Position numbers and translations under genes: made by a program. 64,000 nt of DNA from Martelella lutilitoris (GTDB lineage Bacteria > Pseudomonadota > Alphaproteobacteria > Rhizobiales > Rhizobiaceae). Shown here piece by piece: positions 1 through 64,000 of the stretch (positions are counted from its first letter, which is position 1; every line of letters starts with the position of its first letter). The notes below the pieces were generated by a model that did no database searches, was not told where the DNA came from, and worked only from the letters and a program-made list of their open reading frames with translations. The stretch covers positions 3,988,001 through 4,052,000 of the forward strand of contig NZ_CP066786.1 of the NCBI RefSeq assembly GCF_016598595.1, in the 5' to 3' direction.

Positions 1-54
1 GATGGCAACGAGCCGGACCCTTGAACCTGATCCGGGTCATTCCGGCGTAGGAAC
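1..54 (+). promoter_or_regulatory. TPP riboswitch (THI element), 3' part only
   Basis: The window opens inside a thiamine pyrophosphate riboswitch. The conserved 3' segment ACCCTTGAACCTGATCC is followed by GGGTCATTCCGGCGTAGGAA, which matches the second half of the THI element (the P4/P5 arm and the return strand to P1). The 5' half with the CTGAGA core lies outside the window. thiE and TRAP transporter genes follow on the same strand, so TPP should repress them. The assignment rests on the conserved string and on thiE being downstream. Confidence 0.85.
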
Positions 55-123
55 GGAAAAATCGGCTATTCCCCCTTGTTTTCGCTTCCGCGCCGGTCTC
101 CGCAATACCATGGAGGTCGTCAT

Positions 124-180
124 ATGTCGTTGGAATTTCGCCGCAGCCGCCTTTTGCAGGCGGGTGAGACGCAGCCATGA
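124..180 (+). CDS. possible 18-codon leader ORF between riboswitch and thiE
   Basis: An ATG at 124 opens an 18-codon frame (MSLEFRRSRLLQAGETQP). Its TGA at 178-180 overlaps the thiE ATG at 177-179 in an ATGA arrangement. A textbook Shine-Dalgarno sequence, GGAGG at 112-116, sits 7 bases before this ATG, whereas thiE has no comparable site directly before its own start. This suggests that ribosomes load on the short frame and reach thiE by translational coupling, so the riboswitch could act on the leader's ribosome site. Its short length means it could be a chance frame; coding status is inferred only from the strong site and the overlap. Confidence 0.35.
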   Translation: MSLEFRRSRLLQAGETQP

Positions 181-839
181 GGACGGTCGATTATCGCCTG
201 AACGCCCTGGTCGATGCCGGGCTGGTCGAGACCGCGCCGCTTGCCGAACTGGCGCGGCATGCCGCCGAAAACGGCGCGACCTTGATCCAGTATCGCGACA
301 AATACGCCAAGACCCGCCAGATGATCGAACGGGCCGTGGAAATTCGCAAGGCGCTTGAGCCGACTGGCGTTCCGCTGGTGGTCAATGACCGGGTCGACGT
401 CGCGCTCGCGGCAGAAGCCGCCGGCGTCCATCTCGGCGCAGACGACATGGAACCGGAAACGGCGCGACGGCTGCTCGGGACGGACGCCATTATCGGCCTG
501 ACCGTCAAGAATGCGTCCGACGGCGCGCGGGCGGCAGCGGCTCCGGTTGACTATGCCTGTATCGGCGGCGTGTTTCATACGCTCTCCAAGATCAACTCCG
601 ACCCGCCGGTGGGCCTTGAGGGGTTTCGCGCGCTGCGCCGCGGCCTGAAGAAGGCGAGGCCGGACCTGCCGGTCGGCGCGATCGCCGGAATCAAGCTCGA
701 ACACGTGCCCGAGCTGATCGCCGACGGGGCCGACGGCGTTGCCGTGATCTCTGCAATCTTCCATGCGCCCGATGTGACGAAGGCGACCCGCGACTTCCGC
801 CGGGCCGTCGACGCGGCGATCGCGATCCGGGCGCGATGA
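177..839 (+). CDS. thiE: Thiamine-phosphate synthase ThiE
   Basis: ThiE joins hydroxymethylpyrimidine diphosphate to (carboxy)thiazole phosphate to give thiamine phosphate in the cytoplasm. The 220-residue protein is one TIM barrel of normal family length. Recognisable parts are QYRDK at 38-42, the VVND pair at 68-71 and HLGADD at 85-90 (diphosphate and metal binding), GGVFHTLSK at 130-138 (a divergent form of the usual GPIFPTxTK loop), and GADGVAVIS at 184-192 near the phosphate site. The start overlaps an upstream short frame. Its own stop at 837-839 overlaps the start of the TRAP permease at 836, so the two are coupled. A TPP riboswitch lies upstream. No thiC, thiG or kinase is visible nearby, so here ThiE is tied to an importer and not to de novo synthesis. 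Confidence 0.9.
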   Translation: MRTVDYRLNALVDAGLVETAPLAELARHAAENGATLIQYRDKYAKTRQMIERAVEIRKALEPTGVPLVVNDRVDVALAAEAAGVHLGADDMEPETARRLLGTDAIIGLTVKNASDGARAAAAPVDYACIGGVFHTLSKINSDPPVGLEGFRALRRGLKKARPDLPVGAIAGIKLEHVPELIADGADGVAVISAIFHAPDVTKATRDFRRAVDAAIAIRAR

Positions 840-2629
840 CATCGGCTGCAATCGAGCGCGTGGCCGGCCGCCTTGCGGACAGGCTTCAGACGACGCTTTC
901 GATGATCGCGGGCGTCGTTCTGGCGCTGATGCTCGCGCTCGTCCTCCTCAGCGTCGTGCTCCGCTATGTCTTCCGGACCGGGCTGATCGGCACCGAGGAG
1001 CTCGGCATCTGGCTGAATGTGGCGCTGGTCTTTCTTGCCGCGCCGCTTGCCATGACCGGCCCGCTCGCCATGCGGCTTGAACTCCCCTTTTCAAGGCGGG
1101 CGGAATTGCCTGCCCGCATCATCGCCGACGCAGTCAGCCTCATCGCTGCCCTTGTGCTCGCCCTTGGCAGCGCTCGCGTCGCAACGCTGATCGGGGGCAC
1201 CTCGCCGACCCTCGGCCTGCCCGAATGGGTGCGCTTTGCCGTCACCGGCACGGGCGGCGCGCTGATCGCCGCGACCCTTGCCCTCAGGCGCATCAGCGAA
1301 CGGCGGTTCCTGTCGCTTGCGGTTTCTGCCGGCCTGGCCGGCCTCATCTCCCTCGCATGCCTGCGTTTCAATCTGGCAACGGCCGTTCCGCCGAGCGCCG
1401 CGATTGCGCTTTTCGCCGCCATCGGCCTGATCGCGGCTGCCCCGCTTGCCCATGCCTTCCTCGCCGCGGCCCTTGTCGCCATGCCCTTCGGCGGCAGTCT
1501 GGCGCCGGAAACGATGGTGACGACGGCGGTTTCCGGCATGTCGCATTTCCTGCTTCTGGCGATCCCCTTCTTTCTCTTGACGGGAGCGGCCCTTTCGGCC
1601 TCCGGCGCGGCCGCGCATCTTGTCGCCTTCGCAGCATCGCTTGTCGGCCACCGGCGCGGTGGCCTGGCGCAGACGGTACTCGCCACCGGCGCGCTGTTTT
1701 CCGGCGCGTCCGGTTCGTCGGTTGCCAATGCGGTGTTTTCAGCCACAACCTTCCAGCCCGAACTGGTGCGTCACGGCTACCCGCCGGCCCGCGCAGGGGC
1801 GATCATCGCCGCCTCTTCGGTGCTCGACAATGTGATCCCGCCGTCAATCGCCTTTCTCATTCTTGCGGCCGCGACCGACCTCTCGGTCGGCAAGCTGCTT
1901 GTCGGCGGGCTCGCCGCCGGCCTTGTCATGGCGGCGAGCCTTGCCGTCGCCATTCACCTGACGACACGCGACCGGCCGGGCAGCACGCGCGCGACCCCGG
2001 CTGAGCGAAAGAAGGCTTTCCTCGCTGCCGTCCCGGCCTTCGGGCTCGGCGTCATCGTCGTCTTCGGCATCCGCATCGGCATCGTCACCACCACGGAAGC
2101 GGCCGCGCTTGCCGCCGCCTATACGCTTGCGCTTGCGGCCTTCGCGAAAACGCGCCTCACGACACTATTCTCGGTGTTCCGGCAGTCGGCTACGGAAGCA
2201 GCCGCCATCGGCCTCCTGATCGGCGCAGCCGGGCCGTTTGCCTTCCAGCTCGCCGTCGACGGGGTCGCCGGCATGCTGTCTTCGGCGGCCGGCGTGCTTG
2301 GCGGTTCGCCCGCAGCGATCCTCGCCTTTTGCGTGGCCGTGCTGCTTCTCGCGGGCCTCTTTCTCGATATCGGAGCGGCGATCCTGCTTTTCGGCCCGCT
2401 TCTGCTGCCGCTTGCCACAGATGCCGGGCTCAACCCGATCGCCTTCGGCGTCATCACCGTCACCACGCTGATGATCGGCGGACTGACGCCGCCCGTCGGC
2501 ATGCTGGTGCTGGTGGTCGGCGGCGTCGCCAAAATTCCGGCAGCATCGCTGTTTCGCACGACGCTGCCCTATCTGGCCGCACTGCTTGCGGCAGTCGCGC
2601 TCTTCTGCGCTTTCACCCTTCTGATCTGA
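836..2629 (+). CDS. TRAP transporter, fused small and large permease subunits (DctQM type)
   Basis: A membrane protein of 597 residues that combines the two TRAP permease subunits. Residues about 15-160 form the four-helix DctQ-like part. Residues about 175-597 form the multi-helix DctM-like translocation channel, with the typical runs PFFLLTGAALSASG, GASGSSVANA and NVIPPSIAFLILA. Such proteins use the sodium gradient to import a ligand delivered by a DctP-type periplasmic protein, encoded directly downstream. The ATG overlaps the thiE stop, so uptake and thiamine phosphate synthesis are co-translated. TRAP ligands are usually carboxylates; with thiE and a TPP riboswitch the cargo is probably a thiamine precursor (inference). 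Confidence 0.88.
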   Translation: MTSAAIERVAGRLADRLQTTLSMIAGVVLALMLALVLLSVVLRYVFRTGLIGTEELGIWLNVALVFLAAPLAMTGPLAMRLELPFSRRAELPARIIADAVSLIAALVLALGSARVATLIGGTSPTLGLPEWVRFAVTGTGGALIAATLALRRISERRFLSLAVSAGLAGLISLACLRFNLATAVPPSAAIALFAAIGLIAAAPLAHAFLAAALVAMPFGGSLAPETMVTTAVSGMSHFLLLAIPFFLLTGAALSASGAAAHLVAFAASLVGHRRGGLAQTVLATGALFSGASGSSVANAVFSATTFQPELVRHGYPPARAGAIIAASSVLDNVIPPSIAFLILAAATDLSVGKLLVGGLAAGLVMAASLAVAIHLTTRDRPGSTRATPAERKKAFLAAVPAFGLGVIVVFGIRIGIVTTTEAAALAAAYTLALAAFAKTRLTTLFSVFRQSATEAAAIGLLIGAAGPFAFQLAVDGVAGMLSSAAGVLGGSPAAILAFCVAVLLLAGLFLDIGAAILLFGPLLLPLATDAGLNPIAFGVITVTTLMIGGLTPPVGMLVLVVGGVAKIPAASLFRTTLPYLAALLAAVALFCAFTLLI

Positions 2630-2640
2630 GAGGAAACATC

Positions 2641-3630
2641 ATGAGAACCCTCAATCGCCGCACCCTTCTGAAGGCCGGAACGCTGGCCGTCCTTTCGACC
2701 CCCTATCTCGCCCGCCCCGCCTTCGCCCAGACCACGATAACGGTCGCTTCGCTGCTCGGAGAGGACAAGCCGGAGACCAAGATCTGGCGCTTCTTTGCCG
2801 AGAAGGCCGAGGAACGACTTCCCGGCCGCTTCCGCTTCAATATCGTCACCAATGGCGCGCTCGGCGGCGAAAAACAGGTGGCCGACAGCATCCGCCTCGG
2901 CGCGGTGCAGGCGAGCCTGTCGACCGTTTCGGCACTTTCGTCCTGGGTTCCGGAGCTGCAGCTTCTCGACCTGCCCTTCCTGTTCCGCAGTCCGGAGCAC
3001 CTCCGGCGCGTGGTCACTGGGCCGGTCGGCGACAATCTGAAGGAGCGGCTCGCCGGCGAGCGCTTCATCGTCGGCGGTTTCATCGATTACGGCGCCCGCC
3101 ACCTCCTGACCAGAACGCCGGTGACACGGCCGGAGCAACTCGAGGGCGTCACCATCCGCGTTATCAACAGTCCGCTTCATACCGGGCTCTGGAGCGCCTT
3201 CGGGGCGGTGCCCGTCGGCATCCCGATCACCGAGACCTACAATGCGCTGGCAACGGGCGTGGCGGAAGCGATGGACCTGACGAAATCCGCCTATGCCGGG
3301 TTCAAGCTCTACGAGGTCGTGCCGTGCCTGACGGAGACCGGTCACATCCGCGCCTCCGGCGTGATCTATTTCTCCGAAGGTTTCTGGAACGGCCTTGATC
3401 CCGAAACGCAAGGCCTGCTGATGGAGATATCGGCAGAGGCCGCCCTCTATTTCAACGCGCTGATCGTGGAGGACGAGACGGCGGCGATGGAAACCGCGCG
3501 TCAAAACGGCGGCGAAGTGTTCCAGCCCGAGGACATGGACGCGTGGCGGTCCGGCGCCAGGGGTGTATGGGCCGAGTTCGCGCCGGTCGTCGGCGGCATG
3601 GAGCGGATCGAGATGATCGAAAACGGCTGA
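2641..3630 (+). CDS. TRAP transporter periplasmic substrate-binding protein (DctP family)
   Basis: A 329-residue binding protein with a twin-arginine signal: RRTLLK at 6-11, then a hydrophobic stretch and an AFA/Q cleavage site near residue 29. The mature part shows the DctP pattern, including LQLLDLPFLFRSPEH at 107-120 and IRVINSP at 172-178. In characterised family members the arginine of this last motif (here R173) clamps a ligand carboxylate. It follows the permease by 11 bases, with a GAGAGGAAA ribosome site. Export through Tat suggests folding before transport. Ligand unknown; the context of a TPP riboswitch and thiE suggests a carboxylated thiazole or pyrimidine precursor. Confidence 0.88.
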   Translation: MRTLNRRTLLKAGTLAVLSTPYLARPAFAQTTITVASLLGEDKPETKIWRFFAEKAEERLPGRFRFNIVTNGALGGEKQVADSIRLGAVQASLSTVSALSSWVPELQLLDLPFLFRSPEHLRRVVTGPVGDNLKERLAGERFIVGGFIDYGARHLLTRTPVTRPEQLEGVTIRVINSPLHTGLWSAFGAVPVGIPITETYNALATGVAEAMDLTKSAYAGFKLYEVVPCLTETGHIRASGVIYFSEGFWNGLDPETQGLLMEISAEAALYFNALIVEDETAAMETARQNGGEVFQPEDMDAWRSGARGVWAEFAPVVGGMERIEMIENG

Positions 3631-3696
3631 TCCCCAGCCCGATGCGCGGCGACACACCGCAAATTTCCAGTTAAGGCTTGCGAGCGGGACCGAATT

Positions 3697-3710
3697 GGTA
3701 AAAGTTTACC
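3697..3710. promoter_or_regulatory. candidate LacI-family operator (perfect inverted repeat)
   Basis: GGTAAAAGTTTACC is a perfect 6-bp inverted repeat around an AG centre, 30 bases before the start of the LacI-type repressor gene. Its size and symmetry suit a LacI/EbgR-type dimer, which would give autoregulation. A related but imperfect half-site, TTTTACC, recurs at 4808-4814 before the lac operon. Confidence 0.5.
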
Positions 3711-3739
3711 CCCGACATTCGATTGCGGGGCACGGCAAC

Positions 3740-4804
3740 ATGGTAACATTGCGGGAAATTGCGAAGGCGGTCGGCGTTTCGGCCGGCACGGTGTCGCGCG
3801 TCCTCAATTACGATCCGACGCTCTCCGTCTCCGAGGTCAAGCGCAAGGCGATCATCGAGACGGCCGAGGCGCTGAACTACGCGACGCCGCGCAACAGGCT
3901 GCGCGCAAAAACGGGTCCGGTGCGCGCGCCGCGGCGCAAACAGGCGATGCCCCGCATGGCCACGGTGCATTTCCTTGAGCGCGACGAGGAACTGATCGAC
4001 CCCTATTATATCGGCGTCCGGCTCGGCATCGAGCGTCGCTGCCAGACCTATGGCACGGAGATCGTCAAGGTGTTTCACGACGATCTGGAGGCGGAAGCGG
4101 CAACGCTGCAGGCGATGACCGGGGTGATCGCGATCGGCAAGCACCGCCCGCACGAGATCGCCTTGCTGGAAGAGAACAGCCGGCATCTCGTCTTCGCCGA
4201 CTTCGTGCCGGAGGAGGAGCGATTCGACTGTGTTTCCAGCGACCTGGCCAAGGCGACGCGCACCATTCTCGACGGACTTCACGCCGCCGGCTACCGCCGA
4301 ATCGCCTTTATCGGCGCGGAAGACCGCATCAGCCGCAAGGGAAGTCCCTACAGCGAGACGCGCTGCCACGCCTATGTCGAGTGGCAGAAGGAACATGGCG
4401 GCTTCGACCCGGCGCTGATCGCGCTCAATGACGATTGCAACAACGGCCAGAACCTGCGCCTCGAAGTCGGGTACGAAAACGCCCGCAGCCTGCTCGCGCA
4501 TGCCGAGCGGCCAGATGTGATCATGACGGCGAACGACAATATCGCCATCGGCACCTGCCGCGCGCTTCAGGAAGCGGGGCTTTCGATACCGGGCGATATC
4601 GCCGTCGCCTCCTTCAACGACATCCCCGTGGCGCAGTTCCTGACGCCGCCGCTCTCGACCATGAAAATCCCGGGCGAAGCCATCGGCGAATGCGCCGTAG
4701 ACCTTCTTGTCGAACGCATCAACGGTCGCGAATACACCAAGCACGTCGTTATCCCCACAGACATGATCTGGCGCGACAGCTGCCGCCGCCCGCCATCGCA
4801 ATAA
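3740..4804 (+). CDS. LacI-family transcriptional repressor, EbgR-like
   Basis: A 354-residue repressor. The N-terminal helix-turn-helix (residues 3-50) begins LREIAKAVGVSAGTVSRVLN, and the DPTLSVS sequence after it resembles EbgR. The remainder is a periplasmic-binding-protein-like sensor domain, ending in the usual NDIPVAQFLTPPLST and IWRDSC blocks. It should sense a galactoside and control the downstream lactose-type operon, whose first gene starts 116 bases after this stop on the same strand. I chose the ATG at 3740 because the helix-turn-helix starts immediately after it; an in-frame TTG at 3695 would put the candidate operator inside the coding sequence. Confidence 0.88.
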   Translation: MVTLREIAKAVGVSAGTVSRVLNYDPTLSVSEVKRKAIIETAEALNYATPRNRLRAKTGPVRAPRRKQAMPRMATVHFLERDEELIDPYYIGVRLGIERRCQTYGTEIVKVFHDDLEAEAATLQAMTGVIAIGKHRPHEIALLEENSRHLVFADFVPEEERFDCVSSDLAKATRTILDGLHAAGYRRIAFIGAEDRISRKGSPYSETRCHAYVEWQKEHGGFDPALIALNDDCNNGQNLRLEVGYENARSLLAHAERPDVIMTANDNIAIGTCRALQEAGLSIPGDIAVASFNDIPVAQFLTPPLSTMKIPGEAIGECAVDLLVERINGREYTKHVVIPTDMIWRDSCRRPPSQ

Positions 4805-4920
4805 AAATTTTACCTTTTTTTTACTAAATTTTTTATTGCGAATGTGCCGGTTTTGACGTTAGCTTTTTGACGGGCGGCAAGGAGAGCGCCGCCAGCGATC
4901 GTCCAAACGGGAGGAAACCA
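4805..4920 (+). promoter_or_regulatory. lac operon control region
   Basis: This 116-base gap is markedly AT-rich. It contains TTTTACC at 4808-4814 and TTTTACTAAA at 4819-4828, which resemble arms of the GGTAAA/TTTACC palindrome found before the repressor gene. The likely reading is a repressor-controlled promoter for lacE. I could not place -35 and -10 boxes with confidence. GGGAGGAAACCA ending at 4920 is the lacE ribosome site. Confidence 0.45.
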
Positions 4921-6186
4921 ATGGATACCGTGCTGAAGCGGATTACGGGTGCGGCCCTTGCCGGCACCTGCGTCATGAGTGCATCGGCGGCCTTTGCCGG
5001 CGAGATCACGATCTGGTGCTGGGACCCGAATTTCAACGTCGCCATCATGAAGGAAGCGGGCGAGATCTATTCGAAGGCCCACCCCGACACGACTTTCAAT
5101 GTCGTCGACTTCGCCAAGCTCGATGTCGAGCAGAAGCTGCAGACCGCGCTTGCCTCGGGCACGACCAATGCGCTGCCGGACATCGTGCTGATCGAGGATT
5201 ACGGCGCACAGAAATACCTCCAGTCCTTCCCCGGCTCCTTCGCGCCGATGGATGACGTCGTCGACTATTCCAAGTTCGCGCCCTACAAGGTCGAGCTCAT
5301 GACGCTTGACGGCAAGGTCTACGGCATGCCGTTCGATTCGGGCGTCACCGGGCTTTACTACCGCAGCGACTATCTCGAGGAAGCCGGCTTTACGGCCGAC
5401 GACATGGACGGCATTACCTGGGATCGGTTCATCGAGATCGGCAAGCAGGTCGAGGAGAAGACCGGCCACAAGATGACCTCGATCGACCTCAATGACGGCG
5501 GCATGACCCGCATCATGATGCAGTCGGCCGGCGAGTGGTATTTCGATGAGAACGGCGACCTCGACGTCGTCGACAACAAGGCGCTCAAGGCCGCGCTCGA
5601 GACCCAGGCCAAGATGGCCAACGAGGGCATTCTCTATCCGGCAACCGGCTGGGCCAACTACGTCAACGCCTTTACCTCCGGCAACACCGCATCCGTGATC
5701 ACCGGCGTCTGGATCACCGGCACGATCAAAGCCCAGGAAGCGCAGTCCGGCAAATGGCGCGTGGCGCCGATCCCCTCGCTCGACGGGGTCGAGGGCGCGT
5801 CGCACGCCTCCAATCTCGGCGGGTCGAGTTGGTATGTGCTCTCGTCCTCCGACGTGAAGGACGAGGCGATAGACTTCCTCAACGAAATTTACGCCAAGGA
5901 TGTCGATTTCTACCAGAAGATCCTGACCGAGCGCGGCGCCGTCGGCTCGCTTCTGGCCGCCCGCGAGGGACCGGCCTATCAGGAGGCCGACCCGTTCTTC
6001 GGCGGCGAGGAAGTCTGGCAGCAGTTCTCGGACTGGCTGAACCAGATCCCGCCGGTCGACTACGGCATCTTCACCAATGAGCTCGACACGGCCGTAACCG
6101 CGAACCTGCGTTCGCTTGTCGACGGCAAGCCGGTCGACGAGGTGCTCAAGGCGATCGAGCAGCAGGCGAAGTACCAGATCCAGTAA
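4921..6186 (+). CDS. lacE: Lactose-type ABC transporter, periplasmic sugar-binding protein LacE
   Basis: A family 1 extracellular solute-binding protein of 421 residues. It has a Sec signal peptide (basic start VLKR, hydrophobic core, cleavage after AFA near residue 26). The mature protein begins EITIWCWDPNFN, and KVYGMPFDSGVTGLYY and TSGNTASVITGVW are typical of the MalE/LacE group. It delivers a di- or oligosaccharide to LacF/LacG. The order lacE-F-G-Z-K with a lacI-type gene upstream is that described for the Agrobacterium radiobacter lactose operon, and the length agrees with that LacE as I recall it. The ATG at 4921 follows GGGAGGAAA. Ligand specificity is inferred from synteny. Confidence 0.8.
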   Translation: MDTVLKRITGAALAGTCVMSASAAFAGEITIWCWDPNFNVAIMKEAGEIYSKAHPDTTFNVVDFAKLDVEQKLQTALASGTTNALPDIVLIEDYGAQKYLQSFPGSFAPMDDVVDYSKFAPYKVELMTLDGKVYGMPFDSGVTGLYYRSDYLEEAGFTADDMDGITWDRFIEIGKQVEEKTGHKMTSIDLNDGGMTRIMMQSAGEWYFDENGDLDVVDNKALKAALETQAKMANEGILYPATGWANYVNAFTSGNTASVITGVWITGTIKAQEAQSGKWRVAPIPSLDGVEGASHASNLGGSSWYVLSSSDVKDEAIDFLNEIYAKDVDFYQKILTERGAVGSLLAAREGPAYQEADPFFGGEEVWQQFSDWLNQIPPVDYGIFTNELDTAVTANLRSLVDGKPVDEVLKAIEQQAKYQIQ

Positions 6187-6204
6187 CAGAAGCCAGATGC
6201 GCGC

Positions 6205-6261
6205 GGCGGGCGACATGTCGTCCGCCCGGCAGGCTTTGCGGCGGGCGGAACCCCGTCCGCC
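6205..6261 (+). other. two tandem hairpins between lacE and lacF
   Basis: GGCGGGCGACA (6205-6215) pairs with TGTCGTCCGCC (6216-6226) with one G-T wobble. GGCGGGCGG (6240-6248) pairs with CCGTCCGCC (6253-6261), also with one wobble. Neither is followed by a T run. Hairpins after the binding-protein gene of an import operon commonly stabilise that upstream message relative to the permease genes. Confidence 0.5.
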
Positions 6262-6311
6262 GATGATTTGGCGAATTTCCCCCAATGTCGCATGCGGCGC
6301 GAGGTCAAAAA

Positions 6312-7208
6312 ATGGTGACTGCCAGACCGGGCAATCTGAGGCGGTTTTACGATGTGAACGGATGGGCCTTCGTTGCCCCCGCCCTCATCCTGATCGGTAC
6401 CTTCATGTTCTACCCGATCATCCGCTCGCTGGTGCTCTCGTTCTATTCGGGACGGGGCATGATGATGAAGTTCGTCGGCTTCGGGAATATCGAGCGCCTG
6501 TTCAATGACCCGGTGTTCCTGCAGGCGCTGACCAACACGCTGACCTTCCTGATCATCCAGGTGCCGGTGATGATCATGCTGGCGCTCATCCTGGCAAGCG
6601 CGCTCAACAGTCCGAAGCTGAAATTCCGCGGCCTGTTCCGCACCGCGATCTTCCTGCCCTGCGTCTCCTCGCTGGTGGCCTATTCGATCCTCTTCAAGAG
6701 CATGTTCGCCACCGACGGCATCATCAACTCGACGCTGCAGACGCTCGGAATCATCGACATCCCGATCCCGTGGTTCACCGATCCCTTCTGGGCCAAGCTG
6801 CTGATCATCCTGGCGATCACCTGGCGCTGGACAGGCTACAACATGATCTTCTACCTGGCCGCGCTGCAGAACATCGACAAGTCGATCTACGAGGCCGCCC
6901 GCGTCGATGGCGTGCCGAAATGGCGGCAGTTCCTGCATCTGACGATCCCGATGCTCAAACCGGTGATCCTGTTTACCACCATTACCTCAACCATCGGCAC
7001 GCTGCAGCTCTTCGACGAGGTCTATAATCTGACCGAGGGTACGGGCGGACCGGCGAATTCGACGCTGACGCTCTCGCTCTACATCTACAACCTGACCTTC
7101 CGTTTCACGCCCAATTTCGGCTATGCGGCGACGGTCTCCTACGTCATCGTCGTCATTGTCGCCATCCTGTCCTTCCTGCAGTTTTATGCCGCGAGGGAAC
7201 GCAAATGA
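6312..7208 (+). CDS. lacF: Lactose-type ABC transporter permease LacF
   Basis: A 298-residue MalF-type inner membrane permease with about six helices. The cytoplasmic coupling (EAA) loop reads EAARVDGVPKWRQFLHLTIP in the C-terminal half. I prefer the ATG at 6312, which follows GAGGT at a good distance, over the ATG at 6285, which has no ribosome site; this gives the length I recall for LacF of Agrobacterium. The end overlaps lacG by four bases. It forms the heterodimeric channel with LacG and is energised by LacK. Confidence 0.85.
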   Translation: MVTARPGNLRRFYDVNGWAFVAPALILIGTFMFYPIIRSLVLSFYSGRGMMMKFVGFGNIERLFNDPVFLQALTNTLTFLIIQVPVMIMLALILASALNSPKLKFRGLFRTAIFLPCVSSLVAYSILFKSMFATDGIINSTLQTLGIIDIPIPWFTDPFWAKLLIILAITWRWTGYNMIFYLAALQNIDKSIYEAARVDGVPKWRQFLHLTIPMLKPVILFTTITSTIGTLQLFDEVYNLTEGTGGPANSTLTLSLYIYNLTFRFTPNFGYAATVSYVIVVIVAILSFLQFYAARERK

Positions 7209-8029
7209 TGCCGCGCTATACAAACCGCTACCTCTCCTCCGCCTTGCTCTACGGCGCGCTCGGGCTTGCGGCCTTCATTTCCGTCTTTCCCTTCGTCTGG
7301 ATGGTGATCTCGGCAACCAACACCACGGCCGATATCGTCACCGGCAAGGCCTCCTTCGGTGCGGCCTTCCTCGACAATCTGAAGATGTTCTTCACCCAGG
7401 TGGACGTGCCGCTGATCATGTGGAACTCGGTGAAGATCGCGATCGCCGGCACGTTTCTGACGCTTCTGGTCTCCTCGCTTGCCGGTTACGGTTTCGAGAT
7501 CTTTCGTTCAAAATTCCGCGACCGGATCTACACGCTCGTGCTCCTGACGCTGATGATCCCCTTTGCCGCGATCATGATCCCGCTGTTCATGCTGATGGCC
7601 AAGGCGGGGCTGATCGACACCCATATAGCCATCATCCTGCCGACCATCGCCTGGGCCTTCGTCATCTTCTATTTCCGGCAGGCAACCAAGGCTTTCCCGT
7701 CGGAATTGCGCGACGCGGCGAAGGTCGACGGGCTGAAGGAATGGCAGATCTTCTTCTACATCTATTTTCCGGTGATGCGGTCGACCTATGCGGCGGCCTT
7801 CGTCATCGTCTTCATGCTAAACTGGAACAACTATCTGTGGCCGCTGATCGTGCTGCAGTCGAACGAGACCAAGACGATCACCCTCGTCGTCTCGTCGCTG
7901 GCATCGGCCTACTACCCCGATTACGGCACGGTGATGATCGGCACGATCCTTGCCACGCTTCCCACCCTCTTCATCTTCTTCGCCATGCAGCGCCAGTTCG
8001 TTCAGGGCATGCTTGGCTCGGTCAAATAG
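7205..8029 (+). CDS. lacG: Lactose-type ABC transporter permease LacG
   Basis: A MalG-type permease of 274 residues with six predicted helices. An N-terminal segment LAAFISVFPFVWMVISATN is typical of the family, and the coupling loop reads ELRDAAKVDGLKEWQIFFYI. It starts within the end of lacF (ATGA-type overlap) and stops just before the glycosidase gene. A second ATG directly follows the first, so the exact start may be 7208. It pairs with LacF in the sugar import channel. Confidence 0.85.
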   Translation: MMPRYTNRYLSSALLYGALGLAAFISVFPFVWMVISATNTTADIVTGKASFGAAFLDNLKMFFTQVDVPLIMWNSVKIAIAGTFLTLLVSSLAGYGFEIFRSKFRDRIYTLVLLTLMIPFAAIMIPLFMLMAKAGLIDTHIAIILPTIAWAFVIFYFRQATKAFPSELRDAAKVDGLKEWQIFFYIYFPVMRSTYAAAFVIVFMLNWNNYLWPLIVLQSNETKTITLVVSSLASAYYPDYGTVMIGTILATLPTLFIFFAMQRQFVQGMLGSVK

Positions 8030-8032
8030 GTC

Positions 8033-10279
8033 ATGACGATGCGCACATTCGAGAAATTCAACAGCGATTGGGTTTTCACCGAAGGCTTTGACGAAAGCTG
8101 GACCGGCGCCCTGCAGGGCGGCGAAGCTGTGATGCTGCCGCACACCGCCGTGGAACTGCCGTTCAACTATTTCGACGAGAACAGTTACCAGAAACCGTTC
8201 ACCTATCAGAAGATCATCGCCAGCGATCCCGCTTTCGAAGGCAAGTCCGTCTCGCTCGTCTTCGACGCGGCAATGGCCGACAGCGTGGTCTGGCTGAACG
8301 GCGAAAAACTCTGTGCCCACAAGGACGGCTATACGCCCTTCGAAGTCGATCTGACCGGGCGTCTGAAAGACGGCGACAACCTGTTGACGGTGAAGATTGA
8401 CGGGACCGAGAACCCGGAGATCCCACCCTTCGGCTATATGATCGACTATCTTACTTTTTGCGGAATATACCGCGATGTCTGGTTGAAGGTGACGACGCCG
8501 ACAGCGATCGACAACGTCAAGATCGACACGCCCGATGCGCTTGCCCCGCAGAAATGCGTGCAGGCGGATGTTCACCTGACAGGGCCGGTTCCGGAAGCGG
8601 CGACGCTGAAGGCTACGCTTTACGACGCCGAGGGCCGCAGCCTTGCCACGACCGAGATCGCAGTCGGCGGCGACAAGGCCTCGTTCGAGATCGACGGCCT
8701 TGAAAACATCCGGCTGTGGGACATTCACGACCCGGCGCTCTACACGCTTGCAATCACGCTGGAAACGGCAGACGGCACCGATGCCGTCGCCACCCGCTTC
8801 GGCTTCCGCACCGTCGCCTTTGCCACGGACGGCTTCCATCTCAATGGAAGGCCGCTGAAGCTCAGGGGCCTCAACCGCCACCAGAGCTACCCGCATCTCG
8901 GCTATGCCATGGGCAAACGCGGGCAGGAACAGGACGCCGATATCCTGAAATACGAGCTTGCCTGCAATGTCGTGCGCACCTCGCATTATCCGCAGTCCAA
9001 GTATTTCCTCGATCGCTGCGACGAGATCGGCCTCCTGGTGTTCGAGGAGATCCCCGGCTGGCAGCATATCGGCGGCGATGGCTGGAAACAGGAGTCCATC
9101 GCCAATGTCGAACGGATGATCAAGCGCGACTGGAACCATCCGTCGATCATCATCTGGGGCGTGCGTATCAACGAATCGGCCGACGACCACGACTTCTACA
9201 CAGAGACCAACCGGCTTGCGCATGACCTCGACAGTACGCGGCCGACGGGCGGCGTGCGCTGCATCGAGGACAGCGAGCTGCTGGAAGACGTCTATACGAT
9301 GAACGATTTCGTCCTCGGTTCGGAGGAAATGCCGGGCAGCAACCATCTGCGCATGCACCGGCGCGAGCAGAAAAAGGTCACCGGGCTTTCCCGCGATGTG
9401 CCCTATATGATCACCGAATATTGCGGCCACATGTATCCGACCAAGCGCTTCGACCAGGAGCAGCGCCAGGCCGAGCACGTCACCCGCCACCTGCAGATGC
9501 TGAACGCGATCGCCGGCGACCCGACGATTGCCGGCGGCACGGGATGGTGCATGTTCGACTACAACACCCATCAGGATTTCGGCTCGGGCGACCGCATCTG
9601 CTATCACGGCGTGCTCGACATGTATCGCGAGCCGAAATTCGCGGCCTATGCCTATGCCTCGCAGGGCGAGCCGGAAAACAATGCGGTGCTGAAACCCGTG
9701 ACCTTCTGGGCGCGCGGCGAGCGCAATATCGGCGGCGTTCTGCCGCTGATCATCCTCACCAATTGCGATTATGTCGAGTTCAGCTTCGGCGATATGGAGC
9801 CGCGCAGGCTCGAGCCCGACCACGCGACCTATCCGCATCTGCCGCATCCCCCCGTCGTCATCGACCTGCGCTCGGTCACGCCGGAAGAATTCGGCGAGTG
9901 GGGCCGCGTGTGGAAAGACGGCCGGATCACCGGCTATGTCGACGGCAAGGCCGTGAAGACAATGAACCTCACCGCCGATCCGGTGCCAACGACGCTTGAG
10001 ATCGCGCCGGACGACACAGCACTGAAGGCCGGAGAGAAGGACTGCGTCCGGGTGATCCTGCGCGCGCTCGACCAGGCCGGCAATATCCTGCCCTTCTTCG
10101 ATGATCCGGCTTCCCTGTCGCTTGAAGGCCCGGGCCGGATCGTCGGGCCGGATCTCGTCAGCTTCAAGGGCGGCACGGCCGGGCTCTATATCGAGGCCGG
10201 CGATCAACCCGGCACGCTGACGCTTGCCGTCCGCTGCCGGCCCTTTGCTGACCAGACCGTCACTTTCACGCTATCCTGA
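8033..10279 (+). CDS. lacZ: Glycoside hydrolase family 2 protein, probable beta-galactosidase (LacZ of the operon)
   Basis: A cytoplasmic GH2 enzyme of 748 residues with no signal peptide. It has an N-terminal jelly-roll sugar-binding domain (about 1-160), an immunoglobulin-like sandwich (about 160-262) and a TIM barrel (about 263-560). RINES at 378-382 supplies the acid/base E381, and ITEYCGH at 460-466 supplies the nucleophile E462. A further beta-rich C-terminal region follows. It is shorter than E. coli LacZ and nearer to beta-glucuronidase/EbgA-like GH2 enzymes, so substrate is uncertain among beta-galactosides and related glycosides. Its place between lacG and lacK, under an EbgR-like regulator, supports hydrolysis of the imported sugar. 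Confidence 0.82.
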   Translation: MTMRTFEKFNSDWVFTEGFDESWTGALQGGEAVMLPHTAVELPFNYFDENSYQKPFTYQKIIASDPAFEGKSVSLVFDAAMADSVVWLNGEKLCAHKDGYTPFEVDLTGRLKDGDNLLTVKIDGTENPEIPPFGYMIDYLTFCGIYRDVWLKVTTPTAIDNVKIDTPDALAPQKCVQADVHLTGPVPEAATLKATLYDAEGRSLATTEIAVGGDKASFEIDGLENIRLWDIHDPALYTLAITLETADGTDAVATRFGFRTVAFATDGFHLNGRPLKLRGLNRHQSYPHLGYAMGKRGQEQDADILKYELACNVVRTSHYPQSKYFLDRCDEIGLLVFEEIPGWQHIGGDGWKQESIANVERMIKRDWNHPSIIIWGVRINESADDHDFYTETNRLAHDLDSTRPTGGVRCIEDSELLEDVYTMNDFVLGSEEMPGSNHLRMHRREQKKVTGLSRDVPYMITEYCGHMYPTKRFDQEQRQAEHVTRHLQMLNAIAGDPTIAGGTGWCMFDYNTHQDFGSGDRICYHGVLDMYREPKFAAYAYASQGEPENNAVLKPVTFWARGERNIGGVLPLIILTNCDYVEFSFGDMEPRRLEPDHATYPHLPHPPVVIDLRSVTPEEFGEWGRVWKDGRITGYVDGKAVKTMNLTADPVPTTLEIAPDDTALKAGEKDCVRVILRALDQAGNILPFFDDPASLSLEGPGRIVGPDLVSFKGGTAGLYIEAGDQPGTLTLAVRCRPFADQTVTFTLS

Positions 10280-10289
10280 GGTTTTCCCC

Positions 10290-11375
10290 ATGGCTGACGT
10301 ATCGCTCAATGCCATCCGCAAGTCGTTCGGGTCGATCGAGGTGATCAAGGGCGTCGATCTCGACATCAAGTCCGGCGAATTCGTCGTCTTCGTCGGCCCG
10401 TCCGGCTGCGGAAAATCGACGCTTCTGCGCATGATCGCCGGACTTGAGGACATCACCTCCGGCTCGCTTTCCATCGGCGGCAGGGACATGACCGACGAGG
10501 ATCCGGCCAAGCGCGGGATTGCCATGGTGTTCCAGACCTATGCGCTCTACCCGCACATGACCGTACGGGAGAACATGGGCTTTGCCCTGCGTTTTGCCGG
10601 CATGGACAAAAAGGAGATCGAGGCCCGCGTCATGGATGCGGCGAAGATGCTGGAACTCGAGACCTATCTCGAGCGCAAGCCGAAGGCGCTTTCCGGCGGC
10701 CAGCGCCAGCGCGTCGCCATCGGCCGCGCCATCGTCCGCCATCCGGACGTTTTCCTCTTCGACGAGCCCTTGTCGAACCTTGATGCGGAGTTGCGCGTGC
10801 ACATGCGCGGCGAACTGTCGGCGCTGCACAACCGGCTGAAAACGACGATGATCTACGTGACACACGACCAGGTGGAGGCGATGACGCTTGCCAACCGGAT
10901 CGTGGTGTTGCGCCAGGGCATCGTCGAACAGATCGGCACGCCGCTGGACCTGTTCAACACGCCGGCGAACCTGTTCGTGGCGGGCTTTATCGGCTCGCCG
11001 GCCATGAATTTTCTGCCGGCGACCGTTACAAGGGCCGAGGGCGGCGGCATCACCCTCAACCTGCTCGGAGAGGAGACGATCGACATGCCGCTTAACGGCG
11101 ACCTCCCGCGGGAAGGGTCAGAGGTTACCGTCGGCGTGCGCCCGCAGAATATCCGTCTGGCAAGCGACGGCGAAAACAGCTTTGCCGTCGATATCACCCT
11201 TGTCGAAGCGCTTGGCACCGAAACCGTGGTCTACGGCACGGCGGGAAGCGGCGAACGGGTGATGGCGGTGCTTTCCGGCCAGCATCTCCTCAAGACGGGG
11301 ACATCGATCGACGTCACTTTCGACATTGCCGATATTCACCTTTTCGACGAAGCCGGCAAGCGCATGGCCGCCTGA
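10290..11375 (+). CDS. lacK: Lactose-type ABC transporter ATPase LacK (UgpC/MsmK family)
   Basis: A 361-residue ATPase for carbohydrate importers. It has Walker A GPSGCGKST at 36-44, Q-loop VFQTYALYP at 80-88, signature LSGGQ at 134-138, Walker B VFLFDEP at 154-160 and a C-terminal TOBE region (about 240-361) with the GVRPQNI block. The ATG at 10290 is 10 bases after the glycosidase stop and follows GAGG. It powers LacFG. Proteins of this type often serve several sugar porters, so exclusive use by the lactose system is not assured. Confidence 0.88.
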   Translation: MADVSLNAIRKSFGSIEVIKGVDLDIKSGEFVVFVGPSGCGKSTLLRMIAGLEDITSGSLSIGGRDMTDEDPAKRGIAMVFQTYALYPHMTVRENMGFALRFAGMDKKEIEARVMDAAKMLELETYLERKPKALSGGQRQRVAIGRAIVRHPDVFLFDEPLSNLDAELRVHMRGELSALHNRLKTTMIYVTHDQVEAMTLANRIVVLRQGIVEQIGTPLDLFNTPANLFVAGFIGSPAMNFLPATVTRAEGGGITLNLLGEETIDMPLNGDLPREGSEVTVGVRPQNIRLASDGENSFAVDITLVEALGTETVVYGTAGSGERVMAVLSGQHLLKTGTSIDVTFDIADIHLFDEAGKRMAA

Positions 11376-11383
11376 ACCATTCG

Positions 11384-12034
11384 TCAGTAGAGCGTCTTCC
11401 TGTAGCGATCTTCGAGATCGGCATCGATCCGTTTCATCTCGCCCTCGTCTTCGGGTGCGCCGGTCGTCTGATCGAGGATGATCTTCGACAGCGTGGGAAA
11501 GCTCGCGCGATCCTGGCGGTGGGCTGCATCCCAGAGATGCGATCGCCGGAACGCCTTGGCGCAATGCATGAAGACTTCGCCGATGTTGACGACAATGGCG
11601 AGTTTCGGCGCGCGATCGCGAACGCTCATCATCTCCAGCAGGTCCGGGTCGCGCGAAAGACTGGCCTTGCCGTTGACACGCAGCGTGTCGTCAAAACCCG
11701 GGACGATGAACAGCAGGCCGACATTCGGATTGGCGATGATGTTTGACAGGCTGTCGAGCCGGTTGTTGCCGGGCCGGTCGGGGATGGCGAGCGTCTGCGC
11801 ATCGAGCACCTTGACGAAGCCTGCCGGATCGCCGCGCGGGCTGACATCGGCGCGGCCATCGCTGCCCTGGGTTCCCAGGCAGAGAAAGGGCGCGCGTTCG
11901 ATGAAGGCGATCGCATGGTCATCAAGCGCGGAAAGGCATTTCTTCGCGGCCAAGCCTCCAACCGGCGCGTGAAGCGCCCTGAGCGCTTCGTCGTCATCAA
12001 TCAGGTATTTCGGGTCAATCTGATAGGTGGCCAT
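11384..12034 (-). CDS. FMN-dependent PPOX-type flavoprotein (MSMEG_1061-like)
   Basis: A 216-residue split-barrel protein of the pyridoxamine-phosphate-oxidase superfamily. The block APFLCLGTQGSDGRADVSPRGD is characteristic of a subgroup annotated as pyridoxamine 5'-phosphate oxidase family or MSMEG_1061 family; DRPGNNRLDSLSNI and CAKAFRRSHLW complete the pattern. It probably binds FMN and reduces an unidentified small molecule. It faces the lac operon, with its stop 8 bases from that of lacK, and is probably transcribed alone. No catalytic role can be given. Confidence 0.8.
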   Translation of the reverse strand: MATYQIDPKYLIDDDEALRALHAPVGGLAAKKCLSALDDHAIAFIERAPFLCLGTQGSDGRADVSPRGDPAGFVKVLDAQTLAIPDRPGNNRLDSLSNIIANPNVGLLFIVPGFDDTLRVNGKASLSRDPDLLEMMSVRDRAPKLAIVVNIGEVFMHCAKAFRRSHLWDAAHRQDRASFPTLSKIILDQTTGAPEDEGEMKRIDADLEDRYRKTLY

Positions 12035-12211
12035 TCTGATCTCCTCCCGATGGGCATGTGTGGTCTACGGCCGGCGCTAGCGTCCTGGACGGCAAAGGGC
12101 ACCCTGTGACCGGTATACAGGTTCGGCGGGATTTCGAAAGGGCGCGGTCTTGCGTATGTGTAAGCCCGACAATACTCTGTCGCCAAACAAACATTTTCAG
12201 CGAGGTCATCC

Positions 12212-13309
12212 ATGTGCACGTCCCTCCTCTACACCGACCTGTCCGGCTCCGTCTTTGCCGGCAGAACGCTGGAACTGCCTGTGGAACTGCCCTATTTCGC
12301 AGCCTTTCTGCCAAAGGGAACACCGCTTGCCTCCAGAGCAGGAGGGCACGCGCCGCTGACCTATGAGAGCCGCTACGACGTTTTCGGCATCGTCGTTCCG
12401 AACGGGAATGCGCAAGACCTCAAGGTCGTCGAGGGACTGAACGAGGCGGGGCTCAATTTCTCGCTGCTCGCCTTCGCCGATACGCACGGTCCGGACGACA
12501 CGGAAGCAAAGGACACGCCGGTGCTGTCGGCGATCGATCTCGGCGCATGGATGCTGGCGCAGTTTTCGACCGTGGCCGAGGTGAAGAACGCACTGGAAAA
12601 GCAGACGGTTCTGGTCGACCCGCTGGAAGCGCTCGGCGGCGTGGTGCCGCCCTTTCACTATACGGTTCATGACAAGAGCGGCGCCTCGATCGTCATCGAG
12701 TTCTTCGACGGAAAGCGGCACATCTTCGAAAACCCGCTCGGCGTGATGACCAACAGCCCGCGCTTCGACTGGCACCTGACCAACCTCAACAACTACACGC
12801 ATCTCAACAATGTCGACCATTCCAGCGCGACATTCCTGGGCAAGGACTTCATCCAGCCCGACTCCGGCATCGCCACGGTGACGCTTCCGGGCTCCGACAC
12901 CGCCGTCGACCGTTTCGTGCGCGCCGTTTACTACGCCCAGTTTTCCGAAAAGGTGGACGGTTCCGAGGCGGCGCTGCGCCAGCTCGGCCATGTGATGAAC
13001 AAGTTCGACCGGCCGAAGGGCGCGTCCGTCTATTCCAGCGCCAAGGCAAGCGCGCTGACGGAATCGGCGACCAAACTGACCGGCGGCGCGGCGGCCGAAA
13101 AGCCGGACTTCATCACCGAATATACGTCCTGGATCACGCTGATCGACCTTGCGGGCGGCAAGCTGATGCTGCGCACCTATGGAAGCCTCGGCTATGTCTC
13201 CTTCGATCTTGCCGCGTTGAAGCAAGGCGCTAACGGCCCGAAGCTCGTGCCGCTCGAGGCCTTCAGCCAGGGCAGCGTCGATGCGGACACGGTGATGCTT
13301 TCGCACTGA
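12212..13309 (+). CDS. Linear amide C-N hydrolase, choloylglycine hydrolase / penicillin V acylase family
   Basis: A 365-residue Ntn hydrolase in which removal of Met1 would expose the nucleophile Cys2 (MCTSLLY). R18 in GRTLEL matches the conserved arginine, and TNSPRFDWHL carries the conserved asparagine of the family. The family cleaves amide bonds in conjugated bile salts, penicillin V or N-acyl homoserine lactones. Position 21 is glutamate, where characterised bile salt hydrolases have aspartate, so the substrate class is open. There is no clear signal peptide, suggesting a cytoplasmic enzyme. It is divergent from the PPOX gene and stands alone. Confidence 0.82.
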   Translation: MCTSLLYTDLSGSVFAGRTLELPVELPYFAAFLPKGTPLASRAGGHAPLTYESRYDVFGIVVPNGNAQDLKVVEGLNEAGLNFSLLAFADTHGPDDTEAKDTPVLSAIDLGAWMLAQFSTVAEVKNALEKQTVLVDPLEALGGVVPPFHYTVHDKSGASIVIEFFDGKRHIFENPLGVMTNSPRFDWHLTNLNNYTHLNNVDHSSATFLGKDFIQPDSGIATVTLPGSDTAVDRFVRAVYYAQFSEKVDGSEAALRQLGHVMNKFDRPKGASVYSSAKASALTESATKLTGGAAAEKPDFITEYTSWITLIDLAGGKLMLRTYGSLGYVSFDLAALKQGANGPKLVPLEAFSQGSVDADTVMLSH

Positions 13310-13358
13310 GAGCCGGTCGACGTTGCGGGTTCGCATCGAAGGGCGAGCCCGCCTCCGC

Positions 13359-13805
13359 TTAGAAATCCGAAAGCCGCGTCTTAACGGCGGAAAGGGCGCT
13401 GACCATTTCCGAGAAGTTGCGACGCAGGCGGCGGTCCATTTCCGTCGCGATATCGGGATATTCCTCGATCAGGCGCAGGAACTGGTCGCGGCGGATGAGA
13501 AGGATTTCGGCAGGTTCGGCTGCAATCGCCGCGACGCGGTGGGGAACCGGACTGATCAGCGCAGCCTCGGCCAGCAGGCTGCCGGCGCCGGCGATGCCCG
13601 CCGAACGCCCGGCCGCCTCAAGCGTCAGCGTCCCGCTTTCGACCAGATAGGCGCCGAGACTGTCGGCATCCTCCTCGAACAGCGTTTCGCCCGCTTCACA
13701 GGACAGGCGGGTGACGGTAAAGGCGATCAGCCGCAGCTGGTCGACGGAGAAACCGGAGAAAAGCCCGGTCCGGCGGATCGTCTCGATATCGCGCGACAGT
13801 GCCAT
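13359..13805 (-). CDS. Cyclic nucleotide-binding domain protein
   Basis: A 148-residue protein made of a single CAP_ED-type beta-roll: IRRTGLFSGFSVDQLRLIAF at the start, GETLFEEDADSLGAYLVESGTLTLE, then AGSLLAEAALISPVPHRVAAIAAEPAEILLIRRDQFL. It has no DNA-binding domain, so it probably acts as a small sensor or partner protein and not as a Crp/Fnr regulator. It lies 50 bases downstream of the response-regulator gene on the same strand and may be co-transcribed with it. The ligand is unknown. Confidence 0.8.
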   Translation of the reverse strand: MALSRDIETIRRTGLFSGFSVDQLRLIAFTVTRLSCEAGETLFEEDADSLGAYLVESGTLTLEAAGRSAGIAGAGSLLAEAALISPVPHRVAAIAAEPAEILLIRRDQFLRLIEEYPDIATEMDRRLRRNFSEMVSALSAVKTRLSDF

Positions 13806-13855
13806 CAGTCATATCCCCCGGGCCGCGCCCCCTTGCGACCCACCGCCAGCGCCGT

Positions 13856-14539
13856 TCAGGGCACCAGCTTGTAGCCGCCGTTTTCGGTCACGAGAATCCG
13901 CGCATTCGACGGATCTTCCTCGATTTTCTGGCGCAGCCTGTAGACATGGGTTTCCAGCGTGTGGGTGGTGACGCCGGAATTGTAGCCCCAGACCTCTTCC
14001 AGAAGCATGTCGCGGGTTACCACCTTCTGGCCGGCGCGGTAAAGATAGCGGATGATCGCCGCTTCCTTTTCCGTCAGCCTGATCTTCTTGTTGCCGACCC
14101 CGGTAAAGAGCTTCTGCCCCGGCTTGAACACGTAAGGCCCGACATTGAAGGTCGCGTCCTCGCTTTGCTCGTGCTGGCGCAGTTGCGCGCGAATGCGGGC
14201 AAGCAGAACGGCGAAACGGAAAGGCTTGGTGACGTAATCATTGGCGCCCGCCTCGAGACCGAGGATCGTGTCGCTGTCGGTGTCGTGGCCGGTCAACATG
14301 ATGATCGGCGCCTTGAACCCGTTCTTGCGGGCCATCTTCACGGCTTCCCGCCCGTCCATGTCCGGCAGGCCGACATCCATGATCAGGAGGTCGACCTGTT
14401 CTTCCTTCAGCATTTTAAGCGAACGGGCGGCGCAATCGGCCGAACGGATGGCAAATTCATCGTAGAGTTCCAGCTGCTCGACCAGCGTTTCGCGCAAATC
14501 CTGGTCGTCATCGACCAGAAGGATCGTCCTCTCCGTCAT
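13856..14539 (-). CDS. OmpR/PhoB-family response regulator
   Basis: A 227-residue regulator. The receiver domain (about 4-118) has the acidic triad D10-D11-D12, phosphoacceptor D55 in LLIMD, T83 and K105. The winged-helix output domain (about 130-227) includes LTEKEAAIIRYLYR and THTLETHVYRLRQKIE. No histidine kinase is adjacent, so the partner is elsewhere. The downstream gene encodes a cyclic-nucleotide-binding protein. It resembles a regulator widely conserved in Hyphomicrobiales (CenR/OtpR-like), but I do not name it without a comparison. Confidence 0.88.
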   Translation of the reverse strand: MTERTILLVDDDQDLRETLVEQLELYDEFAIRSADCAARSLKMLKEEQVDLLIMDVGLPDMDGREAVKMARKNGFKAPIIMLTGHDTDSDTILGLEAGANDYVTKPFRFAVLLARIRAQLRQHEQSEDATFNVGPYVFKPGQKLFTGVGNKKIRLTEKEAAIIRYLYRAGQKVVTRDMLLEEVWGYNSGVTTHTLETHVYRLRQKIEEDPSNARILVTENGGYKLVP

Positions 14540-14648
14540 GCACTCGGCCCTCTCGTATGATTATGCGCCATTCGCTCTCCCGCATGGCGTGTTCCGTCAA
14601 TGACAATATTGCGGCAGGCTATCGCCGGGCGTAGTCCTATGAAACTAT

Positions 14649-15227
14649 ATGATTTCACGTACAAAGCAAAAAAAAGTGAAGAAAACCATCAAAACGCGCC
14701 GCAGCAACAGGACCGTGATCACCGTGCGCCGCGCGCCGGGCGGATCCCACCGCGCGATCCTCGCCTTCGGGCCGCTGCGCTTTCCCGCAGCCATAGGACG
14801 CGGCGGCATTTCGGCGCGCAAACGGGAGGGCGACGGCGCAACGCCGCTTGCCGTCATGCCACTGGCCGGCGGCCTTGTCCGCGACCGGCTGCCGATCCTG
14901 CCGTCAAGCCCGCTCGGCCTTCGCCGGATCAGACCCGATGACGGCTGGTGCGACGATCCTGGCGCCCCGAACTACAACCGCCCCGTCCGCCTGCCCTTTT
15001 CCGGAAGCCATGAACGGCTGAGACGCGAAGACGGGATCTACGACATCGTCGTCGTTCTCGACTGGAACATGCGTTGTCGCGTCAAAGGGCGGGGCTCGGC
15101 CGTTTTCTTTCATCTCGCCCGACCAGGCTTCGAGCCGACGTCCGGCTGCGTCGCTGTTGCGCCGTCGGCCATGCGCGTGCTGCTGCCGCATCTGCGGCGC
15201 GGCGTCCGGCTTGCCGTCCTCGGCTGA
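14649..15227 (+). CDS. L,D-transpeptidase-like YkuD domain protein
   Basis: A 192-residue protein containing the YkuD fold. The catalytic arrangement is FFHLARPG with H155, and S165-G166-C167 in TSGCVAV, where the cysteine is the nucleophile. KREGDGATPLAVMP near 58-71 is the usual upstream block. The N-terminus is very basic (KQKKVKKTIKTRR) with no hydrophobic signal, so location is unclear; the ATG at 14649 has a poor ribosome site and the true start may differ. Family members crosslink peptidoglycan or attach outer-membrane proteins. It is divergent from the response regulator. Confidence 0.78.
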   Translation: MISRTKQKKVKKTIKTRRSNRTVITVRRAPGGSHRAILAFGPLRFPAAIGRGGISARKREGDGATPLAVMPLAGGLVRDRLPILPSSPLGLRRIRPDDGWCDDPGAPNYNRPVRLPFSGSHERLRREDGIYDIVVVLDWNMRCRVKGRGSAVFFHLARPGFEPTSGCVAVAPSAMRVLLPHLRRGVRLAVLG

Positions 15228-15230
15228 ACC

Positions 15231-16451
15231 TCAGCCTCCCCGCGGGGCGGTCGTTTCAGCAGAGCCGGCATAAGCGCCCGGGCGGGGCACGCGCTCGTCG
15301 CCGTCTACCGGCGGATCACCGGCGGGCGGGGCAGCTTCGGCATTGGGATTGGCGGCTTCCGGGGCCGTGCCGGAGGCTTCCAGCACCCATTCGCGCCAGA
15401 TCGCCACGATCAGCGCCATCAGCACCGGGCCGACGAAGAGGCCGATCAGCCCCATCGTCTTCACCCCGCCGACAAGGCCGAAGAAGGTCGGCAGGAAAGG
15501 CAGCTTTATCGGCCCGCCGACAAGGCGCGGGCGCAAGGTCTTGTCGACGATGAAGAGCTCGATCGTGCCCCACGCGAAAAGCGCGATCCCGTGTACGGGC
15601 GTGCCGCGCGCGATCAGATAGGCAGAAATCAGGGTGAAGGTCAGCGGCGCACCGCCCGGCACCATGGCCATGACGGCCGTCAGCAGCCCGAAGGATACGA
15701 AATTCGGCACGCCGGCGAAGTAATAGGCCGTTCCCAGCACGACGCCCTCACCCATCGCGATCAGCGTCATGCCGGTGACCGTCGAGGAGATCGTCGCCGG
15801 CACGACGCGGGAAATGCGGTACCAGCGGTCTGGAAACAGCCGCTCGCCGATCATGTCGAGCTGGCGGGCGAACTTGTCACCGTCCTTGTACAGGAAAAAC
15901 AGCGCGATCAGCATGAACAGGGCCGAGAGGAGCAGGCCGAAGACCCGGCCGCCGACGAACAGGGCGGTGCGGTAGATGCTGCCGATATTCTCACCGCTGA
16001 CGGCCTGGATCAGCTGGCCGATGTCGCCGGGCTTGCCCAGATATTCCTGCCATTTGGCGGCGATCCATGCGCCGACCACGGGAAGGTTGAATATCCAGTC
16101 CGGCACCGGTGCGCCGACGCGGTTCGCCTCCGCCGCCCAGGAAATCCAGGCTTCGAGCTCACGCGACATGTAGATCACCGCGAAGATGATCGGCAGGATC
16201 AGGAACAGGAGGATGAGGAGAATGGCGATCGTCGCCGAAAGCGTGCGGCGGTTGCCGAGCCTCCGGTTGAGGTCCCGAAACACCGGTTGCGAGGCGAAGG
16301 CAATGATCAGGGCCGCCAGAACCGGGACCAGAAAACCGTGGAAGAAGTAGACCGCAGCGATCGCCACACCGAGCAGCAGCCAGCGCGCGGCGGTGACCGA
16401 CGGGATCAGCGGCGCGCGTCCCACGGCGGCCTGGCCGATCCAGCGTTGCAT
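15231..16451 (-). CDS. AI-2E family transporter (TqsA/PerM-like permease)
   Basis: A 406-residue membrane protein with about eight helices arranged as the family expects: two N-terminal helices (ARWLLLGVAIAAVYFFHGFL, VPVLAALIIAFASQPVF), one more, an extended soluble loop, then five C-terminal helices ending near GLIGLFVGPVLMALIVAIW. The tail is long and rich in proline and alanine. I chose the ATG at 16451 because AAGGA lies 7 bases before it; a longer frame to 16520 lacks such a site. Members export autoinducer-2 or act as Na+/H+ exchangers, so the cargo is unknown. Confidence 0.82.
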   Translation of the reverse strand: MQRWIGQAAVGRAPLIPSVTAARWLLLGVAIAAVYFFHGFLVPVLAALIIAFASQPVFRDLNRRLGNRRTLSATIAILLILLFLILPIIFAVIYMSRELEAWISWAAEANRVGAPVPDWIFNLPVVGAWIAAKWQEYLGKPGDIGQLIQAVSGENIGSIYRTALFVGGRVFGLLLSALFMLIALFFLYKDGDKFARQLDMIGERLFPDRWYRISRVVPATISSTVTGMTLIAMGEGVVLGTAYYFAGVPNFVSFGLLTAVMAMVPGGAPLTFTLISAYLIARGTPVHGIALFAWGTIELFIVDKTLRPRLVGGPIKLPFLPTFFGLVGGVKTMGLIGLFVGPVLMALIVAIWREWVLEASGTAPEAANPNAEAAPPAGDPPVDGDERVPRPGAYAGSAETTAPRGG

Positions 16452-16538
16452 TCTGTGGTCCTTTTGCGGTGCTTCCGGCATTCTTGCTTTCGCCTTCACA
16501 ATTGTCACGACCGCCTGCAAGGCGGCGCGGCTTCCTAT

Positions 16539-17099
16539 TTACGGGAGTCCCGGCCCCGCCTGCAAGCGCGCTTCGGTTGTCAGGCCGGAGAGGATATCGA
16601 GAGCCTCCAGGCGGGCGGCGCGGCCGGGCTCGGGATCGCGAGAGACCGCAGCGCCTTCAAGCCCGGCGACATAGCCCTCCGGCAGGCCGTGCTCGCGCGC
16701 GCCGGCGAGAACGAGGGCGTGATACCAGTCGAAAGGCAAGAGCCCCGATACGCGGAAGGCCGGCGGCGCCATATAGGTGAACGCCGAAACCGGTTTCTCA
16801 CAGGAGAGCATGCGCACCGTGCAATCCTCGATCCGGTCATACCCCTTGCCGCGCCCCTCGAACCCGTCAAGCAGGTCGCAATCGTCGGGATGAAGCGAAA
16901 ACAGCACGCCGAATACGCGCCCATCCGCCTTTGCCGTGATCGTCGCCTTGCCGGAACCATCCCTGCCCGGCTTGGCGAAATCGATGGCATGGTCTTCCAG
17001 AAAGGCAGGCCCGAGCGCGCGCGCAGAGGGACAACGGCGAATAAGCCGTTCGCTCAGCATGTTGGAGCCATAGGCAAAGTAGGCGCGGCTTTCCGGCAT
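16539..17099 (-). CDS. Gamma-glutamylcyclotransferase-like protein
   Basis: A 186-residue protein beginning with the family hallmark YFAYGSNM (YGSN at 10-13), which binds the gamma-glutamyl moiety. KATITAKADGRVFGVLFSLHPDDCDLLDGFEG follows the expected fold, with a glutamate that may serve catalysis. Enzymes of this family release 5-oxoproline from gamma-glutamyl compounds. The ATG at 17099 overlaps the TGA of the upstream ABC-F gene (17099-17101), so the pair is translationally coupled. The true substrate is unproven. Confidence 0.8.
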   Translation of the reverse strand: MPESRAYFAYGSNMLSERLIRRCPSARALGPAFLEDHAIDFAKPGRDGSGKATITAKADGRVFGVLFSLHPDDCDLLDGFEGRGKGYDRIEDCTVRMLSCEKPVSAFTYMAPPAFRVSGLLPFDWYHALVLAGAREHGLPEGYVAGLEGAAVSRDPEPGRAARLEALDILSGLTTEARLQAGPGLP

Positions 17100-18925
17100 C
17101 AGCCCTCCAGCTCCTCGCGCAGCACTTCCAGTTCCAGCCATTCCTCTTCCTTGGCGGCGAGATCTGCCCTCAGGCCTTCAAGCTTGCCTGCCGCCTTGTT
17201 GAAGCCTTCGGGATCGCGCTGGAAGAAGGTGGGGTCGGCCATCTTTTCCTCAAGCCTTGCGATCTCGGCCTCGAGCTTTTCCATCTCCTTCGGCAGGTTT
17301 TCGAGGGCGAATTTCTGCTTGAAGGAGAGTTTGCCCCTGCTTTTTGCCGTCCGGTCGTTCGATCCCTTTTCCTCCTGCGCGGCCTGTTTCTCCCGCTTCT
17401 CCTGAGCCTTTGCTTCCGCGGCCGCGCCTTTTCGCTGGGCCAGCATGTCGGAATAGCCGCCGGCATATTCGAGCCAGGCGCCGTCAGGGGCGAGCGGGTT
17501 GGCGGGCGCGATCGTCGAGGTCACGGTCCGGTCGAGAAAATCACGGTCATGCGAAACCAGGATGACGCTGCCCTTGAAACCGGCGACGATCTCCTGCAGC
17601 AGATCAAGCGTTTCGATATCGAGGTCATTGGTCGGCTCGTCGAGAATGAGCAGGTTCGACGGCTTTGCCAGGATGCGCGCCAGCATCAAACGGGCGCGTT
17701 CGCCGCCGGAGAGATTGCGGATCGGCGTACGCGCCTGTTCGGGCTGGAACAGGAAATCCTTCATATAGCCGGTCACATGGCGTTGCTCGCCATTGACCAG
17801 CAGCGTGTCGCCGCGCCCGTCGGTGAGGTAATGGGCAAGCGCATCGTCGGGATCGAGATCCTCGCGCTTCTGGTCGATGACGGCGATCTCGAGATTGACG
17901 CCGAGGCGGACGAAACCGCTGTCGGGTTCAAGCTGGCCGGTCAGAAGCTTCAGGAGCGTCGTCTTGCCGGCGCCGTTGGGGCCGACGAGACCGATCCTGT
18001 CGCCGCGCCCCACCCGCAAGGAAAACGGCTTGATGATCTGCCGGTCGCCGAAGGACTTGGTGATATTCTCGGCCTCGATCACCAGCTTGCCGCTGTCCCT
18101 GGCTTCCGTAACCGTGGCATTCACCGTGCCCTGCGGCCCGCGATGGCCGCGGTGGCGGGCGCGCATGTCGTGCAGTTCGCCGAGCCGGCGCATATTGCGT
18201 TTGCGCCTGGCGGTGACGCCGTAGCGCAGCCAGTGCTCCTCGCGCACGATGGCGCGCGCCAGCTTGTGCTGCTCGGCCTCCTCTTCCTCCAGCACCTTGT
18301 CGCGCCATTCCTCGAAACCGGCGAAGCCCTGGTCCATCCGCCGGGCCGTGCCGCGATCGAGCCAGACGGTGGCCGTGGAGATGTTTTCCAGAAACCGCCG
18401 GTCATGGGAGATCAGCACCAGCGCCGAGCGGGTGGCGACAAGCTCGCCTTCCAGCCATTCGATCGTGTTCAGGTCGAGATGGTTGGTCGGCTCGTCGAGG
18501 AGCAGGATGTCGGGCTCCGGCGCAAGCACGCGGGCAAGGGCCGCGCGGCGCGCCTCGCCGCCGGACAGCGTCCTCGGATCGGCCTTCGGATCGACGCCCA
18601 GATGCTCCATCATGTAGTCGGCGCGGTAGTGGGCATCGCCGGGCGCAAGCCCTTCGGCCACATAGTCCTCAACGGTCGCATAGCCGGCGAAATCCGGCGC
18701 CTGCTCGAGATAGCGGACGGTGACGGAGGGGTGACGGAATATCTCGCCCGATTGCGGCTCGACCATCCCTGCGGCGATCTTCAGCAGCGTCGACTTTCCC
18801 GAACCGTTGCGGCCGACAAGGCAGATGCGGTCGCCGGGCTCGACCTGCAGGCCGGCGCCGGACAAAAGCGGCGTGCCGCCGAAGCTCAGATGGATGTCGT
18901 CCAGTTTTAATATCGGAGGCGCCAT
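17099..18925 (-). CDS. ABC-F ATPase (Uup-like)
   Basis: A soluble protein of 608 residues with two ATPase domains. Walker A GRNGSGKST and signature LSGGEARR occur in the first half, GPNGAGKTT and LSGGERAR in the second. A charged linker (EEAEQHKLARAIVREEHWLRYG) lies between them, and a lysine/glutamate-rich coiled-coil tail spans about 510-608. There are no membrane segments. ABC-F proteins act on the ribosome or, in Uup, on branched DNA and ribosome rescue; the C-terminal coiled coil favours the Uup group. It sits between thiN and the cyclotransferase gene on the same strand. Confidence 0.85.
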   Translation of the reverse strand: MAPPILKLDDIHLSFGGTPLLSGAGLQVEPGDRICLVGRNGSGKSTLLKIAAGMVEPQSGEIFRHPSVTVRYLEQAPDFAGYATVEDYVAEGLAPGDAHYRADYMMEHLGVDPKADPRTLSGGEARRAALARVLAPEPDILLLDEPTNHLDLNTIEWLEGELVATRSALVLISHDRRFLENISTATVWLDRGTARRMDQGFAGFEEWRDKVLEEEEAEQHKLARAIVREEHWLRYGVTARRKRNMRRLGELHDMRARHRGHRGPQGTVNATVTEARDSGKLVIEAENITKSFGDRQIIKPFSLRVGRGDRIGLVGPNGAGKTTLLKLLTGQLEPDSGFVRLGVNLEIAVIDQKREDLDPDDALAHYLTDGRGDTLLVNGEQRHVTGYMKDFLFQPEQARTPIRNLSGGERARLMLARILAKPSNLLILDEPTNDLDIETLDLLQEIVAGFKGSVILVSHDRDFLDRTVTSTIAPANPLAPDGAWLEYAGGYSDMLAQRKGAAAEAKAQEKREKQAAQEEKGSNDRTAKSRGKLSFKQKFALENLPKEMEKLEAEIARLEEKMADPTFFQRDPEGFNKAAGKLEGLRADLAAKEEEWLELEVLREELEG

Positions 18926-18928
18926 GCC

Positions 18929-19591
18929 TCAAACTCCCGAAAAATCATGCGGGCGGAAAATGACGATGCCGCGGCCGCTTTTCAACCCGAAGCGGACGGG
19001 ACCATCACCATTGCCCGCCTTGTTGGACACCGTGCGCGGCAGGCCGAAGGGAGCCTCGAACGCGTCAAGCGGATAGACGGCATTTTCGATCGACAGGCCA
19101 TGGAGATCGGAGAAGCCCAGCACGGAAAACAGAGCGCCGGCCGGCATCTCGATCTCGCTCGCGCCAGTCAGAAGCGGCCGCGCTTCCTCCTCGCCGGAGG
19201 TCAGCACCATGTCATAGCCTGCTTCCGCCAGCCTCACGGCAAGCAGCATGTTCATCATTCCGTGGTCGGTGCGTTCGCCCTGCAGCGCGCCGGCCATGAT
19301 GATCCGTTTCGCGCCCCGAGCAATCGCCTCGTCGGTCGCGATCGCCCCGTCGGTCGCGTTCTTGGCCGGCGGAAAGCCCTTCCGTTCGATATCCGGGAAC
19401 CGCTCGATGAGCGCCGCATCGGTGGAATCGAAATCGCCGACCCAGATTTCGGGGGACACGCCGAGCGCCTCGGCATGCACCATACCGCCATCGGCGGCGA
19501 TGACGCGGCTGCCATCGACAAGCCGTCTGACGCGGTAGTCCACGACAAGCGCGCCGCCCAGAAGAAGGGTGAAGGTTTCTGCTGCTTTCAT
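18929..19591 (-). CDS. thiN: Thiamine pyrophosphokinase
   Basis: A 220-residue cytoplasmic kinase that converts thiamine to thiamine pyrophosphate with ATP. Diagnostic blocks are VIAADGGM at 30-37, WVGDFDST at 50-57, NATDGAIA at 78-85 and GERTDHGMMN at 105-114 (the usual GxxxDH loop). The C-terminal beta domain binds thiamine. It lets imported thiamine be used directly, complementing the thiBPQ importer further along the window. The stop lies 3 bases from the ABC-F start on the same strand, suggesting one transcript. No riboswitch precedes it. Confidence 0.88.
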   Translation of the reverse strand: MKAAETFTLLLGGALVVDYRVRRLVDGSRVIAADGGMVHAEALGVSPEIWVGDFDSTDAALIERFPDIERKGFPPAKNATDGAIATDEAIARGAKRIIMAGALQGERTDHGMMNMLLAVRLAEAGYDMVLTSGEEEARPLLTGASEIEMPAGALFSVLGFSDLHGLSIENAVYPLDAFEAPFGLPRTVSNKAGNGDGPVRFGLKSGRGIVIFRPHDFSGV

Positions 19592-19655
19592 AGGCTAAGG
19601 CCATATCGAATGTCACGGCCAAACAAAAGCAGAATCCAGGAAACGACCGCCGGTT

Positions 19656-20204
19656 TCAGCCCACCGAACGGACGCCCGGCTCATCGACGGCATGACGCTC
19701 GTCTTCGCCCGCATGTTCGCGGACATAGTCCTCGACGCCCGCGACGAAGCGGTCGTAGAGCCGGGAGAAGGCATCGATATCCTCCGCCGGCCAGCTTTCG
19801 GTGACGCGCTCGATGAGGCCACGCTTGACGGCGTGGATCTCCTCGAGAAGCTTGCGTCCCTTCGGCGTGATCACCAGGATCGAGCGGCGTGCGTCGCTCT
19901 GGCAGACGCGTCGTTCCAGCACGTTCTGGGCAACAAGCTCGGCGACGATGCGGCTTGCGCGCGAAGGGTCGATACGCATGCCTTCGGCAACCGCGCCGAT
20001 CGTGGCCTTTGCCGGCGCCTCGACGCGGGAGACGACATCGAGCACATCAAGATGGGTAATCTCGAGCGCCGGCGCGACCCTTGCAATCGCGAGGCGGCCG
20101 ATAATGCGCCGCCGGGTCATCAGGCGGTTGCGGGTCATCGCGCCCGAAATCCGTTCCATGGCCTCTTCTTCGGCTTCACTGGCTGCTGGCATCGTCTTGG
20201 TCAT
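19656..20204 (-). CDS. MarR-family transcriptional regulator
   Basis: A 182-residue winged-helix regulator. The DNA-binding core is ATIGAVAEGMRIDPSRASRIVAELVAQNVLERRVCQSDARRS, split here as helix and wing and typical of MarR, with dimerising helices at both ends. It is divergent from an MFS efflux gene 94 bases away and probably represses it and itself. The ATG at 20204 is chosen as the first good start; AGGA abuts it, so a start at 20192 is possible. Confidence 0.85.
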   Translation of the reverse strand: MTKTMPAASEAEEEAMERISGAMTRNRLMTRRRIIGRLAIARVAPALEITHLDVLDVVSRVEAPAKATIGAVAEGMRIDPSRASRIVAELVAQNVLERRVCQSDARRSILVITPKGRKLLEEIHAVKRGLIERVTESWPAEDIDAFSRLYDRFVAGVEDYVREHAGEDERHAVDEPGVRSVG

Positions 20205-20263
20205 TCCTGTTTTATACCAGATTCCCTGAGGAGTTGAAACATGCCAAGGGCAATTCAATGCCA

Positions 20264-20292
20264 TTGACATATATTTGCGTTTATCACATATT
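20264..20292 (+). promoter_or_regulatory. candidate promoter of the MFS efflux gene
   Basis: TTGACA (20264-20269) and CATATT (20287-20292) are separated by 17 bases. Transcription would begin at about 20299, which is the ATG itself. The near-direct repeats ATATTTGCGT (about 20271-20280) and ATATTCGCGT (about 20288-20297) overlap the promoter and could be MarR contact sites. Confidence 0.5.
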
Positions 20293-20298
20293 CGCGTA

Positions 20299-21837
20299 AT
20301 GACAACCCACGCCTCATCGCCGCCTCAGCCCTTCATTTCGCTGGTCGAGCATCCCCGCCTGCGCATCGTCGCCTTTCTGTTCCTTCTGATGGCGATGTTC
20401 CTGGCCACGCTCGACAACCAGATCGTCTCCACCGCCCTGCCGACGATTGTCGGCGAATTCGGCGCGGTCGAGCGCTTCGGCTGGGTGGCCTCGGCCTATT
20501 TGCTCGCCTCCTGCGCCGTGATGCCGCTTTACGGCAAGCTTGGCGACCTTATCGGGCGAAAATATGTGCTGATGACCGCAATCGTCATCTTTCTCCTCGG
20601 CTCGCTGACCTGCGGTCTGGCTGTCTCGATGAACACGCTGATTGCCGCGCGCGCGCTGCAGGGTTTTGGCGGCGGCGGGTTGATGGTGTCGATTTTCGCG
20701 CTCAACGCCGATCTGTTTTCGCCGCGCGAACGGCCGAAATACCAGAGCTATGCAAGCCTCGTCATCATGACCTCGGGCGCGCTCGGGCCACTCCTCGGCG
20801 GCACGATGACGGCAGCCTTCGGCTGGCGGTCGATCTTCCTCATCAACCTGCCGCTCGCCCTCATCGTCCTTTGCGGCCTGTTCTTTCTCCTGCCCAACCG
20901 CAAGCCGGACAGACAGCCGAGGATCGATTTCGCCGGCGCCGCCCTTCTGGCCGTCGCGGTCACGGCCGTCGTCCTGTGGAGCGATTCGAGCGAGATCTTC
21001 GGCTCGCTGATCGCACCCCGGAGCCTTGTCGTCGTCGGCGTAGCCGTCCTCTGCGGCCTCGCCTTCGTGCTGGCCGAACGGCGCGCGCCGGAGCCGATCA
21101 TTCCGCTGTCGCTTCTTGCAAATCCCACCGTTGCCCTGCTGATCTTCATCTCGATTGCGAGCGGAGCGGTGGCCATCGGCATGGTCAATTATCTCGCACT
21201 CTATCTGCAAACCGTCTACGGCCTGTCGCCGACGACCGCAGGCCTGTTCTTCATCCCGATCACCTCGGGCATCGTCATCGGGTCGATCAGCAGCGGACGG
21301 CTGATGTCGATGACCGGGCGCTACAAGCCCTATGCGATCATGGGCCTTGCGCTCTCGACGCTGTGTTTCACGCTGCTGGCGCTCTACAGCCGTGAAGCGC
21401 CCCTTTATGCGGTCGCCGTCATCATGGGGCTTCAGGGCATCGGCGTCGGCCTCGGCCAGCAGGTGCCGGTGCTCGGCGTGCAGAACGCGGCGCGCGGCGG
21501 CGATGTCGGGGCTGCGACCGGTACGGTCACGCTGTCGCGCATGATCGGCGCGGCAACGGCGATCTCCATCTATGGCGCGCTGCTTGCACGGGGCCTCAGC
21601 CAGGCGCCGCCTGTGCCGGGCGCAGGCCCGCTTGCCGACCTTACGCCGGTCGCCATTCACGATCTCACGGGCGCCGCCCATGCGGCCGCCATTGCCGGTT
21701 ATGCCGACACCTTTTCCGCCATCTTCACCTTCGCAGCCTGCCTCGCCTTTGCAGGCCTCCTCGCCGCGATGAGCCTGAAGCCGATCGCGCTCGGCGCAGC
21801 CCACCACGGACCAGGCACGGTCAAGTCGCCGGCCTGA
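20299..21837 (+). CDS. MFS transporter, DHA2 drug:H+ antiporter family (14 helices)
   Basis: A 512-residue permease. The motif LDNQIVSTALPTIVGEFG in the first helix region is the hallmark of the EmrB/QacA (DHA2) group; PLYGKLGDLIGRKYVL is MFS motif A, and GPLLGGTMTAAFGWRSIFLINLP is motif C with its following loop. About 14 helices are predicted. It probably exports hydrophobic toxic compounds across the inner membrane. It is divergent from a MarR regulator. No Shine-Dalgarno sequence precedes the ATG, consistent with a leaderless transcript. Confidence 0.87.
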   Translation: MTTHASSPPQPFISLVEHPRLRIVAFLFLLMAMFLATLDNQIVSTALPTIVGEFGAVERFGWVASAYLLASCAVMPLYGKLGDLIGRKYVLMTAIVIFLLGSLTCGLAVSMNTLIAARALQGFGGGGLMVSIFALNADLFSPRERPKYQSYASLVIMTSGALGPLLGGTMTAAFGWRSIFLINLPLALIVLCGLFFLLPNRKPDRQPRIDFAGAALLAVAVTAVVLWSDSSEIFGSLIAPRSLVVVGVAVLCGLAFVLAERRAPEPIIPLSLLANPTVALLIFISIASGAVAIGMVNYLALYLQTVYGLSPTTAGLFFIPITSGIVIGSISSGRLMSMTGRYKPYAIMGLALSTLCFTLLALYSREAPLYAVAVIMGLQGIGVGLGQQVPVLGVQNAARGGDVGAATGTVTLSRMIGAATAISIYGALLARGLSQAPPVPGAGPLADLTPVAIHDLTGAAHAAAIAGYADTFSAIFTFAACLAFAGLLAAMSLKPIALGAAHHGPGTVKSPA

Positions 21838-21846
21838 ACCGGCGCG

Positions 21847-23055
21847 CTACCGGTTGGCCTTGCGCGGCGGCGTGACGGTGAGATTTTCCATGGACCGGAC
21901 CTGTTCCTGCCCCGGCCGCGCGGCAGGCAGCACAAGCCTGCCGGCCCTTTGCAGCGCGTAGCGCGCGGCGCAATACTGAATCACGAGACCCGCGGCGAGC
22001 AGCAGCGTATCTTCAAGAAGCCCCGTCGGATAAACCGTGCGGAAAATCTGCAGGGCGAAGGCGATCAACGATCCCGTCACGAAGGTGACGAGGCTTGCCC
22101 GTCCCATGATGTTGACCGGATGAAACACGGGCGTTTCCAGAAAACGGCGGAAGCCGGGCAGGTAAACGACGATATAGGCGAGCGCCAGGATATGGGCGAT
22201 GCGCGGCAGGCCGAGCGTTTCCTTGGATGTATCGGCGATGACAGACGGCGTCAGTCCCTCCGGCCAGGGAAAACTGTAATGGCCGGTGAACCGCCACCAG
22301 GCCGCGAAGAGAACGAAGGCAACGGCCGCAGCGTAAAGGAAGGGCGAAAACGGCACCAGCGCCTTGCCCCGACGCGCCGTTATGCCCACAGCCAAGCCGA
22401 TCGCAAACAGGAAGAGCCAGCAGAACGGATTGAAATACCAGGCCCAGTCGCCCGGATGGGCCGGCATTTTAAGCCCGCTCCAGCGCCCTGCAAGCCAGAT
22501 CGCGGCGCTGACGGCGAGCATCGGCAGGACGCTTCTGCGCCCGAGCCACAGTAATCCCGGCACTGCGGCAAACAGCACCACATAGAGCGGCAGGATGTTG
22601 AAATAGCTGACCTGATAGGAGAGCGTGAAGATGCCGATTGCGGTCGCGAAAGGCTCACGCCAGGCCCAGTCGACACCGTTTGTCGCGCCGAACTCGAAGA
22701 GGCCGAAGGCAAAGACGGCCGGCACCGTCATCAAGAGGGCGAGCAGGGTGGACAGCACATGCGCGCCGTAGATCGTCAACGCCCGCCTCCAGATCACTCT
22801 GGCAGTGCTCATCATCGCGCCGGCAAAACGGTGGCTGTAGGCAAGCCCGGCCGAGATGCCGGAGATCAGCACGAAGGCCTCGGCCGCATCGGAAAAGCCG
22901 ATCATGCGGATGGTGTAGAACGAATACAGGTTCTCCGGCACATGATCGATGAAGATCATGATCAGGGCCAGGCCTCTCAATACGTCGAGGCGCGGATCGC
23001 GTCGGCTCCTCTCCGATGGCACCCGCACGAAGGCTTGCGCTCCTCCCTCTTTCAC
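21847..23055 (-). CDS. opgC: OpgC protein, succinylation of osmoregulated periplasmic glucans
   Basis: A membrane protein of 402 residues with about ten helices. The N-terminal RRDPRLDVLRGLALIMIFID block is diagnostic of OpgC and related acyltransferase-like proteins. OpgC transfers succinyl groups to periplasmic glucans. It follows opgH by 5 bases. I chose GTG at 23055 because AGGGA lies 8 bases before it; GTG codons at 23028 and 23022 are alternatives. A much longer frame continues upstream through opgH, but that part is a shadow of the opgH gene. Confidence 0.82.
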   Translation of the reverse strand: MKEGGAQAFVRVPSERSRRDPRLDVLRGLALIMIFIDHVPENLYSFYTIRMIGFSDAAEAFVLISGISAGLAYSHRFAGAMMSTARVIWRRALTIYGAHVLSTLLALLMTVPAVFAFGLFEFGATNGVDWAWREPFATAIGIFTLSYQVSYFNILPLYVVLFAAVPGLLWLGRRSVLPMLAVSAAIWLAGRWSGLKMPAHPGDWAWYFNPFCWLFLFAIGLAVGITARRGKALVPFSPFLYAAAVAFVLFAAWWRFTGHYSFPWPEGLTPSVIADTSKETLGLPRIAHILALAYIVVYLPGFRRFLETPVFHPVNIMGRASLVTFVTGSLIAFALQIFRTVYPTGLLEDTLLLAAGLVIQYCAARYALQRAGRLVLPAARPGQEQVRSMENLTVTPPRKANR

Positions 23056-23060
23056 ATCCG

Positions 23061-24887
23061 CTATCCCTGAACGGCCGAATAGGCGGGTTCGGCCTTGCCC
23101 GTCTGCGGTTCGCCCGCAAGAGCCTCGTGCGCCGCATCGTCGCCGGCAGTCGGGAGGCGCCAGCGTGCGAGCACCGCATCGCGCAGAAGCATGACCGCCG
23201 GACGCACGCGTTCCTCGGGCGTCAGAAGCAGGCCGCAACGCGCGGCAAGGCGGCCGCTCGCCGGCGAGGAACTGGCCGCGATCAGCAGCGGCGAAAGCAT
23301 CTGCGGCACGGCGATCGGCGTCAGCCACCAGAACAGTGCAGGCGCGAGCACGAAGGCACCCGTCAGCATGACGATGCCGGTCAGGACGATCCACCAGCTC
23401 GCCTTGAAGGCTTCCCGATAACCGATCGTGTGGCCTTCACGATCCGAAGACGGCCAGCCGCCGTCCATGCCGAAGATGATCTGCATGACCGAGCGCGACT
23501 GGTACATCAGCGTGATCGGCGCCAGGATCGACGACCAGATGATTTCCGCAAGCGTCGAGGCGAATACGGCGATGAAGCCGCCGAAGCGGCGCGCCTCGCC
23601 GGTGACGCCGGAGCGCAGTGCGATCAGCAGTTTCGGGCCGATCAGCAGGCCGCCGACGCCGACGAGCAGCGTCACGGCAAGCGCGGTCTCCGCACGCGGG
23701 AAGATCGCCGGCAGATAGGGGCTTGGGAAGTATTCCGGCGGCGGGGCGAAGAGCGGCGCGACGATCGAGGCGGCAATGAAAGCCATCCACAGGGGCGAAC
23801 TGACATAGGCCATCACGCCCTGCACGAAGGTGAAACGGTTCCAGCCCTTCAGCCCAGGCGCGTGGATGAGGCGGATGTGCTGGAGATTACCCTGGCACCA
23901 GCGACGATCACGCTTGGCATAGTCGATGACATTCTGCGGCCCCTCCTCGAAAGAGCCCTCCAGATCGGCATCCACGCGGACGATCCAGCCCTTGCGCGCC
24001 AGAAGCGCCGCCTCGACATAATCATGGCTGAGGATGTGCCCGCCGAAGGGCGGCGCGCCGGTCAGCGCCGGCAGGCCGCAGCTTTCGGCAAAGGCTTGCG
24101 TGCGCACCATTGCATTATGGCCCCAGAACGGGCCTTCATGGCCCTGCATGCGCGCGAGACCGCGCGTGAAAATCGGCGAGAACAGGCCGGCCGAAAACTG
24201 CAGCGCGCGGGCGAACCATGAGCGTGCGGCGACGATCTTCGGCAGGGACTGCAGCAGGCCGAGCCTCGGCTCGGCTTCCATGCGGCGCAGCATCTCGACG
24301 ATCGTCTCGCCTTCCATCAGGCTGTCGGCATCCAGGATCAGCATATAGGGGTAGCGGGCGCCGTGGCGGCGAACGAAATCGCCGATATTGCCGGCCTTCT
24401 TGCCGGAATTATCGGTGCGGCGGCGATAGAAGACCTGAACGGGCGGAGCGACCTCCGCATGAAGCCTCAGAAACCATGCCTCCTCTTCGGCCGCGATCCT
24501 GGGGTCACGGGTGTCAGACAGGATGGCTATGTCGAAAAGATCTGCGTGTCCGGTCGTCTGAAGGCTCTCGGCCATGGCGGCGGCGGAGGAAAAGGTCGCG
24601 CGCGGATCCTCGTTATAGACCGGAATCAGGATGGCCGTGCGGGCGGCATGCCCGCCCTCCGACAGCGTTGCGCGCTGCGGCGTCCTCATCGGCGCGCCGA
24701 AAAGCCCGCCAAGCGCGAGGGACGCGCCCCAGGCGATCCAGGCGGCCGTGGCGGCGCAAAGCGCGATCCTGACGAAGTCCACCCAGTCGGTGCCATCGGC
24801 GAAGAACACGTCCATCGCCAGCCGCGAGGCGATCGCCGCCACGAAAGCCGCAAACAGAATGGAAATGGTTCGCCTGAGAGCCAGCAT
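23061..24887 (-). CDS. opgH: Glucans biosynthesis glucosyltransferase OpgH
   Basis: An inner-membrane family 2 glycosyltransferase of 608 residues that polymerises UDP-glucose into the beta-1,2 glucan backbone. Two N-terminal helices precede the catalytic domain. The catalytic domain has IPVYNEDPRATF, the metal-binding YMLILDADSLMEG, and the RRWCQGN motif equivalent to QxxRW. Several C-terminal helices form the export channel. It is shorter than the enterobacterial protein (about 850 residues), in line with alphaproteobacterial OpgH. The ATG at 24887 follows AGGA; an in-frame stop lies just two codons upstream, so there is no longer N-terminus. Confidence 0.87.
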   Translation of the reverse strand: MLALRRTISILFAAFVAAIASRLAMDVFFADGTDWVDFVRIALCAATAAWIAWGASLALGGLFGAPMRTPQRATLSEGGHAARTAILIPVYNEDPRATFSSAAAMAESLQTTGHADLFDIAILSDTRDPRIAAEEEAWFLRLHAEVAPPVQVFYRRRTDNSGKKAGNIGDFVRRHGARYPYMLILDADSLMEGETIVEMLRRMEAEPRLGLLQSLPKIVAARSWFARALQFSAGLFSPIFTRGLARMQGHEGPFWGHNAMVRTQAFAESCGLPALTGAPPFGGHILSHDYVEAALLARKGWIVRVDADLEGSFEEGPQNVIDYAKRDRRWCQGNLQHIRLIHAPGLKGWNRFTFVQGVMAYVSSPLWMAFIAASIVAPLFAPPPEYFPSPYLPAIFPRAETALAVTLLVGVGGLLIGPKLLIALRSGVTGEARRFGGFIAVFASTLAEIIWSSILAPITLMYQSRSVMQIIFGMDGGWPSSDREGHTIGYREAFKASWWIVLTGIVMLTGAFVLAPALFWWLTPIAVPQMLSPLLIAASSSPASGRLAARCGLLLTPEERVRPAVMLLRDAVLARWRLPTAGDDAAHEALAGEPQTGKAEPAYSAVQG

Positions 24888-24946
24888 CGCTCATCCTCGC
24901 ATTGACGCCGGCACCGGAAACCCGTGCTGGCCTTTTCGTTCCGTCC

Positions 24947-25126
24947 TTATCCCTTCGAAAACGATCGCGCCGCGCGCGGGCGCTGCCAGACAAGAACCGG
25001 CGACAGCAGGATCGCCACCAGTCCCTTTCGGCGCGGACGCTCGATCATCTGGTCGGGCATCGGCAGCGGGGCCGTTTCGGGGAGAAACCGGGTCATATCC
25101 TTGTTTCCGTCAGTCTGGCTGGTCAT
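24947..25126 (-). CDS. opgI: small opg-operon protein, OpgI-like
   Basis: A 59-residue frame between opgG and opgH. It overlaps the opgG end by 17 bases, is preceded by GGAG and AGAGG, and stops 59 bases before opgH. The sequence starts MTSQTDGNKDMTRFLPETAP, continues through MPDQMIERPRRKG to a short hydrophobic stretch (LVAILLSPVLVW), and ends basic. The order opgG-opgI-opgH-opgC was described for Rhodobacter sphaeroides, where OpgI is of unknown function; this gene occupies that slot. Identity with OpgI is by position only. LPETAPLPMP resembles the N-terminus of longer OpgH proteins, so it may be a detached N-terminal piece. Confidence 0.5.
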   Translation of the reverse strand: MTSQTDGNKDMTRFLPETAPLPMPDQMIERPRRKGLVAILLSPVLVWQRPRAARSFSKG

Positions 25127-26729
25127 CGCCTCTTCTCCATTGATAAAGCCATATTTCACTCAGATCGCGGCTGCCGTCGGAAAGCGCTCCAACCAGTTCC
25201 ACCGGCGCCTCGCCGGCCGGGCGAACATCGATGGCAAGCCGCCAGACGCCTTCGCCCCTGATCGCCGAAACCGTCGAATGAACGATCTCGCCATTGGTAA
25301 TGTGCAGGCGCTCCTGAAGTTCCGACCCGCCGCCGAGATCATCGAGCGCGCCGCCGGCGAAATCGACCACCAGCTTGCGGACGTCCTCATCGGCTTCCGT
25401 TCCTGATACGCCGCCTTCGCCGCTTCGGATGTCGACCACGCGCGCAATCCGCGCGCGGTCCTCCTCGATCGCGCCCCAGGTCAGGCGATAGGAATATTCG
25501 GCCGAACCGCCAGCCTTGGCGGGCGCCTCCGGTTGCCAGAAGGCCACGATATTGTCGTTCACCTCCTTGTCGGTCGGGATCTCGACCAGCGAGATCGACC
25601 CCTTGCCCCAGTTGCCGAGCGGCTCGACCAACAGCGACGGCCGACGCTCGTAATGGGCTTCGGCATCCTGGTAGTCCTCGAAATCGCGATGGCGCTGGTA
25701 AAGGCCGAAGGCGCGCGGATCGGTCTCGGCGAAGAAGGAATTGGCGAGCTTCTTCGCGTTCTGCAGGTTGCGCCACAGCTCGGTTCCGTCCGCCCGCACG
25801 ATCTTCAGACCCTCGCTGTCGTGGACCCGCTCGCGATAGTCATCGAAAGCGTGGTGGTTGGCCGGCCCGAACAGGAACATCGACGTCATGGGAGCAACGC
25901 CGAGACGGGCGATATCGTTCCGGAAAAACAGCCGCGCCGTCACATCCATGCGCGTGTTCTTGCCGGGCGTGATCACGAACCGGTAGGCCCCGGCCACGCT
26001 CGGACCGTCGAGTTCGGCAAAAACTATGATCTTCTCGCCCTCGGCTGCCGGCCGGACGATGTAGAAGGCGGAGAACCGCGGAAACTCCTCGCCCTCGTTC
26101 GTCGCGGTGTTGATTGCCAGCCCGCGCGCCGAAAGCCCGTAGAGATTGCCCTGGCCGAGCGCGCGAAAATAGGATGAGCCGAGGAAGGAGATCAGTTCGT
26201 CGGAAACATCGGACCGGTTCAGCGGATAGTTGATGCGGAAACCGGCAACGCCGGGCAGTTCGACATCCTTGAACTGCTCGGCGTCAAGCGGCGCGCGAAA
26301 AATGAAGTCACTGGCCGAGAACACCAGTTTCTCAGCCTTGCCGTTGGCAACCTCGTAGATCTCGACCGGTGTCTTGAACAACCAGCCGAGCGAAAAAGCC
26401 TGCAGCTGGAAATCCGACTGGTCCCGCCATATAGCCTTGTTCGGATCGTAGCGGACCGCGCGATAGTCATCGTAATGGAGCGATTCGAACGGCGCGGGGA
26501 CATTCTGTGCCGGTTCCTGATACGGTTTGGCGGCGCGCGCCTTCATTCGGGCCGTCAGCGTATCGAAGGTAAAGGCGTCCGGCGACGGCGCCTCCGCCTG
26601 CACGGCGTCGTTCTGGTCCGGCACCTTGGCGGGTTCGACGGCTGCGTCCTGCCCGATTGCGCGCCCTGCAAAGCCGGAAAAAGCCAGCGCGCCGACCGCC
26701 GTTTGCGCCAGAAAAAAACGTCTCTTCAT
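25110..26729 (-). CDS. opgG: Glucan biosynthesis protein, OpgG/OpgD family
   Basis: A 539-residue periplasmic protein with a twin-arginine signal (KRRFFLAQ at 2-9, hydrophobic core, cleavage near GRAIGQ). Family blocks include YDDYRAVRYDPNKAIW, NYPLNRSDVSDELISFLGSSYFRALGQG and RRPSLLVEPLGNWGKGS. OpgG shapes or branches the nascent glucan in the periplasm. A Tat signal is typical of OpgD in enterobacteria; in this operon one protein may fill both roles. It is the first gene of the opgGIHC transcript, with about 240 bases of upstream region before a terminator. Confidence 0.85.
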   Translation of the reverse strand: MKRRFFLAQTAVGALAFSGFAGRAIGQDAAVEPAKVPDQNDAVQAEAPSPDAFTFDTLTARMKARAAKPYQEPAQNVPAPFESLHYDDYRAVRYDPNKAIWRDQSDFQLQAFSLGWLFKTPVEIYEVANGKAEKLVFSASDFIFRAPLDAEQFKDVELPGVAGFRINYPLNRSDVSDELISFLGSSYFRALGQGNLYGLSARGLAINTATNEGEEFPRFSAFYIVRPAAEGEKIIVFAELDGPSVAGAYRFVITPGKNTRMDVTARLFFRNDIARLGVAPMTSMFLFGPANHHAFDDYRERVHDSEGLKIVRADGTELWRNLQNAKKLANSFFAETDPRAFGLYQRHRDFEDYQDAEAHYERRPSLLVEPLGNWGKGSISLVEIPTDKEVNDNIVAFWQPEAPAKAGGSAEYSYRLTWGAIEEDRARIARVVDIRSGEGGVSGTEADEDVRKLVVDFAGGALDDLGGGSELQERLHITNGEIVHSTVSAIRGEGVWRLAIDVRPAGEAPVELVGALSDGSRDLSEIWLYQWRRGDDQPD

Positions 26730-27129
26730 TCAAATTCCCGTCGGTTGAAAAAGAAGCTTCCGCAATGTTGCATGGCACCAAATCCAGCGCCGAAACGTCT
26801 TCTTTGGAAAGGTCTGCCCTTGTCCCGAAACAGCGCGGAAATTGCCTTCGCGGCACGCGCGGACGAGTCCGTAACGGCGGAGCGCCGGTTCGGTTCCACG
26901 TCCAGGCAAAAAACCAATGCAAGTTTCCATGCGTTAACAGATAGGGCCCATTCTTGCGCGCACCAAAAGGGGCTGGAACGCCGCGTTGCATTCCAGCCCC
27001 ATTTATAAGGCAGCCATTCAACCAAAGAATGGCAAGATCATGGCAATATGCCTTCTTCGCGCCGCAATATTTTCGACCGTCCGGAGGACGGCGTCAAGAT
27101 GGCGGCGCTGCCGAAAAACGCCTTTTTTA
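26730..27129. other. intergenic region before opgG and after the FKBP gene
   Basis: No gene is supported in these 400 bases. The part near 26969-27000 is a terminator for the FKBP gene. The part at 26730-26960 should hold the opgG promoter, but I could not identify clear boxes. Short frames here show no family features. Confidence 0.6.
26969..27000 (-). terminator. rho-independent terminator of the FKBP gene
   Basis: GGGGCTGGAA (26969-26978) and TTCCAGCCCC (26991-27000) form a perfect 10-bp stem with a 12-base loop. On the minus strand it is followed by TTTTGG. It lies 130 bases downstream of the FKBP stop. Confidence 0.7.
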
Positions 27130-27567
27130 TCAGGCGGCTTTCACGATTTCGACGAGCTCTATGGCAAAGTTCAGATCCTGTCCGGCGAGCGGATGGTTGG
27201 CGTCGACGGTGACCTGCTCTTCCTCGACCTTGGTAACGATCAGCGGCACGGTCTGGCCGTCTGGCGTGCGGGCCTGCAGCTGCATGCCGGGCGCCACATC
27301 GACCTCCGCCGGCATGGCCGAACGCGGCACGACCTGAACCTTCTGCGGATCATGCGGCCCATAGGCCTCGTCGGAGGGAACCTGAACCTGCCGGTTGTCG
27401 CCGACAGTCATGCCGGCGATCTCGCGGTCGAGTCCGGGAATGATCTGGCCGGCGCCGACCGTGAACTCCAGCGGCTGGCGACCCTCCGAAGAATCGAAGG
27501 TCGAACCGTCGTTGAGCGTTCCGGTATAGTGAATACGAACGGTGTCCCCGCTCTTTGCTTCTGCCAT
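27130..27567 (-). CDS. FKBP-type peptidyl-prolyl cis-trans isomerase, SlyD-like
   Basis: A 145-residue isomerase with the SlyD arrangement. The FKBP part comprises VRIHYTGTLNDGSTFDSSEG, then PLEFTVGAGQIIPGLDREIAGM. An inserted flap domain (about 68-125) has AYGPHDPQKVQVVPRSAMP, and VDANHPLAGQDLNFAIELVEI returns to the FKBP fold. It lacks the histidine-rich metal-binding tail of E. coli SlyD. It is a cytoplasmic chaperone and prolyl isomerase. The ATG at 27567 is chosen because GAAGGAG lies 8 bases before it. Confidence 0.87.
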   Translation of the reverse strand: MAEAKSGDTVRIHYTGTLNDGSTFDSSEGRQPLEFTVGAGQIIPGLDREIAGMTVGDNRQVQVPSDEAYGPHDPQKVQVVPRSAMPAEVDVAPGMQLQARTPDGQTVPLIVTKVEEEQVTVDANHPLAGQDLNFAIELVEIVKAA

Positions 27568-27726
27568 TTCGTGTGCTCCTTCCTTGAACACCGAGCGCGA
27601 CAGCGAAAGACAGGCAAATGCCCGGCCCGCGCCGTAGCGCCGTTTCTCTTTCCTGAAGCGCGTACAAGGTCATTCTCGCGCGCTGCAGAGGATTGAGCCG
27701 ACACACTTTCCTGCATGACGACTGGC

Positions 27727-27754
27727 GGGCACATCCGGAAATCCGGATGTGCCC
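27727..27754. other. perfect 12-bp palindrome between divergent genes
   Basis: GGGCACATCCGG (27727-27738) and CCGGATGTGCCC (27743-27754) flank an AAAT loop. Neither side has a T run, so it is not a convincing terminator. It lies about 85 bases before the TPP riboswitch, between the FKBP (minus) and thiBPQ (plus) transcription units. Confidence 0.55.
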
Positions 27755-27837
27755 CATACCTAGTCACTTTCGCCGACTATTTCAAATAGGCCGGAGCCCT
27801 TGAATTCGCGGCCCGGCCGCGATAGGTGTCGGAAAGC

Positions 27838-27937
27838 TCTAACGGGGTGCGGAACGCTGATCCTAGCGTCAACCGCTGAGAGGTACGAAGACCAACCCGA
27901 GGAACCTGATCCGGTTAAGACCGGCGGAGGGATTAGA
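27838..27937 (+). promoter_or_regulatory. TPP riboswitch (THI element) of thiBPQ
   Basis: A complete THI element. P1 pairs TCTAA (27838-27842) with TTAGA (27933-27937). The pyrimidine-sensing core CTGAGAG is at 27876-27882 and the second conserved core GAACCTGATCC at 27902-27912. It directly precedes thiB. Downstream, GACGCC at 27952-27957 can pair with GGCGTC at 27991-27996, next to the thiB start codon. This suggests that TPP binding shuts translation initiation. Confidence 0.93.
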
Positions 27938-27996
27938 CGCGTGAACCAGAAGACGCCCTTTTCCCTTATTGATTGCGACAGCACGAAGGAGGCGTC

Positions 27997-29010
27997 ATGT
28001 CAGCCCACCATATGAAAATCGCGATTGCGGCACTGGCATTCGGTGCAGCCGGCAGCGCCCATGCCCAGGATGGCAAGGTGCTGACCGTCTATACCTATGA
28101 AAGCTTCAACACGGAATGGGGCCCGGGGCCGCTGGTAAAGGACGCCTTCGAGGCCCAATGCGGCTGCACCGTCAAATTCGTCGGCGCGGAAGACGGCGTC
28201 GCGCTGTTGAACCGGCTGAAGCTCGAGGGCCGCACGAGCCCGGCCGATATCGTGCTCGGCCTCGACAACAACCTGATCCACGAGGCGAAGGAGACGGGAC
28301 TTTTTGCCGCATCCGGGGTCTCGACCGAAAACCTCGCCATTCCCGGCGGCTTTGACGACGATATTTTCGTGCCCTTCGACTACGGCTATTTCGACATCGT
28401 TTACGACAGCGAGAGTATCGAAACCCCGCCGACAACGCTCGATGACCTCGTCAATGGACCGAGCGACGAAAAAATCGTCATCGAGGATCCGCGCACCTCC
28501 ACACCGGGGCTTGGCATGCTGTTGTGGATGAAGGCAGTCTACGGCGACGAGGCGGCGGCGAAGTGGGAGACGCTTTCAAAGCGCATTCTGACGGTCGCGC
28601 CCGGCTGGTCCGAGGCCTACGGTCTCTTCACCAGCGGCGAGGCGCCGATGGTGCTGTCCTACACCACCTCGCCCGCCTATCACCAGATTGCCGAGGAGAC
28701 CGACCGCTACAAGGCGGCCGATATCGAAGACGGGCTCTATGTCCAGATCGAGGTCGCTGGCATGACGGAGATGGCCGAGGACCCGGCGCTGGCAAAGTCC
28801 TTCCTCGAATTTGTCCTGACGCCCGGCTTTCAGGACGCGATCCCGACGCATAACTGGATGATGCCCGTGGCGCAGACATCCGACCCCCTGCCCGCGGCAT
28901 TCCAGAACGCGGTCATGCCGGACAAGACCCTGCAGTTCGCCCCCGACGTGGTGGCCGAAAACCGTCAGGCCTGGATCGATGAGTGGCTGAACGCCATGAG
29001 CGCGCGGTGA
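27997..29010 (+). CDS. thiB: Thiamine ABC transporter substrate-binding protein
   Basis: A 337-residue periplasmic protein with a signal peptide ([19 protein letters not shown], cleavage after AHA). The mature part begins [17 protein letters not shown], and [23 protein letters not shown] and [15 protein letters not shown] correspond to the thiamine pocket region of TbpA/ThiB. It binds thiamine, and in E. coli also its phosphates, and passes it to ThiP. AAGGAGG at 27986-27992 precedes the ATG at 27997; the ATG at 28012 is an alternative. It is the first gene of the riboswitch-controlled thiBPQ operon. Confidence 0.9.
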
Positions 29011-29023
29011 CGGGACCGTAACC

Positions 29024-30658
29024 GTGTATCTGACAGGGGCGGAGTTCCGCCGCAGCCTTTCCGCCGGCCTTGTCGCCCTTCTCGCCGTCCTCGGCTTCAT
29101 CGCCGTGGCAGTCGCGTCGCTTGCCGGTTTCGGACGGCTTGCCGATGCGGCGGCGGTCCTCAACGAGCCCTATGTCTGGCGCATCCTGCGCTTCACGCTC
29201 TATCAGGCTTGCCTGTCAACGCTGATCTCCGTCGCTCTGGCCATCCCCGTAGCGCTTGCCATGGCAAGGCGTCCGCAGTTTCCCGGTCGCATCTGGATCG
29301 TCCGGCTCATGGCCGTGCCGCTCGGGCTTCCGGTGCTGATCGGGGCGCTCGGCATTATCGGCATCTGGGGACGACAGGGCCTGTTCAACGATATGCTGGA
29401 TCTGGCCGCGCTCGGTCGCCCGCTGCAGATCTATGGCCTGCAGGGCATTCTGATCGCCCATGTCTATTTCAACCTGCCGCTTGCCGCCCGCCTCATTCTG
29501 GCGGGGCTTGAACGCGTGCCGCAGGAATATTTCAAGACGGCAGCGATGCTCGCCATGCCGCAGCGCAGCGTGTTCCGCCTGATCGAATGGCCGGTGATCG
29601 CGCCGCTGATCGCGGGCGTGGCCGGCCTTATCTTCATGCTCTGCGCCACCTCGTTCACGCTGGTGCTGATCCTTGGCGGCGGGCCGGCGGCGACCACGAT
29701 CGAGGTCGCGATCTACCAGGCGCTGCGGTTTGATTTCAATCCCGCCCGCGCCGTCGCTCTTTCCGGCCTGCAGATCGTGCTGACAGCGCTGGTCCTTGCT
29801 GCACTTGCCTTCCTGCCGCGGGCGGGCGATCCGGGAACAAGCGCCAGCAGCGAGGCCGGCCGCCGCCCCGATGCGGACCATCGGCTGTCGCGCGGCTTCG
29901 ATTTCGCGCTGATCGCGCTTTTCACGCTTTGGCTTATCCTGCCGCTCGCCGTCATCGTGGTAAAGGGCGCGGGCGCCGATCTGATCGGTTTGCTCGTCGA
30001 ACCCGTCTTCCTCAGAGCGACGGCGACCAGCCTCGCCATTGCCCTGTCGGCGGCGCTGGCCGCGCTTGCCGTGGCGCTTTCCTTTATTGCCGCCATCGGA
30101 GCGATCCGGACCTTGAGGGCACCCGAACCCTTTTATCGCGGCAGCGCCGGCGCCATGTCGGCCATGGGCTCGCTTGTGCTTCTGGTGCCGCCGATCGTGC
30201 TGGGCACCGGCTGGTTTCTGCTATTGCGCCCCTTCGGCCTCACCGATACGGCAGCGCCGGCAATCGTCGCCGCGATCAACGCGCTGATGGCGCTGCCCTT
30301 CGTGCTGCGCGTGCTGCAGCCGGCCTTCGCCGTCCATCGGTCCCGCACCGCCCGACTTGCCGCAAGCCTCGGGCTTTCCGGCCTTGCCCGCTTGCGGATC
30401 GTTGACTGGCCGGGTCTGAGGAGACCCGTGCTGACGGCACTGGCCTTTGCCATGGCGCTGTCGCTCGGCGATCTGGGCGCGGTTGCCCTTTTCGGCGGCG
30501 ATCAGCTGACCACCCTGCCCTGGCTGCTCTACAGCCGGCTCGGCAGTTATCGTACCGACGATGCCAACGGGCTGGCGCTGATCCTGGGCGCGCTTTGCCT
30601 CGTGCTGATGATCGCCGGCACGCGCGCGCCCCGAAACGCTGGAAGAGGACAGACGTGA
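29024..30658 (+). CDS. thiP: Thiamine ABC transporter permease
   Basis: A 544-residue permease built from two fused halves of about six helices each, as is normal for ThiP. Each half has an EAA-type coupling loop: [20 protein letters not shown] in the first, [20 protein letters not shown] in the second. The start is GTG at 29024, 13 bases after the thiB stop, with a weak ribosome site, so translation may be coupled to thiB. The stop overlaps the GTG of thiQ. Confidence 0.9.
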
Positions 30659-31308
30659 CGCAATCTCCCTCAATCGTTCTGGACTCCGCGGCTCTTGCCC
30701 TCGGCGACAAGAATTTCCGCTTCAGCGGCGAAATCGCCGGCGGGCGGGTGACGGCGGTGACCGGCCGCTCCGGCTCCGGCAAGACCACGCTTTTGAACCT
30801 GATCGCCGGCTTTGAAGAACCCGACAGCGGGCGCGTCATCATCGGCGGCGCGGCGATGAATGGCCTGCATGTGGCAAAGCGTCCGGTCACGGTCGTGTTT
30901 CAGGAAAACAATCTCTTTGCCCATCTCGATATCTTCACCAATACCGGCCTTGGGCTGAATGCGCGCCTCAGGCTTGATCGAAACGACAGGCAAAAGATCA
31001 GTCATGCCCTTGCCCGCGTCGGCCTTGAAGGCTTTGAACGCCGCATGCCCGCCTCGCTTTCCGGCGGGGAGCGCCAGCGCGCCGCCTTTGCCCGCGCGCT
31101 GGTGCGCAATCGCCCGGTTCTTCTGCTCGACGAGCCCTTTGCCGCGCTCGACCCGGAGATGCGCGGGGAAATGGGCGCGCTCCTGCTTGAACTGCACGCG
31201 GAAACCGGCAATACCGTGATGATCGTCTCGCACGAGCCCGGCGAGGTCGAAGAGATCGCCGATCACCGCCTTGTCATCGAGAATGAGGCGATTTCGATGC
31301 GCTATTGA
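30655..31308 (+). CDS. thiQ: Thiamine ABC transporter ATP-binding protein
   Basis: A 217-residue ATPase of the short ThiQ type. It has Walker [10 protein letters not shown] at 37-45, a Q-loop [17 protein letters not shown] with the ENNLFAHL block typical of ThiQ, signature LSGGERQR and Walker [14 protein letters not shown]. It starts at GTG 30655, overlapping the thiP stop (GTGA), with GGAAGAGG upstream. It energises thiamine import through ThiP. Confidence 0.9.
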
Positions 31309-31408
31309 CCCTTGCGGCCGCGAACGCCAAATATGATTGTGGAGAAGCGGCTTGACGGCCGTCACAAAAATACCGGACAAGGGTCGCGTTTTGACAGGCG
31401 CAACAAGC

Positions 31409-32902
31409 ATGAACAATAATCCTGGCCGCCTGCAGACGGACCGCCGCCGGACCGGCAGGCATCGTGCCGCGCTTGCCCTTGCCGCCATGCTTGCGCTCTC
31501 CGCCTGCACGACGACCGACACCTATTTCATCGTGCCGGACACGGGCGGCAACGAGCAGACCGTCGAGGCGCTGACCCGCAACGATCCCAATGCCGCCATG
31601 GGCGCGCGCGAGCATCCGCGCATCCTGGAGACCTATGGCGGGCAGTACCGCGATCCCCAGGTCGAACGGCTTGTCGCCCGTATTGCCGGCGCGCTGACGG
31701 CGGTCTCGGAAAATCCGCAGCAGACATACCGCATCACCATCCTCAATTCGCCGAGCATCAACGCATTTGCGCTGCCCGGCGGCTATCTCTACGTCACCCG
31801 GGGTCTTCTGGCGCTTGCCAATGACGCCTCGGAGATCGCTGCCGTGCTGTCGCACGAAATGGCGCATGTGACCGCCAATCACGGCATCGAGCGCCAGCGC
31901 CGCGAAGAGGCCGAGGCCATTTCCAACGAAGTGATCGCCGAGGTTCTGCCCGATACGCCCGCGGTGGAGCAGATTGCCGCCCGCGGCAAAATGCGGCTTG
32001 CCGCCTTCTCGCGCCAGCAGGAGCTTGAGGCCGACGCGATCGGCATCCGCATGCTGGCCGAAGCCGGTTACGACCCGACGGCTGCCGCGCGGTTCCTGCG
32101 CTCCATGGCCGCCTTTGCCCAGTATGAATCCGCCGGCGCCGAGGATGCGAGCCTCGACTTTCTCTCAAGCCACCCCAATACGCCGCGCCGCGTGCAGCTT
32201 GCCGACGAGCAGGCCGCCCTCTACGCCAATGTCGGCGCAAAGGAGGTCGGGCATGACTATTTCCTGAACGGGATCAATGGCCTGCTCTATGGCAGCAATG
32301 CCGACGAGGGGTATATCCGAGATCGCAACTTCTATCATCCGAAGCTTCAGATCGCCTTTGAGGTTCCCCCCGGCTTTTCCATGACCGACAAGGCCAATGC
32401 CGTGGTGGCGACCGGCCCCAATGATGTGGCGATCCGTTTCGACGGGGTGAAGGCCAAGGGCCGCCGCGACCTTCAGGACTATATCCAGAGCGGCTGGGTG
32501 ACCGGCCTCGTGCCCGGCTCGGTCGAGACCACGAGCGTCAACGGCATGCCGGCTGCGACGGCCCACGCGGTCGCCGGCGACTGGTCCTTCGACGTGACGG
32601 TGATCCGCGACGGCAACGAGATTTACAGGCTGCTGACGGCGGCGCCGCGCGGCAGCGGCTATCTGGAGGACATTGCCGGCGCGGTCCGCGCGTCCTTCCA
32701 CAAGATGTCGCCGCAGGAGCTTGCCGCCCTGAAGCCGCTCAGAATCCGGATCGTCAAGGTTCAGCCCGGCGATACGATGGCGAGCCTCTCGGCCAAGATG
32801 ATGGGGACAAGCCGCAAGCTGGCGCTCTTCAGGGTTCTGAACGCGCTTGGCCCCGGCGCAACCCTTTCGGTCGGCCAGGACGTGAAGATCGTTTCGCAAT
32901 AG
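31409..32902 (+). CDS. M48-family metalloprotease lipoprotein (BepA/LoiP-like)
   Basis: A 497-residue zinc protease with a lipoprotein signal (lipobox LSAC, C33). The active site is HEMAH at 149-153, and the third zinc ligand is the glutamate at 207 in QELEADAIG. PSINAFALPGGYLYVTRGLLA is the standard block before it. The C-terminal part ends with a LysM-like segment (VKVQPGDTMASLSAKMMG), which suggests peptidoglycan contact. Such proteins process or degrade misassembled outer-membrane proteins. The ATG at 31409 fits the signal peptide; an upstream TTG at 31337 would add 24 residues before it. Its stop faces rpoH. Confidence 0.85.
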   Translation: MNNNPGRLQTDRRRTGRHRAALALAAMLALSACTTTDTYFIVPDTGGNEQTVEALTRNDPNAAMGAREHPRILETYGGQYRDPQVERLVARIAGALTAVSENPQQTYRITILNSPSINAFALPGGYLYVTRGLLALANDASEIAAVLSHEMAHVTANHGIERQRREEAEAISNEVIAEVLPDTPAVEQIAARGKMRLAAFSRQQELEADAIGIRMLAEAGYDPTAAARFLRSMAAFAQYESAGAEDASLDFLSSHPNTPRRVQLADEQAALYANVGAKEVGHDYFLNGINGLLYGSNADEGYIRDRNFYHPKLQIAFEVPPGFSMTDKANAVVATGPNDVAIRFDGVKAKGRRDLQDYIQSGWVTGLVPGSVETTSVNGMPAATAHAVAGDWSFDVTVIRDGNEIYRLLTAAPRGSGYLEDIAGAVRASFHKMSPQELAALKPLRIRIVKVQPGDTMASLSAKMMGTSRKLALFRVLNALGPGATLSVGQDVKIVSQ

Positions 32903-32913
32903 GCGCGAAAATC

Positions 32914-33777
32914 TCAGGCCGTAACGGCGATCATGCCGCTATCGGCGGTCATCGCCGATTTCAACTTCTCCAGCGCGCGCGTTTCAATCTGGCGCACCCG
33001 TTCCTTGGAGATGCCGAGTTCGGCGCCGAGTTCGGCGAGCGTCGCGCCGTCTTCGGCGAGCTTGCGGGCGCGGATCACCCGGTTTTCGCGCGGCGACAGC
33101 TTGGAGAGCGCGCGCTTCAGCCTGGCGCTCAGGCGCTCGCCGTCGATCATGCCGGAGACCTGCTCCTCCGGCAGCGGCTGGTCGCAGACCAGAAGATCGA
33201 TGCGTTCGGTGCCCTCCTCGCCCTCGCCGCCGACCGGGGCCTGCAGCGAGGCGTCGTTGCCGGAAAGCCGCGCATCCATCACCTGGACATCCGAGACCGG
33301 AACGCCGAGGCTCTTGGCGATTTCCTCATAGATCGACTGGGAACTCGTCCCGCGGTCGCGTGCGGCAATCTTGGCGCGCAGTTGACGCAGTTTGAAAAAC
33401 AGCGCCTTCTGGCTGGAACTCGTGCCGCCGCGTACGATCGACCAGTTGCGCAGCACATAATCCTGCATCGAGGCGCGCACCCACCAGCTGGCATAGGTCG
33501 AGAAGCGGACGCCGCGCTCGTGATCGAACCGGGCCGCCGCCTCAAGAAGGCCGACATAGCCTTCCTGGACCAGATCGGACTTGGGAAGGCCGAAGCCGCG
33601 AAACTTGCCGGCCATGGCGACCACCAGCCTGAGATGCGCCATGGCGATATCGTTTCGGGCGTTGCTGTCGTCGCTGCCGCGCCACCGCGCCGCCAGTTCC
33701 GTTTCCTGTTCGCGGGTCAGATAGGGCGCGGCCATTGCTGCGCTGGCTATGCGGTGATCCTGTACGTCGACATTCAT
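32914..33777 (-). CDS. rpoH2: RNA polymerase heat-shock sigma factor, RpoH2 type
   Basis: A 287-residue sigma-32-type factor. Region 2 reads LRLVVAMAGKFRGFGLPKSDLVQEGYVGLLEAAARFD, with FSTYASWWVRASMQDYVLRN as 2.4. QKALFFKL (123-130) is the RpoH box. Region 4 carries KLSPRENRVIRARKLAEDG and ELGISKERVRQIETRALEKLK. Many alphaproteobacteria carry two RpoH proteins; the divergence from canonical RpoH and its genomic place suggest RpoH2, which in rhizobia serves oxidative and general stress. GGGAG lies 7 bases before the ATG. The 'H2' assignment is by impression and needs a tree. Confidence 0.82.
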   Translation of the reverse strand: MNVDVQDHRIASAAMAAPYLTREQETELAARWRGSDDSNARNDIAMAHLRLVVAMAGKFRGFGLPKSDLVQEGYVGLLEAAARFDHERGVRFSTYASWWVRASMQDYVLRNWSIVRGGTSSSQKALFFKLRQLRAKIAARDRGTSSQSIYEEIAKSLGVPVSDVQVMDARLSGNDASLQAPVGGEGEEGTERIDLLVCDQPLPEEQVSGMIDGERLSARLKRALSKLSPRENRVIRARKLAEDGATLAELGAELGISKERVRQIETRALEKLKSAMTADSGMIAVTA

Positions 33778-33951
33778 GGCATCACTCCCGAAAAGGCAAG
33801 ACGATCAAGGCCATGAGCACCGGGTGGCCCGGTCAGAACCGCAACCGCCCCAGCACTCCTCAACCATGCAAACGCGCCGGGCGGCCATTTGGTTCACCGC
33901 CGGCGGCAGGTTTTCGTGCACAAAAACGTGAAAGGCGGCCAAAACGCAAAA

Positions 33952-33974
33952 AATCCGGCCACCGGGGCCGGATT
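33952..33974 (-). terminator. rho-independent terminator of carD
   Basis: AATCCGGCC (33952-33960) and GGCCGGATT (33966-33974) form a 9-bp stem with a 5-base loop. It is flanked by A and T runs on both sides, so on the minus strand it ends in TTTTGC. It lies 36 bases past the carD stop and could work in both directions. Confidence 0.8.
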
Positions 33975-34009
33975 TTTTCTCATTCGTTCAAGGCCTGTTC
34001 GGAAAGACC

Positions 34010-34582
34010 TCAGGCGGCCTCTTCGCGCGCGTCGTCCTCTTCGTCCGCACCCTTGCCGCGCTTGGGACCCTTGGCAAGGTGGGACTCGATGAGACGGACG
34101 GCCTCGGTTTCCGAGAGCTTGTTGACGGCGGCGATCTCGCGCGCCATGCGGTCAAGCGCCGCCTCGTAAAGCTGGCGCTCGGAATAGGACTGCTCGGGCT
34201 GGGTATCGGCGCGGAAGAGATCACGAACGACCTCCGCAATCGAGATCAGATCGCCGGAATTGATCTTGGCGTCATATTCCTGGGCGCGGCGCGACCACAT
34301 GGTGCGCTTCACGCGGGCCTTGCCCTGCACAACTTTCAAAGCGCGCTCGACGAAATCGGTCTCCGACAGCTTGCGCATGCCGATGCTCATGGCCTTGGCA
34401 ACCGGCACCTTCAGGCGCATCTTGTCCTTGTCGAAATCGATGACAAAAAGCTCGAGCTTCATGCCGGCCACTTCCTGCTCCTCGATCGCGTTGATCGTGC
34501 CAACGCCGTGAGCGGGGTAGACGATGGACTCACCGGTCTTGAAACCATGGCGGCCGGCAGACTTTTTCTGTTGTACTGTCAT
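34010..34582 (-). CDS. CarD-family transcriptional regulator
   Basis: A 190-residue protein with the CarD N-terminal Tudor-like RNA polymerase interaction domain: KTGESIVYPAHGVGTINAIEEQEVAGMKLELFVIDFDKDKMRLKVPVAKA across residues about 13-62. A helical DNA-binding domain follows, with WSRRAQEYDAKINSGDLISIAEVVRDLFR. It stabilises open promoter complexes, notably at rRNA promoters. The C-terminus is lysine and glutamate rich. A strong terminator follows and about 420 bases separate it from fdxA, so it is probably transcribed on its own. Confidence 0.88.
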   Translation of the reverse strand: MTVQQKKSAGRHGFKTGESIVYPAHGVGTINAIEEQEVAGMKLELFVIDFDKDKMRLKVPVAKAMSIGMRKLSETDFVERALKVVQGKARVKRTMWSRRAQEYDAKINSGDLISIAEVVRDLFRADTQPEQSYSERQLYEAALDRMAREIAAVNKLSETEAVRLIESHLAKGPKRGKGADEEDDAREEAA

Positions 34583-35002
34583 AGGCTTTTAAAAACTCCC
34601 TGTTACGCATCCGGCGGGCGCCGGTCCCGGACATGCATGATCCGGCGGGTGGGACGGATTGGAGGGTCGCACCCACTGTAACCATCAAACGGACAACGAA
34701 AAGCGCGACGAATTCCTTGTTTCGAAAGGCATCCGCAGTTCGAATGATTTTGTCGACGCTAGGGTTGATTGCTTTCTTGGGCTATAAGGCAAAAATGCCG
34801 TTTTCTGGGTCAGTGACCAGTATATAGCACGTTAAGCAGCAGAAATCAATGAGCCATGCACCCGCGACAAGACGTCGCCGGCGAGAGGGAAGCTTGGCCG
34901 AGACCTAACCGAATTGTGCAGCTTCGCCAAGCCCCAAATTGCGCGCGCGCTCAAAAATCTTGGCAAGGCCGGGGGCCGCGCCGCGCCGGCAGCGGGCCAC
35001 TC
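34583..35002. other. intergenic region between fdxA and carD with two short palindromes
   Basis: No gene is supported in these 420 bases. Two compact palindromes, GGCAAAAATGCC (34788-34799, one unpaired position) and GGTCAGTGACC (34808-34818), lie side by side about 210-235 bases before carD. The rest is likely the carD promoter and leader and the end of the fdxA message. Confidence 0.45.
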
Positions 35003-35341
35003 TCAGTCGCCGGCGCCCGGCTTGTCAGAGAAGAACTGCTCGAACTTGTTTTCGACGCCGTCCATGGCCTCGGCGTCGGGCAGCGGCTCCTTCTTGATGG
35101 TGATATTCGGCCAGGTTTCGGCATATTCGGCGTTGAGCTTCAGCCACTGGTCAAGGCCCGGTTCGGTATCCGGCTTGATTGCCTCGGCCGGGCATTCCGG
35201 CTCGCAAACGCCGCAATCGATGCATTCGTCCGGATGGATAACCAGAAAGTTCTCGCCCTCATAGAAACAGTCCACCGGACAGACTTCAACGCAGTCGGTA
35301 TATTTGCACTTGATGCAGTTATCGGTCACGACATAGGTCAT
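35003..35341 (-). CDS. fdxA: Ferredoxin FdxA (7Fe-8S type)
   Basis: A 112-residue ferredoxin. The first cluster motif is C9-IK-C12-KYTD-C17-VEV-C21-P, and the second is [12 protein letters not shown]. Cysteine spacing matches the 3Fe-4S plus 4Fe-4S ferredoxins of the Azotobacter FdI kind, followed by a charged C-terminal tail. It is an electron carrier in the cytoplasm. GGAG lies 6 bases before the ATG. It is downstream of the S4 and helicase genes on the same strand, separated by about 157 bases that may contain its own promoter. Confidence 0.9.
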
Positions 35342-35498
35342 GAAAGGCTCCAGAGATCAGTTTCAGGCCGGCGGGCCACCGGCAGCGCCGGCTAGCAATC
35401 GAACCGTGAGGTAACGGCTTTCCGCGCATGCCGCAAGGTGATTTCATTCCACAAACGGGGCTGCTTCGGGTAGAAGTTTCCAAAGGCGAAGGAAAACT

Positions 35499-35891
35499 CT
35501 ACTCCTCGCCGCGCAGCCGCATCAGTGAACGGCGCTCCTTCTTGGACGGACGCCCGGCACCCGGCACGCGCTGCGCCTGCTCGAACGCCGAAAGCTTCTC
35601 GCGCGCTGCCGGCGGCGGGCTCACATCCCGGTAGAGTTCCTGCGCTTCCGAAAAAGGACCGCGCCGATGACCGGGCGCGCGCACGACGAGATGCACGTCC
35701 CGTCGCTCAAGGACCACCACCAGCCTGTCGCCAACCGCCACGTCGACGCTGGGGCGGACGATGCGCGCGCCATTGAGCTTCACATGGCCGTCGCGGACCA
35801 GCTTCTGCGCCAGTGACCGCGACTTGACGATGCGCGCGAAGAACAGCCATTTGTCGACGCGCTGGCGTTCCGCTGCTTCGCCCTCAGCCAT
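35499..35891 (-). CDS. S4-domain RNA-binding protein, Hsp15-like
   Basis: A 130-residue protein. The S4 RNA-binding domain covers about 9-70 (QRVDKWLFFARIVKSRSLAQ, then VRDGHVKLNGARIVRPSVDV), followed by a basic tail ending in KKERRSLMRLRGEE. It resembles Hsp15 (HslR), which recycles 50S subunits carrying nascent chains after heat shock. It starts 4 bases after the helicase stop, so the two share a transcript. Confidence 0.83.
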   Translation of the reverse strand: MAEGEAAERQRVDKWLFFARIVKSRSLAQKLVRDGHVKLNGARIVRPSVDVAVGDRLVVVLERRDVHLVVRAPGHRRGPFSEAQELYRDVSPPPAAREKLSAFEQAQRVPGAGRPSKKERRSLMRLRGEE

Positions 35892-35895
35892 CGGT

Positions 35896-38800
35896 TTACC
35901 GCTTCATCTGCGCCTTCAGCGCGGCAAGCTTGGCGAAGGGCGAATCCGGATCGACGGGCTTGTCGCGCTCGCGGCGCTGCTCGCGCGGCTTGTTGCCCTC
36001 GTTCTCGCCACGATCGCGGCGCGGTCCCTTGCCGCCTTTACCGCCCTTGCCGCCGGGCTTGCCGGAACGCTCGTGCTGCTCGCCGTCACCGCCCTTTCGA
36101 CCCGGCTGACCGCGACCGCGACCCTCATTGCGCTGGCCGCGCGCCTGATGGCCTTGCCGGTTGCGCTCGTTGTTGCCGCGCGCGCCCGGACGCCAGAGCA
36201 GGACGGGCTTTGGCTCTTCCTCCTCCTTGGGCTCTGACGCAGCGATTTCGGCGGGCGCGCCGGAGGCTTCCGCAGCTTCGGCAGCGGGTTTATCGGCCTT
36301 CTCGACCGCGCCACTGTCTTCAGCGGGCGTTTCAGCAGCCGGAGCCGCCGGCGTCTCCGTGGCGGCAGGCTCTGCGGCAACCGGTTTCTCGGCGCGCCGG
36401 GCAACCGTCTCGACGGCGACGCCTGCATGCTGCTTTGCGGCCTTCTCGGCATCGCGCTCGGCCTGAACGGCCTCAAGCGCCGCGACTTCCTCGGGCGTTG
36501 CCACATCGGCGCGATAGCCGAGGCCCTTCAGGATCTCTTCCATGTCGTCGGGCGTTGCGCCGAGGATCGACATCATCGCCGGCGTAGTGACGAAGCGACG
36601 GCCGTCGAAGGCGCCTTCCGGCTGCGCGCCACCCGCTTCCGGCTTCCACTGCGTCAGCGGGCGGATGATGTCGGCGAGGCGTTCGAGAATGTCGATGCGC
36701 ACGGCGCGCTTGCCGAGGTAACGGAAACCGGCAAGCTTGTAGAAGGCGCGTTCGAAAGCCGGATCGGTAACGACCGAAGTGCGACCGGCCGCCAGCACCG
36801 GAATGAGTTCGCCATAGCCGGGCTTGTCGAGGCCGTCATTGGCGAGACCCCACAGCAGGGTGATCATCTCGGCCGGCGCCGGCTTCAAGAGAGCTGGCAT
36901 GAAGACGTGATAGGCGCCAAAGCGCACGCCGTAGCGGCGAAGCGAGGCCCGCGCATCCTGATCGAGCGCCTTGACCTCGGCGGCGACATCGCGCCGGAAC
37001 AGCACGCCGAAATTCTCGACCAGCTGGAAGGCGAGGCCGCGCGCCAGCCCCTCGATGTCATCGGCGTTGGCGAGATCATCGAGCGGCTTCAGCACCGTCT
37101 GGATCTGGTGCGCCACATAGCGCTCGATGCGGGCCGCGACATGATCGCGGGCCGCGCCAGTCAACTGTTCGTCGGCCAGCAGCACGATGCGCGGCCTCAA
37201 GACATTTTCGGAGGCAACGAGCCGGGCCACCGGATCGCCGAGCCACCGCACCGTTCCGGAGGAATCCAGCACCAGGTCGGAATTGCCGGAGGCGTGCAGA
37301 CGCGCGGCCCGCGCCTCGAATTCGAGCGCCAGCGCTTTCAGCGCGGCAGCCTCGATCGCCCTGGCATCCGGCCCCTCGGCGCCGGTCACGGCTTTGAAAC
37401 GAAAGCCCGCCAGTTCCCCCACATGATGTCCTTCCACAAAGACATCCCCGTTCACGCTCACTTCAGCTTCAAGCATCGCATTCTCTCTCAGGCGCTTCAT
37501 CAGCACGGAAGTCCTGCGGTCAACGAAGCGTTTCGTCAACCTCTCATGCAGTGCATCCGACAACCGATCCTCTATTTTCCGTGTCTTTTCCTGCCAGTGT
37601 GTCGGATCGGCAAGCCATCCGGGCCGGTTCGACACATAGGTCCATGTTCTGATCTGGGCGATACGCGCCGAAAGCGTATCGATTTCACCATCGGTCCTAT
37701 CGGCATGGCGGACCTGTTTGGCGAGGAAATCCTCATCCACCGTGCCATGCTCGACAAGGTCGAGATAAAGCGAGGCGATCAGGTCGGCGTGTTGGGCCGG
37801 CGTGATGCGCCGATAGTCCGGCAGCGCGCAAGCCTCCCACAGGGTCTCGATCCTGTCGCGGCGGTCCGCCTTTCCGGCAACGGCGGGGTTGCGGGCGAGA
37901 AACTCCAGCGCGCGCTGGTCGACGGCTGGAAGCGCCCGCGTCAGCCCCTGCACGCGCGGCACCTCGTCAAGGCTCGCCTTCAGCGCATGCAGCGAGGAGA
38001 AATCAAGCGTCTTGCAGCGCCATTGCAGCACCTTGACGGGGTCGAAGTGATGGGTTTCGAGCCGCTCCACCAGTTCCTCGTCAAAGGGCGGGACGCGGCT
38101 TGTCACGCCAAATGTGCCGTCGCGCATGTGGCGGCCGGCGCGCCCCGCGATCTGTCCGAGCTCGCCGGCATTGAGATTGCGGTACTGATGGCCGTCGAAT
38201 TTACGATCCTGGGCGAAGGCCACATGATCGACATCAAGATTGAGCCCCATGCCGATGGCGTCCGTCGCCACGAGATATTCGACGTCGCCATTCTGGTAGA
38301 GTTCGACCTGGGCATTGCGGGTGCGCGGGCTAAGCGCGCCCAGCACAACGGCCGCGCCGCCCCGCTGACGGCGGATCAGTTCCGCGATCGCATAGACTTC
38401 GTCGGAGGAAAAGGCGACGATCGCCGAACGGCGCGGCAGGCGGGTGATCTTCTTCTGCCCGGCGTAGAACAGGCTGGAAAGTCGCGGCCGCTCGACGATC
38501 GAAACGCCCGGCAGCAATTGCCGAAGGATCGGCTTCATCGTCGCCGAGCCCAGAAGAAGGGTCTCCTCGCGCCCGCGCAAATGCAGGATGCGGTCGGTGA
38601 AGATGTGGCCGCGCTCCAGATCGCCGGCCAGCTGGACCTCGTCGATCGCCACGAAGGCGACATCGGTCTCGCGCGGCATCGCTTCGACGGTGCAGACGCT
38701 GTAGCGGGCGGTTTTCGGCGCGATCTTCTCCTCGCCGGTGATCAGCGCCACGCGATTGACGCCGACGCGCTCGACAAGGCGGGTATAGACTTCGCGGGCC

Positions 38801-38925
38801 AGAAGGCGCAGCGGCAGTCCGATGATGCCCGAGGAATGGGCCACCATGCGTTCAATCGCAAAATGGGTCTTGCCGGTATTGGTCGGACCGAGCATGGCGG
38901 TGACACCGCGTCCGCTCAAGATCAT
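35896..38925 (-). CDS. Superfamily 2 RNA helicase, mitochondrial SUV3-like
   Basis: A 1009-residue helicase. Motif I is GPTNTGKT at 13-20. FVAIDEVQLAGDLERGH holds the DEVQ-type motif II, LLLGSATMKP is motif III, and YLVATDAIGMGLNLD and QIAGRAGRHMRDG are motifs V and VI. This is the pattern of the SUV3 degradosome helicase. The last 170 or so residues are a low-complexity tail, first alanine/proline/glutamate-rich, then arginine/glycine-rich (NNERNRQGHQARGQRNEGRG), likely an RNA-binding tail. I start at the ATG at 38925 because homologues begin just before SGRGVTA; the frame stays open for 82 more codons upstream, through a repeated element. Confidence 0.85.
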   Translation of the reverse strand: MILSGRGVTAMLGPTNTGKTHFAIERMVAHSSGIIGLPLRLLAREVYTRLVERVGVNRVALITGEEKIAPKTARYSVCTVEAMPRETDVAFVAIDEVQLAGDLERGHIFTDRILHLRGREETLLLGSATMKPILRQLLPGVSIVERPRLSSLFYAGQKKITRLPRRSAIVAFSSDEVYAIAELIRRQRGGAAVVLGALSPRTRNAQVELYQNGDVEYLVATDAIGMGLNLDVDHVAFAQDRKFDGHQYRNLNAGELGQIAGRAGRHMRDGTFGVTSRVPPFDEELVERLETHHFDPVKVLQWRCKTLDFSSLHALKASLDEVPRVQGLTRALPAVDQRALEFLARNPAVAGKADRRDRIETLWEACALPDYRRITPAQHADLIASLYLDLVEHGTVDEDFLAKQVRHADRTDGEIDTLSARIAQIRTWTYVSNRPGWLADPTHWQEKTRKIEDRLSDALHERLTKRFVDRRTSVLMKRLRENAMLEAEVSVNGDVFVEGHHVGELAGFRFKAVTGAEGPDARAIEAAALKALALEFEARAARLHASGNSDLVLDSSGTVRWLGDPVARLVASENVLRPRIVLLADEQLTGAARDHVAARIERYVAHQIQTVLKPLDDLANADDIEGLARGLAFQLVENFGVLFRRDVAAEVKALDQDARASLRRYGVRFGAYHVFMPALLKPAPAEMITLLWGLANDGLDKPGYGELIPVLAAGRTSVVTDPAFERAFYKLAGFRYLGKRAVRIDILERLADIIRPLTQWKPEAGGAQPEGAFDGRRFVTTPAMMSILGATPDDMEEILKGLGYRADVATPEEVAALEAVQAERDAEKAAKQHAGVAVETVARRAEKPVAAEPAATETPAAPAAETPAEDSGAVEKADKPAAEAAEASGAPAEIAASEPKEEEEPKPVLLWRPGARGNNERNRQGHQARGQRNEGRGRGQPGRKGGDGEQHERSGKPGGKGGKGGKGPRRDRGENEGNKPREQRRERDKPVDPDSPFAKLAALKAQMKR

Positions 38926-39288
38926 TGCTTCAGAATTCAATGTCCCGGTCCCGATTCCCTGGCCGGGGCCAAATCCTCGCCCCCGTCCATTGCTCAAAAC
39001 GCCGCGCGGAAAACCGCCGGCGCGCGCTTTCTCTATAGATGGACCGGCTTGCGCCCGCAAGCAAGGGGGACAGGGATTTTGCCCGAAACATCGGCTTTTC
39101 TTAAGATTTGGAACAGACGCGAACGAATCACAGACGAATCGCTGACTCTGCCGTTTTCCCGGTTTGTTCACGGCTAGATATTGGGTTTTCTCGGCGCCAA
39201 CGCCCTAGATGTGGAAACGCCATCATCACCTTCCCGGTGAACGGAAGGGGCACGTTAACCTTCGTAAACAAAGGATGAACGCGGACGA
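38926..39288. other. intergenic region upstream of the helicase
   Basis: This 363-base stretch lies between the helicase start and the LytTR gene stop. It contains one copy of a 61-bp repeated element (39121-39181). I see no further gene; the open frame through it continues into the helicase but shows no conserved features. Confidence 0.5.
39121..39181 (+). repeat. 61-bp repeated element, copy 1
   Basis: It matches the copy at 40736-40796 at 49 of 61 positions without gaps. Six of the twelve differences fall in one block in the middle. It begins GAACGAATCA, contains GACGAATCGCTGAC and ends TTTGTTCAC-GGCTAGATAT. It has two GAATC (GANTC methylation) sites 11 bases apart. Confidence 0.75.
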
Positions 39289-40125
39289 TCAGCCCGGGGT
39301 GAGGCCGGCGGCCCTCACATCCGCCTGATAGCTGCGGCTGACCGGCAGCACTTCGCCGGCGCCGGTGACGATCGCAAGACGCCCGTCCCTCCGCTCCACT
39401 CTCTCGACAGCCGCAAGCGCCACCCAATGCGAGCGGTGAATTCTTATCCCGGGCTCCGGTGCGGTCTCCCCGATCGCATCCTTCAGACGGATCAGCACCA
39501 TGGCCCGTCCGCGCGTCGTGACCACGTCGACATAGTGATCGGAAACCGAGAGCGAGATCAGCCTGCCGCGCTTTTCCAGCGGCAGGCGCGCGAGCAGCGG
39601 CGGCGGGCGCTCCGCCTCGCCAGATGGCCCGGTCGCGACGGCATCGCCTTTTTTGCCGCGCAGAAGCTCCATGGCGCCGACAGCGGCAGCCGCGATCAGC
39701 AGCGCGTGGTAGGCCGTGGAGAAGAGCGCGGCGGGCGAAAGCGCCTCTTTGCCGGAGACGACAATGGTGACCGGCAGCACGGCGGCCGTGCTGGCAAACC
39801 CCGCCGCAAGCGTGACCAGAAGGATGCGAGGAAACGCATGCAGGCCCCGCCGGCGCAGCAGAAAGCTTGTCCAGGCGCCGAAGAAATGCGCGGCGGAAAA
39901 GGTCAGAAGAACCACGGCCGCCCAATAGACCAGGCGCAGGAAGAAGGGGAATTCGCGCTCCGTACCGAAGGGGCCGGACCATGCGGCGACGAGAATGACG
40001 ATCGCAAGAAGCCCGTAGGTCCGCCAGTGGGTAAAATCCCTGTGCATTTCGCGAAGCGTGAACTGCAATCCGCTGCATTTTGCGAAGTTTTTCCGGACTT
40101 CGTTCATCTCCCGCTTTTCACGCAC
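39289..40125 (-). CDS. Membrane-anchored LytTR DNA-binding regulator
   Basis: A 278-residue protein. Four predicted helices (YGLLAIVILVAAW, LRLVYWAAVVLLTFSAAHFF, ILLVTLAAGFASTAAVLPV, FSTAYHALLIAAAAVGAMEL) precede a cytoplasmic LytTR domain at about 175-275. That domain has ISLSVSDHYVDVVTTRGRAMV and IRIHRSHWVALAAVE, the usual DNA-contact region. It should bind DNA while membrane-bound. It is divergent from a small membrane protein gene 63 bases away, which it may control. The start is uncertain: GTG at 40125 or ATG at 40107. Confidence 0.82.
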   Translation of the reverse strand: MREKREMNEVRKNFAKCSGLQFTLREMHRDFTHWRTYGLLAIVILVAAWSGPFGTEREFPFFLRLVYWAAVVLLTFSAAHFFGAWTSFLLRRRGLHAFPRILLVTLAAGFASTAAVLPVTIVVSGKEALSPAALFSTAYHALLIAAAAVGAMELLRGKKGDAVATGPSGEAERPPPLLARLPLEKRGRLISLSVSDHYVDVVTTRGRAMVLIRLKDAIGETAPEPGIRIHRSHWVALAAVERVERRDGRLAIVTGAGEVLPVSRSYQADVRAAGLTPG

Positions 40126-40188
40126 CCTTCACGTTTGTCATGAAGGTCCCAGTTTATCCCGAGCGAAATTCGAAAGGAAGGTCACGTT

Positions 40189-40692
40189 ATGGAAATGCTC
40201 GTCTCGATCATCGCCGGAACGCCGATCTATGTCTGGGTCATCCTCGTCATACTCGTCCTGCGCGGCGCGAAGCGGTTCCAGGACAAGGAAGTGTCGGTCA
40301 ACCGGCTCTTCATCCTGCCGCTCCTGTTTCTGATCCTTGCGGCGCACAGGGTGGTTTCACTCGGATTTGCCGCGCCCGCTCTGCAGGGACTCGGCCTCGG
40401 GCTCCTTCTCGGCGGTCTTGCCGTGTGGCTGCTGCGGCCGCAGAGGAAACTGCACCCCGTCAGCGCCGACAGGGTGCTGATCGAGGGCGAATGGCACACG
40501 CTTGCCATGGTTCTGATCCTGTTTGCCGCGCTCTATGTGCAAAATGCCGGCCTCGCCATCAACCCGGGGCTTGCCAAGCATCCCGCCTTCATGATCCCGG
40601 TAAACCTCTTCGTCGGCCTTGCCACGGGTTTCTCGGTCGCCCGCTCGGCCGTCTACATGGCGAAGGCGCGGCGCGTGACGGCGGAGGCGTGA
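40189..40692 (+). CDS. Hypothetical membrane protein (DUF6622-like)
   Basis: A 167-residue protein with about five helices, starting MEMLVSIIAGTPIYVWVILV. It has a conserved-looking short loop RGAKRFQDKEVSVNRLFILP. It resembles a family of uncharacterised membrane proteins that often neighbour LytTR regulators; I give the DUF6622 label tentatively. GAAAGGAAGG precedes the ATG. The divergent LytTR gene suggests either regulation by it or a paired function, such as inhibition of the regulator. Confidence 0.65.
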   Translation: MEMLVSIIAGTPIYVWVILVILVLRGAKRFQDKEVSVNRLFILPLLFLILAAHRVVSLGFAAPALQGLGLGLLLGGLAVWLLRPQRKLHPVSADRVLIEGEWHTLAMVLILFAALYVQNAGLAINPGLAKHPAFMIPVNLFVGLATGFSVARSAVYMAKARRVTAEA

Positions 40693-40735
40693 GCCGGGCA
40701 CTCCCAGGCTTTTTTCCGCGCCGGGACCAAAGCCG

Positions 40736-40796
40736 GAACGAATCAGCGACGAATCGCTGACAGCCTGGTTTTCCTGTTTTGTTCACCGCTATATAT
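40736..40796 (+). repeat. 61-bp repeated element, copy 2
   Basis: The second copy of the element at 39121-39181. Here the region TCAGCGA-CGAA-TCGCTGA is a perfect 7-bp inverted repeat, which is degraded in copy 1. It ends TTTTGTTCACCGCTATATAT, about 157 bases before the DUF3309 gene. Confidence 0.75.
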
Positions 40797-40952
40797 CGTG
40801 GATTTACAAAGTCTTAACCATATTTTTTTGGCATTGCGGCTGGCTTTCCGAGGCGGTCGCGATCCTTTCCGAAAGCCCTATTCTAGGCGCTCGGGAACAA
40901 ATCTCGTCGTGCCGGCGTTCTTTGTCCAACTGATTTCCCGGAGAGAGAAACC

Positions 40953-41108
40953 ATGCTCGGCACAATCCTGCTCATCATCATTATCCTGCTTCTGATCGGC
41001 GCCCTGCCGCGCTGGGGCTATTCGCGGACATGGGGTTACGGACCGTCTGGCGGTCTGGGTCTCGTCCTGCTAATCGTCATCATCCTGCTCATCGCAGGCT
41101 ATGTATAA
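40953..41108 (+). CDS. DUF3309 family small membrane protein
   Basis: A 51-residue protein with two hydrophobic helices. The first is LGTILLIIIILLLIGALP; it is followed by the linker RWGYSRTWGYGPSGG, and then GLGLVLLIVIILLIAGYV. The WGYGPSGGLGLVL pattern is that of DUF3309. GGAGAGAG precedes the ATG. A glycine-zipper lipoprotein gene follows 16 bases later, likely on the same message. Function unknown; such genes are often stress-induced. Confidence 0.8.
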   Translation: MLGTILLIIIILLLIGALPRWGYSRTWGYGPSGGLGLVLLIVIILLIAGYV

Positions 41109-41124
41109 CCTGGAGACCAAGATC

Positions 41125-41313
41125 ATGAAGAAAGCAGTCCTCGCCCTTGCATTCATTCTTCCGCTCGCCGCCTGCACAACGCAGGAACGCAATGCCACGA
41201 TCGGCGCCGGCGTTGGTACCGCCGCTGGCGCAGCGATTACCGGAGACGCAACCGGCGCGATTGCCGGCGGCCTGATCGGCGGCGGCATTGGCGCGGCGAC
41301 AGCCAACCGGTAA
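41125..41313 (+). CDS. Small glycine-zipper lipoprotein (OsmB-like)
   Basis: A 62-residue protein with a lipoprotein signal (MKKAVLALAFILPLAAC, lipobox LAAC). The mature part is almost entirely a glycine zipper (ATIGAGVGTAAGAAITGDAT and GAIAGGLIGGGIGAATANR), which forms close-packed membrane helices. It resembles OsmB/YMGG-type lipoproteins associated with osmotic stress. The ATG at 41125 follows GGAG. A strong terminator follows at 41392. Confidence 0.8.
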   Translation: MKKAVLALAFILPLAACTTQERNATIGAGVGTAAGAAITGDATGAIAGGLIGGGIGAATANR

Positions 41314-41695
41314 CGCCGACTGTCATCGAAAGCGGCGCGCGCCGAAAGGCTGTCGCGTCAGGACCGGCTCGCAGCACCGCTCGCCGGTCAGGGCGCCGCC
41401 ATCTCGGGCGGCGCCTTTTTTTGTGCCCGGCTCGAGCCGAGCGGCGGTTTGCAGGTGCGATAACAGAAGCGGGGCGCGAGCATATCAAGAAGCCGCCAGC
41501 AGCGACTATCACGCAAAAGTGCGCGCCGGATCAGCCAGTGTCACTGGGCTCGCTATCCGAGAATTGGGCCACGATCGTGCCACCGCGACCCGGTTTCGTG
41601 TCGCTGCGCTGCGATAAAACGATTGTAACCCGGTGTTTTTTGAGGTTACATCCAAGACGGGAAGAGGAAACAAAAACGCGGGGAGGAGACACAAC
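41314..41695. other. intergenic region before phaR
   Basis: In these 382 bases I see the terminator of the upstream small genes at 41392-41422. The remainder must hold the phaR promoter and, by analogy with other PhaR proteins, an autoregulatory site. No gene is supported. Confidence 0.5.
41392..41422 (+). terminator. rho-independent terminator after the glycine-zipper gene
   Basis: GGCGCCGCC (41392-41400), loop ATCTCG and GGCGGCGCC (41407-41415) form a 9-bp GC stem followed by seven Ts. This ends the DUF3309-lipoprotein transcript. Confidence 0.88.
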
Positions 41696-42250
41696 ATGCC
41701 CGTAAAAGACGGACCGACGGCTATCAAGAAATATGCCAATCGCCGGCTCTACAACACCGGCACGAGCAGTTACGTAACGCTTGAGGACCTGGCGGACATG
41801 GTGAAACAGGGAGAGGATTTCACCGTTCAGGACGCCAAGTCGGGCGAGGACATCACGCACACCGTGCTGACCCAGATCATCTTCGAACAGGAGGCGAAAT
41901 CCGGCCAGGGCATTCTGCCGGTCTCGTTCCTGCGCGAAATCATCGGCTATTACGGGGACCAGATGCAGGCCATGCTGCCGGGCTTCCTCGACAACGCGAT
42001 GAAGGCGTTCTCCGAACAGCAGGCCCACATGCGCGAGCAGATGGACAGGGCGCTTTATGAAAACCCGCTCAAGCGCGAATACTACCGCCGGGAGGAGACG
42101 GTACGACGCGCGCCGCTCGGCGCCAGCAGCTACCGCGCCGAGGATGACGAGGGCGGGGAATCCGCTCCGGCCGTGCACCCGGTTGCCGGCGACCTGGACG
42201 ACCTGCGCCGGCAGCTGCGCGTCCTGCAGAACCGGATCGACAACCTTTAG
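41696..42250 (+). CDS. phaR: Polyhydroxyalkanoate synthesis repressor PhaR
   Basis: A 184-residue regulator. The N-terminal PHB/PHA-accumulation DNA-binding domain spans about 9-70 (IKKYANRRLYNTGTSSYVTL, then EDLADMVKQGEDFTVQDAKSGED). The PHB-accumulation regulatory domain follows (LTQIIFEQEAKSG, PVSFLREIIGYYGDQMQ). A charged C-terminal region ends in a short coiled coil. PhaR represses phasin and PHB genes and senses polymer granules. GGGGAGGAG precedes the ATG. The pha genes themselves are not in this window. Confidence 0.9.
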   Translation: MPVKDGPTAIKKYANRRLYNTGTSSYVTLEDLADMVKQGEDFTVQDAKSGEDITHTVLTQIIFEQEAKSGQGILPVSFLREIIGYYGDQMQAMLPGFLDNAMKAFSEQQAHMREQMDRALYENPLKREYYRREETVRRAPLGASSYRAEDDEGGESAPAVHPVAGDLDDLRRQLRVLQNRIDNL

Positions 42251-42265
42251 GTTTCCGGGCGAGAA

Positions 42266-42321
42266 CCGTTGCAACGAACCGCCCAGGACGACATCCGGGC
42301 GGTTTGTGCATGCTGCAACGG
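42266..42321. terminator. hairpin between convergent phaR and beta-glucosidase genes
   Basis: AACCGCCC (42277-42284) pairs with GGGCGGTT (42297-42304), and CCGTTGCA (42266-42273) with TGCAACGG (42314-42321), giving nested stems. It lacks a strong T run, but its position between convergent stops suggests it ends transcription on both sides. Confidence 0.45.
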
Positions 42322-42329
42322 GCTGAGCC

Positions 42330-43700
42330 TCAGCGCTCCTCGCCCCTTTCAAGAAATTCCTCCGCAAGCGCCTTGTACCACTTGCCGGAATTCTTCAGCG
42401 TGCGCTCCTGGGTCTCATAATCGACATAGATCAGGCCAAAGCGCATCGCATAGCCCTCCGCCCATTCGAAATTGTCCATGAGGCTCCAGGCATAATAACC
42501 CTTGAGCGGTATGCCGGCCTCCACGAGGTCTGCGGCAATGGCGATATGGTCGGACAGGTATTCCGTGCGTGGCGCGTCATCGACCACGCCGTCAACGGGC
42601 GCCATGTTGTAGCACGCGCCGTTTTCGGTGATGTACATGTCCGGCAGGTCGTAACGCTGGTAGACCTGCTCGGTCAGCATCTTCATGGCCGGCGCGTGGG
42701 TTTCCCAGCCGATATCGGTGATCACGTTATAGACCGGCGCGCCGAAGCTGACCGCCGGAAATTCGGCGCCCGACGCGCTGTCATCGGCCACGCGCGACGG
42801 CATGTAGTAGTTCAGGCCCCACCAGTCGAGCTTGCCGCTAATCAGATCGAGATCGCCGTCCTCGATTACCGGCATCCGTTCTCCCAGCGCCGACATGAAG
42901 CCGTCCGGATAGGCGCCCTTGAACAGGGGATCGAGAAAGACGCCGTTGTTGAACTGGAAGCTGCGTTCGGCCGCAGCTCGGTCGGTATCCGTGTCGTTGA
43001 TCGGGTAGATCGCCTGCAGATTGAGCACGATGCCCGCCTTGACCTCGGGGGCTTCCTGACGGATCGCCTCAAGGCCGAGCCCGTGGGCGAGGTTGACGGT
43101 GTGGAGCGCCGCAAGGGCTGCATCCATGGATCTCTCGCCCGGCGCGTGGATGCCGTAGAGGTGGCTGAGCCAGACAATGCACCAGGGCTCGTTGAAAGTG
43201 GAAACCAGGTCCAGCCGGTCGCCGAACCGCTTCATCACAGTCTGCACATAGCGCTGATAGGCATAGGCCGTGGAGCGCGCCGTCCAGCCGCCCTCGCCTG
43301 CAAGCGTCAGCGGCAGGTCCCAGTGGTAGAGCGTCGCATTGGTCTTCAGCCCGCGCGCCTTGCAGCCGTCGATGAGCCGGTCGTAGAAATCAAGCCCCGC
43401 CTCGTTCACCGGTCCGCGACCGTCCGGAATGATGCGCGGCCAGGCGATCGAGAACCGGTAGGTCTCGACGCCGAGATCCTTCATCATGTCGAGATCGCTC
43501 TCAAGACGGTGGTAGTGGTCGCAGGCGACATCACCGGTGTCGCGGTTATGCACGCGGCCGGGCATATGGGAAAAGGCATCCCAGATGGAGGGTTTGCGCC
43601 CGTCCTCGCGCGCCGCGCCCTCGATCTGGTAGGAAGCGGTGGCAACGCCGAAAATGAAATCGTCCGGAAAACGACGGGCGAGCTGTTTCGGGTCGATCAT
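42330..43700 (-). CDS. Beta-glucosidase, glycoside hydrolase family 1
   Basis: A 456-residue cytoplasmic TIM-barrel enzyme. FIFGVATASYQIEGAA is the N-terminal GH1 signature, STFNEPW holds the acid/base glutamate and YITENGAC the nucleophile. It hydrolyses beta-glucosides or related glycosides. The ATG at 43700 follows AAGGATC; the frame extends further upstream without family features. It is the last gene in the strand order of an ABC sugar importer cluster, but a terminator at 43945 lies before it, so it probably also has its own promoter. Confidence 0.88.
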   Translation of the reverse strand: MIDPKQLARRFPDDFIFGVATASYQIEGAAREDGRKPSIWDAFSHMPGRVHNRDTGDVACDHYHRLESDLDMMKDLGVETYRFSIAWPRIIPDGRGPVNEAGLDFYDRLIDGCKARGLKTNATLYHWDLPLTLAGEGGWTARSTAYAYQRYVQTVMKRFGDRLDLVSTFNEPWCIVWLSHLYGIHAPGERSMDAALAALHTVNLAHGLGLEAIRQEAPEVKAGIVLNLQAIYPINDTDTDRAAAERSFQFNNGVFLDPLFKGAYPDGFMSALGERMPVIEDGDLDLISGKLDWWGLNYYMPSRVADDSASGAEFPAVSFGAPVYNVITDIGWETHAPAMKMLTEQVYQRYDLPDMYITENGACYNMAPVDGVVDDAPRTEYLSDHIAIAADLVEAGIPLKGYYAWSLMDNFEWAEGYAMRFGLIYVDYETQERTLKNSGKWYKALAEEFLERGEER

Positions 43701-43944
43701 GGTCGGTGATCCTTCAAGTGTCGGCCCGGCGAACAGCCTTGTCGGCCGCCGGACCGCATCATTGTCGTTTCGGCTGCGCGTCGGCGGATCTCGGCCTTGT
43801 CCGGACGGCGCGGCGGTTTTCGAAAGGTGATCTAGAGGAGTTGGGCGGGTTTGTACATAAACGCAAAGGCGAATCTGAAACGTTGCAGAAGTTCGATGTC
43901 CGGCGTTGCCGATTTGCGTCATCGCCTGACGGCGGTCAAGAAAA

Positions 43945-43975
43945 CGCCCCGCCCGAAAGGTCGTCCGGCGGGGCG
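43945..43975 (-). terminator. rho-independent terminator after the Gfo/Idh/MocA gene
   Basis: CGCCCCGCC (43945-43953) and GGCGGGGCG (43967-43975) form a 9-bp stem. On the minus strand it is followed by TTTTCTT. It is 19 bases past the dehydrogenase stop and separates that operon from the beta-glucosidase gene. Confidence 0.7.
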
Positions 43976-43993
43976 CGGGTATGTCTTGCCGGG

Positions 43994-45178
43994 TCAGACG
44001 TCGAGCCCGACCCATTTTCCGTCAGCCTTCGAGGAGGCAACGCAGGCCTCGATGAAGGCAAGGCCGATGACGCCGTCCTCGATCGTCGGATAGACCACGT
44101 CATCCGCCGTCTTGCCGTCGCGGAACGCCTTTATCGCCCGGGCGGCCTCGGTATAGATATTGGCGAAGCCCTCCAGATAGCCTTCAGGGTGGCCGGCCGG
44201 GATGCGCGATACGCGGGTGGACGCATCAAGCGCGCCGGCGCCGTTGCGCGACAGCAGGCGCTTCGGCTCGCCGAAGGGCGTGTACCACAGATAGTTCGGG
44301 TTTTCCTGCGCCCATTGGATGCCGCCCTTTGTGCCGCAGATCTTGATCTGCAGCCCGTTTTCGAAGCCTGGCGCCACCTGGCTTGCCCACAGCATGCCCT
44401 TCGGCCTCACTCCGTTCTTTTCCTTGAAGCGCAGCATGATATGGGCGTTGTCATCAAGCTGGCGACCCTCGACGAAGCTGTCGAGATCGGCGGCAAGGCT
44501 TTCCAGTTCCGCGCCGGAAACGAAAAGCGCCAGATTGAGCGCATGGGTGCCGATATCGCCGATCGCGCCGCCTGCGCCCGAGCGCTTCGGATCGGTGCGC
44601 CATTCCGCCTGTTTGGAGCCGGAGCGTTCGGCCGGCTCCGTCAGCCAGTCCTGCGGATATTCGGCGTGGATCAGGCGGATATCGCCGAGATCGCCGTTTT
44701 CGATCATGGCGCGGGCCTGCCGGATCATCGGATAGCCCGTGTAATTGTGGGTGAGGATGAACAGTGCATCGGCCTTGTCGGCGATCGCCTTCAGCGCCTT
44801 GGCTTCCTCAAGGCTGGACGTCACCGGCTTGTCGCAGATGACGTGGATGCCCTTTTCGAGAAAGGCCTTGGCCGGGCCGAAATGCATGTGATTGGGCGTG
44901 ACGATCGCCACCGCCTCGATGCCGTCCTCGCGCGCGGCTTCCTTCTCGGCCATTTCCTCGTAGGAGCCATAGGTGCGCTCGGGATCGAGACCGAGCTCCT
45001 TGCCCGAAGCGAGCGCCTTTTCCGGCGTCGACGACAGGGCGCCGGCGACGAATGTGTAGTGATCGTCGAGGCGCGATACCATGCGGTGCACGCCGCCGAT
45101 GAAAGCGCCGGACCCGCCGCCGACCATGCCGAGCCGAATGCGGCCCGAATAGATTTCGTCTTTGCCTTTGATTGCCAT
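43994..45178 (-). CDS. Gfo/Idh/MocA-family NAD(P)-dependent oxidoreductase
   Basis: A 394-residue dehydrogenase. It has a Rossmann N-terminus (LGMVGGGSGAFIGGVHRMVS), the sugar-binding CDKPVTSSLEEA (the family EKP motif with C-D in front), and GDIGTHALNLALF, which carries the catalytic GxxxxH-type block. Such enzymes oxidise sugars, inositols or amino sugars. It lies downstream of a sugar isomerase gene and an ABC importer on the same strand, so it probably acts on the imported sugar. CAGGAG precedes the ATG. Confidence 0.85.
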   Translation of the reverse strand: MAIKGKDEIYSGRIRLGMVGGGSGAFIGGVHRMVSRLDDHYTFVAGALSSTPEKALASGKELGLDPERTYGSYEEMAEKEAAREDGIEAVAIVTPNHMHFGPAKAFLEKGIHVICDKPVTSSLEEAKALKAIADKADALFILTHNYTGYPMIRQARAMIENGDLGDIRLIHAEYPQDWLTEPAERSGSKQAEWRTDPKRSGAGGAIGDIGTHALNLALFVSGAELESLAADLDSFVEGRQLDDNAHIMLRFKEKNGVRPKGMLWASQVAPGFENGLQIKICGTKGGIQWAQENPNYLWYTPFGEPKRLLSRNGAGALDASTRVSRIPAGHPEGYLEGFANIYTEAARAIKAFRDGKTADDVVYPTIEDGVIGLAFIEACVASSKADGKWVGLDV

Positions 45179-45214
45179 TGGAATATCTCCTGAATTGTCT
45201 TTGGCCGGGGGTAT

Positions 45215-45339
45215 CCCCTCATCCGGCTGCCGCCACCTTCTCCCCTGAGGGGAGAAGGGACCGCGTGGTTGGCTCTCTGCCTATCGCCCCGACCAGCAGA
45301 CCCCCTCGCCCCGGAGGGGAGAGGGCTGGGGTGAGGGGG
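45215..45339. repeat. rhizobial-type intergenic palindromic repeat element
   Basis: The element begins CCCCTCATCCGGCTGCCGCC and ends GGGCTGGGGTGAGGGG, so its ends are inverted copies of each other. Inside are two hairpins, CTTCTCCCC-TGA-GGGGAGAAG and CCCTCGCCCC-GGAGGGGAGAGGG. This composition is typical of the short palindromic repeats scattered between rhizobial genes. It sits within the operon, between the isomerase and dehydrogenase genes. Confidence 0.6.
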
Positions 45340-45370
45340 AGGCCATCGCCCAGTGATACCGTAAGCGAGA

Positions 45371-46423
45371 CTAGAGCCCCAACATCCGCTTGTTGGCTGC
45401 CTCGTCCGTTCCGCCGCCGGCGAAGTCGTCAAAGGCTTTCTCGGTCACGCGAATGATGTGGTCCTTGACGAACTGGGCGCCTTCACGCGCTCCGTCCTCG
45501 GGGTGTTTGAGGCAGCATTCCCATTCGACCACGGCCCAGCCGTCGAAGTCGTTGGCCGCCATCTTCGAAAAGATCGCCTTGAAGTCCACCTGGCCATCAC
45601 CCAATGAACGGAACCGTCCGGCGCGGTCGACCCAGCCCTGATAGCCGGAATAGACGCCCTGACGACCGGTCGGGTTGAACTCCGCATCCTTGACGTGGAA
45701 CATCCTGATGCGGTCCTTGTAGATGTCGATATTGTCGAGATAGTCGAGGCACTGCAGCACGTAATGCGACGGATCGTAGAGCATGTTGGCGCGCGGATGC
45801 TGGTCGAGCCGGTCGAGGAACATCTCGAAGGTCACGCCGTCATGCAGGTCCTCGCCGGGATGGATTTCGTAGCAGATATCGACGCCGTTCTCGTCCGCAT
45901 GATCGAGGATCGGCTTCCAGCGGCGGGCGAGCTCCTCGAAGGCGGTCTCGATCAGGCCCGCCGGGCGCTGCGGCCAGGGGTAAAGGAAGGGCCATGCCAG
46001 TGCGCCGGAAAAGGTCGCATGCGCGTTTATGCCCATATTTTTCGAGGCGGTGATCGCCATCATCACCTGGTTGACGGCCCATTCCTGCCGCGCCTTCGGA
46101 TTGCCGCGCACTTCCGGCGCCGCAAAACCGTCAAAGGCCTCGTCATAGGCCGGATGGACGGCGACGAGCTGGCCCTGGAGGTGGGTTGAAAGCTCGGTGA
46201 CCTCGACGCCGTTCTCGCGCGCCTGGCCCTTGAAATCGTCGCAATAGTCTTTCGATTCGGCCGCCTTCTTCAAATCAAACAACTGTCCGGCCCAGGACGG
46301 CACCTGCACGCCCTTGTAGCCGCAATCGGCCGCCCATTTCGTGATCGCGTCCCAGCTGTTGAACGGCGCCTCGTCGCCTGCGAACTGGCCGAGGAAAAGG
46401 CCCGGCCCCTTAATCGTTTTCAT
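45371..46423 (-). CDS. Sugar phosphate isomerase/epimerase (AP endonuclease 2-like TIM barrel)
   Basis: A 350-residue xylose-isomerase-like TIM barrel. Metal-site blocks include ICYEIHPGEDLHDG (a glutamate and histidine ligand), NMLYDPSHYVLQ (aspartate and histidine) and RIRMFHVKDAEF. The ATG at 46423 follows GGGAG at 8 bases. Genes of this family are commonly paired with Gfo/Idh/MocA dehydrogenases in inositol or keto-sugar pathways, as here. The substrate cannot be read from the sequence. Confidence 0.82.
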   Translation of the reverse strand: MKTIKGPGLFLGQFAGDEAPFNSWDAITKWAADCGYKGVQVPSWAGQLFDLKKAAESKDYCDDFKGQARENGVEVTELSTHLQGQLVAVHPAYDEAFDGFAAPEVRGNPKARQEWAVNQVMMAITASKNMGINAHATFSGALAWPFLYPWPQRPAGLIETAFEELARRWKPILDHADENGVDICYEIHPGEDLHDGVTFEMFLDRLDQHPRANMLYDPSHYVLQCLDYLDNIDIYKDRIRMFHVKDAEFNPTGRQGVYSGYQGWVDRAGRFRSLGDGQVDFKAIFSKMAANDFDGWAVVEWECCLKHPEDGAREGAQFVKDHIIRVTEKAFDDFAGGGTDEAANKRMLGL

Positions 46424-46605
46424 GGTGCTTTCTCCCGGAAAGACTGGATAGCTGATTGTGCCGCAAAGCCGGGCGAAGCCCGCCCGGAACGGCCTTACGA
46501 AATGGCCGGCGAAACGGCCCCGCGCGCTCCGCAGGGCCGAGACGGTCCGCCGGTCGAAAACCGTCCCGCCTCTGATGAATGTGCGGACGGCTTTCCAATT
46601 TTCAA

Positions 46606-46635
46606 GCGATCCCGGAAAAGGCTCTCCGGGATCGC
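46606..46635 (-). other. intercistronic hairpin after the binding-protein gene
   Basis: GCGATCCCGG (46606-46615) and CCGGGATCGC (46626-46635) form a perfect 10-bp stem with a 10-base loop, 48 bases past the binding-protein stop. The sequence after it on the minus strand (TTGAAAATT) is not a full T run. It probably stabilises the upstream message or causes partial termination, giving more binding protein than enzyme. Confidence 0.55.
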
Positions 46636-46682
46636 CGATCCCTTCAGGTTCGCCCGGAAGCCGGGCGGCCGCTTCCCGGTCC

Positions 46683-47627
46683 TCAGTAGGGCGAATCCGG
46701 GAAGTAGTAGTTCTCGGCATTTTCCGGCGTCACCAGCGTGGCGTCGAGAATATAGCTTCCGGCAATCGGCACCTGGTCCATCATGCCAGCCACCGTCAAC
46801 TCCATCGCCGTGCCGATCATCGCCGGCGGATAGAGAACGTCGACCGGGATCATCGGATCGCCGTCCATGACCTTCTTGATCATGTCCTTCGAGCCGGCCC
46901 CGCCGATGACATACTGGATGTCGTCGCGGCCCGACTGCTCGATCGCCTGCAGCACGCCAACAACCATGTCGTCATCCTGGGCCCAGACAACGTCGATCTT
47001 CGGATATTTGGTCAGATAGTCCTGCATGACCCGGAAGGCATCGTCGCGGTTCCAGTTGCCGAACTGCTTCTCCAGAACCTCGACATTGGTGCCTTCCAGC
47101 GCCGCATCAAAGCCGTCCTGGCGCTGCTGGTCGATCGGGATCGGCAGACCGCGGATGACGACCACCTGGGCATCCGGCGTGGTATCGGCAATATATTCGC
47201 CGGCGACCGCACCGAGCGCAGGATTGTTGCCGGCCACATAGAGGTCACGCACCGAATTGTCGTTGTTGGAGGGGGCGCGGTCGACGAGCGTGACGAAAGT
47301 GCCTTCCATCTTGACCTGCATGATGGCGTTGACCAGCGGATCCGGGTCGGTCGGCAGGATGACCAGCGCGTCAATGCCTTGCACGGCCAGATCCTGTACG
47401 GCATTCGCCTGGCTTGCCGGATCGGGCGAGGTTTTGACGATCACATTGAGGTCGTCATATTCCTCCATCAGTTTCTCGGCCACGCGTTCGGCATGGTAGA
47501 CGATGCCCGCCGTCCAGCCGTGGTCGGCTGCCGGAATGGAGACGCCAACCGTCAGCGCCTGAGCCTGGGTGACGCCGGCAAGCGAGGTCGCCGCCAGCAA
47601 TGTTGCGCCCATAACCAGATTTTTCAT
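46683..47627 (-). CDS. Ribose-type ABC transporter sugar-binding protein (RbsB family)
   Basis: A 314-residue periplasmic protein with a signal peptide (MKNLVMGATLLAATSLAGVTQAQA). Mature blocks are VGVSIPAADHGWTAGIVYHAE, GIDALVILPTDPDPLVNAI, VTLVDRAPSN and VVWAQDDDMVVGVLQAIEQ, as in RbsB/XylF-type sensors. I prefer the ATG at 47627, with GGGAGG at 7 bases, over upstream starts. It delivers a monosaccharide to the permease encoded just upstream. Confidence 0.87.
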   Translation of the reverse strand: MKNLVMGATLLAATSLAGVTQAQALTVGVSIPAADHGWTAGIVYHAERVAEKLMEEYDDLNVIVKTSPDPASQANAVQDLAVQGIDALVILPTDPDPLVNAIMQVKMEGTFVTLVDRAPSNNDNSVRDLYVAGNNPALGAVAGEYIADTTPDAQVVVIRGLPIPIDQQRQDGFDAALEGTNVEVLEKQFGNWNRDDAFRVMQDYLTKYPKIDVVWAQDDDMVVGVLQAIEQSGRDDIQYVIGGAGSKDMIKKVMDGDPMIPVDVLYPPAMIGTAMELTVAGMMDQVPIAGSYILDATLVTPENAENYYFPDSPY

Positions 47628-47708
47628 ACGCATTCCTCCCAAAATGGCGAACCGTTCAAGCCGTAAAGCGAGACGCGCGGGCGGTCCGCAATGCCCGCGA
47701 TCGCTTTT

Positions 47709-48710
47709 CTATTGCCTGCGGAGCAGCGAACGCTGCACCAGCATGGCAATGATGATGATCGCGCCCTGGATGGCGGCGATCAGATATTCGCTGATGAAGT
47801 TCGACAAGAGCATGATGTTGCCGACGATCTCCAGAATGAAGGCGCCGCAGATCGTGCCCCAGATGCGCCCGACACCGCCGCGAAGCGCCGTGCCGCCGAC
47901 GACGACGGCGGTGATCGCCTGCAATTCCCACAGCATGCCGGTGGTCGCCGAGGTTGAGCCGAGGCGCGGCACGTAGAACAGCACGGCAACCGCCACGCAG
48001 AGCCCCTGGATCAGATAGGTGATGATGCGCACATTGCGCACCGAAATGCCGGAATAGCGCGCCACTTCCTCGTTCGAGCCGACGGCAATCACATGCCGGC
48101 CATAGCGCGTGCGGTAGAGCACGAAGGCGCCGATCAGCGCGGTCGCGATGATGGCGATCACCGGCACCGGCACGCCGAGCACGGTGCCGAAATAGGCCGG
48201 CCGGTAGATCTGCTGCACCTCGAAATCGCGCACGGTGATCGCGCCGCCCTGCGACAGCCAGGTCGTCAGCCCGCGATAGATGCCCATCGTCCCGAGCGTG
48301 ACGATGAAGGGCTCGATCCGCCCGACCGTGGTGATCACGCCGTTCAAAAGCCCGCAGCCCATGCCGATCAGGATCGCCAGCACCATCGCCGCCACCAGAA
48401 GAAGGTAGGGGTTCGCGATCGCCGCCGAGTTGATGAACATGATCATCAGGCTGGCGACGAAGGCGACCATGGCGCCGACCGAAAGGTCAAGCCCGCCCGC
48501 CGAGATGACGAAAGTGGCGCCGACCGCGATGATGGCGATGAAGGCCGAGCGGGTGGCGACATTCATCAGATTGTTGACGGTCAGGAAGTTCGGGTTTGAA
48601 AAGGTGCCGAGCACCAGAAGCAGCGCCAGTGCCAGAAACGGCGCCATCACGCGCAGATCGATATTTCTCAGAAAGCCGGAACCGGCCTCGCCTTTCACGC
48701 TGTCACTCAT
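47709..48710 (-). CDS. Ribose-type ABC transporter permease (RbsC family)
   Basis: A 333-residue permease with about nine helices. SAGGLDLSVGAMVAFVASLMI is the family hallmark after the first helices; GLLNGVITTVGRIEPFIVTLGTMGIYRGL and AVVVGGTALRGGVGRIWGTI follow. Its ATG overlaps the stop of the ATPase gene, so the two are translated together. Confidence 0.88.
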   Translation of the reverse strand: MSDSVKGEAGSGFLRNIDLRVMAPFLALALLLVLGTFSNPNFLTVNNLMNVATRSAFIAIIAVGATFVISAGGLDLSVGAMVAFVASLMIMFINSAAIANPYLLLVAAMVLAILIGMGCGLLNGVITTVGRIEPFIVTLGTMGIYRGLTTWLSQGGAITVRDFEVQQIYRPAYFGTVLGVPVPVIAIIATALIGAFVLYRTRYGRHVIAVGSNEEVARYSGISVRNVRIITYLIQGLCVAVAVLFYVPRLGSTSATTGMLWELQAITAVVVGGTALRGGVGRIWGTICGAFILEIVGNIMLLSNFISEYLIAAIQGAIIIIAMLVQRSLLRRQ

Positions 48711-50248
48711 CTTGCGCCTGCCATCTCATGCCTGTTGCCGGCAACGCCCGTTGCCAGAACCACGATTTCATTCTCGTTCATGCCCTCGCCCGTCACCTCG
48801 CCGGCGATCTCGCCGGAACGCATCACCACGATCCGGTCGCAAAGCCCGATCAGTTCGGGCATCTCCGAAGAGATCACGATGATCGAATGGCCCGCCTTCG
48901 AAAGTTCGGCGATGAATTTATAGATCTGCTCCTTGTTGCCGATATCGATCCCGCGCGTCGGCTCGTCGATGATGACGATCTCGGGATCGAGCAGCATCAT
49001 TTTGGCAAGAAGCAGCTTCTGCTGGTTGCCGCCGGAAAGCTCGCCGGCGGCAAGCTCCTTCGAGCCGGTGCGAATGTCGAAATCGCGGATCGCGGCATCA
49101 AGCGCCTTGTCCTCCGCATTGCGGTCGACCATCAGCGCCTTGATGAAACGATCGAGTGCCGCAAGCGTCAGATTGGTCCGCAGATCCTTGGAGAGCAGCA
49201 GGCCCTTGCCCTTGCGGTCCTCGGAGAGATAGACGATGCCGGCTTTCAGCGCCGCGATCGGCGCGTTGAAATGCACCGCCTCGCCCTTCAGACGGACCGT
49301 GCCGCGCCCCGGGCGGAGGCCCAGAATGCCCTCCATCAACTCCGTGCGGCCGGCGCCGACGAGACCGGCAAACCCCAGGATCTCGCCCTTGCGCAACGTA
49401 AAGGATGCGTTTCTTGCATAACCCGGAACGGAGAAGTCCCCGATCTCGAGCACGGCCGCGCCGGCGTCGTCGTGCTTGCGGTCGGGATAGAGCTTGGAGA
49501 CGTCGCGCCCGACCATCAGGCGGGCCATGTCGGAGGGTTCAAGCTCGTCCGCTTCATGGGTCGCCACCTTGTGGCCGTCTCTGAGGACCGTCACCGTGTC
49601 GGCGATTTCCTTGACTTCATTCAGCCTGTGGGAAATGAACAGCACCGCCACGCCCCGGTCCCGGATCGCCCGCATCACCTTGAGCAACGCATCGGTTTCC
49701 ACCGGCGTCAGCGAGGCGGTCGGCTCATCGAAGATCACCACCCTGTGCGGCGTCAGCAGCACCCGAGCGATCTGCACAAGCTGGCGCTTGGCAATCGAGA
49801 GCCGGGCTACAGGCGTTTCGGGATCGATATCGGCGCCGAGTTCGCCGACCGCCTTTCGCGCCTCGGCATTCATCACCCGGTCGTTGACGGCGAGGCCGCG
49901 GCGGATTTCGCGACCGAGAAAGATATTCTGGGCAACGGTGAGATCGGGCGCGAGCAGGATTTCCTGGTGCACCAGCACGATCCCCTTGGCCTCGGCCTCC
50001 GTCGGATTGGCGAAGGAGACCGACTGGCCGTCGATCCTGATATCGCCGCCCGACGGCTTGAGATTGCCGGCCAGAAGCCGCATCAGCGTCGACTTGCCGG
50101 CGCCGTTTTCGCCGATGACGGCGTGAACCTCGCCGGCGCGCACCGCAAGGTCAATGCCGTGCAGTACCTCGATCGGACCGAAGGATTTGGTCAGTCCGGC
50201 GGTCTTGAGAAGAATATCATTCCCGCCGCGCTCGTTGTCGTCGCGCAT
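48707..50248 (-). CDS. Ribose-type ABC transporter ATPase with two nucleotide-binding domains (RbsA family)
   Basis: A 513-residue ATPase. The first domain has Walker A GENGAGKST and the signature-like LSIAKRQ. The second has a degenerate Walker A (GLVGAGRTE), LSGGNQQK and IIDEPTRGID, the standard RbsA/MglA asymmetry. The ATG at 50248 follows GGGGGAGG; the frame extends to 50332 without features. This is the first gene of the cluster, whose order ATPase-permease-binding protein-isomerase-dehydrogenase is unusual. No regulator gene is adjacent. Confidence 0.87.
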   Translation of the reverse strand: MRDDNERGGNDILLKTAGLTKSFGPIEVLHGIDLAVRAGEVHAVIGENGAGKSTLMRLLAGNLKPSGGDIRIDGQSVSFANPTEAEAKGIVLVHQEILLAPDLTVAQNIFLGREIRRGLAVNDRVMNAEARKAVGELGADIDPETPVARLSIAKRQLVQIARVLLTPHRVVIFDEPTASLTPVETDALLKVMRAIRDRGVAVLFISHRLNEVKEIADTVTVLRDGHKVATHEADELEPSDMARLMVGRDVSKLYPDRKHDDAGAAVLEIGDFSVPGYARNASFTLRKGEILGFAGLVGAGRTELMEGILGLRPGRGTVRLKGEAVHFNAPIAALKAGIVYLSEDRKGKGLLLSKDLRTNLTLAALDRFIKALMVDRNAEDKALDAAIRDFDIRTGSKELAAGELSGGNQQKLLLAKMMLLDPEIVIIDEPTRGIDIGNKEQIYKFIAELSKAGHSIIVISSEMPELIGLCDRIVVMRSGEIAGEVTGEGMNENEIVVLATGVAGNRHEMAGAR

Positions 50249-50502
50249 GGCCTCCCCCGCTCCACCGGAATGCGCTTCACCCGGCTTCCGTCTTTCCTCC
50301 CGGGCGCGCTCCACCGCACCCGACGGGTCCAACCGCGCGGCCTATGCTTCGCCGCGACAGGTCCCTACCCTTTGGTAGCAAGGTTAGCCGCGTTCTTGAT
50401 GTACGTAAACCATATTCTTGCGCATCGACGGTCGATGCGTTGTTTTTCCGACGCGCCGGCCGACATTCGGCAAGGCAAGAGCGAAGGAGATGGTGAGGAC
50501 GA

Positions 50503-53500
50503 TCAGAGATTGCCGTTGACGCGATTGCGGCCGCTTCGTTTGGCCTCATAGAGATAGGAGTCCGCCCGGTCGATATACTGTTCGAGCGTATCGCCGGCGC
50601 CGGGCACGGCGGAATAGAAGCCGACGCTGACCGTCAGGCTCAGCACCACATCGTTGACCGCCGCAGGGTTTTCCGCCACGCGCTCGCGCAGCCTTTCGAT
50701 AAAGGCCCGAACCTGGTCGGCCTCGCCCGCGAGCGTATAAGCCACGAATTCCTCGCCGCCGTAGCGGGCGACGAGATCTCCGGCGCGCTGGAAATGGGCA
50801 TTGAGGATTTCGGCCAGATGCTTGAGGCAGGCATCGCCGAAAACATGGCCCATGCGATCATTGATCGGCTTGAAATGGTCGACATCGAGCATGGCGACGG
50901 TGAAACGCAGGCCGCGCATACGCGACAGGCCGAACTCCGCCTCGCCGCGCTCGATGAAGTGGCTGCGGTTGTAAAGCCCGGTCATGCCGTCGGTTATGCT
51001 GACCTCGTGAAGCTTGCTGTTGGCCTTGTTAAGCGCGACATTCAGGGATCTGAGCTTGCGCACCCAGTAAAGCGAAAGCACCAGCACGACGAGGCCGATC
51101 GCACCAATGCCGAGCAGCAGGCGATAATCGATCGCGCGCTTGAAGGGCGCCAGTTTCTGCATGCTGATGATCCGGTCGACGGCGTCCGGATCGAGATTGA
51201 CGACCAGCTTGGCAAAGATCCGGCCGAGATAGGGCTCGTCCGGCACGGTGGCGACCACCACCTGCAACCCCTCGGGAATGCGGCCGGAAATCTTCACGTC
51301 GTTGCTGTCCATGCCGGCAATCAGGTAGACGAGACTGTCCAGGGGGCCGACGACGGCGTCGAGTTCTCCGTCCTCGATCGCCTTGAGCCCGACGCCCTCG
51401 CTGTCGATGGCGACAAGCCCGACATTCGGATAACGGCTCCTCAGGAGTTCCGCCGGCACATGGGTGGGAACGATACCGACGCGCTGGCCCTCAAGCTCGC
51501 GCAGGCTGCTGACGAAGGGCGCCTGAAGCGGCGCGGCCACGGCAAGGGCGATATCGAGATAGGGGGGCGCAAGATCGAAGGTCGTGTCGCGCATGTTCTC
51601 GCGCGCCACGAAGGGCAGCACGTCGCAGTCGGCCGAGAGCGCGCTGTCGCTGTCAGCAATCGCCAGCGAGACAGGCTCGATCTGACGGTCGAACCTGCCG
51701 CGCGCGCTCATCAGGGCGAGGATTTCGGCGATCGCGCCGCCGAGCGAACCATCATCCTCGATGGTCGTGTAGGGCGGTGAACTGGGCTCCACGCAGACCC
51801 GGATCGGGCCTTTCTCGGCCAGATACTGTCGCTCGTCGCCGGTCAGAAGATCGCGGTCCGACTCCATCCCCGCCATCGGCGGACCGAGCCAGCGCCGCTC
51901 CATTTCTTCCCAGCGCGACAGGGAGATCGATTCCAGGGCATGATCGATGATGCTCCTGAGATAGGGATAGCGCGGCGATACGCCGAAACGGAGGTCCTCG
52001 CGCTCGACGCCGTCCATCAGGAACTCGCCGCCGATCTGAATATTGATCAGCCCCTGTTGGCGGATAATCGCGGTACCATTGCTCAGCGAGGTGATCACCA
52101 CATCAATCTCGCGGCCGGAAAGCGACTGCATCAGCTCTTCCCGGCTATCAAACTCGCGGACATCCTCGAAACGAGCCTTGAGAGCGTCGGCGTAGTAGAT
52201 GTCACGGCTGATGCCGATGGACTTGCCTTCAAGGCTCTCGAGACCTGCATAGGGACCCGCTCCGGAGGGCAGGAAGACGGCATTCGGCACCCGGTGGTAA
52301 AGATCGGAATACAGCGTGAACTCGGCCCGCTCGTCCGTGAAAGAGATGTTGGTGACAACGTCGAGTTCGCCCTCGCGAAAGCGGCGGAGCAATCCCGACC
52401 AGTTGTCATAGACGCGCTCGAATACGAGGCCAGTGGCGGATGCGATATATTGGGTTATGTCTTCCGCAAACCCCTTGCCGCGTCCATTGTCAAGGTAGCT
52501 GAACGGCTCGTAGTCAAGCGAGAACCCGATTTTCAACGGCGGCGCGCCCTTGACGAAGGCCTGCTCCTCCGGCAGCAGGCGAAGCGGCCCCGTGCTCATC
52601 GACCGCTCGGAGCGATAGGAAAGCCAGCGCGTGGTGATCGCATCCAGCGTATCCGTCGGCATCGCCGTGATGGCCTTCTCCAGGATGTCGGCGAGCACCT
52701 TCGCATTCTCGTCACCGTCACGGCTGAGAACGCCAAGGCGGAAATCCTCGAGCGCCACCGCCGTCAGCGGCGGCGTTCCGGCATTCGCGACATTGGTGAA
52801 GCCGTTTTCGCGCAGGAAGAAATTCCCGGTCATCTCCGCTGCCAGCACGCCGTCCACCCAGCCGAAGGCGACGGCCGCCATCAGGTCGCGGTAAGTGGCA
52901 TAGGTGACGGGCCTCACTCCGATCTCGCGCAGCGCATCGGCATAATAGATGTCACGGATGATGCCGATGCGCTTCTGTTTCAGCTGATCGAGCGTGAGGG
53001 GCCTGTCGAAGGACTGATCGACATTTTCGTAAAGCACCGTTCGGCGCAGATGGTAGGGATCGGTAAAGGTGATGAAACGGCTGCGTTCCTCGGTCTCGGA
53101 AATATCGGCGATGATATCGAGCCCACCCGCGCGGAACTGGCCGTAGACATCCGACCAGGAGCCCATGCGCAGCTTGAAATCGAGCCCGGTCATGGTGCCG
53201 ATCACGCCGATGAGATCAACCGTCCAGCCCATGATATTGCCGTTGCGATAGAAGGAGTAGGGGTCGTTGTCGGCGACAACGCCGACGCTGACCGGACCGC
53301 GCGCGGCAATATAGGCACGCTCGTCCGCGCTCAGCTCGAGGTCCTGCGCCCTTGCCGTCGGGACGGCGCCAAGCAGCAGAACCGCAAGCACGGCCAGACA
53401 GGACGACACCCGGGCAATGGCGGCACGAAACCACCGCGCCGTTTCAACCTCTTCCATCACGATCGTCTCATGCGAAAACCCAAGGGACAAAAGGGGCGGA

Positions 53501-53547
53501 GGCAGGCGGGCGGATTTCAACCCAGACCCTGAAACGGGGTTGGACAT
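50503..53547 (-). CDS. Diguanylate cyclase with three tandem periplasmic SBP_bac_3 sensor domains
   Basis: A 1014-residue membrane protein. An N-terminal hydrophobic segment (SSCLAVLAVLLLGAVPTARA) exports three bacterial solute-binding family 3 modules, at about 70-310, 325-560 and 580-800. The first two share near-identical blocks GISRDIYYADALKARF / GIIRDIYYADALREIG. A transmembrane helix (about 810-830) leads to a cytoplasmic GGDEF domain with an intact GGEEF at 930-934, so it should make cyclic di-GMP in response to periplasmic ligands. GAGGA precedes the ATG at 53547; ATG 53457 would give a more ordinary signal sequence. It is divergent from the arginase gene. Confidence 0.87.
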   Translation of the reverse strand: MSNPVSGSGLKSARLPPPLLSLGFSHETIVMEEVETARWFRAAIARVSSCLAVLAVLLLGAVPTARAQDLELSADERAYIAARGPVSVGVVADNDPYSFYRNGNIMGWTVDLIGVIGTMTGLDFKLRMGSWSDVYGQFRAGGLDIIADISETEERSRFITFTDPYHLRRTVLYENVDQSFDRPLTLDQLKQKRIGIIRDIYYADALREIGVRPVTYATYRDLMAAVAFGWVDGVLAAEMTGNFFLRENGFTNVANAGTPPLTAVALEDFRLGVLSRDGDENAKVLADILEKAITAMPTDTLDAITTRWLSYRSERSMSTGPLRLLPEEQAFVKGAPPLKIGFSLDYEPFSYLDNGRGKGFAEDITQYIASATGLVFERVYDNWSGLLRRFREGELDVVTNISFTDERAEFTLYSDLYHRVPNAVFLPSGAGPYAGLESLEGKSIGISRDIYYADALKARFEDVREFDSREELMQSLSGREIDVVITSLSNGTAIIRQQGLINIQIGGEFLMDGVEREDLRFGVSPRYPYLRSIIDHALESISLSRWEEMERRWLGPPMAGMESDRDLLTGDERQYLAEKGPIRVCVEPSSPPYTTIEDDGSLGGAIAEILALMSARGRFDRQIEPVSLAIADSDSALSADCDVLPFVARENMRDTTFDLAPPYLDIALAVAAPLQAPFVSSLRELEGQRVGIVPTHVPAELLRSRYPNVGLVAIDSEGVGLKAIEDGELDAVVGPLDSLVYLIAGMDSNDVKISGRIPEGLQVVVATVPDEPYLGRIFAKLVVNLDPDAVDRIISMQKLAPFKRAIDYRLLLGIGAIGLVVLVLSLYWVRKLRSLNVALNKANSKLHEVSITDGMTGLYNRSHFIERGEAEFGLSRMRGLRFTVAMLDVDHFKPINDRMGHVFGDACLKHLAEILNAHFQRAGDLVARYGGEEFVAYTLAGEADQVRAFIERLRERVAENPAAVNDVVLSLTVSVGFYSAVPGAGDTLEQYIDRADSYLYEAKRSGRNRVNGNL

Positions 53548-53741
53548 CTGCCGGTTTCCTCTTCATGGAGCCTCCCGGTTCCTCTCAACCAATAGCAAGG
53601 CATAGCACAATTTTCCGCAAGTCAAACGCCCTTGCGCGAAATTGAAAGGCGTAAATGGCAGCGCTACCGTATTTATCCGTCTTCCTGCCACCCTTCAAAG
53701 CAAAGTCAACAAGGGTCTATACTGGTTTCCGACGATTCTGG

Positions 53742-53759
53742 ACCGCCCTTCGGGGCGGT
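53742..53759 (+). other. UUCG-capped hairpin in the arginase leader
   Basis: ACCGCCC (53742-53748), TTCG and GGGCGGT (53753-53759) form a compact stable hairpin followed by TATTATT. A TATACT box at 53718-53723 could start transcription at about 53730, which would place the hairpin near the 5' end of the arginase message. It may be a stabilising element or a weak attenuator. Confidence 0.5.
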
Positions 53760-53808
53760 TATTATTGCCGACTTCTGTCGAAGACGGAAACCGAAAACGG
53801 AGTTTTTC

Positions 53809-54732
53809 ATGCATTGCACATTGCTCGGCGTTCCCGTCCAGTCCGGCTCGGGCCGGAAAGGCTGCAACATGGGGCCGAACGGGTTGAGAGCCGCCGGCCT
53901 TGGCGAAGCGCTTGCCGGCCTGGGTCACGACGTGGTCGATCTCGGCGACCTTGCGCCGGCGCCCCGGCGCGCGGTTTCCCACCCCAATGCCAAGCTCAAG
54001 GCGCTTGGCGAAACCGTCTCCTGGCTCGATGCGCTATATGACAAGGCGTTCGAGATTTCCGGGAACGGCCTGCCGATCTTCATGGGCGGCGATCATGTGA
54101 TGGCGGCGGCAAGCGTTGCCGGCGTTTCCCGGCGGGCGAAACAGCAGGGCCGGCCGCTCTTTGTCCTCTGGCTGGACGCCCATACCGATTTTCACACGCT
54201 GGAGAGCACCGAAAGCGGCAATCTCCACGGCACACCGGCGGCCTATTTCACCGGTAGACCAGGATTTGAAGGCATTTTCCCACCGCTTGATGCGCCGGTT
54301 GACCCGAAAAATGTCTGCATGCTCGGCATCCGCAGCGTCGATCCGCCCGAGCGCGCGGCGCTGAAGGAAAGCGGCGTCACCGTCCACGACATGCGCGCCA
54401 TCGACGAAAGCGGCATTGCCGCCCTCCTGTCGGCGTTTCTCGGTATGGTCGTCGCTGAGGACGGCATGCTGCATGTCAGCTTCGACGTCGATTTTCTCGA
54501 CCCTGCCGTCGCGCCGGGCGTCGGCACCACGGTTCCGGGCGGCGCGACCTTCCGCGAGGCCCATCTGGTGATGGAGATGCTGCATGACAGCGAACTCGTC
54601 ACCTCGCTCGACCTGGTGGAACTCAATCCGTTTCTCGACGAACGCGGCAAGGCGGCCATCCTGATGACGGACCTCACGGCCAGCCTGTTCGGCCGGCGGG
54701 TGATGGACCGGCCGACGCGCAGTTACGGCTGA
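53809..54732 (+). CDS. rocF: Arginase
   Basis: A 307-residue binuclear manganese hydrolase that splits arginine to ornithine and urea. Metal ligands are in GGDH (93-96), DAHTDFH (123-129) and SFDVDFLDP (224-232); ESGNLHGTP is the substrate loop. The C-terminal VELNPFLDERGKAA block is that of arginases. The ATG at 53809 is the first codon of the domain. It has no close operon partner; a catabolic role in nitrogen supply is expected. An agmatinase alternative is less likely because of the ESGNLHGTP loop. Confidence 0.88.
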   Translation: MHCTLLGVPVQSGSGRKGCNMGPNGLRAAGLGEALAGLGHDVVDLGDLAPAPRRAVSHPNAKLKALGETVSWLDALYDKAFEISGNGLPIFMGGDHVMAAASVAGVSRRAKQQGRPLFVLWLDAHTDFHTLESTESGNLHGTPAAYFTGRPGFEGIFPPLDAPVDPKNVCMLGIRSVDPPERAALKESGVTVHDMRAIDESGIAALLSAFLGMVVAEDGMLHVSFDVDFLDPAVAPGVGTTVPGGATFREAHLVMEMLHDSELVTSLDLVELNPFLDERGKAAILMTDLTASLFGRRVMDRPTRSYG

Positions 54733-55725
54733 TCAGCCGCTGCCGATCAGCATGCCGGCGGCGAGCACCAGGCCGCCGCCGAGCACGACCTGGAAGGCGG
54801 CCCGCATGAAGGGCGTTTCCATATATTTGTTCTGGATGAAGGCGATCGCCCAGAGTTCGAAGAACACCACGATGATGGCGACGATCGTCGCCGTCCAGAA
54901 TTCCGGGATCAGATAGGGCAGCGCATGGCCGAGGCCGCCGACCATGGTCATGACGCCGGAGGCGATGCCGCGCTTGATCGGCGACCCGCGCCCGGAAAGC
55001 TTGCCGTCATCATGGGCGGCCTCGGTGAAGCCCATGGAAATGCCGGCGCCGACGGCCGCCGAAAGGCCGATCAGGAAGGTCTGCTTGGTATCCTGCGTGG
55101 CAAAGGCGGCGGCAAAGATCGGCGCAAGCGTGGAGACCGAGCCGTCCATCAGCCCGGCAAGCCCCGGCTGCACCCAGGTCAACACGAACTGCCGGCGCTC
55201 CTTCAGGCTTTCCTCATCCCGGACATCCTTCGGCGCATGCTTTTCGCTGAGCGCGACGGCGGTTTCCTCATGCGCCTCTTCGGCCATGGCAAGATCGCCG
55301 AGCAGCTTGCGGGTGTCGGCATCGCTGACCTGGGCGGCGGCCGCGCGGTAGAACCGGCATGCCTGCTCTTCCATCGTCACCGTCTGGTCGCGGATCTTGT
55401 CGAGCGGCAGGCTCTTCATCAGCCAGTCCGGACGCCGCTCGTAGAAACCGCGCACATGTTCACGCCGGATCAGCGGGATGACATCGCCGAAGCGGCGCTT
55501 GTGCATGTCGATCAGCATGCGCCGGTGGCTGTCCTCGACCATCGCCATGTCATCGAAAATCTTCGCAGAATCCGGATATTCGGACCGCAGATGCTCCGCA
55601 TAGGATTTGTAGATGCGCGCATCATCCTCTTCCGAGGAGATGGCGAGCGCCAGGACTTCCTGCTCGGAGAGCGAGGAGAAGGCGCGGCGTGGCCTTGAAA
55701 ACAGATTGAATGCCATGATCATCAT
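54733..55725 (-). CDS. mbfA: Membrane-bound ferritin MbfA, iron exporter
   Basis: A 330-residue protein that joins an N-terminal ferritin-like four-helix domain (about 18-165) to a C-terminal VIT1/CCC1-like membrane domain (about 180-330). The ferritin part has ISSEEDDARIYKSYAEH, EDSHRRMLIDMHKRR, EEQACRFYRAAA and AEEAHEETA, supplying the di-iron glutamate and histidine ligands. The membrane part has about five helices with LVTWVQPGLAGLMDGSVSTL-like sequence. MbfA exports iron under iron-replete or peroxide stress. A perfect Irr-type box lies directly upstream. Two ATGs at 55722 and 55716 are alternative starts. Confidence 0.9.
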   Translation of the reverse strand: MMIMAFNLFSRPRRAFSSLSEQEVLALAISSEEDDARIYKSYAEHLRSEYPDSAKIFDDMAMVEDSHRRMLIDMHKRRFGDVIPLIRREHVRGFYERRPDWLMKSLPLDKIRDQTVTMEEQACRFYRAAAAQVSDADTRKLLGDLAMAEEAHEETAVALSEKHAPKDVRDEESLKERRQFVLTWVQPGLAGLMDGSVSTLAPIFAAAFATQDTKQTFLIGLSAAVGAGISMGFTEAAHDDGKLSGRGSPIKRGIASGVMTMVGGLGHALPYLIPEFWTATIVAIIVVFFELWAIAFIQNKYMETPFMRAAFQVVLGGGLVLAAGMLIGSG

Positions 55726-55736
55726 CCCGAAATGAA

Positions 55737-55753
55737 TTTAGAATTCTTCTAAA
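55737..55753. promoter_or_regulatory. Irr-binding box (iron control element)
   Basis: TTTAGAATTCTTCTAAA is a perfect inverted repeat of TTTAGAA / TTCTAAA around three bases, 11 bases before the mbfA start codon. This is the iron control element bound by the heme-responsive Irr protein in rhizobia. Irr is known to repress mbfA at low iron in related species. Confidence 0.85.
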
Positions 55754-55828
55754 CTAACATCGAGAGAAGGTCAAATCCCGCTTGTCCGTCGCGATGATTG
55801 CAGGCTTTTGCTGCAATCATGCGACAGG

Positions 55829-56593
55829 TCACATGTTCTTTTCGCTGGTGCCCGCCTGATTGGCGACCCAGTAGCCGGAGGCATTCATCCAGGTCAGCGG
55901 ATGGCCGCGCTCTTCCACGAGGTACGTGCGGATCGCGCGCGCCACGCGGGCCTCGGCGCCGATCCAGGCAAAGGTCTGCGGCGGCAGCGCGACGGCCTTG
56001 AGCGCCTCGAGAAACGGCGCGGGGTCGGTCGCATCGGCGCCGGCCCGGTCGATCCAGCTAAACTCGACATCGGCCGCTGTCTTGAAGGCCTGACCGTCAT
56101 CGGACGACGACACGGCGATGATGGCAGTGATCCGCGTTCCGGGCTCCGCTTCCTCAATCCGCCGGCCGATTGCCGGTAGCGCGGTCTCGTCGCCGATCAG
56201 AAGCCAGTGGGCGACCGGCCCTTTCACCACGGCGGAACCGCGCGGCCCGCCGATCTCAAGCGTATCGCCGGGTTTTGCGGCAACCGCCCAAGCCGTTGCC
56301 GGGCCCGCATCGTGGATGGCGAAATCGATGGTGAGCGACCGCTGGTCATTGTCGTAGCGGCGCGGCGTATAGTCGCGCATCGCCGGTTTCTCTTCGCCCG
56401 TGTCGAAGAACAGCTTGATATGATCGTCGGGCGCCGCGCTGATGAAATCGGCAAGTTCGGGGCATTCGAAGGTGATGCGCCGCATGGCGGGGGTGATATA
56501 GTCCGCCGCCGCCACCCTCAGCGTCCGGCGCTTCAGTTCGTGGCGGACGCGCTCGATTTCCGGCGGGGCGATATCATTGACCTGTTCAGACAT
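55829..56593 (-). CDS. Siderophore-interacting protein (FAD-binding ferric reductase, ViuB family)
   Basis: A 254-residue cytoplasmic flavoprotein. The FAD-binding barrel (about 20-120) has DHIKLFFDTG and MRDYTPRRYD (the RxYTxR motif). The NAD(P)H-like C-terminal domain has HWLLIGDETALPAIGRRIEE and AWIGAEARVARAIRTYLVEERG. It reduces ferric siderophores to free iron. It is 103 bases from mbfA on the same strand, so two iron genes lie together, though the Irr box lies between them and belongs to mbfA. Confidence 0.87.
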   Translation of the reverse strand: MSEQVNDIAPPEIERVRHELKRRTLRVAAADYITPAMRRITFECPELADFISAAPDDHIKLFFDTGEEKPAMRDYTPRRYDNDQRSLTIDFAIHDAGPATAWAVAAKPGDTLEIGGPRGSAVVKGPVAHWLLIGDETALPAIGRRIEEAEPGTRITAIIAVSSSDDGQAFKTAADVEFSWIDRAGADATDPAPFLEALKAVALPPQTFAWIGAEARVARAIRTYLVEERGHPLTWMNASGYWVANQAGTSEKNM

Positions 56594-56716
56594 GAGAAAA
56601 CTCCGATAGGCCGCGCGGCGACCAGTCAGCCGGCGGCGTCAATAAACATGATTGCTTTTGTCATGAATAAGTGACGATGGTCAAATGACCCTTCGTCGCA
56701 GGGTCGCGTAAGCACG

Positions 56717-57424
56717 TTACCGGCCCGCCAGCAGGGCTTCCACAAAGGCCGGAACCGTGGTCGCGGCCGGCCCCTCGTAGCAATCCTCGAACAGGGGATT
56801 GCCGGTCGCCTGAAGATTGACCTCGACGGTCCGGGCGCCATTGCCGGCTGCCTCCATGACGAAGCCCGCGGCCGGATAGACCGTGCCGGACGTGCCGATC
56901 GACACAAATAGCTCGGCCCCGCCGAGCGCCGCTTCGATCCGCTCCATGTCATAGGGCATCTCGCCGAACCAGACGATGTCGGGCCGGAGGGCGGCCCGCG
57001 CGCAGCTGGAACAGACCTCGCCGTCATCAAGATCGCCGTCCCATTGCTGGTGGCTGCCGCACTCGGAACAGAGCGCCGAATTCAGCTTGCCGTGCATGTG
57101 CAGCACATTCTTCGAGCCGGCCTTCTCGTGCAGATTGTCGACATTCTGGGTAATCAGCAGGAACGGGCCATCCCAGGCGTTTTCCAGCTTCGCCAGCGCG
57201 TTGTGGGCCGCGTTCGGGCTGGCCTTTGCCGCCTCGCGACGACGCATGTTGTAGAAATCGAAGACGAGGTCCGGATTGCGGTGAAAACCCTCGGGCGTGG
57301 CGACATCGCGGATATCGTGATCGGCCCAGAGGCCGCCATTGTCGCGAAAGGTGGCAAGGCCGCTCTCGGCGGAAATGCCCGCCCCGGTCAGAACGACGAT
57401 CGATGCCTTCGGTGGGATATGCAT
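56717..57424 (-). CDS. cobB: NAD-dependent protein deacylase, SIR2 family (CobB type)
   Basis: A 235-residue sirtuin. GAGISAESGLATFRDNGGLW at 14-33 binds NAD, QNVDNLHEKAG begins at 93, the catalytic histidine is H111 in MHGKL, and zinc is held by C119, C122, C138 and C141. Y59 and R62 in FYNMRR match the class III pair that favours succinyl or malonyl lysine, as in E. coli CobB. It removes acyl groups from lysines in the cytoplasm. No operon partner is obvious. Confidence 0.88.
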   Translation of the reverse strand: MHIPPKASIVVLTGAGISAESGLATFRDNGGLWADHDIRDVATPEGFHRNPDLVFDFYNMRRREAAKASPNAAHNALAKLENAWDGPFLLITQNVDNLHEKAGSKNVLHMHGKLNSALCSECGSHQQWDGDLDDGEVCSSCARAALRPDIVWFGEMPYDMERIEAALGGAELFVSIGTSGTVYPAAGFVMEAAGNGARTVEVNLQATGNPLFEDCYEGPAATTVPAFVEALLAGR

Positions 57425-57566
57425 GAAAACCGTCCGAGCCTCCCTTTCAGGCTCTTCCGGCCTGCTCCGGTTCCTTGTTGCAGCATTTTCGGGAGGAAAG
57501 GATCACCCGAAGTGCCGCACCTTGCTTGTTATCTTTCGACCGGGCGCTCCGCACGCCTCAGGCTGT

Positions 57567-58187
57567 TCACCGCAGCGAAGCGACGGGCAGGTCCGTGCCG
57601 GTTTCGACCTTGACCCAGCGGCCGGCATCGAAGGAGGCCTGGCGCTTCAGGAAGGTATAGGGCGTTTCGGCCCAGGGCAGGATTTCGTCGCTCAGATTGT
57701 CGAGAATGAAATCGCCCTTGCTGGAGCGCAGCGTCAGCACGGCATGGCCCTCGCCATTGGGCTTGCGCACAACGGTGATCAGAAGATCGGAGGCCGAGAA
57801 GCCGGCCTTCATCAGCCGACGGCGCTTTTCCAGGACAAAGTCCTCGCAATCGCCCGCGCCGCTCTTCGGATAGGCCCAGACTTCCTCGCGGCCGTAAAGC
57901 TCCTCGTCCGTCATTGGCTCGACCTCGGCGTTGACGGCGAGATTGATCTCCTCAACCGAACGCCAGCCGAACGAGGTTAACCGGGCCGGGCCGGAGAGCC
58001 CGGCCTCGGGCTCGCAATCGCGACGGTGCTGCTGGCAGAACTCGAAATGGCCGATGGGCTGGGATGTGATGCCGCCAATCGGCATGGCGGGCATTCCGGC
58101 GGAAAGCGCCGGCGCAAACAGACCGGCCGAGAACATGGCCGCGATCGCACCGAAAACCATATATGCCAGTTGATTGAAACGAGGCAC
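57567..58187 (-). CDS. Transglutaminase-like cysteine protease (BTLCP/DUF920 family)
   Basis: A 206-residue exported protein with an N-terminal hydrophobic signal (MVFGAIAAMFSAGLFAPALS). The catalytic core is GAGDCEDFVLEKRRRL with the nucleophilic cysteine, GHAVLTLRSSKGDFILDN with histidine and aspartate, and PYTFLKRQA near the end. This is the bacterial transglutaminase-like cysteine proteinase family, of which LapG is the known member. Here it stands alone without a LapD partner. I suggest GTG at 58187 as start; the frame continues to 58220. Confidence 0.8.
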   Translation of the reverse strand: MPRFNQLAYMVFGAIAAMFSAGLFAPALSAGMPAMPIGGITSQPIGHFEFCQQHRRDCEPEAGLSGPARLTSFGWRSVEEINLAVNAEVEPMTDEELYGREEVWAYPKSGAGDCEDFVLEKRRRLMKAGFSASDLLITVVRKPNGEGHAVLTLRSSKGDFILDNLSDEILPWAETPYTFLKRQASFDAGRWVKVETGTDLPVASLR

Positions 58188-58291
58188 GCTATACCCATCC
58201 GCCTGTTGAATTCTTAACAAAGAGTTAAGGAGATAAGGCGGACGGAGTCAATCAGTCACGGCTGTGCCGGCGGCAGGATCTTAAGGAATGG

Positions 58292-59092
58292 TTAACTTCC
58301 GCTGGCTCCGGAAACGAGATCGCCGACGGCCTTCAGCATGCGCTCGATATCCTCCGGCCGCGACAGGCGGTGGTCGCCGTCCTGCACCAGGGTGAGCACC
58401 ACGTCGTCGGCCGGCAGATGCGACATCAGCTTCAGCGCATGCGCATAGGGAACGTCCGCGTCCTGCTTGCCCTGGATAATATGAACCGGACATCCCGTCT
58501 CGATAATGCCGTTCAGCACGCGGTTGCGCCGACCGTCGTCAAGCAGCTTCGCGGTAAAGATTGTGGGCTCGGGACCGTAGGGTGAGGCCTCCTCGAAATA
58601 GCCCTGTTCGGCCAACGCCTTGCATTCGGCGTCATTCAGGTCCGGCTCGATCAGTTCGCTGGTGAAATCCGGCGCGGGGGCAAGCAGTAGCAGGCCCTCG
58701 ACCTTCGGTCCGCCGGCCTGCTTCTTCAGTTCCTGCACCGCCCTGAGCGCCAGCCAGCCGCCCATGGACGAGCCGATGATGATGATCCGCTCAGGAGCAG
58801 CCCGCTCGATGGCCCTGAGCGCGTCTGCAAGCCAGCGCGAGATCGTGCCGTCCTTGAACGCGCCCTCGCTTTCGCCGTGGCCCGTATAGTCGAAGCGGAT
58901 CATGGCAAGGTCTTTTTTGCCGGCATAGGTGTCAAGCGCCTCGGCCTTGGTGCCGAGCATGTCGGAGCCGTAGCCGGAGAACCAGACCAGCGCCGGCGCG
59001 TCGCCTGATCCCTGACGCAGGCGCATGGCGATCTTCAGCGGCCCCTCGCCGTGATCGATTTCGATATAGGTCAGCGCAACATCCTGCTGCAT
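58292..59092 (-). CDS. Alpha/beta hydrolase
   Basis: A 266-residue hydrolase. LVWFSGYGSDMLGTKAEALD holds the oxyanion region, IIIGSSMGGWLALRA the nucleophile elbow (GSSMGG), VHIIQGKQDADVPY the acid and VQDGDHRLSRPEDIERM the histidine. It resembles the palmitoyl-thioesterase ABHD10/BEM46-type single-domain group. The ATG at 59092 follows GGAGA at 6 bases; a longer frame reaches 59200. It is divergent from infC. Substrate unknown. Confidence 0.83.
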   Translation of the reverse strand: MQQDVALTYIEIDHGEGPLKIAMRLRQGSGDAPALVWFSGYGSDMLGTKAEALDTYAGKKDLAMIRFDYTGHGESEGAFKDGTISRWLADALRAIERAAPERIIIIGSSMGGWLALRAVQELKKQAGGPKVEGLLLLAPAPDFTSELIEPDLNDAECKALAEQGYFEEASPYGPEPTIFTAKLLDDGRRNRVLNGIIETGCPVHIIQGKQDADVPYAHALKLMSHLPADDVVLTLVQDGDHRLSRPEDIERMLKAVGDLVSGASGS

Positions 59093-59281
59093 GATAGTCT
59101 CCGCCGGTTTCGCTCCAAAAGCCCGCGATCGCGCCGATCTCGCGATCAAGAGGTGATTTTCTTTTTGGGCTGTGTTATTGACATTGGACGGGCTTAACAA
59201 CCATTTGTGTCCGATAAGTGCCTCAGGCTATGGACTTGGCGCTTCAGAACCCGATTTTCAATCATTGAGGAGATCACGACC

Positions 59282-59818
59282 ATTCGCAGACCCCACAGAG
59301 CCGCTCCCCCGACCAAGGAAGGTCCCCGCGCCAATCGCGACATTCGCATCCGCGAAGTGCAGCTGATCGATGCAGAAGGGGAGAACCAGGGCGTCGTACT
59401 GACTGAAGATGCGTTGAGAATGGCTGAGGAAGCCGGGCTTGATCTCGTCGAGATCGCCCCCAACTCGACGCCGCCCGTTTGCAAGATTCTTGACCTCGGC
59501 AAGCTGAAATACGCGAACCAGAAGCGCGCCGCCGAGGCCCGCAAGAAGCAGAAAGTCGTCGAAGTCAAAGAGATCAAGATGCGCCCCAACATCGACACCC
59601 ATGACTATCAGGTGAAGATGAAGGCGATGAACAAGTTCTTCGAGGAAGGCGACAAGGTGAAGGTGACGCTCCGTTTCCGCGGTCGCGAGATGGCGCACCA
59701 GGAACTGGGCATGAAGCTTCTGTCCCAGGTCAAGGAAGACACCGCCGAAATCGCCAAGGTGGAAGCCGAGCCGAAGCTCGAAGGCCGCCAGATGCTGATG
59801 GTGCTTGCACCGAAATAA
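59282..59818 (+). CDS. infC: Translation initiation factor IF-3 (ATT start)
   Basis: A 178-residue IF-3. The N-domain has [21 protein letters not shown] and [23 protein letters not shown]; the C-domain has [19 protein letters not shown] and [16 protein letters not shown]. No ATG, GTG or TTG lies at the expected position. An ATT at 59282 follows GAGGAG at 9 bases and gives the normal N-terminus ([16 protein letters not shown]). ATT starts are characteristic of infC because IF-3 itself rejects non-canonical starts, allowing autoregulation. An ATG at 59207 would add 25 unrelated residues. Confidence 0.9.
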
Positions 59819-59900
59819 GCCTTCGGGCACGCTTCTGACGCGCCGTCCGGTCAGGAAAACTGGCCGAGGCGGCGAATTGCGTGTGTGGCAAGACAACCGG

Positions 59901-59929
59901 TTGCGCTTTTCAGACAAACCGCGTATAAG
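59901..59929 (+). promoter_or_regulatory. candidate promoter for rpmI-rplT
   Basis: TTGCGC (59901-59906) and TATAAG (59924-59929) are 17 bases apart, about 137 bases before rpmI. A small hairpin around 59945-59960 (GATCGCC-TTTC-GGCG) lies in the leader. The 247-base gap after infC suggests independent expression of the ribosomal protein genes. Confidence 0.5.
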
Positions 59930-60065
59930 CGCGCCGTCCTGACGGATCGCCTTTCGGCGGACCGCCATGGAGCAGGCCGGCAGGGCATGCCGTGTCTGCT
60001 CGAAAATGCAATGTGGCCCGGGTTCGTCGCCCGGCAGCCCCAATCAACAACAACGGAGTAGCAAA

Positions 60066-60266
60066 ATGCCCAAGATGAAGACGAAATCGTCGGTCAAGAA
60101 GCGTTTCAAGCTGACCGCGAGCGGCAAGGTCAAGGTCGCGGCTGCAGGCAAGCAGCACGGCATGATCAAGCGTTCCAACAAATTTATCCGTGATGCGCGC
60201 GGCACGATGGTCCTGTCCGATCAGGACGCCAAGATCGTCAAGCAGTTCATGCCCTACGGCAAGTAA
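60066..60266 (+). CDS. rpmI: 50S ribosomal protein L35
   Basis: A 66-residue basic protein starting [20 protein letters not shown], the universal L35 N-terminus, with [19 protein letters not shown] in the middle. Normal length. The order infC-rpmI-rplT is conserved across bacteria. The ATG follows GGAG about ten bases earlier. Confidence 0.95.
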
Positions 60267-60316
60267 CGCCCGCACTTTATCCCAACGCATTCCGATAGAT
60301 TTCAAGGAGAACCGAT

Positions 60317-60721
60317 ATGGCTCGCGTAAAACGTGGCGTGACTGCACACGCAAAGCACAAGAAAGTCATCAAGCAGGCCAAGGGCTTCTACGGCCGCCGC
60401 AAGAACACCATCCGCACGGCCAAGGCTGCTGTCGACAAGTCGAAGCAGTACGCCTACCGCGACCGCAAGGTCAACAAGCGCAATTTCCGCGCTCTGTGGG
60501 TCCAGCGCATCAACGCCGCCGTGCGTGAACATGGCCTGACCTATGGCCGCTTCATCGACGGCCTGAACAAGGCCGGCATCGAAGTTGACCGCAAGGTCCT
60601 GTCCGACATGGCGATCCATGAGCCGGAAGCATTTGCAAGCCTGGTTGCCGCTGCGAAGAAGGGCCTCGAGTACCTCAAGAAAGAGGGCACGGCCAACGAG
60701 TTTGAAAGCGCGGTTGCATAA
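60317..60721 (+). CDS. rplT: 50S ribosomal protein L20
   Basis: A 134-residue protein starting [20 protein letters not shown], followed by [20 protein letters not shown] and the [19 protein letters not shown] block that binds 23S rRNA. It has the usual alphaproteobacterial C-terminal extension. AAGGAGA precedes the ATG. In many bacteria L20 represses its own operon through the leader; a comparable site here was not identified. Confidence 0.95.
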
Positions 60722-60763
60722 GCCAGCGCTTCCCAAGCTCTTTTTGAAATTTTACCTTTTGGG

Positions 60764-60796
60764 AAACCCGCGCTGGCAGGACCAGTGCGGGTTTTT
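60764..60796 (+). terminator. rho-independent terminator between rplT and pheS
   Basis: AAACCCGCGCTGG (60764-60776) pairs with CCAGTGCGGGTTT (60782-60794) with one G-T wobble and a 5-base loop, running into TTTTT. It lies 43 bases after rplT. A TATAAT at 60810-60815 beyond it could be the -10 box of a pheS promoter. Confidence 0.82.
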
Positions 60797-60871
60797 CATT
60801 TTGAAATCATATAATGCCTGTATCCGACCGGTTGGGGAGCGGCAAAATGCTCCGGCAAGGAAGAGATGAAG

Positions 60872-61954
60872 ATGTCCGATCTTGATGTTCTGAAACAGAA
60901 GCTGATGGCCGAGATTGCCGGCGCCGGGGACGAGGCGGCGATCGAGGCCGTGCGCGTCGGCGCGATCGGCAAGAAGGGTACGGTCTCCGAGCTTTTGAAA
61001 ACGCTCGGCAAGATGGATCCCGAAGAGCGCAAGACGCGCGGCGCGGCCATCAATGCCATGCGCAACGAAATCGGCGAGGCGATTGCCGCCCGCAAGGCGG
61101 AATTGAAGGATGCGGCGATTGCCGCGCGGCTTGCCGCCGAAACGGTGGACGTGACCCTGCCGGTGCGCCCCTCGCCATCGCTTTCCGGCCGCATCCACCC
61201 GGTCAGCCAGGTGATCGATGAAATTTCCGCCATTTTCGGCGACATGGGCTTTTCGATTGCCGAAGGGCCGGAGATCGAGACGGACTACTACAACTTCACG
61301 GCTCTGAACTTCCCGGAAGGTCACCCGGCCCGCGAGATGCACGACACCTTCTTCTTCAATCCGGATGAGGAGGGCAAGCGCAAGGTGCTCAGAACCCACA
61401 CCTCGCCGGTGCAGATCCGCACGATGGAAAGCCAGGAGCCGCCGATCCGCATCGTCGCGCCCGGCAAGACCTACCGGCAGGACAGCGACGCCACCCATTC
61501 GCCGATGTTCCATCAGCTCGAGGGGCTGGTGATCGACAAGACAACCCATGTCGGCCATCTGCGCTGGACGGTGGAGGAATTCTGCAAGGCGTTCTTCGAG
61601 GTCGACAGCGTGACGATGCGTTTCCGCCCGTCCTTCTTCCCCTTCACCGAGCCCTCCTTCGAGGTCGACATCCAGTGCGACCGTTCCGGCGAGCAGGTGA
61701 AGTTCGGAACCGGCACGGACTGGATGGAAATCCTCGGCTGCGGCATGGTGCACCCGAACGTGCTGCGCCATTGCGGCCTTGACCCCGACGTCTACCAGGG
61801 CTTTGCCTGGGGCATGGGGCTGGATCGCATTGCCATGCTGAAATACGGCATGCCGGATCTCCGCGACTTCTTCGCCGCCGACGAGCGCTGGACAAGCCAT
61901 TATGGCTTCCGCCCGCTCGATATCCCGACGCTGTTCGGAGGATTGTCGTCATGA
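60872..61954 (+). CDS. pheS: Phenylalanyl-tRNA synthetase alpha subunit
   Basis: A 360-residue class II synthetase subunit. An N-terminal coiled-coil tRNA arm covers about 1-100 ([19 protein letters not shown]), then [19 protein letters not shown], motif 2 [19 protein letters not shown], and motif 3 near [17 protein letters not shown]. It forms the alpha2-beta2 enzyme with PheT. I prefer the ATG at 60872, with GGAAGAG at proper distance; the ATG at 60866 directly abuts that site. Its stop overlaps the ASCH gene start. Confidence 0.93.
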
Positions 61955-62382
61955 CCGGGCTTCCGGAACGCTACAGGGACGCGGTCCAGTTCGCGTTCGG
62001 CGATACGCCGGCGCTGAAGGACGAGCTTCTGGCGCTGGTGCTCGCCGGCAAGAAGACGGCTACCTGTGGCGCGCTTCGGGACGTGACCGAGGCAGGAGAG
62101 CCGATGCCGGAAGTCGGCCGTCGCGATGTGGTGCTCGACGGCGCCGGCAAGCCCGCCGCCGTCATCGAGACGACCGAGGTCAGCATCCGCCGGTTTAACG
62201 AGGTCGACGAGGATTTCGCCCGCGACGAGGGCGAGGGCGACCTGTCGCTTGCCTACTGGAGCGAGGGCCACGAGGCCTATTTCGCCCGCAATGGCGGATT
62301 CGAGCCGGAAATGGAACTGATCTGCGAGCGGTTCCGGCTGGTGGAGACGCTGGGTGAATACGGATGCGAGGCAACGTCGTGA
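61951..62382 (+). CDS. ASCH domain protein
   Basis: A 143-residue protein with the ASCH fold (PUA-like RNA-binding barrel). Blocks are [42 protein letters not shown] and [22 protein letters not shown]. Some ASCH proteins act as ribonucleases or amidohydrolases on modified cytidine; the role here is unknown. The ATG overlaps the pheS stop (ATGA), so it is co-translated with the synthetase. Confidence 0.85.
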
Positions 62383-62389
62383 GGAAGGG

Positions 62390-62632
62390 ATGCCGACCGT
62401 TCTGAAGAAATATGGGATACGTTTCCATTTCTATGGTTCGGACATGGGCGAGCCGCCGCATATCCATGCGTCCGGTCAGGGCGGCAAGGCCAAGGTCTGG
62501 CTCCATTCCGGCGAGATGGCGGAATGCAAAGGCTTCAATACCGTCGATGTGAAGCGTATTCTGTCTGTGGTTGAAGAACACAAGGTTGAGTTTCTGGAGG
62601 CATGGGATGACTTCTTCGGATCCATATCCTGA
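62390..62632 (+). CDS. DUF4160 domain protein
   Basis: An 80-residue protein beginning MPTVLKKYGIRFHFYGSDMG, followed by EPPHIHASGQGGKAKVWL. The histidine-containing EPPHIH block is the DUF4160 signature. GAGGAAGGG precedes the ATG. It overlaps the next gene by 26 bases. DUF4160 and DUF2442 genes are frequently adjacent and have been suspected of forming toxin-antitoxin-like pairs; no function is established here. Confidence 0.75.
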   Translation: MPTVLKKYGIRFHFYGSDMGEPPHIHASGQGGKAKVWLHSGEMAECKGFNTVDVKRILSVVEEHKVEFLEAWDDFFGSIS

Positions 62633-62882
62633 ACATGAGCGACCGGTTGCTGCCTGGTGTGACCCGGCGCATGTGCATGTGCGCCTTGCCGATGATCGCG
62701 AAGTGGTGACGCCGCTCTGGTGGTATCCTCGTCTTCTGGCGGCAAGCCCGGCCGAGCGGAACAATGTCGAGCTGATGCTGGATGGCGTTCACTGGCCGGA
62801 TGTCGATGAAGATCTTTCGGTTCGCGGGATGCTGAGCGGCTGGAAATATCCGAACGCGGTTGAGCCGAGGGAAGTGGCATGA
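62607..62882 (+). CDS. DUF2442 domain protein
   Basis: A 91-residue protein. HVHVRLADDREVVTPLWWYP then RLLAASPAERNNVELMLDG is the DUF2442 pattern, followed by VHWPDVDEDLSVRGML. GGAGG at 62596-62600 lies 6 bases before the ATG at 62607, inside the end of the DUF4160 gene. The tight overlap indicates that the two products are made together. Confidence 0.78.
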   Translation: MTSSDPYPEHERPVAAWCDPAHVHVRLADDREVVTPLWWYPRLLAASPAERNNVELMLDGVHWPDVDEDLSVRGMLSGWKYPNAVEPREVA

Positions 62883-63286
62883 GCCTGGAATGGCTTCCTA
62901 TCGCCGTCGCGCTAGTCACCATCGTCGGAGCTGCGGTCACTTACGTAATTCAGCGTCGTGTCGACAGGCGCCACGCTCTGATAGAGTTGCGCCGAGTGGC
63001 CTATCGCGAATTTCTTTTTGGTATTGTGGCGGTCGGAGAAACTCAAAATGCGATCGAAGCGGTTACCTCTCACAAAAAGAATTGGGCAGAATTGTTTCTG
63101 GTTGCCTCAGATGAGGTGATATCAGCGACGACGGATTTTTTGGCCGCTCACGAAAGCAGGCCATATGACGCGAACTTATGCGAAAAGCGCTTCGCTGTTC
63201 TTGTTAAGGCAATGCGCTCCGATGGATATGAAAGCACCAAACTCTCGGAAGATGACTTAGTCCGTTGTCTTCCCGTGCGGTTTTAG
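62879..63286 (+). CDS. hypothetical protein with N-terminal membrane helix
   Basis: A 135-residue protein I do not recognise. One N-terminal helix (WLPIAVALVTIVGAAVTYVI) is followed by a basic stretch QRRVDRRHALIELRR and a soluble helical region. The ATG overlaps the DUF2442 stop (ATGA). Base composition is clearly lower in GC than its neighbours, with AT-rich codons such as AAA, TTT and TTA, suggesting recent acquisition. It is the last gene before pheT. Confidence 0.6.
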   Translation: MSLEWLPIAVALVTIVGAAVTYVIQRRVDRRHALIELRRVAYREFLFGIVAVGETQNAIEAVTSHKKNWAELFLVASDEVISATTDFLAAHESRPYDANLCEKRFAVLVKAMRSDGYESTKLSEDDLVRCLPVRF

Positions 63287-63310
63287 AATTTGGCGATTGG
63301 ATACTAAATC

Positions 63311-64000
63311 ATGAAATTCACACTGTCCTGGTTGAAGGACCATCTGGAGACCGAGGCCTCGCTTGAGGATATCTGCGAGCGGCTGACGACGATCGGGCTC
63401 GAGATCGAGGAGGTCGACGACAAGGCGGCCTACAGGCCGTTCACCATCGCCCGCGTGACCGAGGCGAAGCAGCATCCCGATGCGGATCGGCTGAGAGTGC
63501 TGACCGTCGATGCCGGGCCGGCGATCAATGGCGGCAAGCCGCTTCAGATCGTCTGCGGCGCGCCGAATGCGCGCACCGGGCTTGTTGGCGCGCTCGCGCT
63601 GCCGGGGACCTATGTGCCGGGCATCGATGTGACGCTGTCGGTCGGCAAGATCCGCGGCGTCGAGAGCCAGGGCATGATGTGCTCGGAGAAAGAGCTCGAC
63701 ATGTCGGACAATCACGACGGCATTATCGACCTGCCGGAGGATGCGCCGGTGGGCGCGTCCTTCGCCGCCTATGCCGGGCTGGACGACCCGGTCATCGAGA
63801 TCAATCTGACGCCGAACCGGCCGGACTGCACCAGCATTTTTGGTATTGCCCGCGACCTGGCAGCGTCGGGCCTCGGCACGCTGAAGACAAGGCCCGCGCC
63901 CTCCTTCAAGGTCGAGGGCGATCTGCCGGTTTCGCTGACGCTCGATTTCGCCGATGAGGACAGGCATCTCTGCCCCGGTTTTGCGCTGCGTCTGGTGCGC
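63311..64000 (+). CDS. pheT: Phenylalanyl-tRNA synthetase beta subunit, 5' part
   Basis: The first 230 codons of pheT, running off the window end. The N-terminus [20 protein letters not shown] is typical, followed by the tRNA-binding EMAP-like domain ([20 protein letters not shown] to [18 protein letters not shown], about 40-150) and the start of the B1/B3 region ([11 protein letters not shown]). The ATG at 63311 lies 24 bases after the preceding gene, with no strong ribosome site nearby. The full protein is usually about 800 residues. Confidence 0.93.

Follow-up and report, generated by a model that had tools for sequence, protein, structure and literature searches.

A TPP riboswitch-linked thiE-TRAP operon in Martelella lutilitoris, a candidate importer of a thiamin precursor

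The thiE-TRAP operon and its leader

The sequence analysed, hereafter the window, is a stretch of 64,000 nucleotides from Martelella lutilitoris (contig NZ_CP066786.1, positions 3,988,001 to 4,052,000, forward strand). At its left edge a TPP riboswitch aptamer is followed in the genome by a leader ORF, thiE, a gene for a fused TRAP permease and a gene for a TRAP solute-binding protein, DctP (Table 1). The succession of riboswitch, thiE, fused permease and DctP, with a 4-base overlap (ATGA) between thiE and the permease gene, was already described in the initial annotation and is confirmed by coordinates and profile matches; ThiE reaches 178.2 bits with TIGR00693 (cut-off 145.1) and the permease 271.7 against 268.45 with TIGR00786. 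The permease and DctP match TRAP families only, and the thiE operon contains no ABC, ECF, NCS1, PnuC-like or sodium symporter domain. Binding-protein-dependent, ion-coupled uptake is predicted from the DctQ, DctM and DctP domains. The N-terminus of DctP, MRTLNRRTLLKAG, looks like a Tat signal, and export of the protein by the Tat pathway appears probable.

Table 1. Features of the thiE-TRAP operon and of the second TPP-controlled locus, in window coordinates
Feature	Position	Strand	Evidence
TPP riboswitch aptamer, 3′ two thirds	1-70	+	Rfam RF00059, 41 bits, flagged cut at 5′
18-codon leader ORF MSLEFRRSRLLQAGETQP	124-180	+	Upstream GGAGG; predicted ORF
thiE, thiamine-phosphate synthase, copy A	177-839	+	TIGR00693 and PF02581
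Fused TRAP permease DctQ and DctM, 597 aa	836-2629	+	PF04290 and PF06808, both over the cut-off
TRAP solute-binding protein DctP, twin-arginine N-terminus	2641-3630	+	PF03480 above cut-off
Second TPP riboswitch in the window, belonging to the same regulon	27833-27949	+	RF00059, 61.9 bits
thiB, thiP, thiQ (thiamin ABC importer), start codons unrefined	27973-31308	+	Downstream of second switch

The riboswitch proposed earlier to precede thiE is real: the copy in the window is cut at its 5′ end, yet the complete aptamer occupies contig positions 3987968 to 3988070, beginning 33 bases ahead of window base 1 and ending at window base 70, and gives 74.3 bits with RF00059 in the genome against a gathering score of 54.3. 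A truncated or absent riboswitch is ruled out by this full aptamer, which would be expected to respond to TPP. The stop codon of the leader ORF overlaps the start codon of thiE (ATGA), and an ORF of 18 to 19 codons occupies the leader position in all five Martelella-type loci; inspection by eye led us to reject it as a remnant of thiX or thiM. The minimum-energy fold contains a Shine-Dalgarno hairpin in three of four Martelella leaders, whose folding is no better than that of shuffled sequences (z 0.2 to 1.7).

Recurrence of the linkage and homologues of DctP

The initial annotation suggested looking for TRAP genes beside thiE or behind TPP switches, and this search identified 32 Hyphomicrobiales loci in which a TPP riboswitch heads an operon whose DctP frame is open, as is an adjacent permease frame in 31. 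The riboswitch calls at these loci comprise 19 by Rfam, four of which rest on the same contig fetched again, and 13 by pattern only; the first version of the pattern missed two of the five known switches of the M. lutilitoris genome, and the later one is looser. Two loci (L069 and L075) initially gave no Rfam match because the flank was too short, and the switch is present further upstream. Four layouts were found, namely TPP-thiE-TRAP, TPP-TRAP alone, TPP-thiXY-TRAP and TPP-thiXY-thiMED-TRAP, and this recurrence places the linkage beyond chance. The carriers span eight genera in an even family sample. Orthologues of DctP are present in Allorhizobium pseudoryzae DSM 19479 and Rhizobium rhizoryzae DSM 29514. 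At two of the 32 loci (L039 and L136) the TRAP genes stand alone directly behind the switch and are therefore no passengers of thi genes there; that TRAP is merely read through from thiE was rejected on the same ground. TPP-thiXY-thiMED operons without TRAP were seen in all three cases inspected (G024, G027, G042), so the type of operon does not fix TRAP carriage.

Among the matches listed, 57 of 80 DctP homologues have no TPP switch in the fetched flanks, as judged by Rfam on 11 of these loci and by pattern on the remainder. More than half of the unlinked homologues (34 of 57) stand behind SsuA-like and SsuD-like genes, which suggests a sulfonate or another sulfur compound as the cargo at those loci. 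A sample of the class contained a close DctP homologue in 6 of 385 genomes, that of M. lutilitoris included; the other five genomes hold six loci with 39% to 51% identity and no TPP link. The tree built with an outgroup gives no usable root, since the outgroup branch is too long.

R173 of DctP, which was initially placed where characterized proteins bind a carboxylate, is invariant in alignments of 37 and 25 rows and aligns with an Arg of the solved TRAP protein 4n15. Close homologues without a TPP switch keep the conserved Arg residues too, so that R173 alone is uninformative on a thiazole ligand. Identity of DctP to solved TRAP proteins is 18% to 28% (50 structures shown), with IseP (8t9t) a distant relative at E 1.5e-28 and 20% identity. 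We also noticed D149 and R237 in most TPP-linked DctP proteins against N149 and W237 in unlinked ones; as a mark of a thiamin pocket this pair was dropped, because six TPP-linked proteins have N/W (L034, L075, L132, L135, L139) or H/F (L136).

Thiamin genes of carriers and relatives

The M. lutilitoris genome has five TPP switches, heading thiE-TRAP, thiX-thiY, thiM-thiD, thiC-thiE and thiBPQ. At thiBPQ, TIGR01276 and TIGR01253 are above cut-off and TIGR01277 is below (206.0 against 245.05). With thiXY and thiBPQ behind switches of their own, the pyrimidine and intact thiamin already have candidate importers. ThiC, ThiM, ThiD and two ThiE are present, copy B of thiE standing after thiC and away from the TRAP operon. 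ThiG has no match in this genome at E 0.001, a threshold at which 14 of 14 control genomes match, and the search for Thi4, which covered this genome only, returned no real Thi4 (the 14 matches span 36 to 55 residues within longer frames, and some exceed the cut-off). The absence of both, with ThiC, ThiM, ThiD and ThiE present, makes M. lutilitoris a predicted thiazole auxotroph. The missing thiG, the leader ORF and the second switch of the window are additions to the initial annotation.

Full ThiG is absent in 27 of 29 carrier genomes; matches of 45 to 65 residues with E between 1e-5 and 1e-3, seen in four of these genomes (G010, G013, G015, G019) and above the Pfam cut-off in three, were counted as absent. 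Two carriers combine open TRAP frames with ThiG (G006, G023); in two ThiG-bearing Ensifer the permease gene of the TPP-TRAP operon is apparently broken. A ThiM match exists in all 29 carriers, in one (G001) as two pieces. Full-length ThiC is missing in 21, one of which (G007) has pieces; ThiC without ThiG occurs in six, M. lutilitoris included, and ThiG without ThiC in none.

In the family sample ThiG is found in 0 of 10 carriers versus 91 of 189 others (p = 0.002 by Fisher's test, which ignores kinship; carriers whose DctP lies beyond E 1e-95 would escape this count). ThiG is absent in 108 of the 199 family genomes and TPP-TRAP is present in 10 only; two congeners of M. lutilitoris have neither ThiG nor a TPP-linked TRAP. 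Conditioned on the thiMED kinase, the contrast in ThiG loses significance (0 of 9 vs 4 of 14 among 23 holders of an operon-type ThiM, p = 0.13, kinship again ignored). This last contrast, the SsuA/SsuD-linked homologues, the lack of TRAP in most ThiG-lacking relatives, the imperfect match between DctP residues and TPP linkage, and the ThiG of G006 and G023 are points against a thiazole reading.

Proposed cargo and relation to known importers

The TRAP system is very probably a thiamin-related importer, and its role in thiamin metabolism is well supported. The earlier proposal of a carboxylated thiazole precursor as cargo is partly supported: comparative genomics (32 loci, four layouts) argues for the link to thiamin, and the missing ThiG of 27 carriers, M. 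lutilitoris among them, together with the apparently broken copies in two ThiG-bearing Ensifer, supports a cargo of thiazole type. Given the predicted auxotrophy and the same link in related bacteria, what the system imports is probably a building block of vitamin B1. We lean toward the thiazole moiety of thiamin as this cargo, and the operon is plausibly a TPP-repressed salvage unit for an anionic thiazole precursor. In TRAP binding proteins a conserved Arg typically binds an acid group, and carboxythiazole (cHET) is a carboxylated thiazole vitamer, which makes cHET the likeliest such precursor; cHET itself as the ligand is a tentative assignment.

At low TPP, the riboswitch would permit translation of the leader ORF, thiE and the TRAP genes as a coupled chain. 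The exported DctP would capture the anionic precursor of the thiazole half in the periplasm, the QM permease would move it into the cell, ThiM from its separate locus would phosphorylate it, and ThiE would couple the thiazole product to HMP-PP.

According to the available text of PMC5899164, sub-picomolar cHET supports growth of an E. coli thiG mutant, which requires HET at far higher levels, and use of cHET by Ostreococcus requires ThiM. The common element with our case is an external carboxythiazole serving as B1 precursor; that text names no cHET importer, whereas a candidate importer, in other bacteria, is proposed here. The available text of PMC10881298 reports a coastal system with cHET mostly below quantification and thiG-lacking populations rare, which counts against cHET.

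An unlikely alternative cargo is the pyrimidine half, in the form of an acidic derivative of HMP, or else whole thiamin, free or phosphorylated. The 21 carriers without full-length ThiC and the frequent presence of thiXY and thiD in TPP-TRAP operons would fit it, whereas the six carriers with ThiC and no ThiG, the reverse being found in none, and the separate, TPP-controlled thiBPQ and thiXY of M. lutilitoris speak against it; moreover, HMP, AmMP and FAMP, the usual pyrimidine vitamers, have no acid group. Somewhat less likely still, TRAP may be an ordinary carrier of organic acids or organosulfonates riding in the operon, with a ligand as in the SsuA/SsuD-linked majority of homologues; its position alone behind the aptamer at L039 and L136, its recurrence in eight genera with all 10 family-sample carriers lacking ThiG, and the TRAP-free TPP-thiXY-thiMED operons argue against such a passenger. 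Supply of a sulfur-containing acid as a source of sulfur or as a building block in making the thiazole, to which the sulfur-compound genes beside unlinked homologues might point, is highly improbable, since nearly all carriers are without full ThiG and M. lutilitoris is without a real Thi4, leaving no known enzyme for building the thiazole.

A thiazole importer of this kind would differ from the systems known to us. SiaPQM, TauKLM, IseKLM and YiaMNO are likewise TRAP systems with a fused or separate QM permease and a DctP, but the present operon is tied to a TPP riboswitch and to thiE or thiMED and not to sugar-acid or sulfonate genes. ThiBPQ, ThiXYZ, YkoEDC, ThiT, CytX, PnuT, ThiV, ThiW and Omr1 share with it TPP control (most of them), a salvage role and thi linkage; none is known to be a TRAP transporter. 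ThiW is an ECF-type protein and a thiazole transporter by published prediction. The thiMED genes behind a thi box in Rhizobium leguminosarum 3841 reportedly make thiamin from supplied HMP and thiazole (Karunakaran et al. 2006); thiM, thiE and thiD behind such a box are common to both, and here a TRAP importer is added, or the operon is reduced to thiE and TRAP. The transporter lists of two papers on thiamin vitamers, PMC10881298 among them, assign none to thiazole. Searches of the open-licence literature yielded no TRAP transporter tied to thiamin.

Little is known of how bacteria acquire the thiazole half of B1, and no cHET importer established by experiment is known to us. Algae use cHET at low levels (available text of PMC5899164), and seawater concentrations of about 3 to 38 pM are given in the available text of PMC12236431. 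The riboswitch-linked TRAP of predicted thiazole auxotrophs offers a concrete, purifiable binding protein, and it may, with slightly less than even confidence on our part, be a dedicated, TPP-repressed cHET importer serving thiazole auxotrophs that obtain the remainder of thiamin through synthesis or salvage. If true, this would add vitamin salvage to the roles of TRAP transporters, provide both a vitamin-precursor TRAP and a bacterial cHET uptake system, and give a genome marker of thiazole consumers among Rhizobiaceae and their kin.

The riboswitch-led operon at the start of the window

The M. lutilitoris genome (G000) is 4.79 Mb in size with a completeness of 99.97%. The TPP aptamer spans the window edge and is complete in the genome (74.3 bits), so the whole riboswitch that the initial annotation had placed upstream of thiE and the TRAP genes is present. 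Downstream of the aptamer come an 18-codon leader ORF, then thiE, then a fused TRAP permease (QM) whose start falls within the thiE stop, and, 11 bases further on, DctP (P), in agreement with the gene order originally described; ATGA overlaps occur at both the leader-thiE and the thiE-permease junctions. The DctP shares 96% identity with that of Martelella sp. AD-3. A leader ORF of 18-19 codons lies between the aptamer and thiE in 5/5 loci (the window, L011, L012, L013, and L023), with a conserved start (MSLEFRR-like) and ATGA overlap and a variable middle.

Five TPP switches, each above the gathering score, were found in G000. The ThiX and ThiY names used for this genome are based on gene order and resemblance, and its second thiE, identified by eye, aligns at ~40% with the copy-A-type thiE.

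Features of the TPP regulon of G000 and of related loci (L numbers)
Feature	Location	Description
Leader ORF, 18 codons	window 124-180	between TPP aptamer and thiE
TPP switch 1		downstream: thiE-TRAP
TPP switch 2		downstream: ThiX-like permease and ThiY-like binding protein
TPP switch 3		downstream: thiM-thiD
TPP switch 4		downstream: thiC and second thiE
TPP switch 5		downstream: thiBPQ
ThiM of a thiMED operon	L014 2019-2756	~30 profile positions (about 121-152) unmatched, also in orthologues
ThiX-/ThiY-like genes	L007 4243-5970	no ATPase gene noticed alongside, as in thiXY-thiMED operons
Open frame, HAD-family hydrolase-like (by eye)	L006 11037-11951	just upstream of riboswitch, same strand

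Recurrence of TPP-linked TRAP genes

A homologue scan with one genome per species listed 80 of 190 relatives. Twenty-three of these 80 carry their TRAP genes in a TPP-led operon; the aptamer was recognized by pattern in the fetched flank of 21 of these and further upstream in L069 and L075. Among the listed relatives and the window, the layouts are TPP-thiX-thiY-thiM-thiE-thiD-QM-P (n = 14), TPP-thiE-QM-P (n = 5), TPP-thiX-thiY-QM-P (n = 4), and TPP-QM-P (n = 1). An even sample of the family (199 genomes) contains 21 TRAP homologues, 10 of them TPP-linked, namely G000, four from the first scan, and L132, L135, L136 (a bare TPP-QM-P), L137, and L139. Complete plasmids of Rhizobium rhizoryzae, Rhizobium sp. 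SSA_523, and Allorhizobium pseudoryzae supply three further loci. The search for TRAP genes near thiE or behind TPP switches, proposed with the initial annotation, returns at least 32 loci in four layouts (19 Rfam-confirmed, 13 by pattern only). Permease and DctP frames are open in 31/32; in the exception, L139, an open DctP follows TPP-thiXY-thiMED and a gene that looks TenA-like by eye, all on the same strand, and these face a permease on the opposite strand that extends past the end of the stretch. The TPP-led operon of the Ensifer canadensis plasmid pT173e (L156) was left out of the 32 because its permease looks broken.

ThiW, a predicted thiazole transporter, is already in print. Titles and abstract beginnings, in literature mostly outside subscription journals, yielded no TRAP transporter tied to thiamin or a TPP switch, and the main text of a riboswitch regulon survey uses "TRAP" once, for the attenuation protein (PMC3766115). 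The same survey reports an ATPase-less RibXY.

Full SsuA-like and SsuD-like genes precede the TRAP genes in 34 of the 57 unlinked loci among the 80 listed, and five more retain an SsuD piece. This recurrent unit of SsuA-like binding protein, SsuD-like flavin monooxygenase, and TRAP (e.g., L018, L153, L154) is perhaps a sulfur-compound pathway; its order also occurs in Thioclava, where a gamma-glutamyltransferase is included, and in Marinibacterium. TPP-linked DctPs cluster on the tree (3 changes vs 21 expected after shuffling). Two of them, L034 and L075, sit among unlinked DctPs, which implies either repeated gains of a thiamin role or a ligand class common to both groups. Judging from their positions on this DctP tree, records titled Bacillus subtilis SK6B4 (L049, within Pseudochrobactrum) and Marinicella sp. 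W31 (L011, within Martelella) are probably mislabelled or contaminated.

Thiazole synthesis genes in carrier genomes

Whole genomes were available for 29 of the linked loci. All 29 have a ThiM match, 8 have ThiC over most of its length (with fragments in a ninth, G007), and 2 (G006, G023) have full ThiG, short weak matches in four others being scored absent; six have ThiC without ThiG, two both, and none ThiG without ThiC. By Fisher tests that ignore kinship, ThiG is found in 2/24 TPP-linked genomes vs 12/27 with unlinked TRAP (p = 0.005), and in the family sample (91/199 overall) in 0/10 carriers vs 91/189 others (p = 0.002). Within one genus, carrier G209 lacks ThiG, and non-carrier G129 has ThiG without ThiC and ThiM. 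In two ThiG-bearing Ensifer (G045, locus L165, and pT173e) the thi operon ends in an apparently broken permease, for which sequencing error is an alternative, and in G045 DctP is also only a remnant; ThiG thus occurs in 2/29 with intact vs 2/2 with broken TRAP (p = 0.013), a contrast picked post hoc.

The thiazole reading is weakened by the finding that ThiG loss accompanies the salvage operon itself. ThiG is present in 4/23 genomes with the ThiM of thiMED operons vs 87/176 others (p = 0.004); splitting the 23 by TRAP gives only 0/9 with it vs 4/14 without (p = 0.13). The TPP-linked TRAP is missing from 98/108 ThiG-lacking family genomes. One further genome, G058, possibly a carrier split at a contig end judging from positions, was scored as a non-carrier. 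Two Martelella genomes lacking both have TPP-thiM-thiE-thiD, and TPP-thiXY-thiMED occurs without a linked TRAP in G024, G027, and G042 (two Agrobacterium-type, one Sinorhizobium; their TRAPs are unlinked). The hydroxyethylthiazole kinase ThiM of thiMED operons is 33-37% identical to that of G000.

Proposed cargo and role

We read the system as a TPP-repressed importer whose substrate is very probably thiamin-related and somewhat more probably than otherwise a thiazole moiety; carboxythiazole (cHET) itself is a tentative choice. Ligands of TRAP transporters are typically acids. cHET is reported to be usable at very low levels (PMC5899164) and has been found in seawater (PMC12236431), another coastal study placing it largely below quantification (PMC10881298). 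The acidity, the low-level use, and the marine occurrence together make cHET a candidate cargo.

Under this importer model, low TPP would free the ribosome site of the leader, coupled translation would produce ThiE and the importer together, DctP would pass an anionic thiazole to the permease, and ThiM and then ThiE would consume it. The minimum-energy fold of 3/4 leaders contains a Shine-Dalgarno hairpin, which is not significant.

At E 0.001, where 14/14 control genomes match (8/14 at 1e-30), ThiG has zero matches in G000. Thi4 has 14 hits there, each spanning 36-55 residues, about the length of an FAD motif. Judging from its genes, the organism can make HMP through ThiC and has candidate importers for thiamin and pyrimidines; with these and no ThiG, thiazole would be obtained only via uptake or thiamin breakdown.
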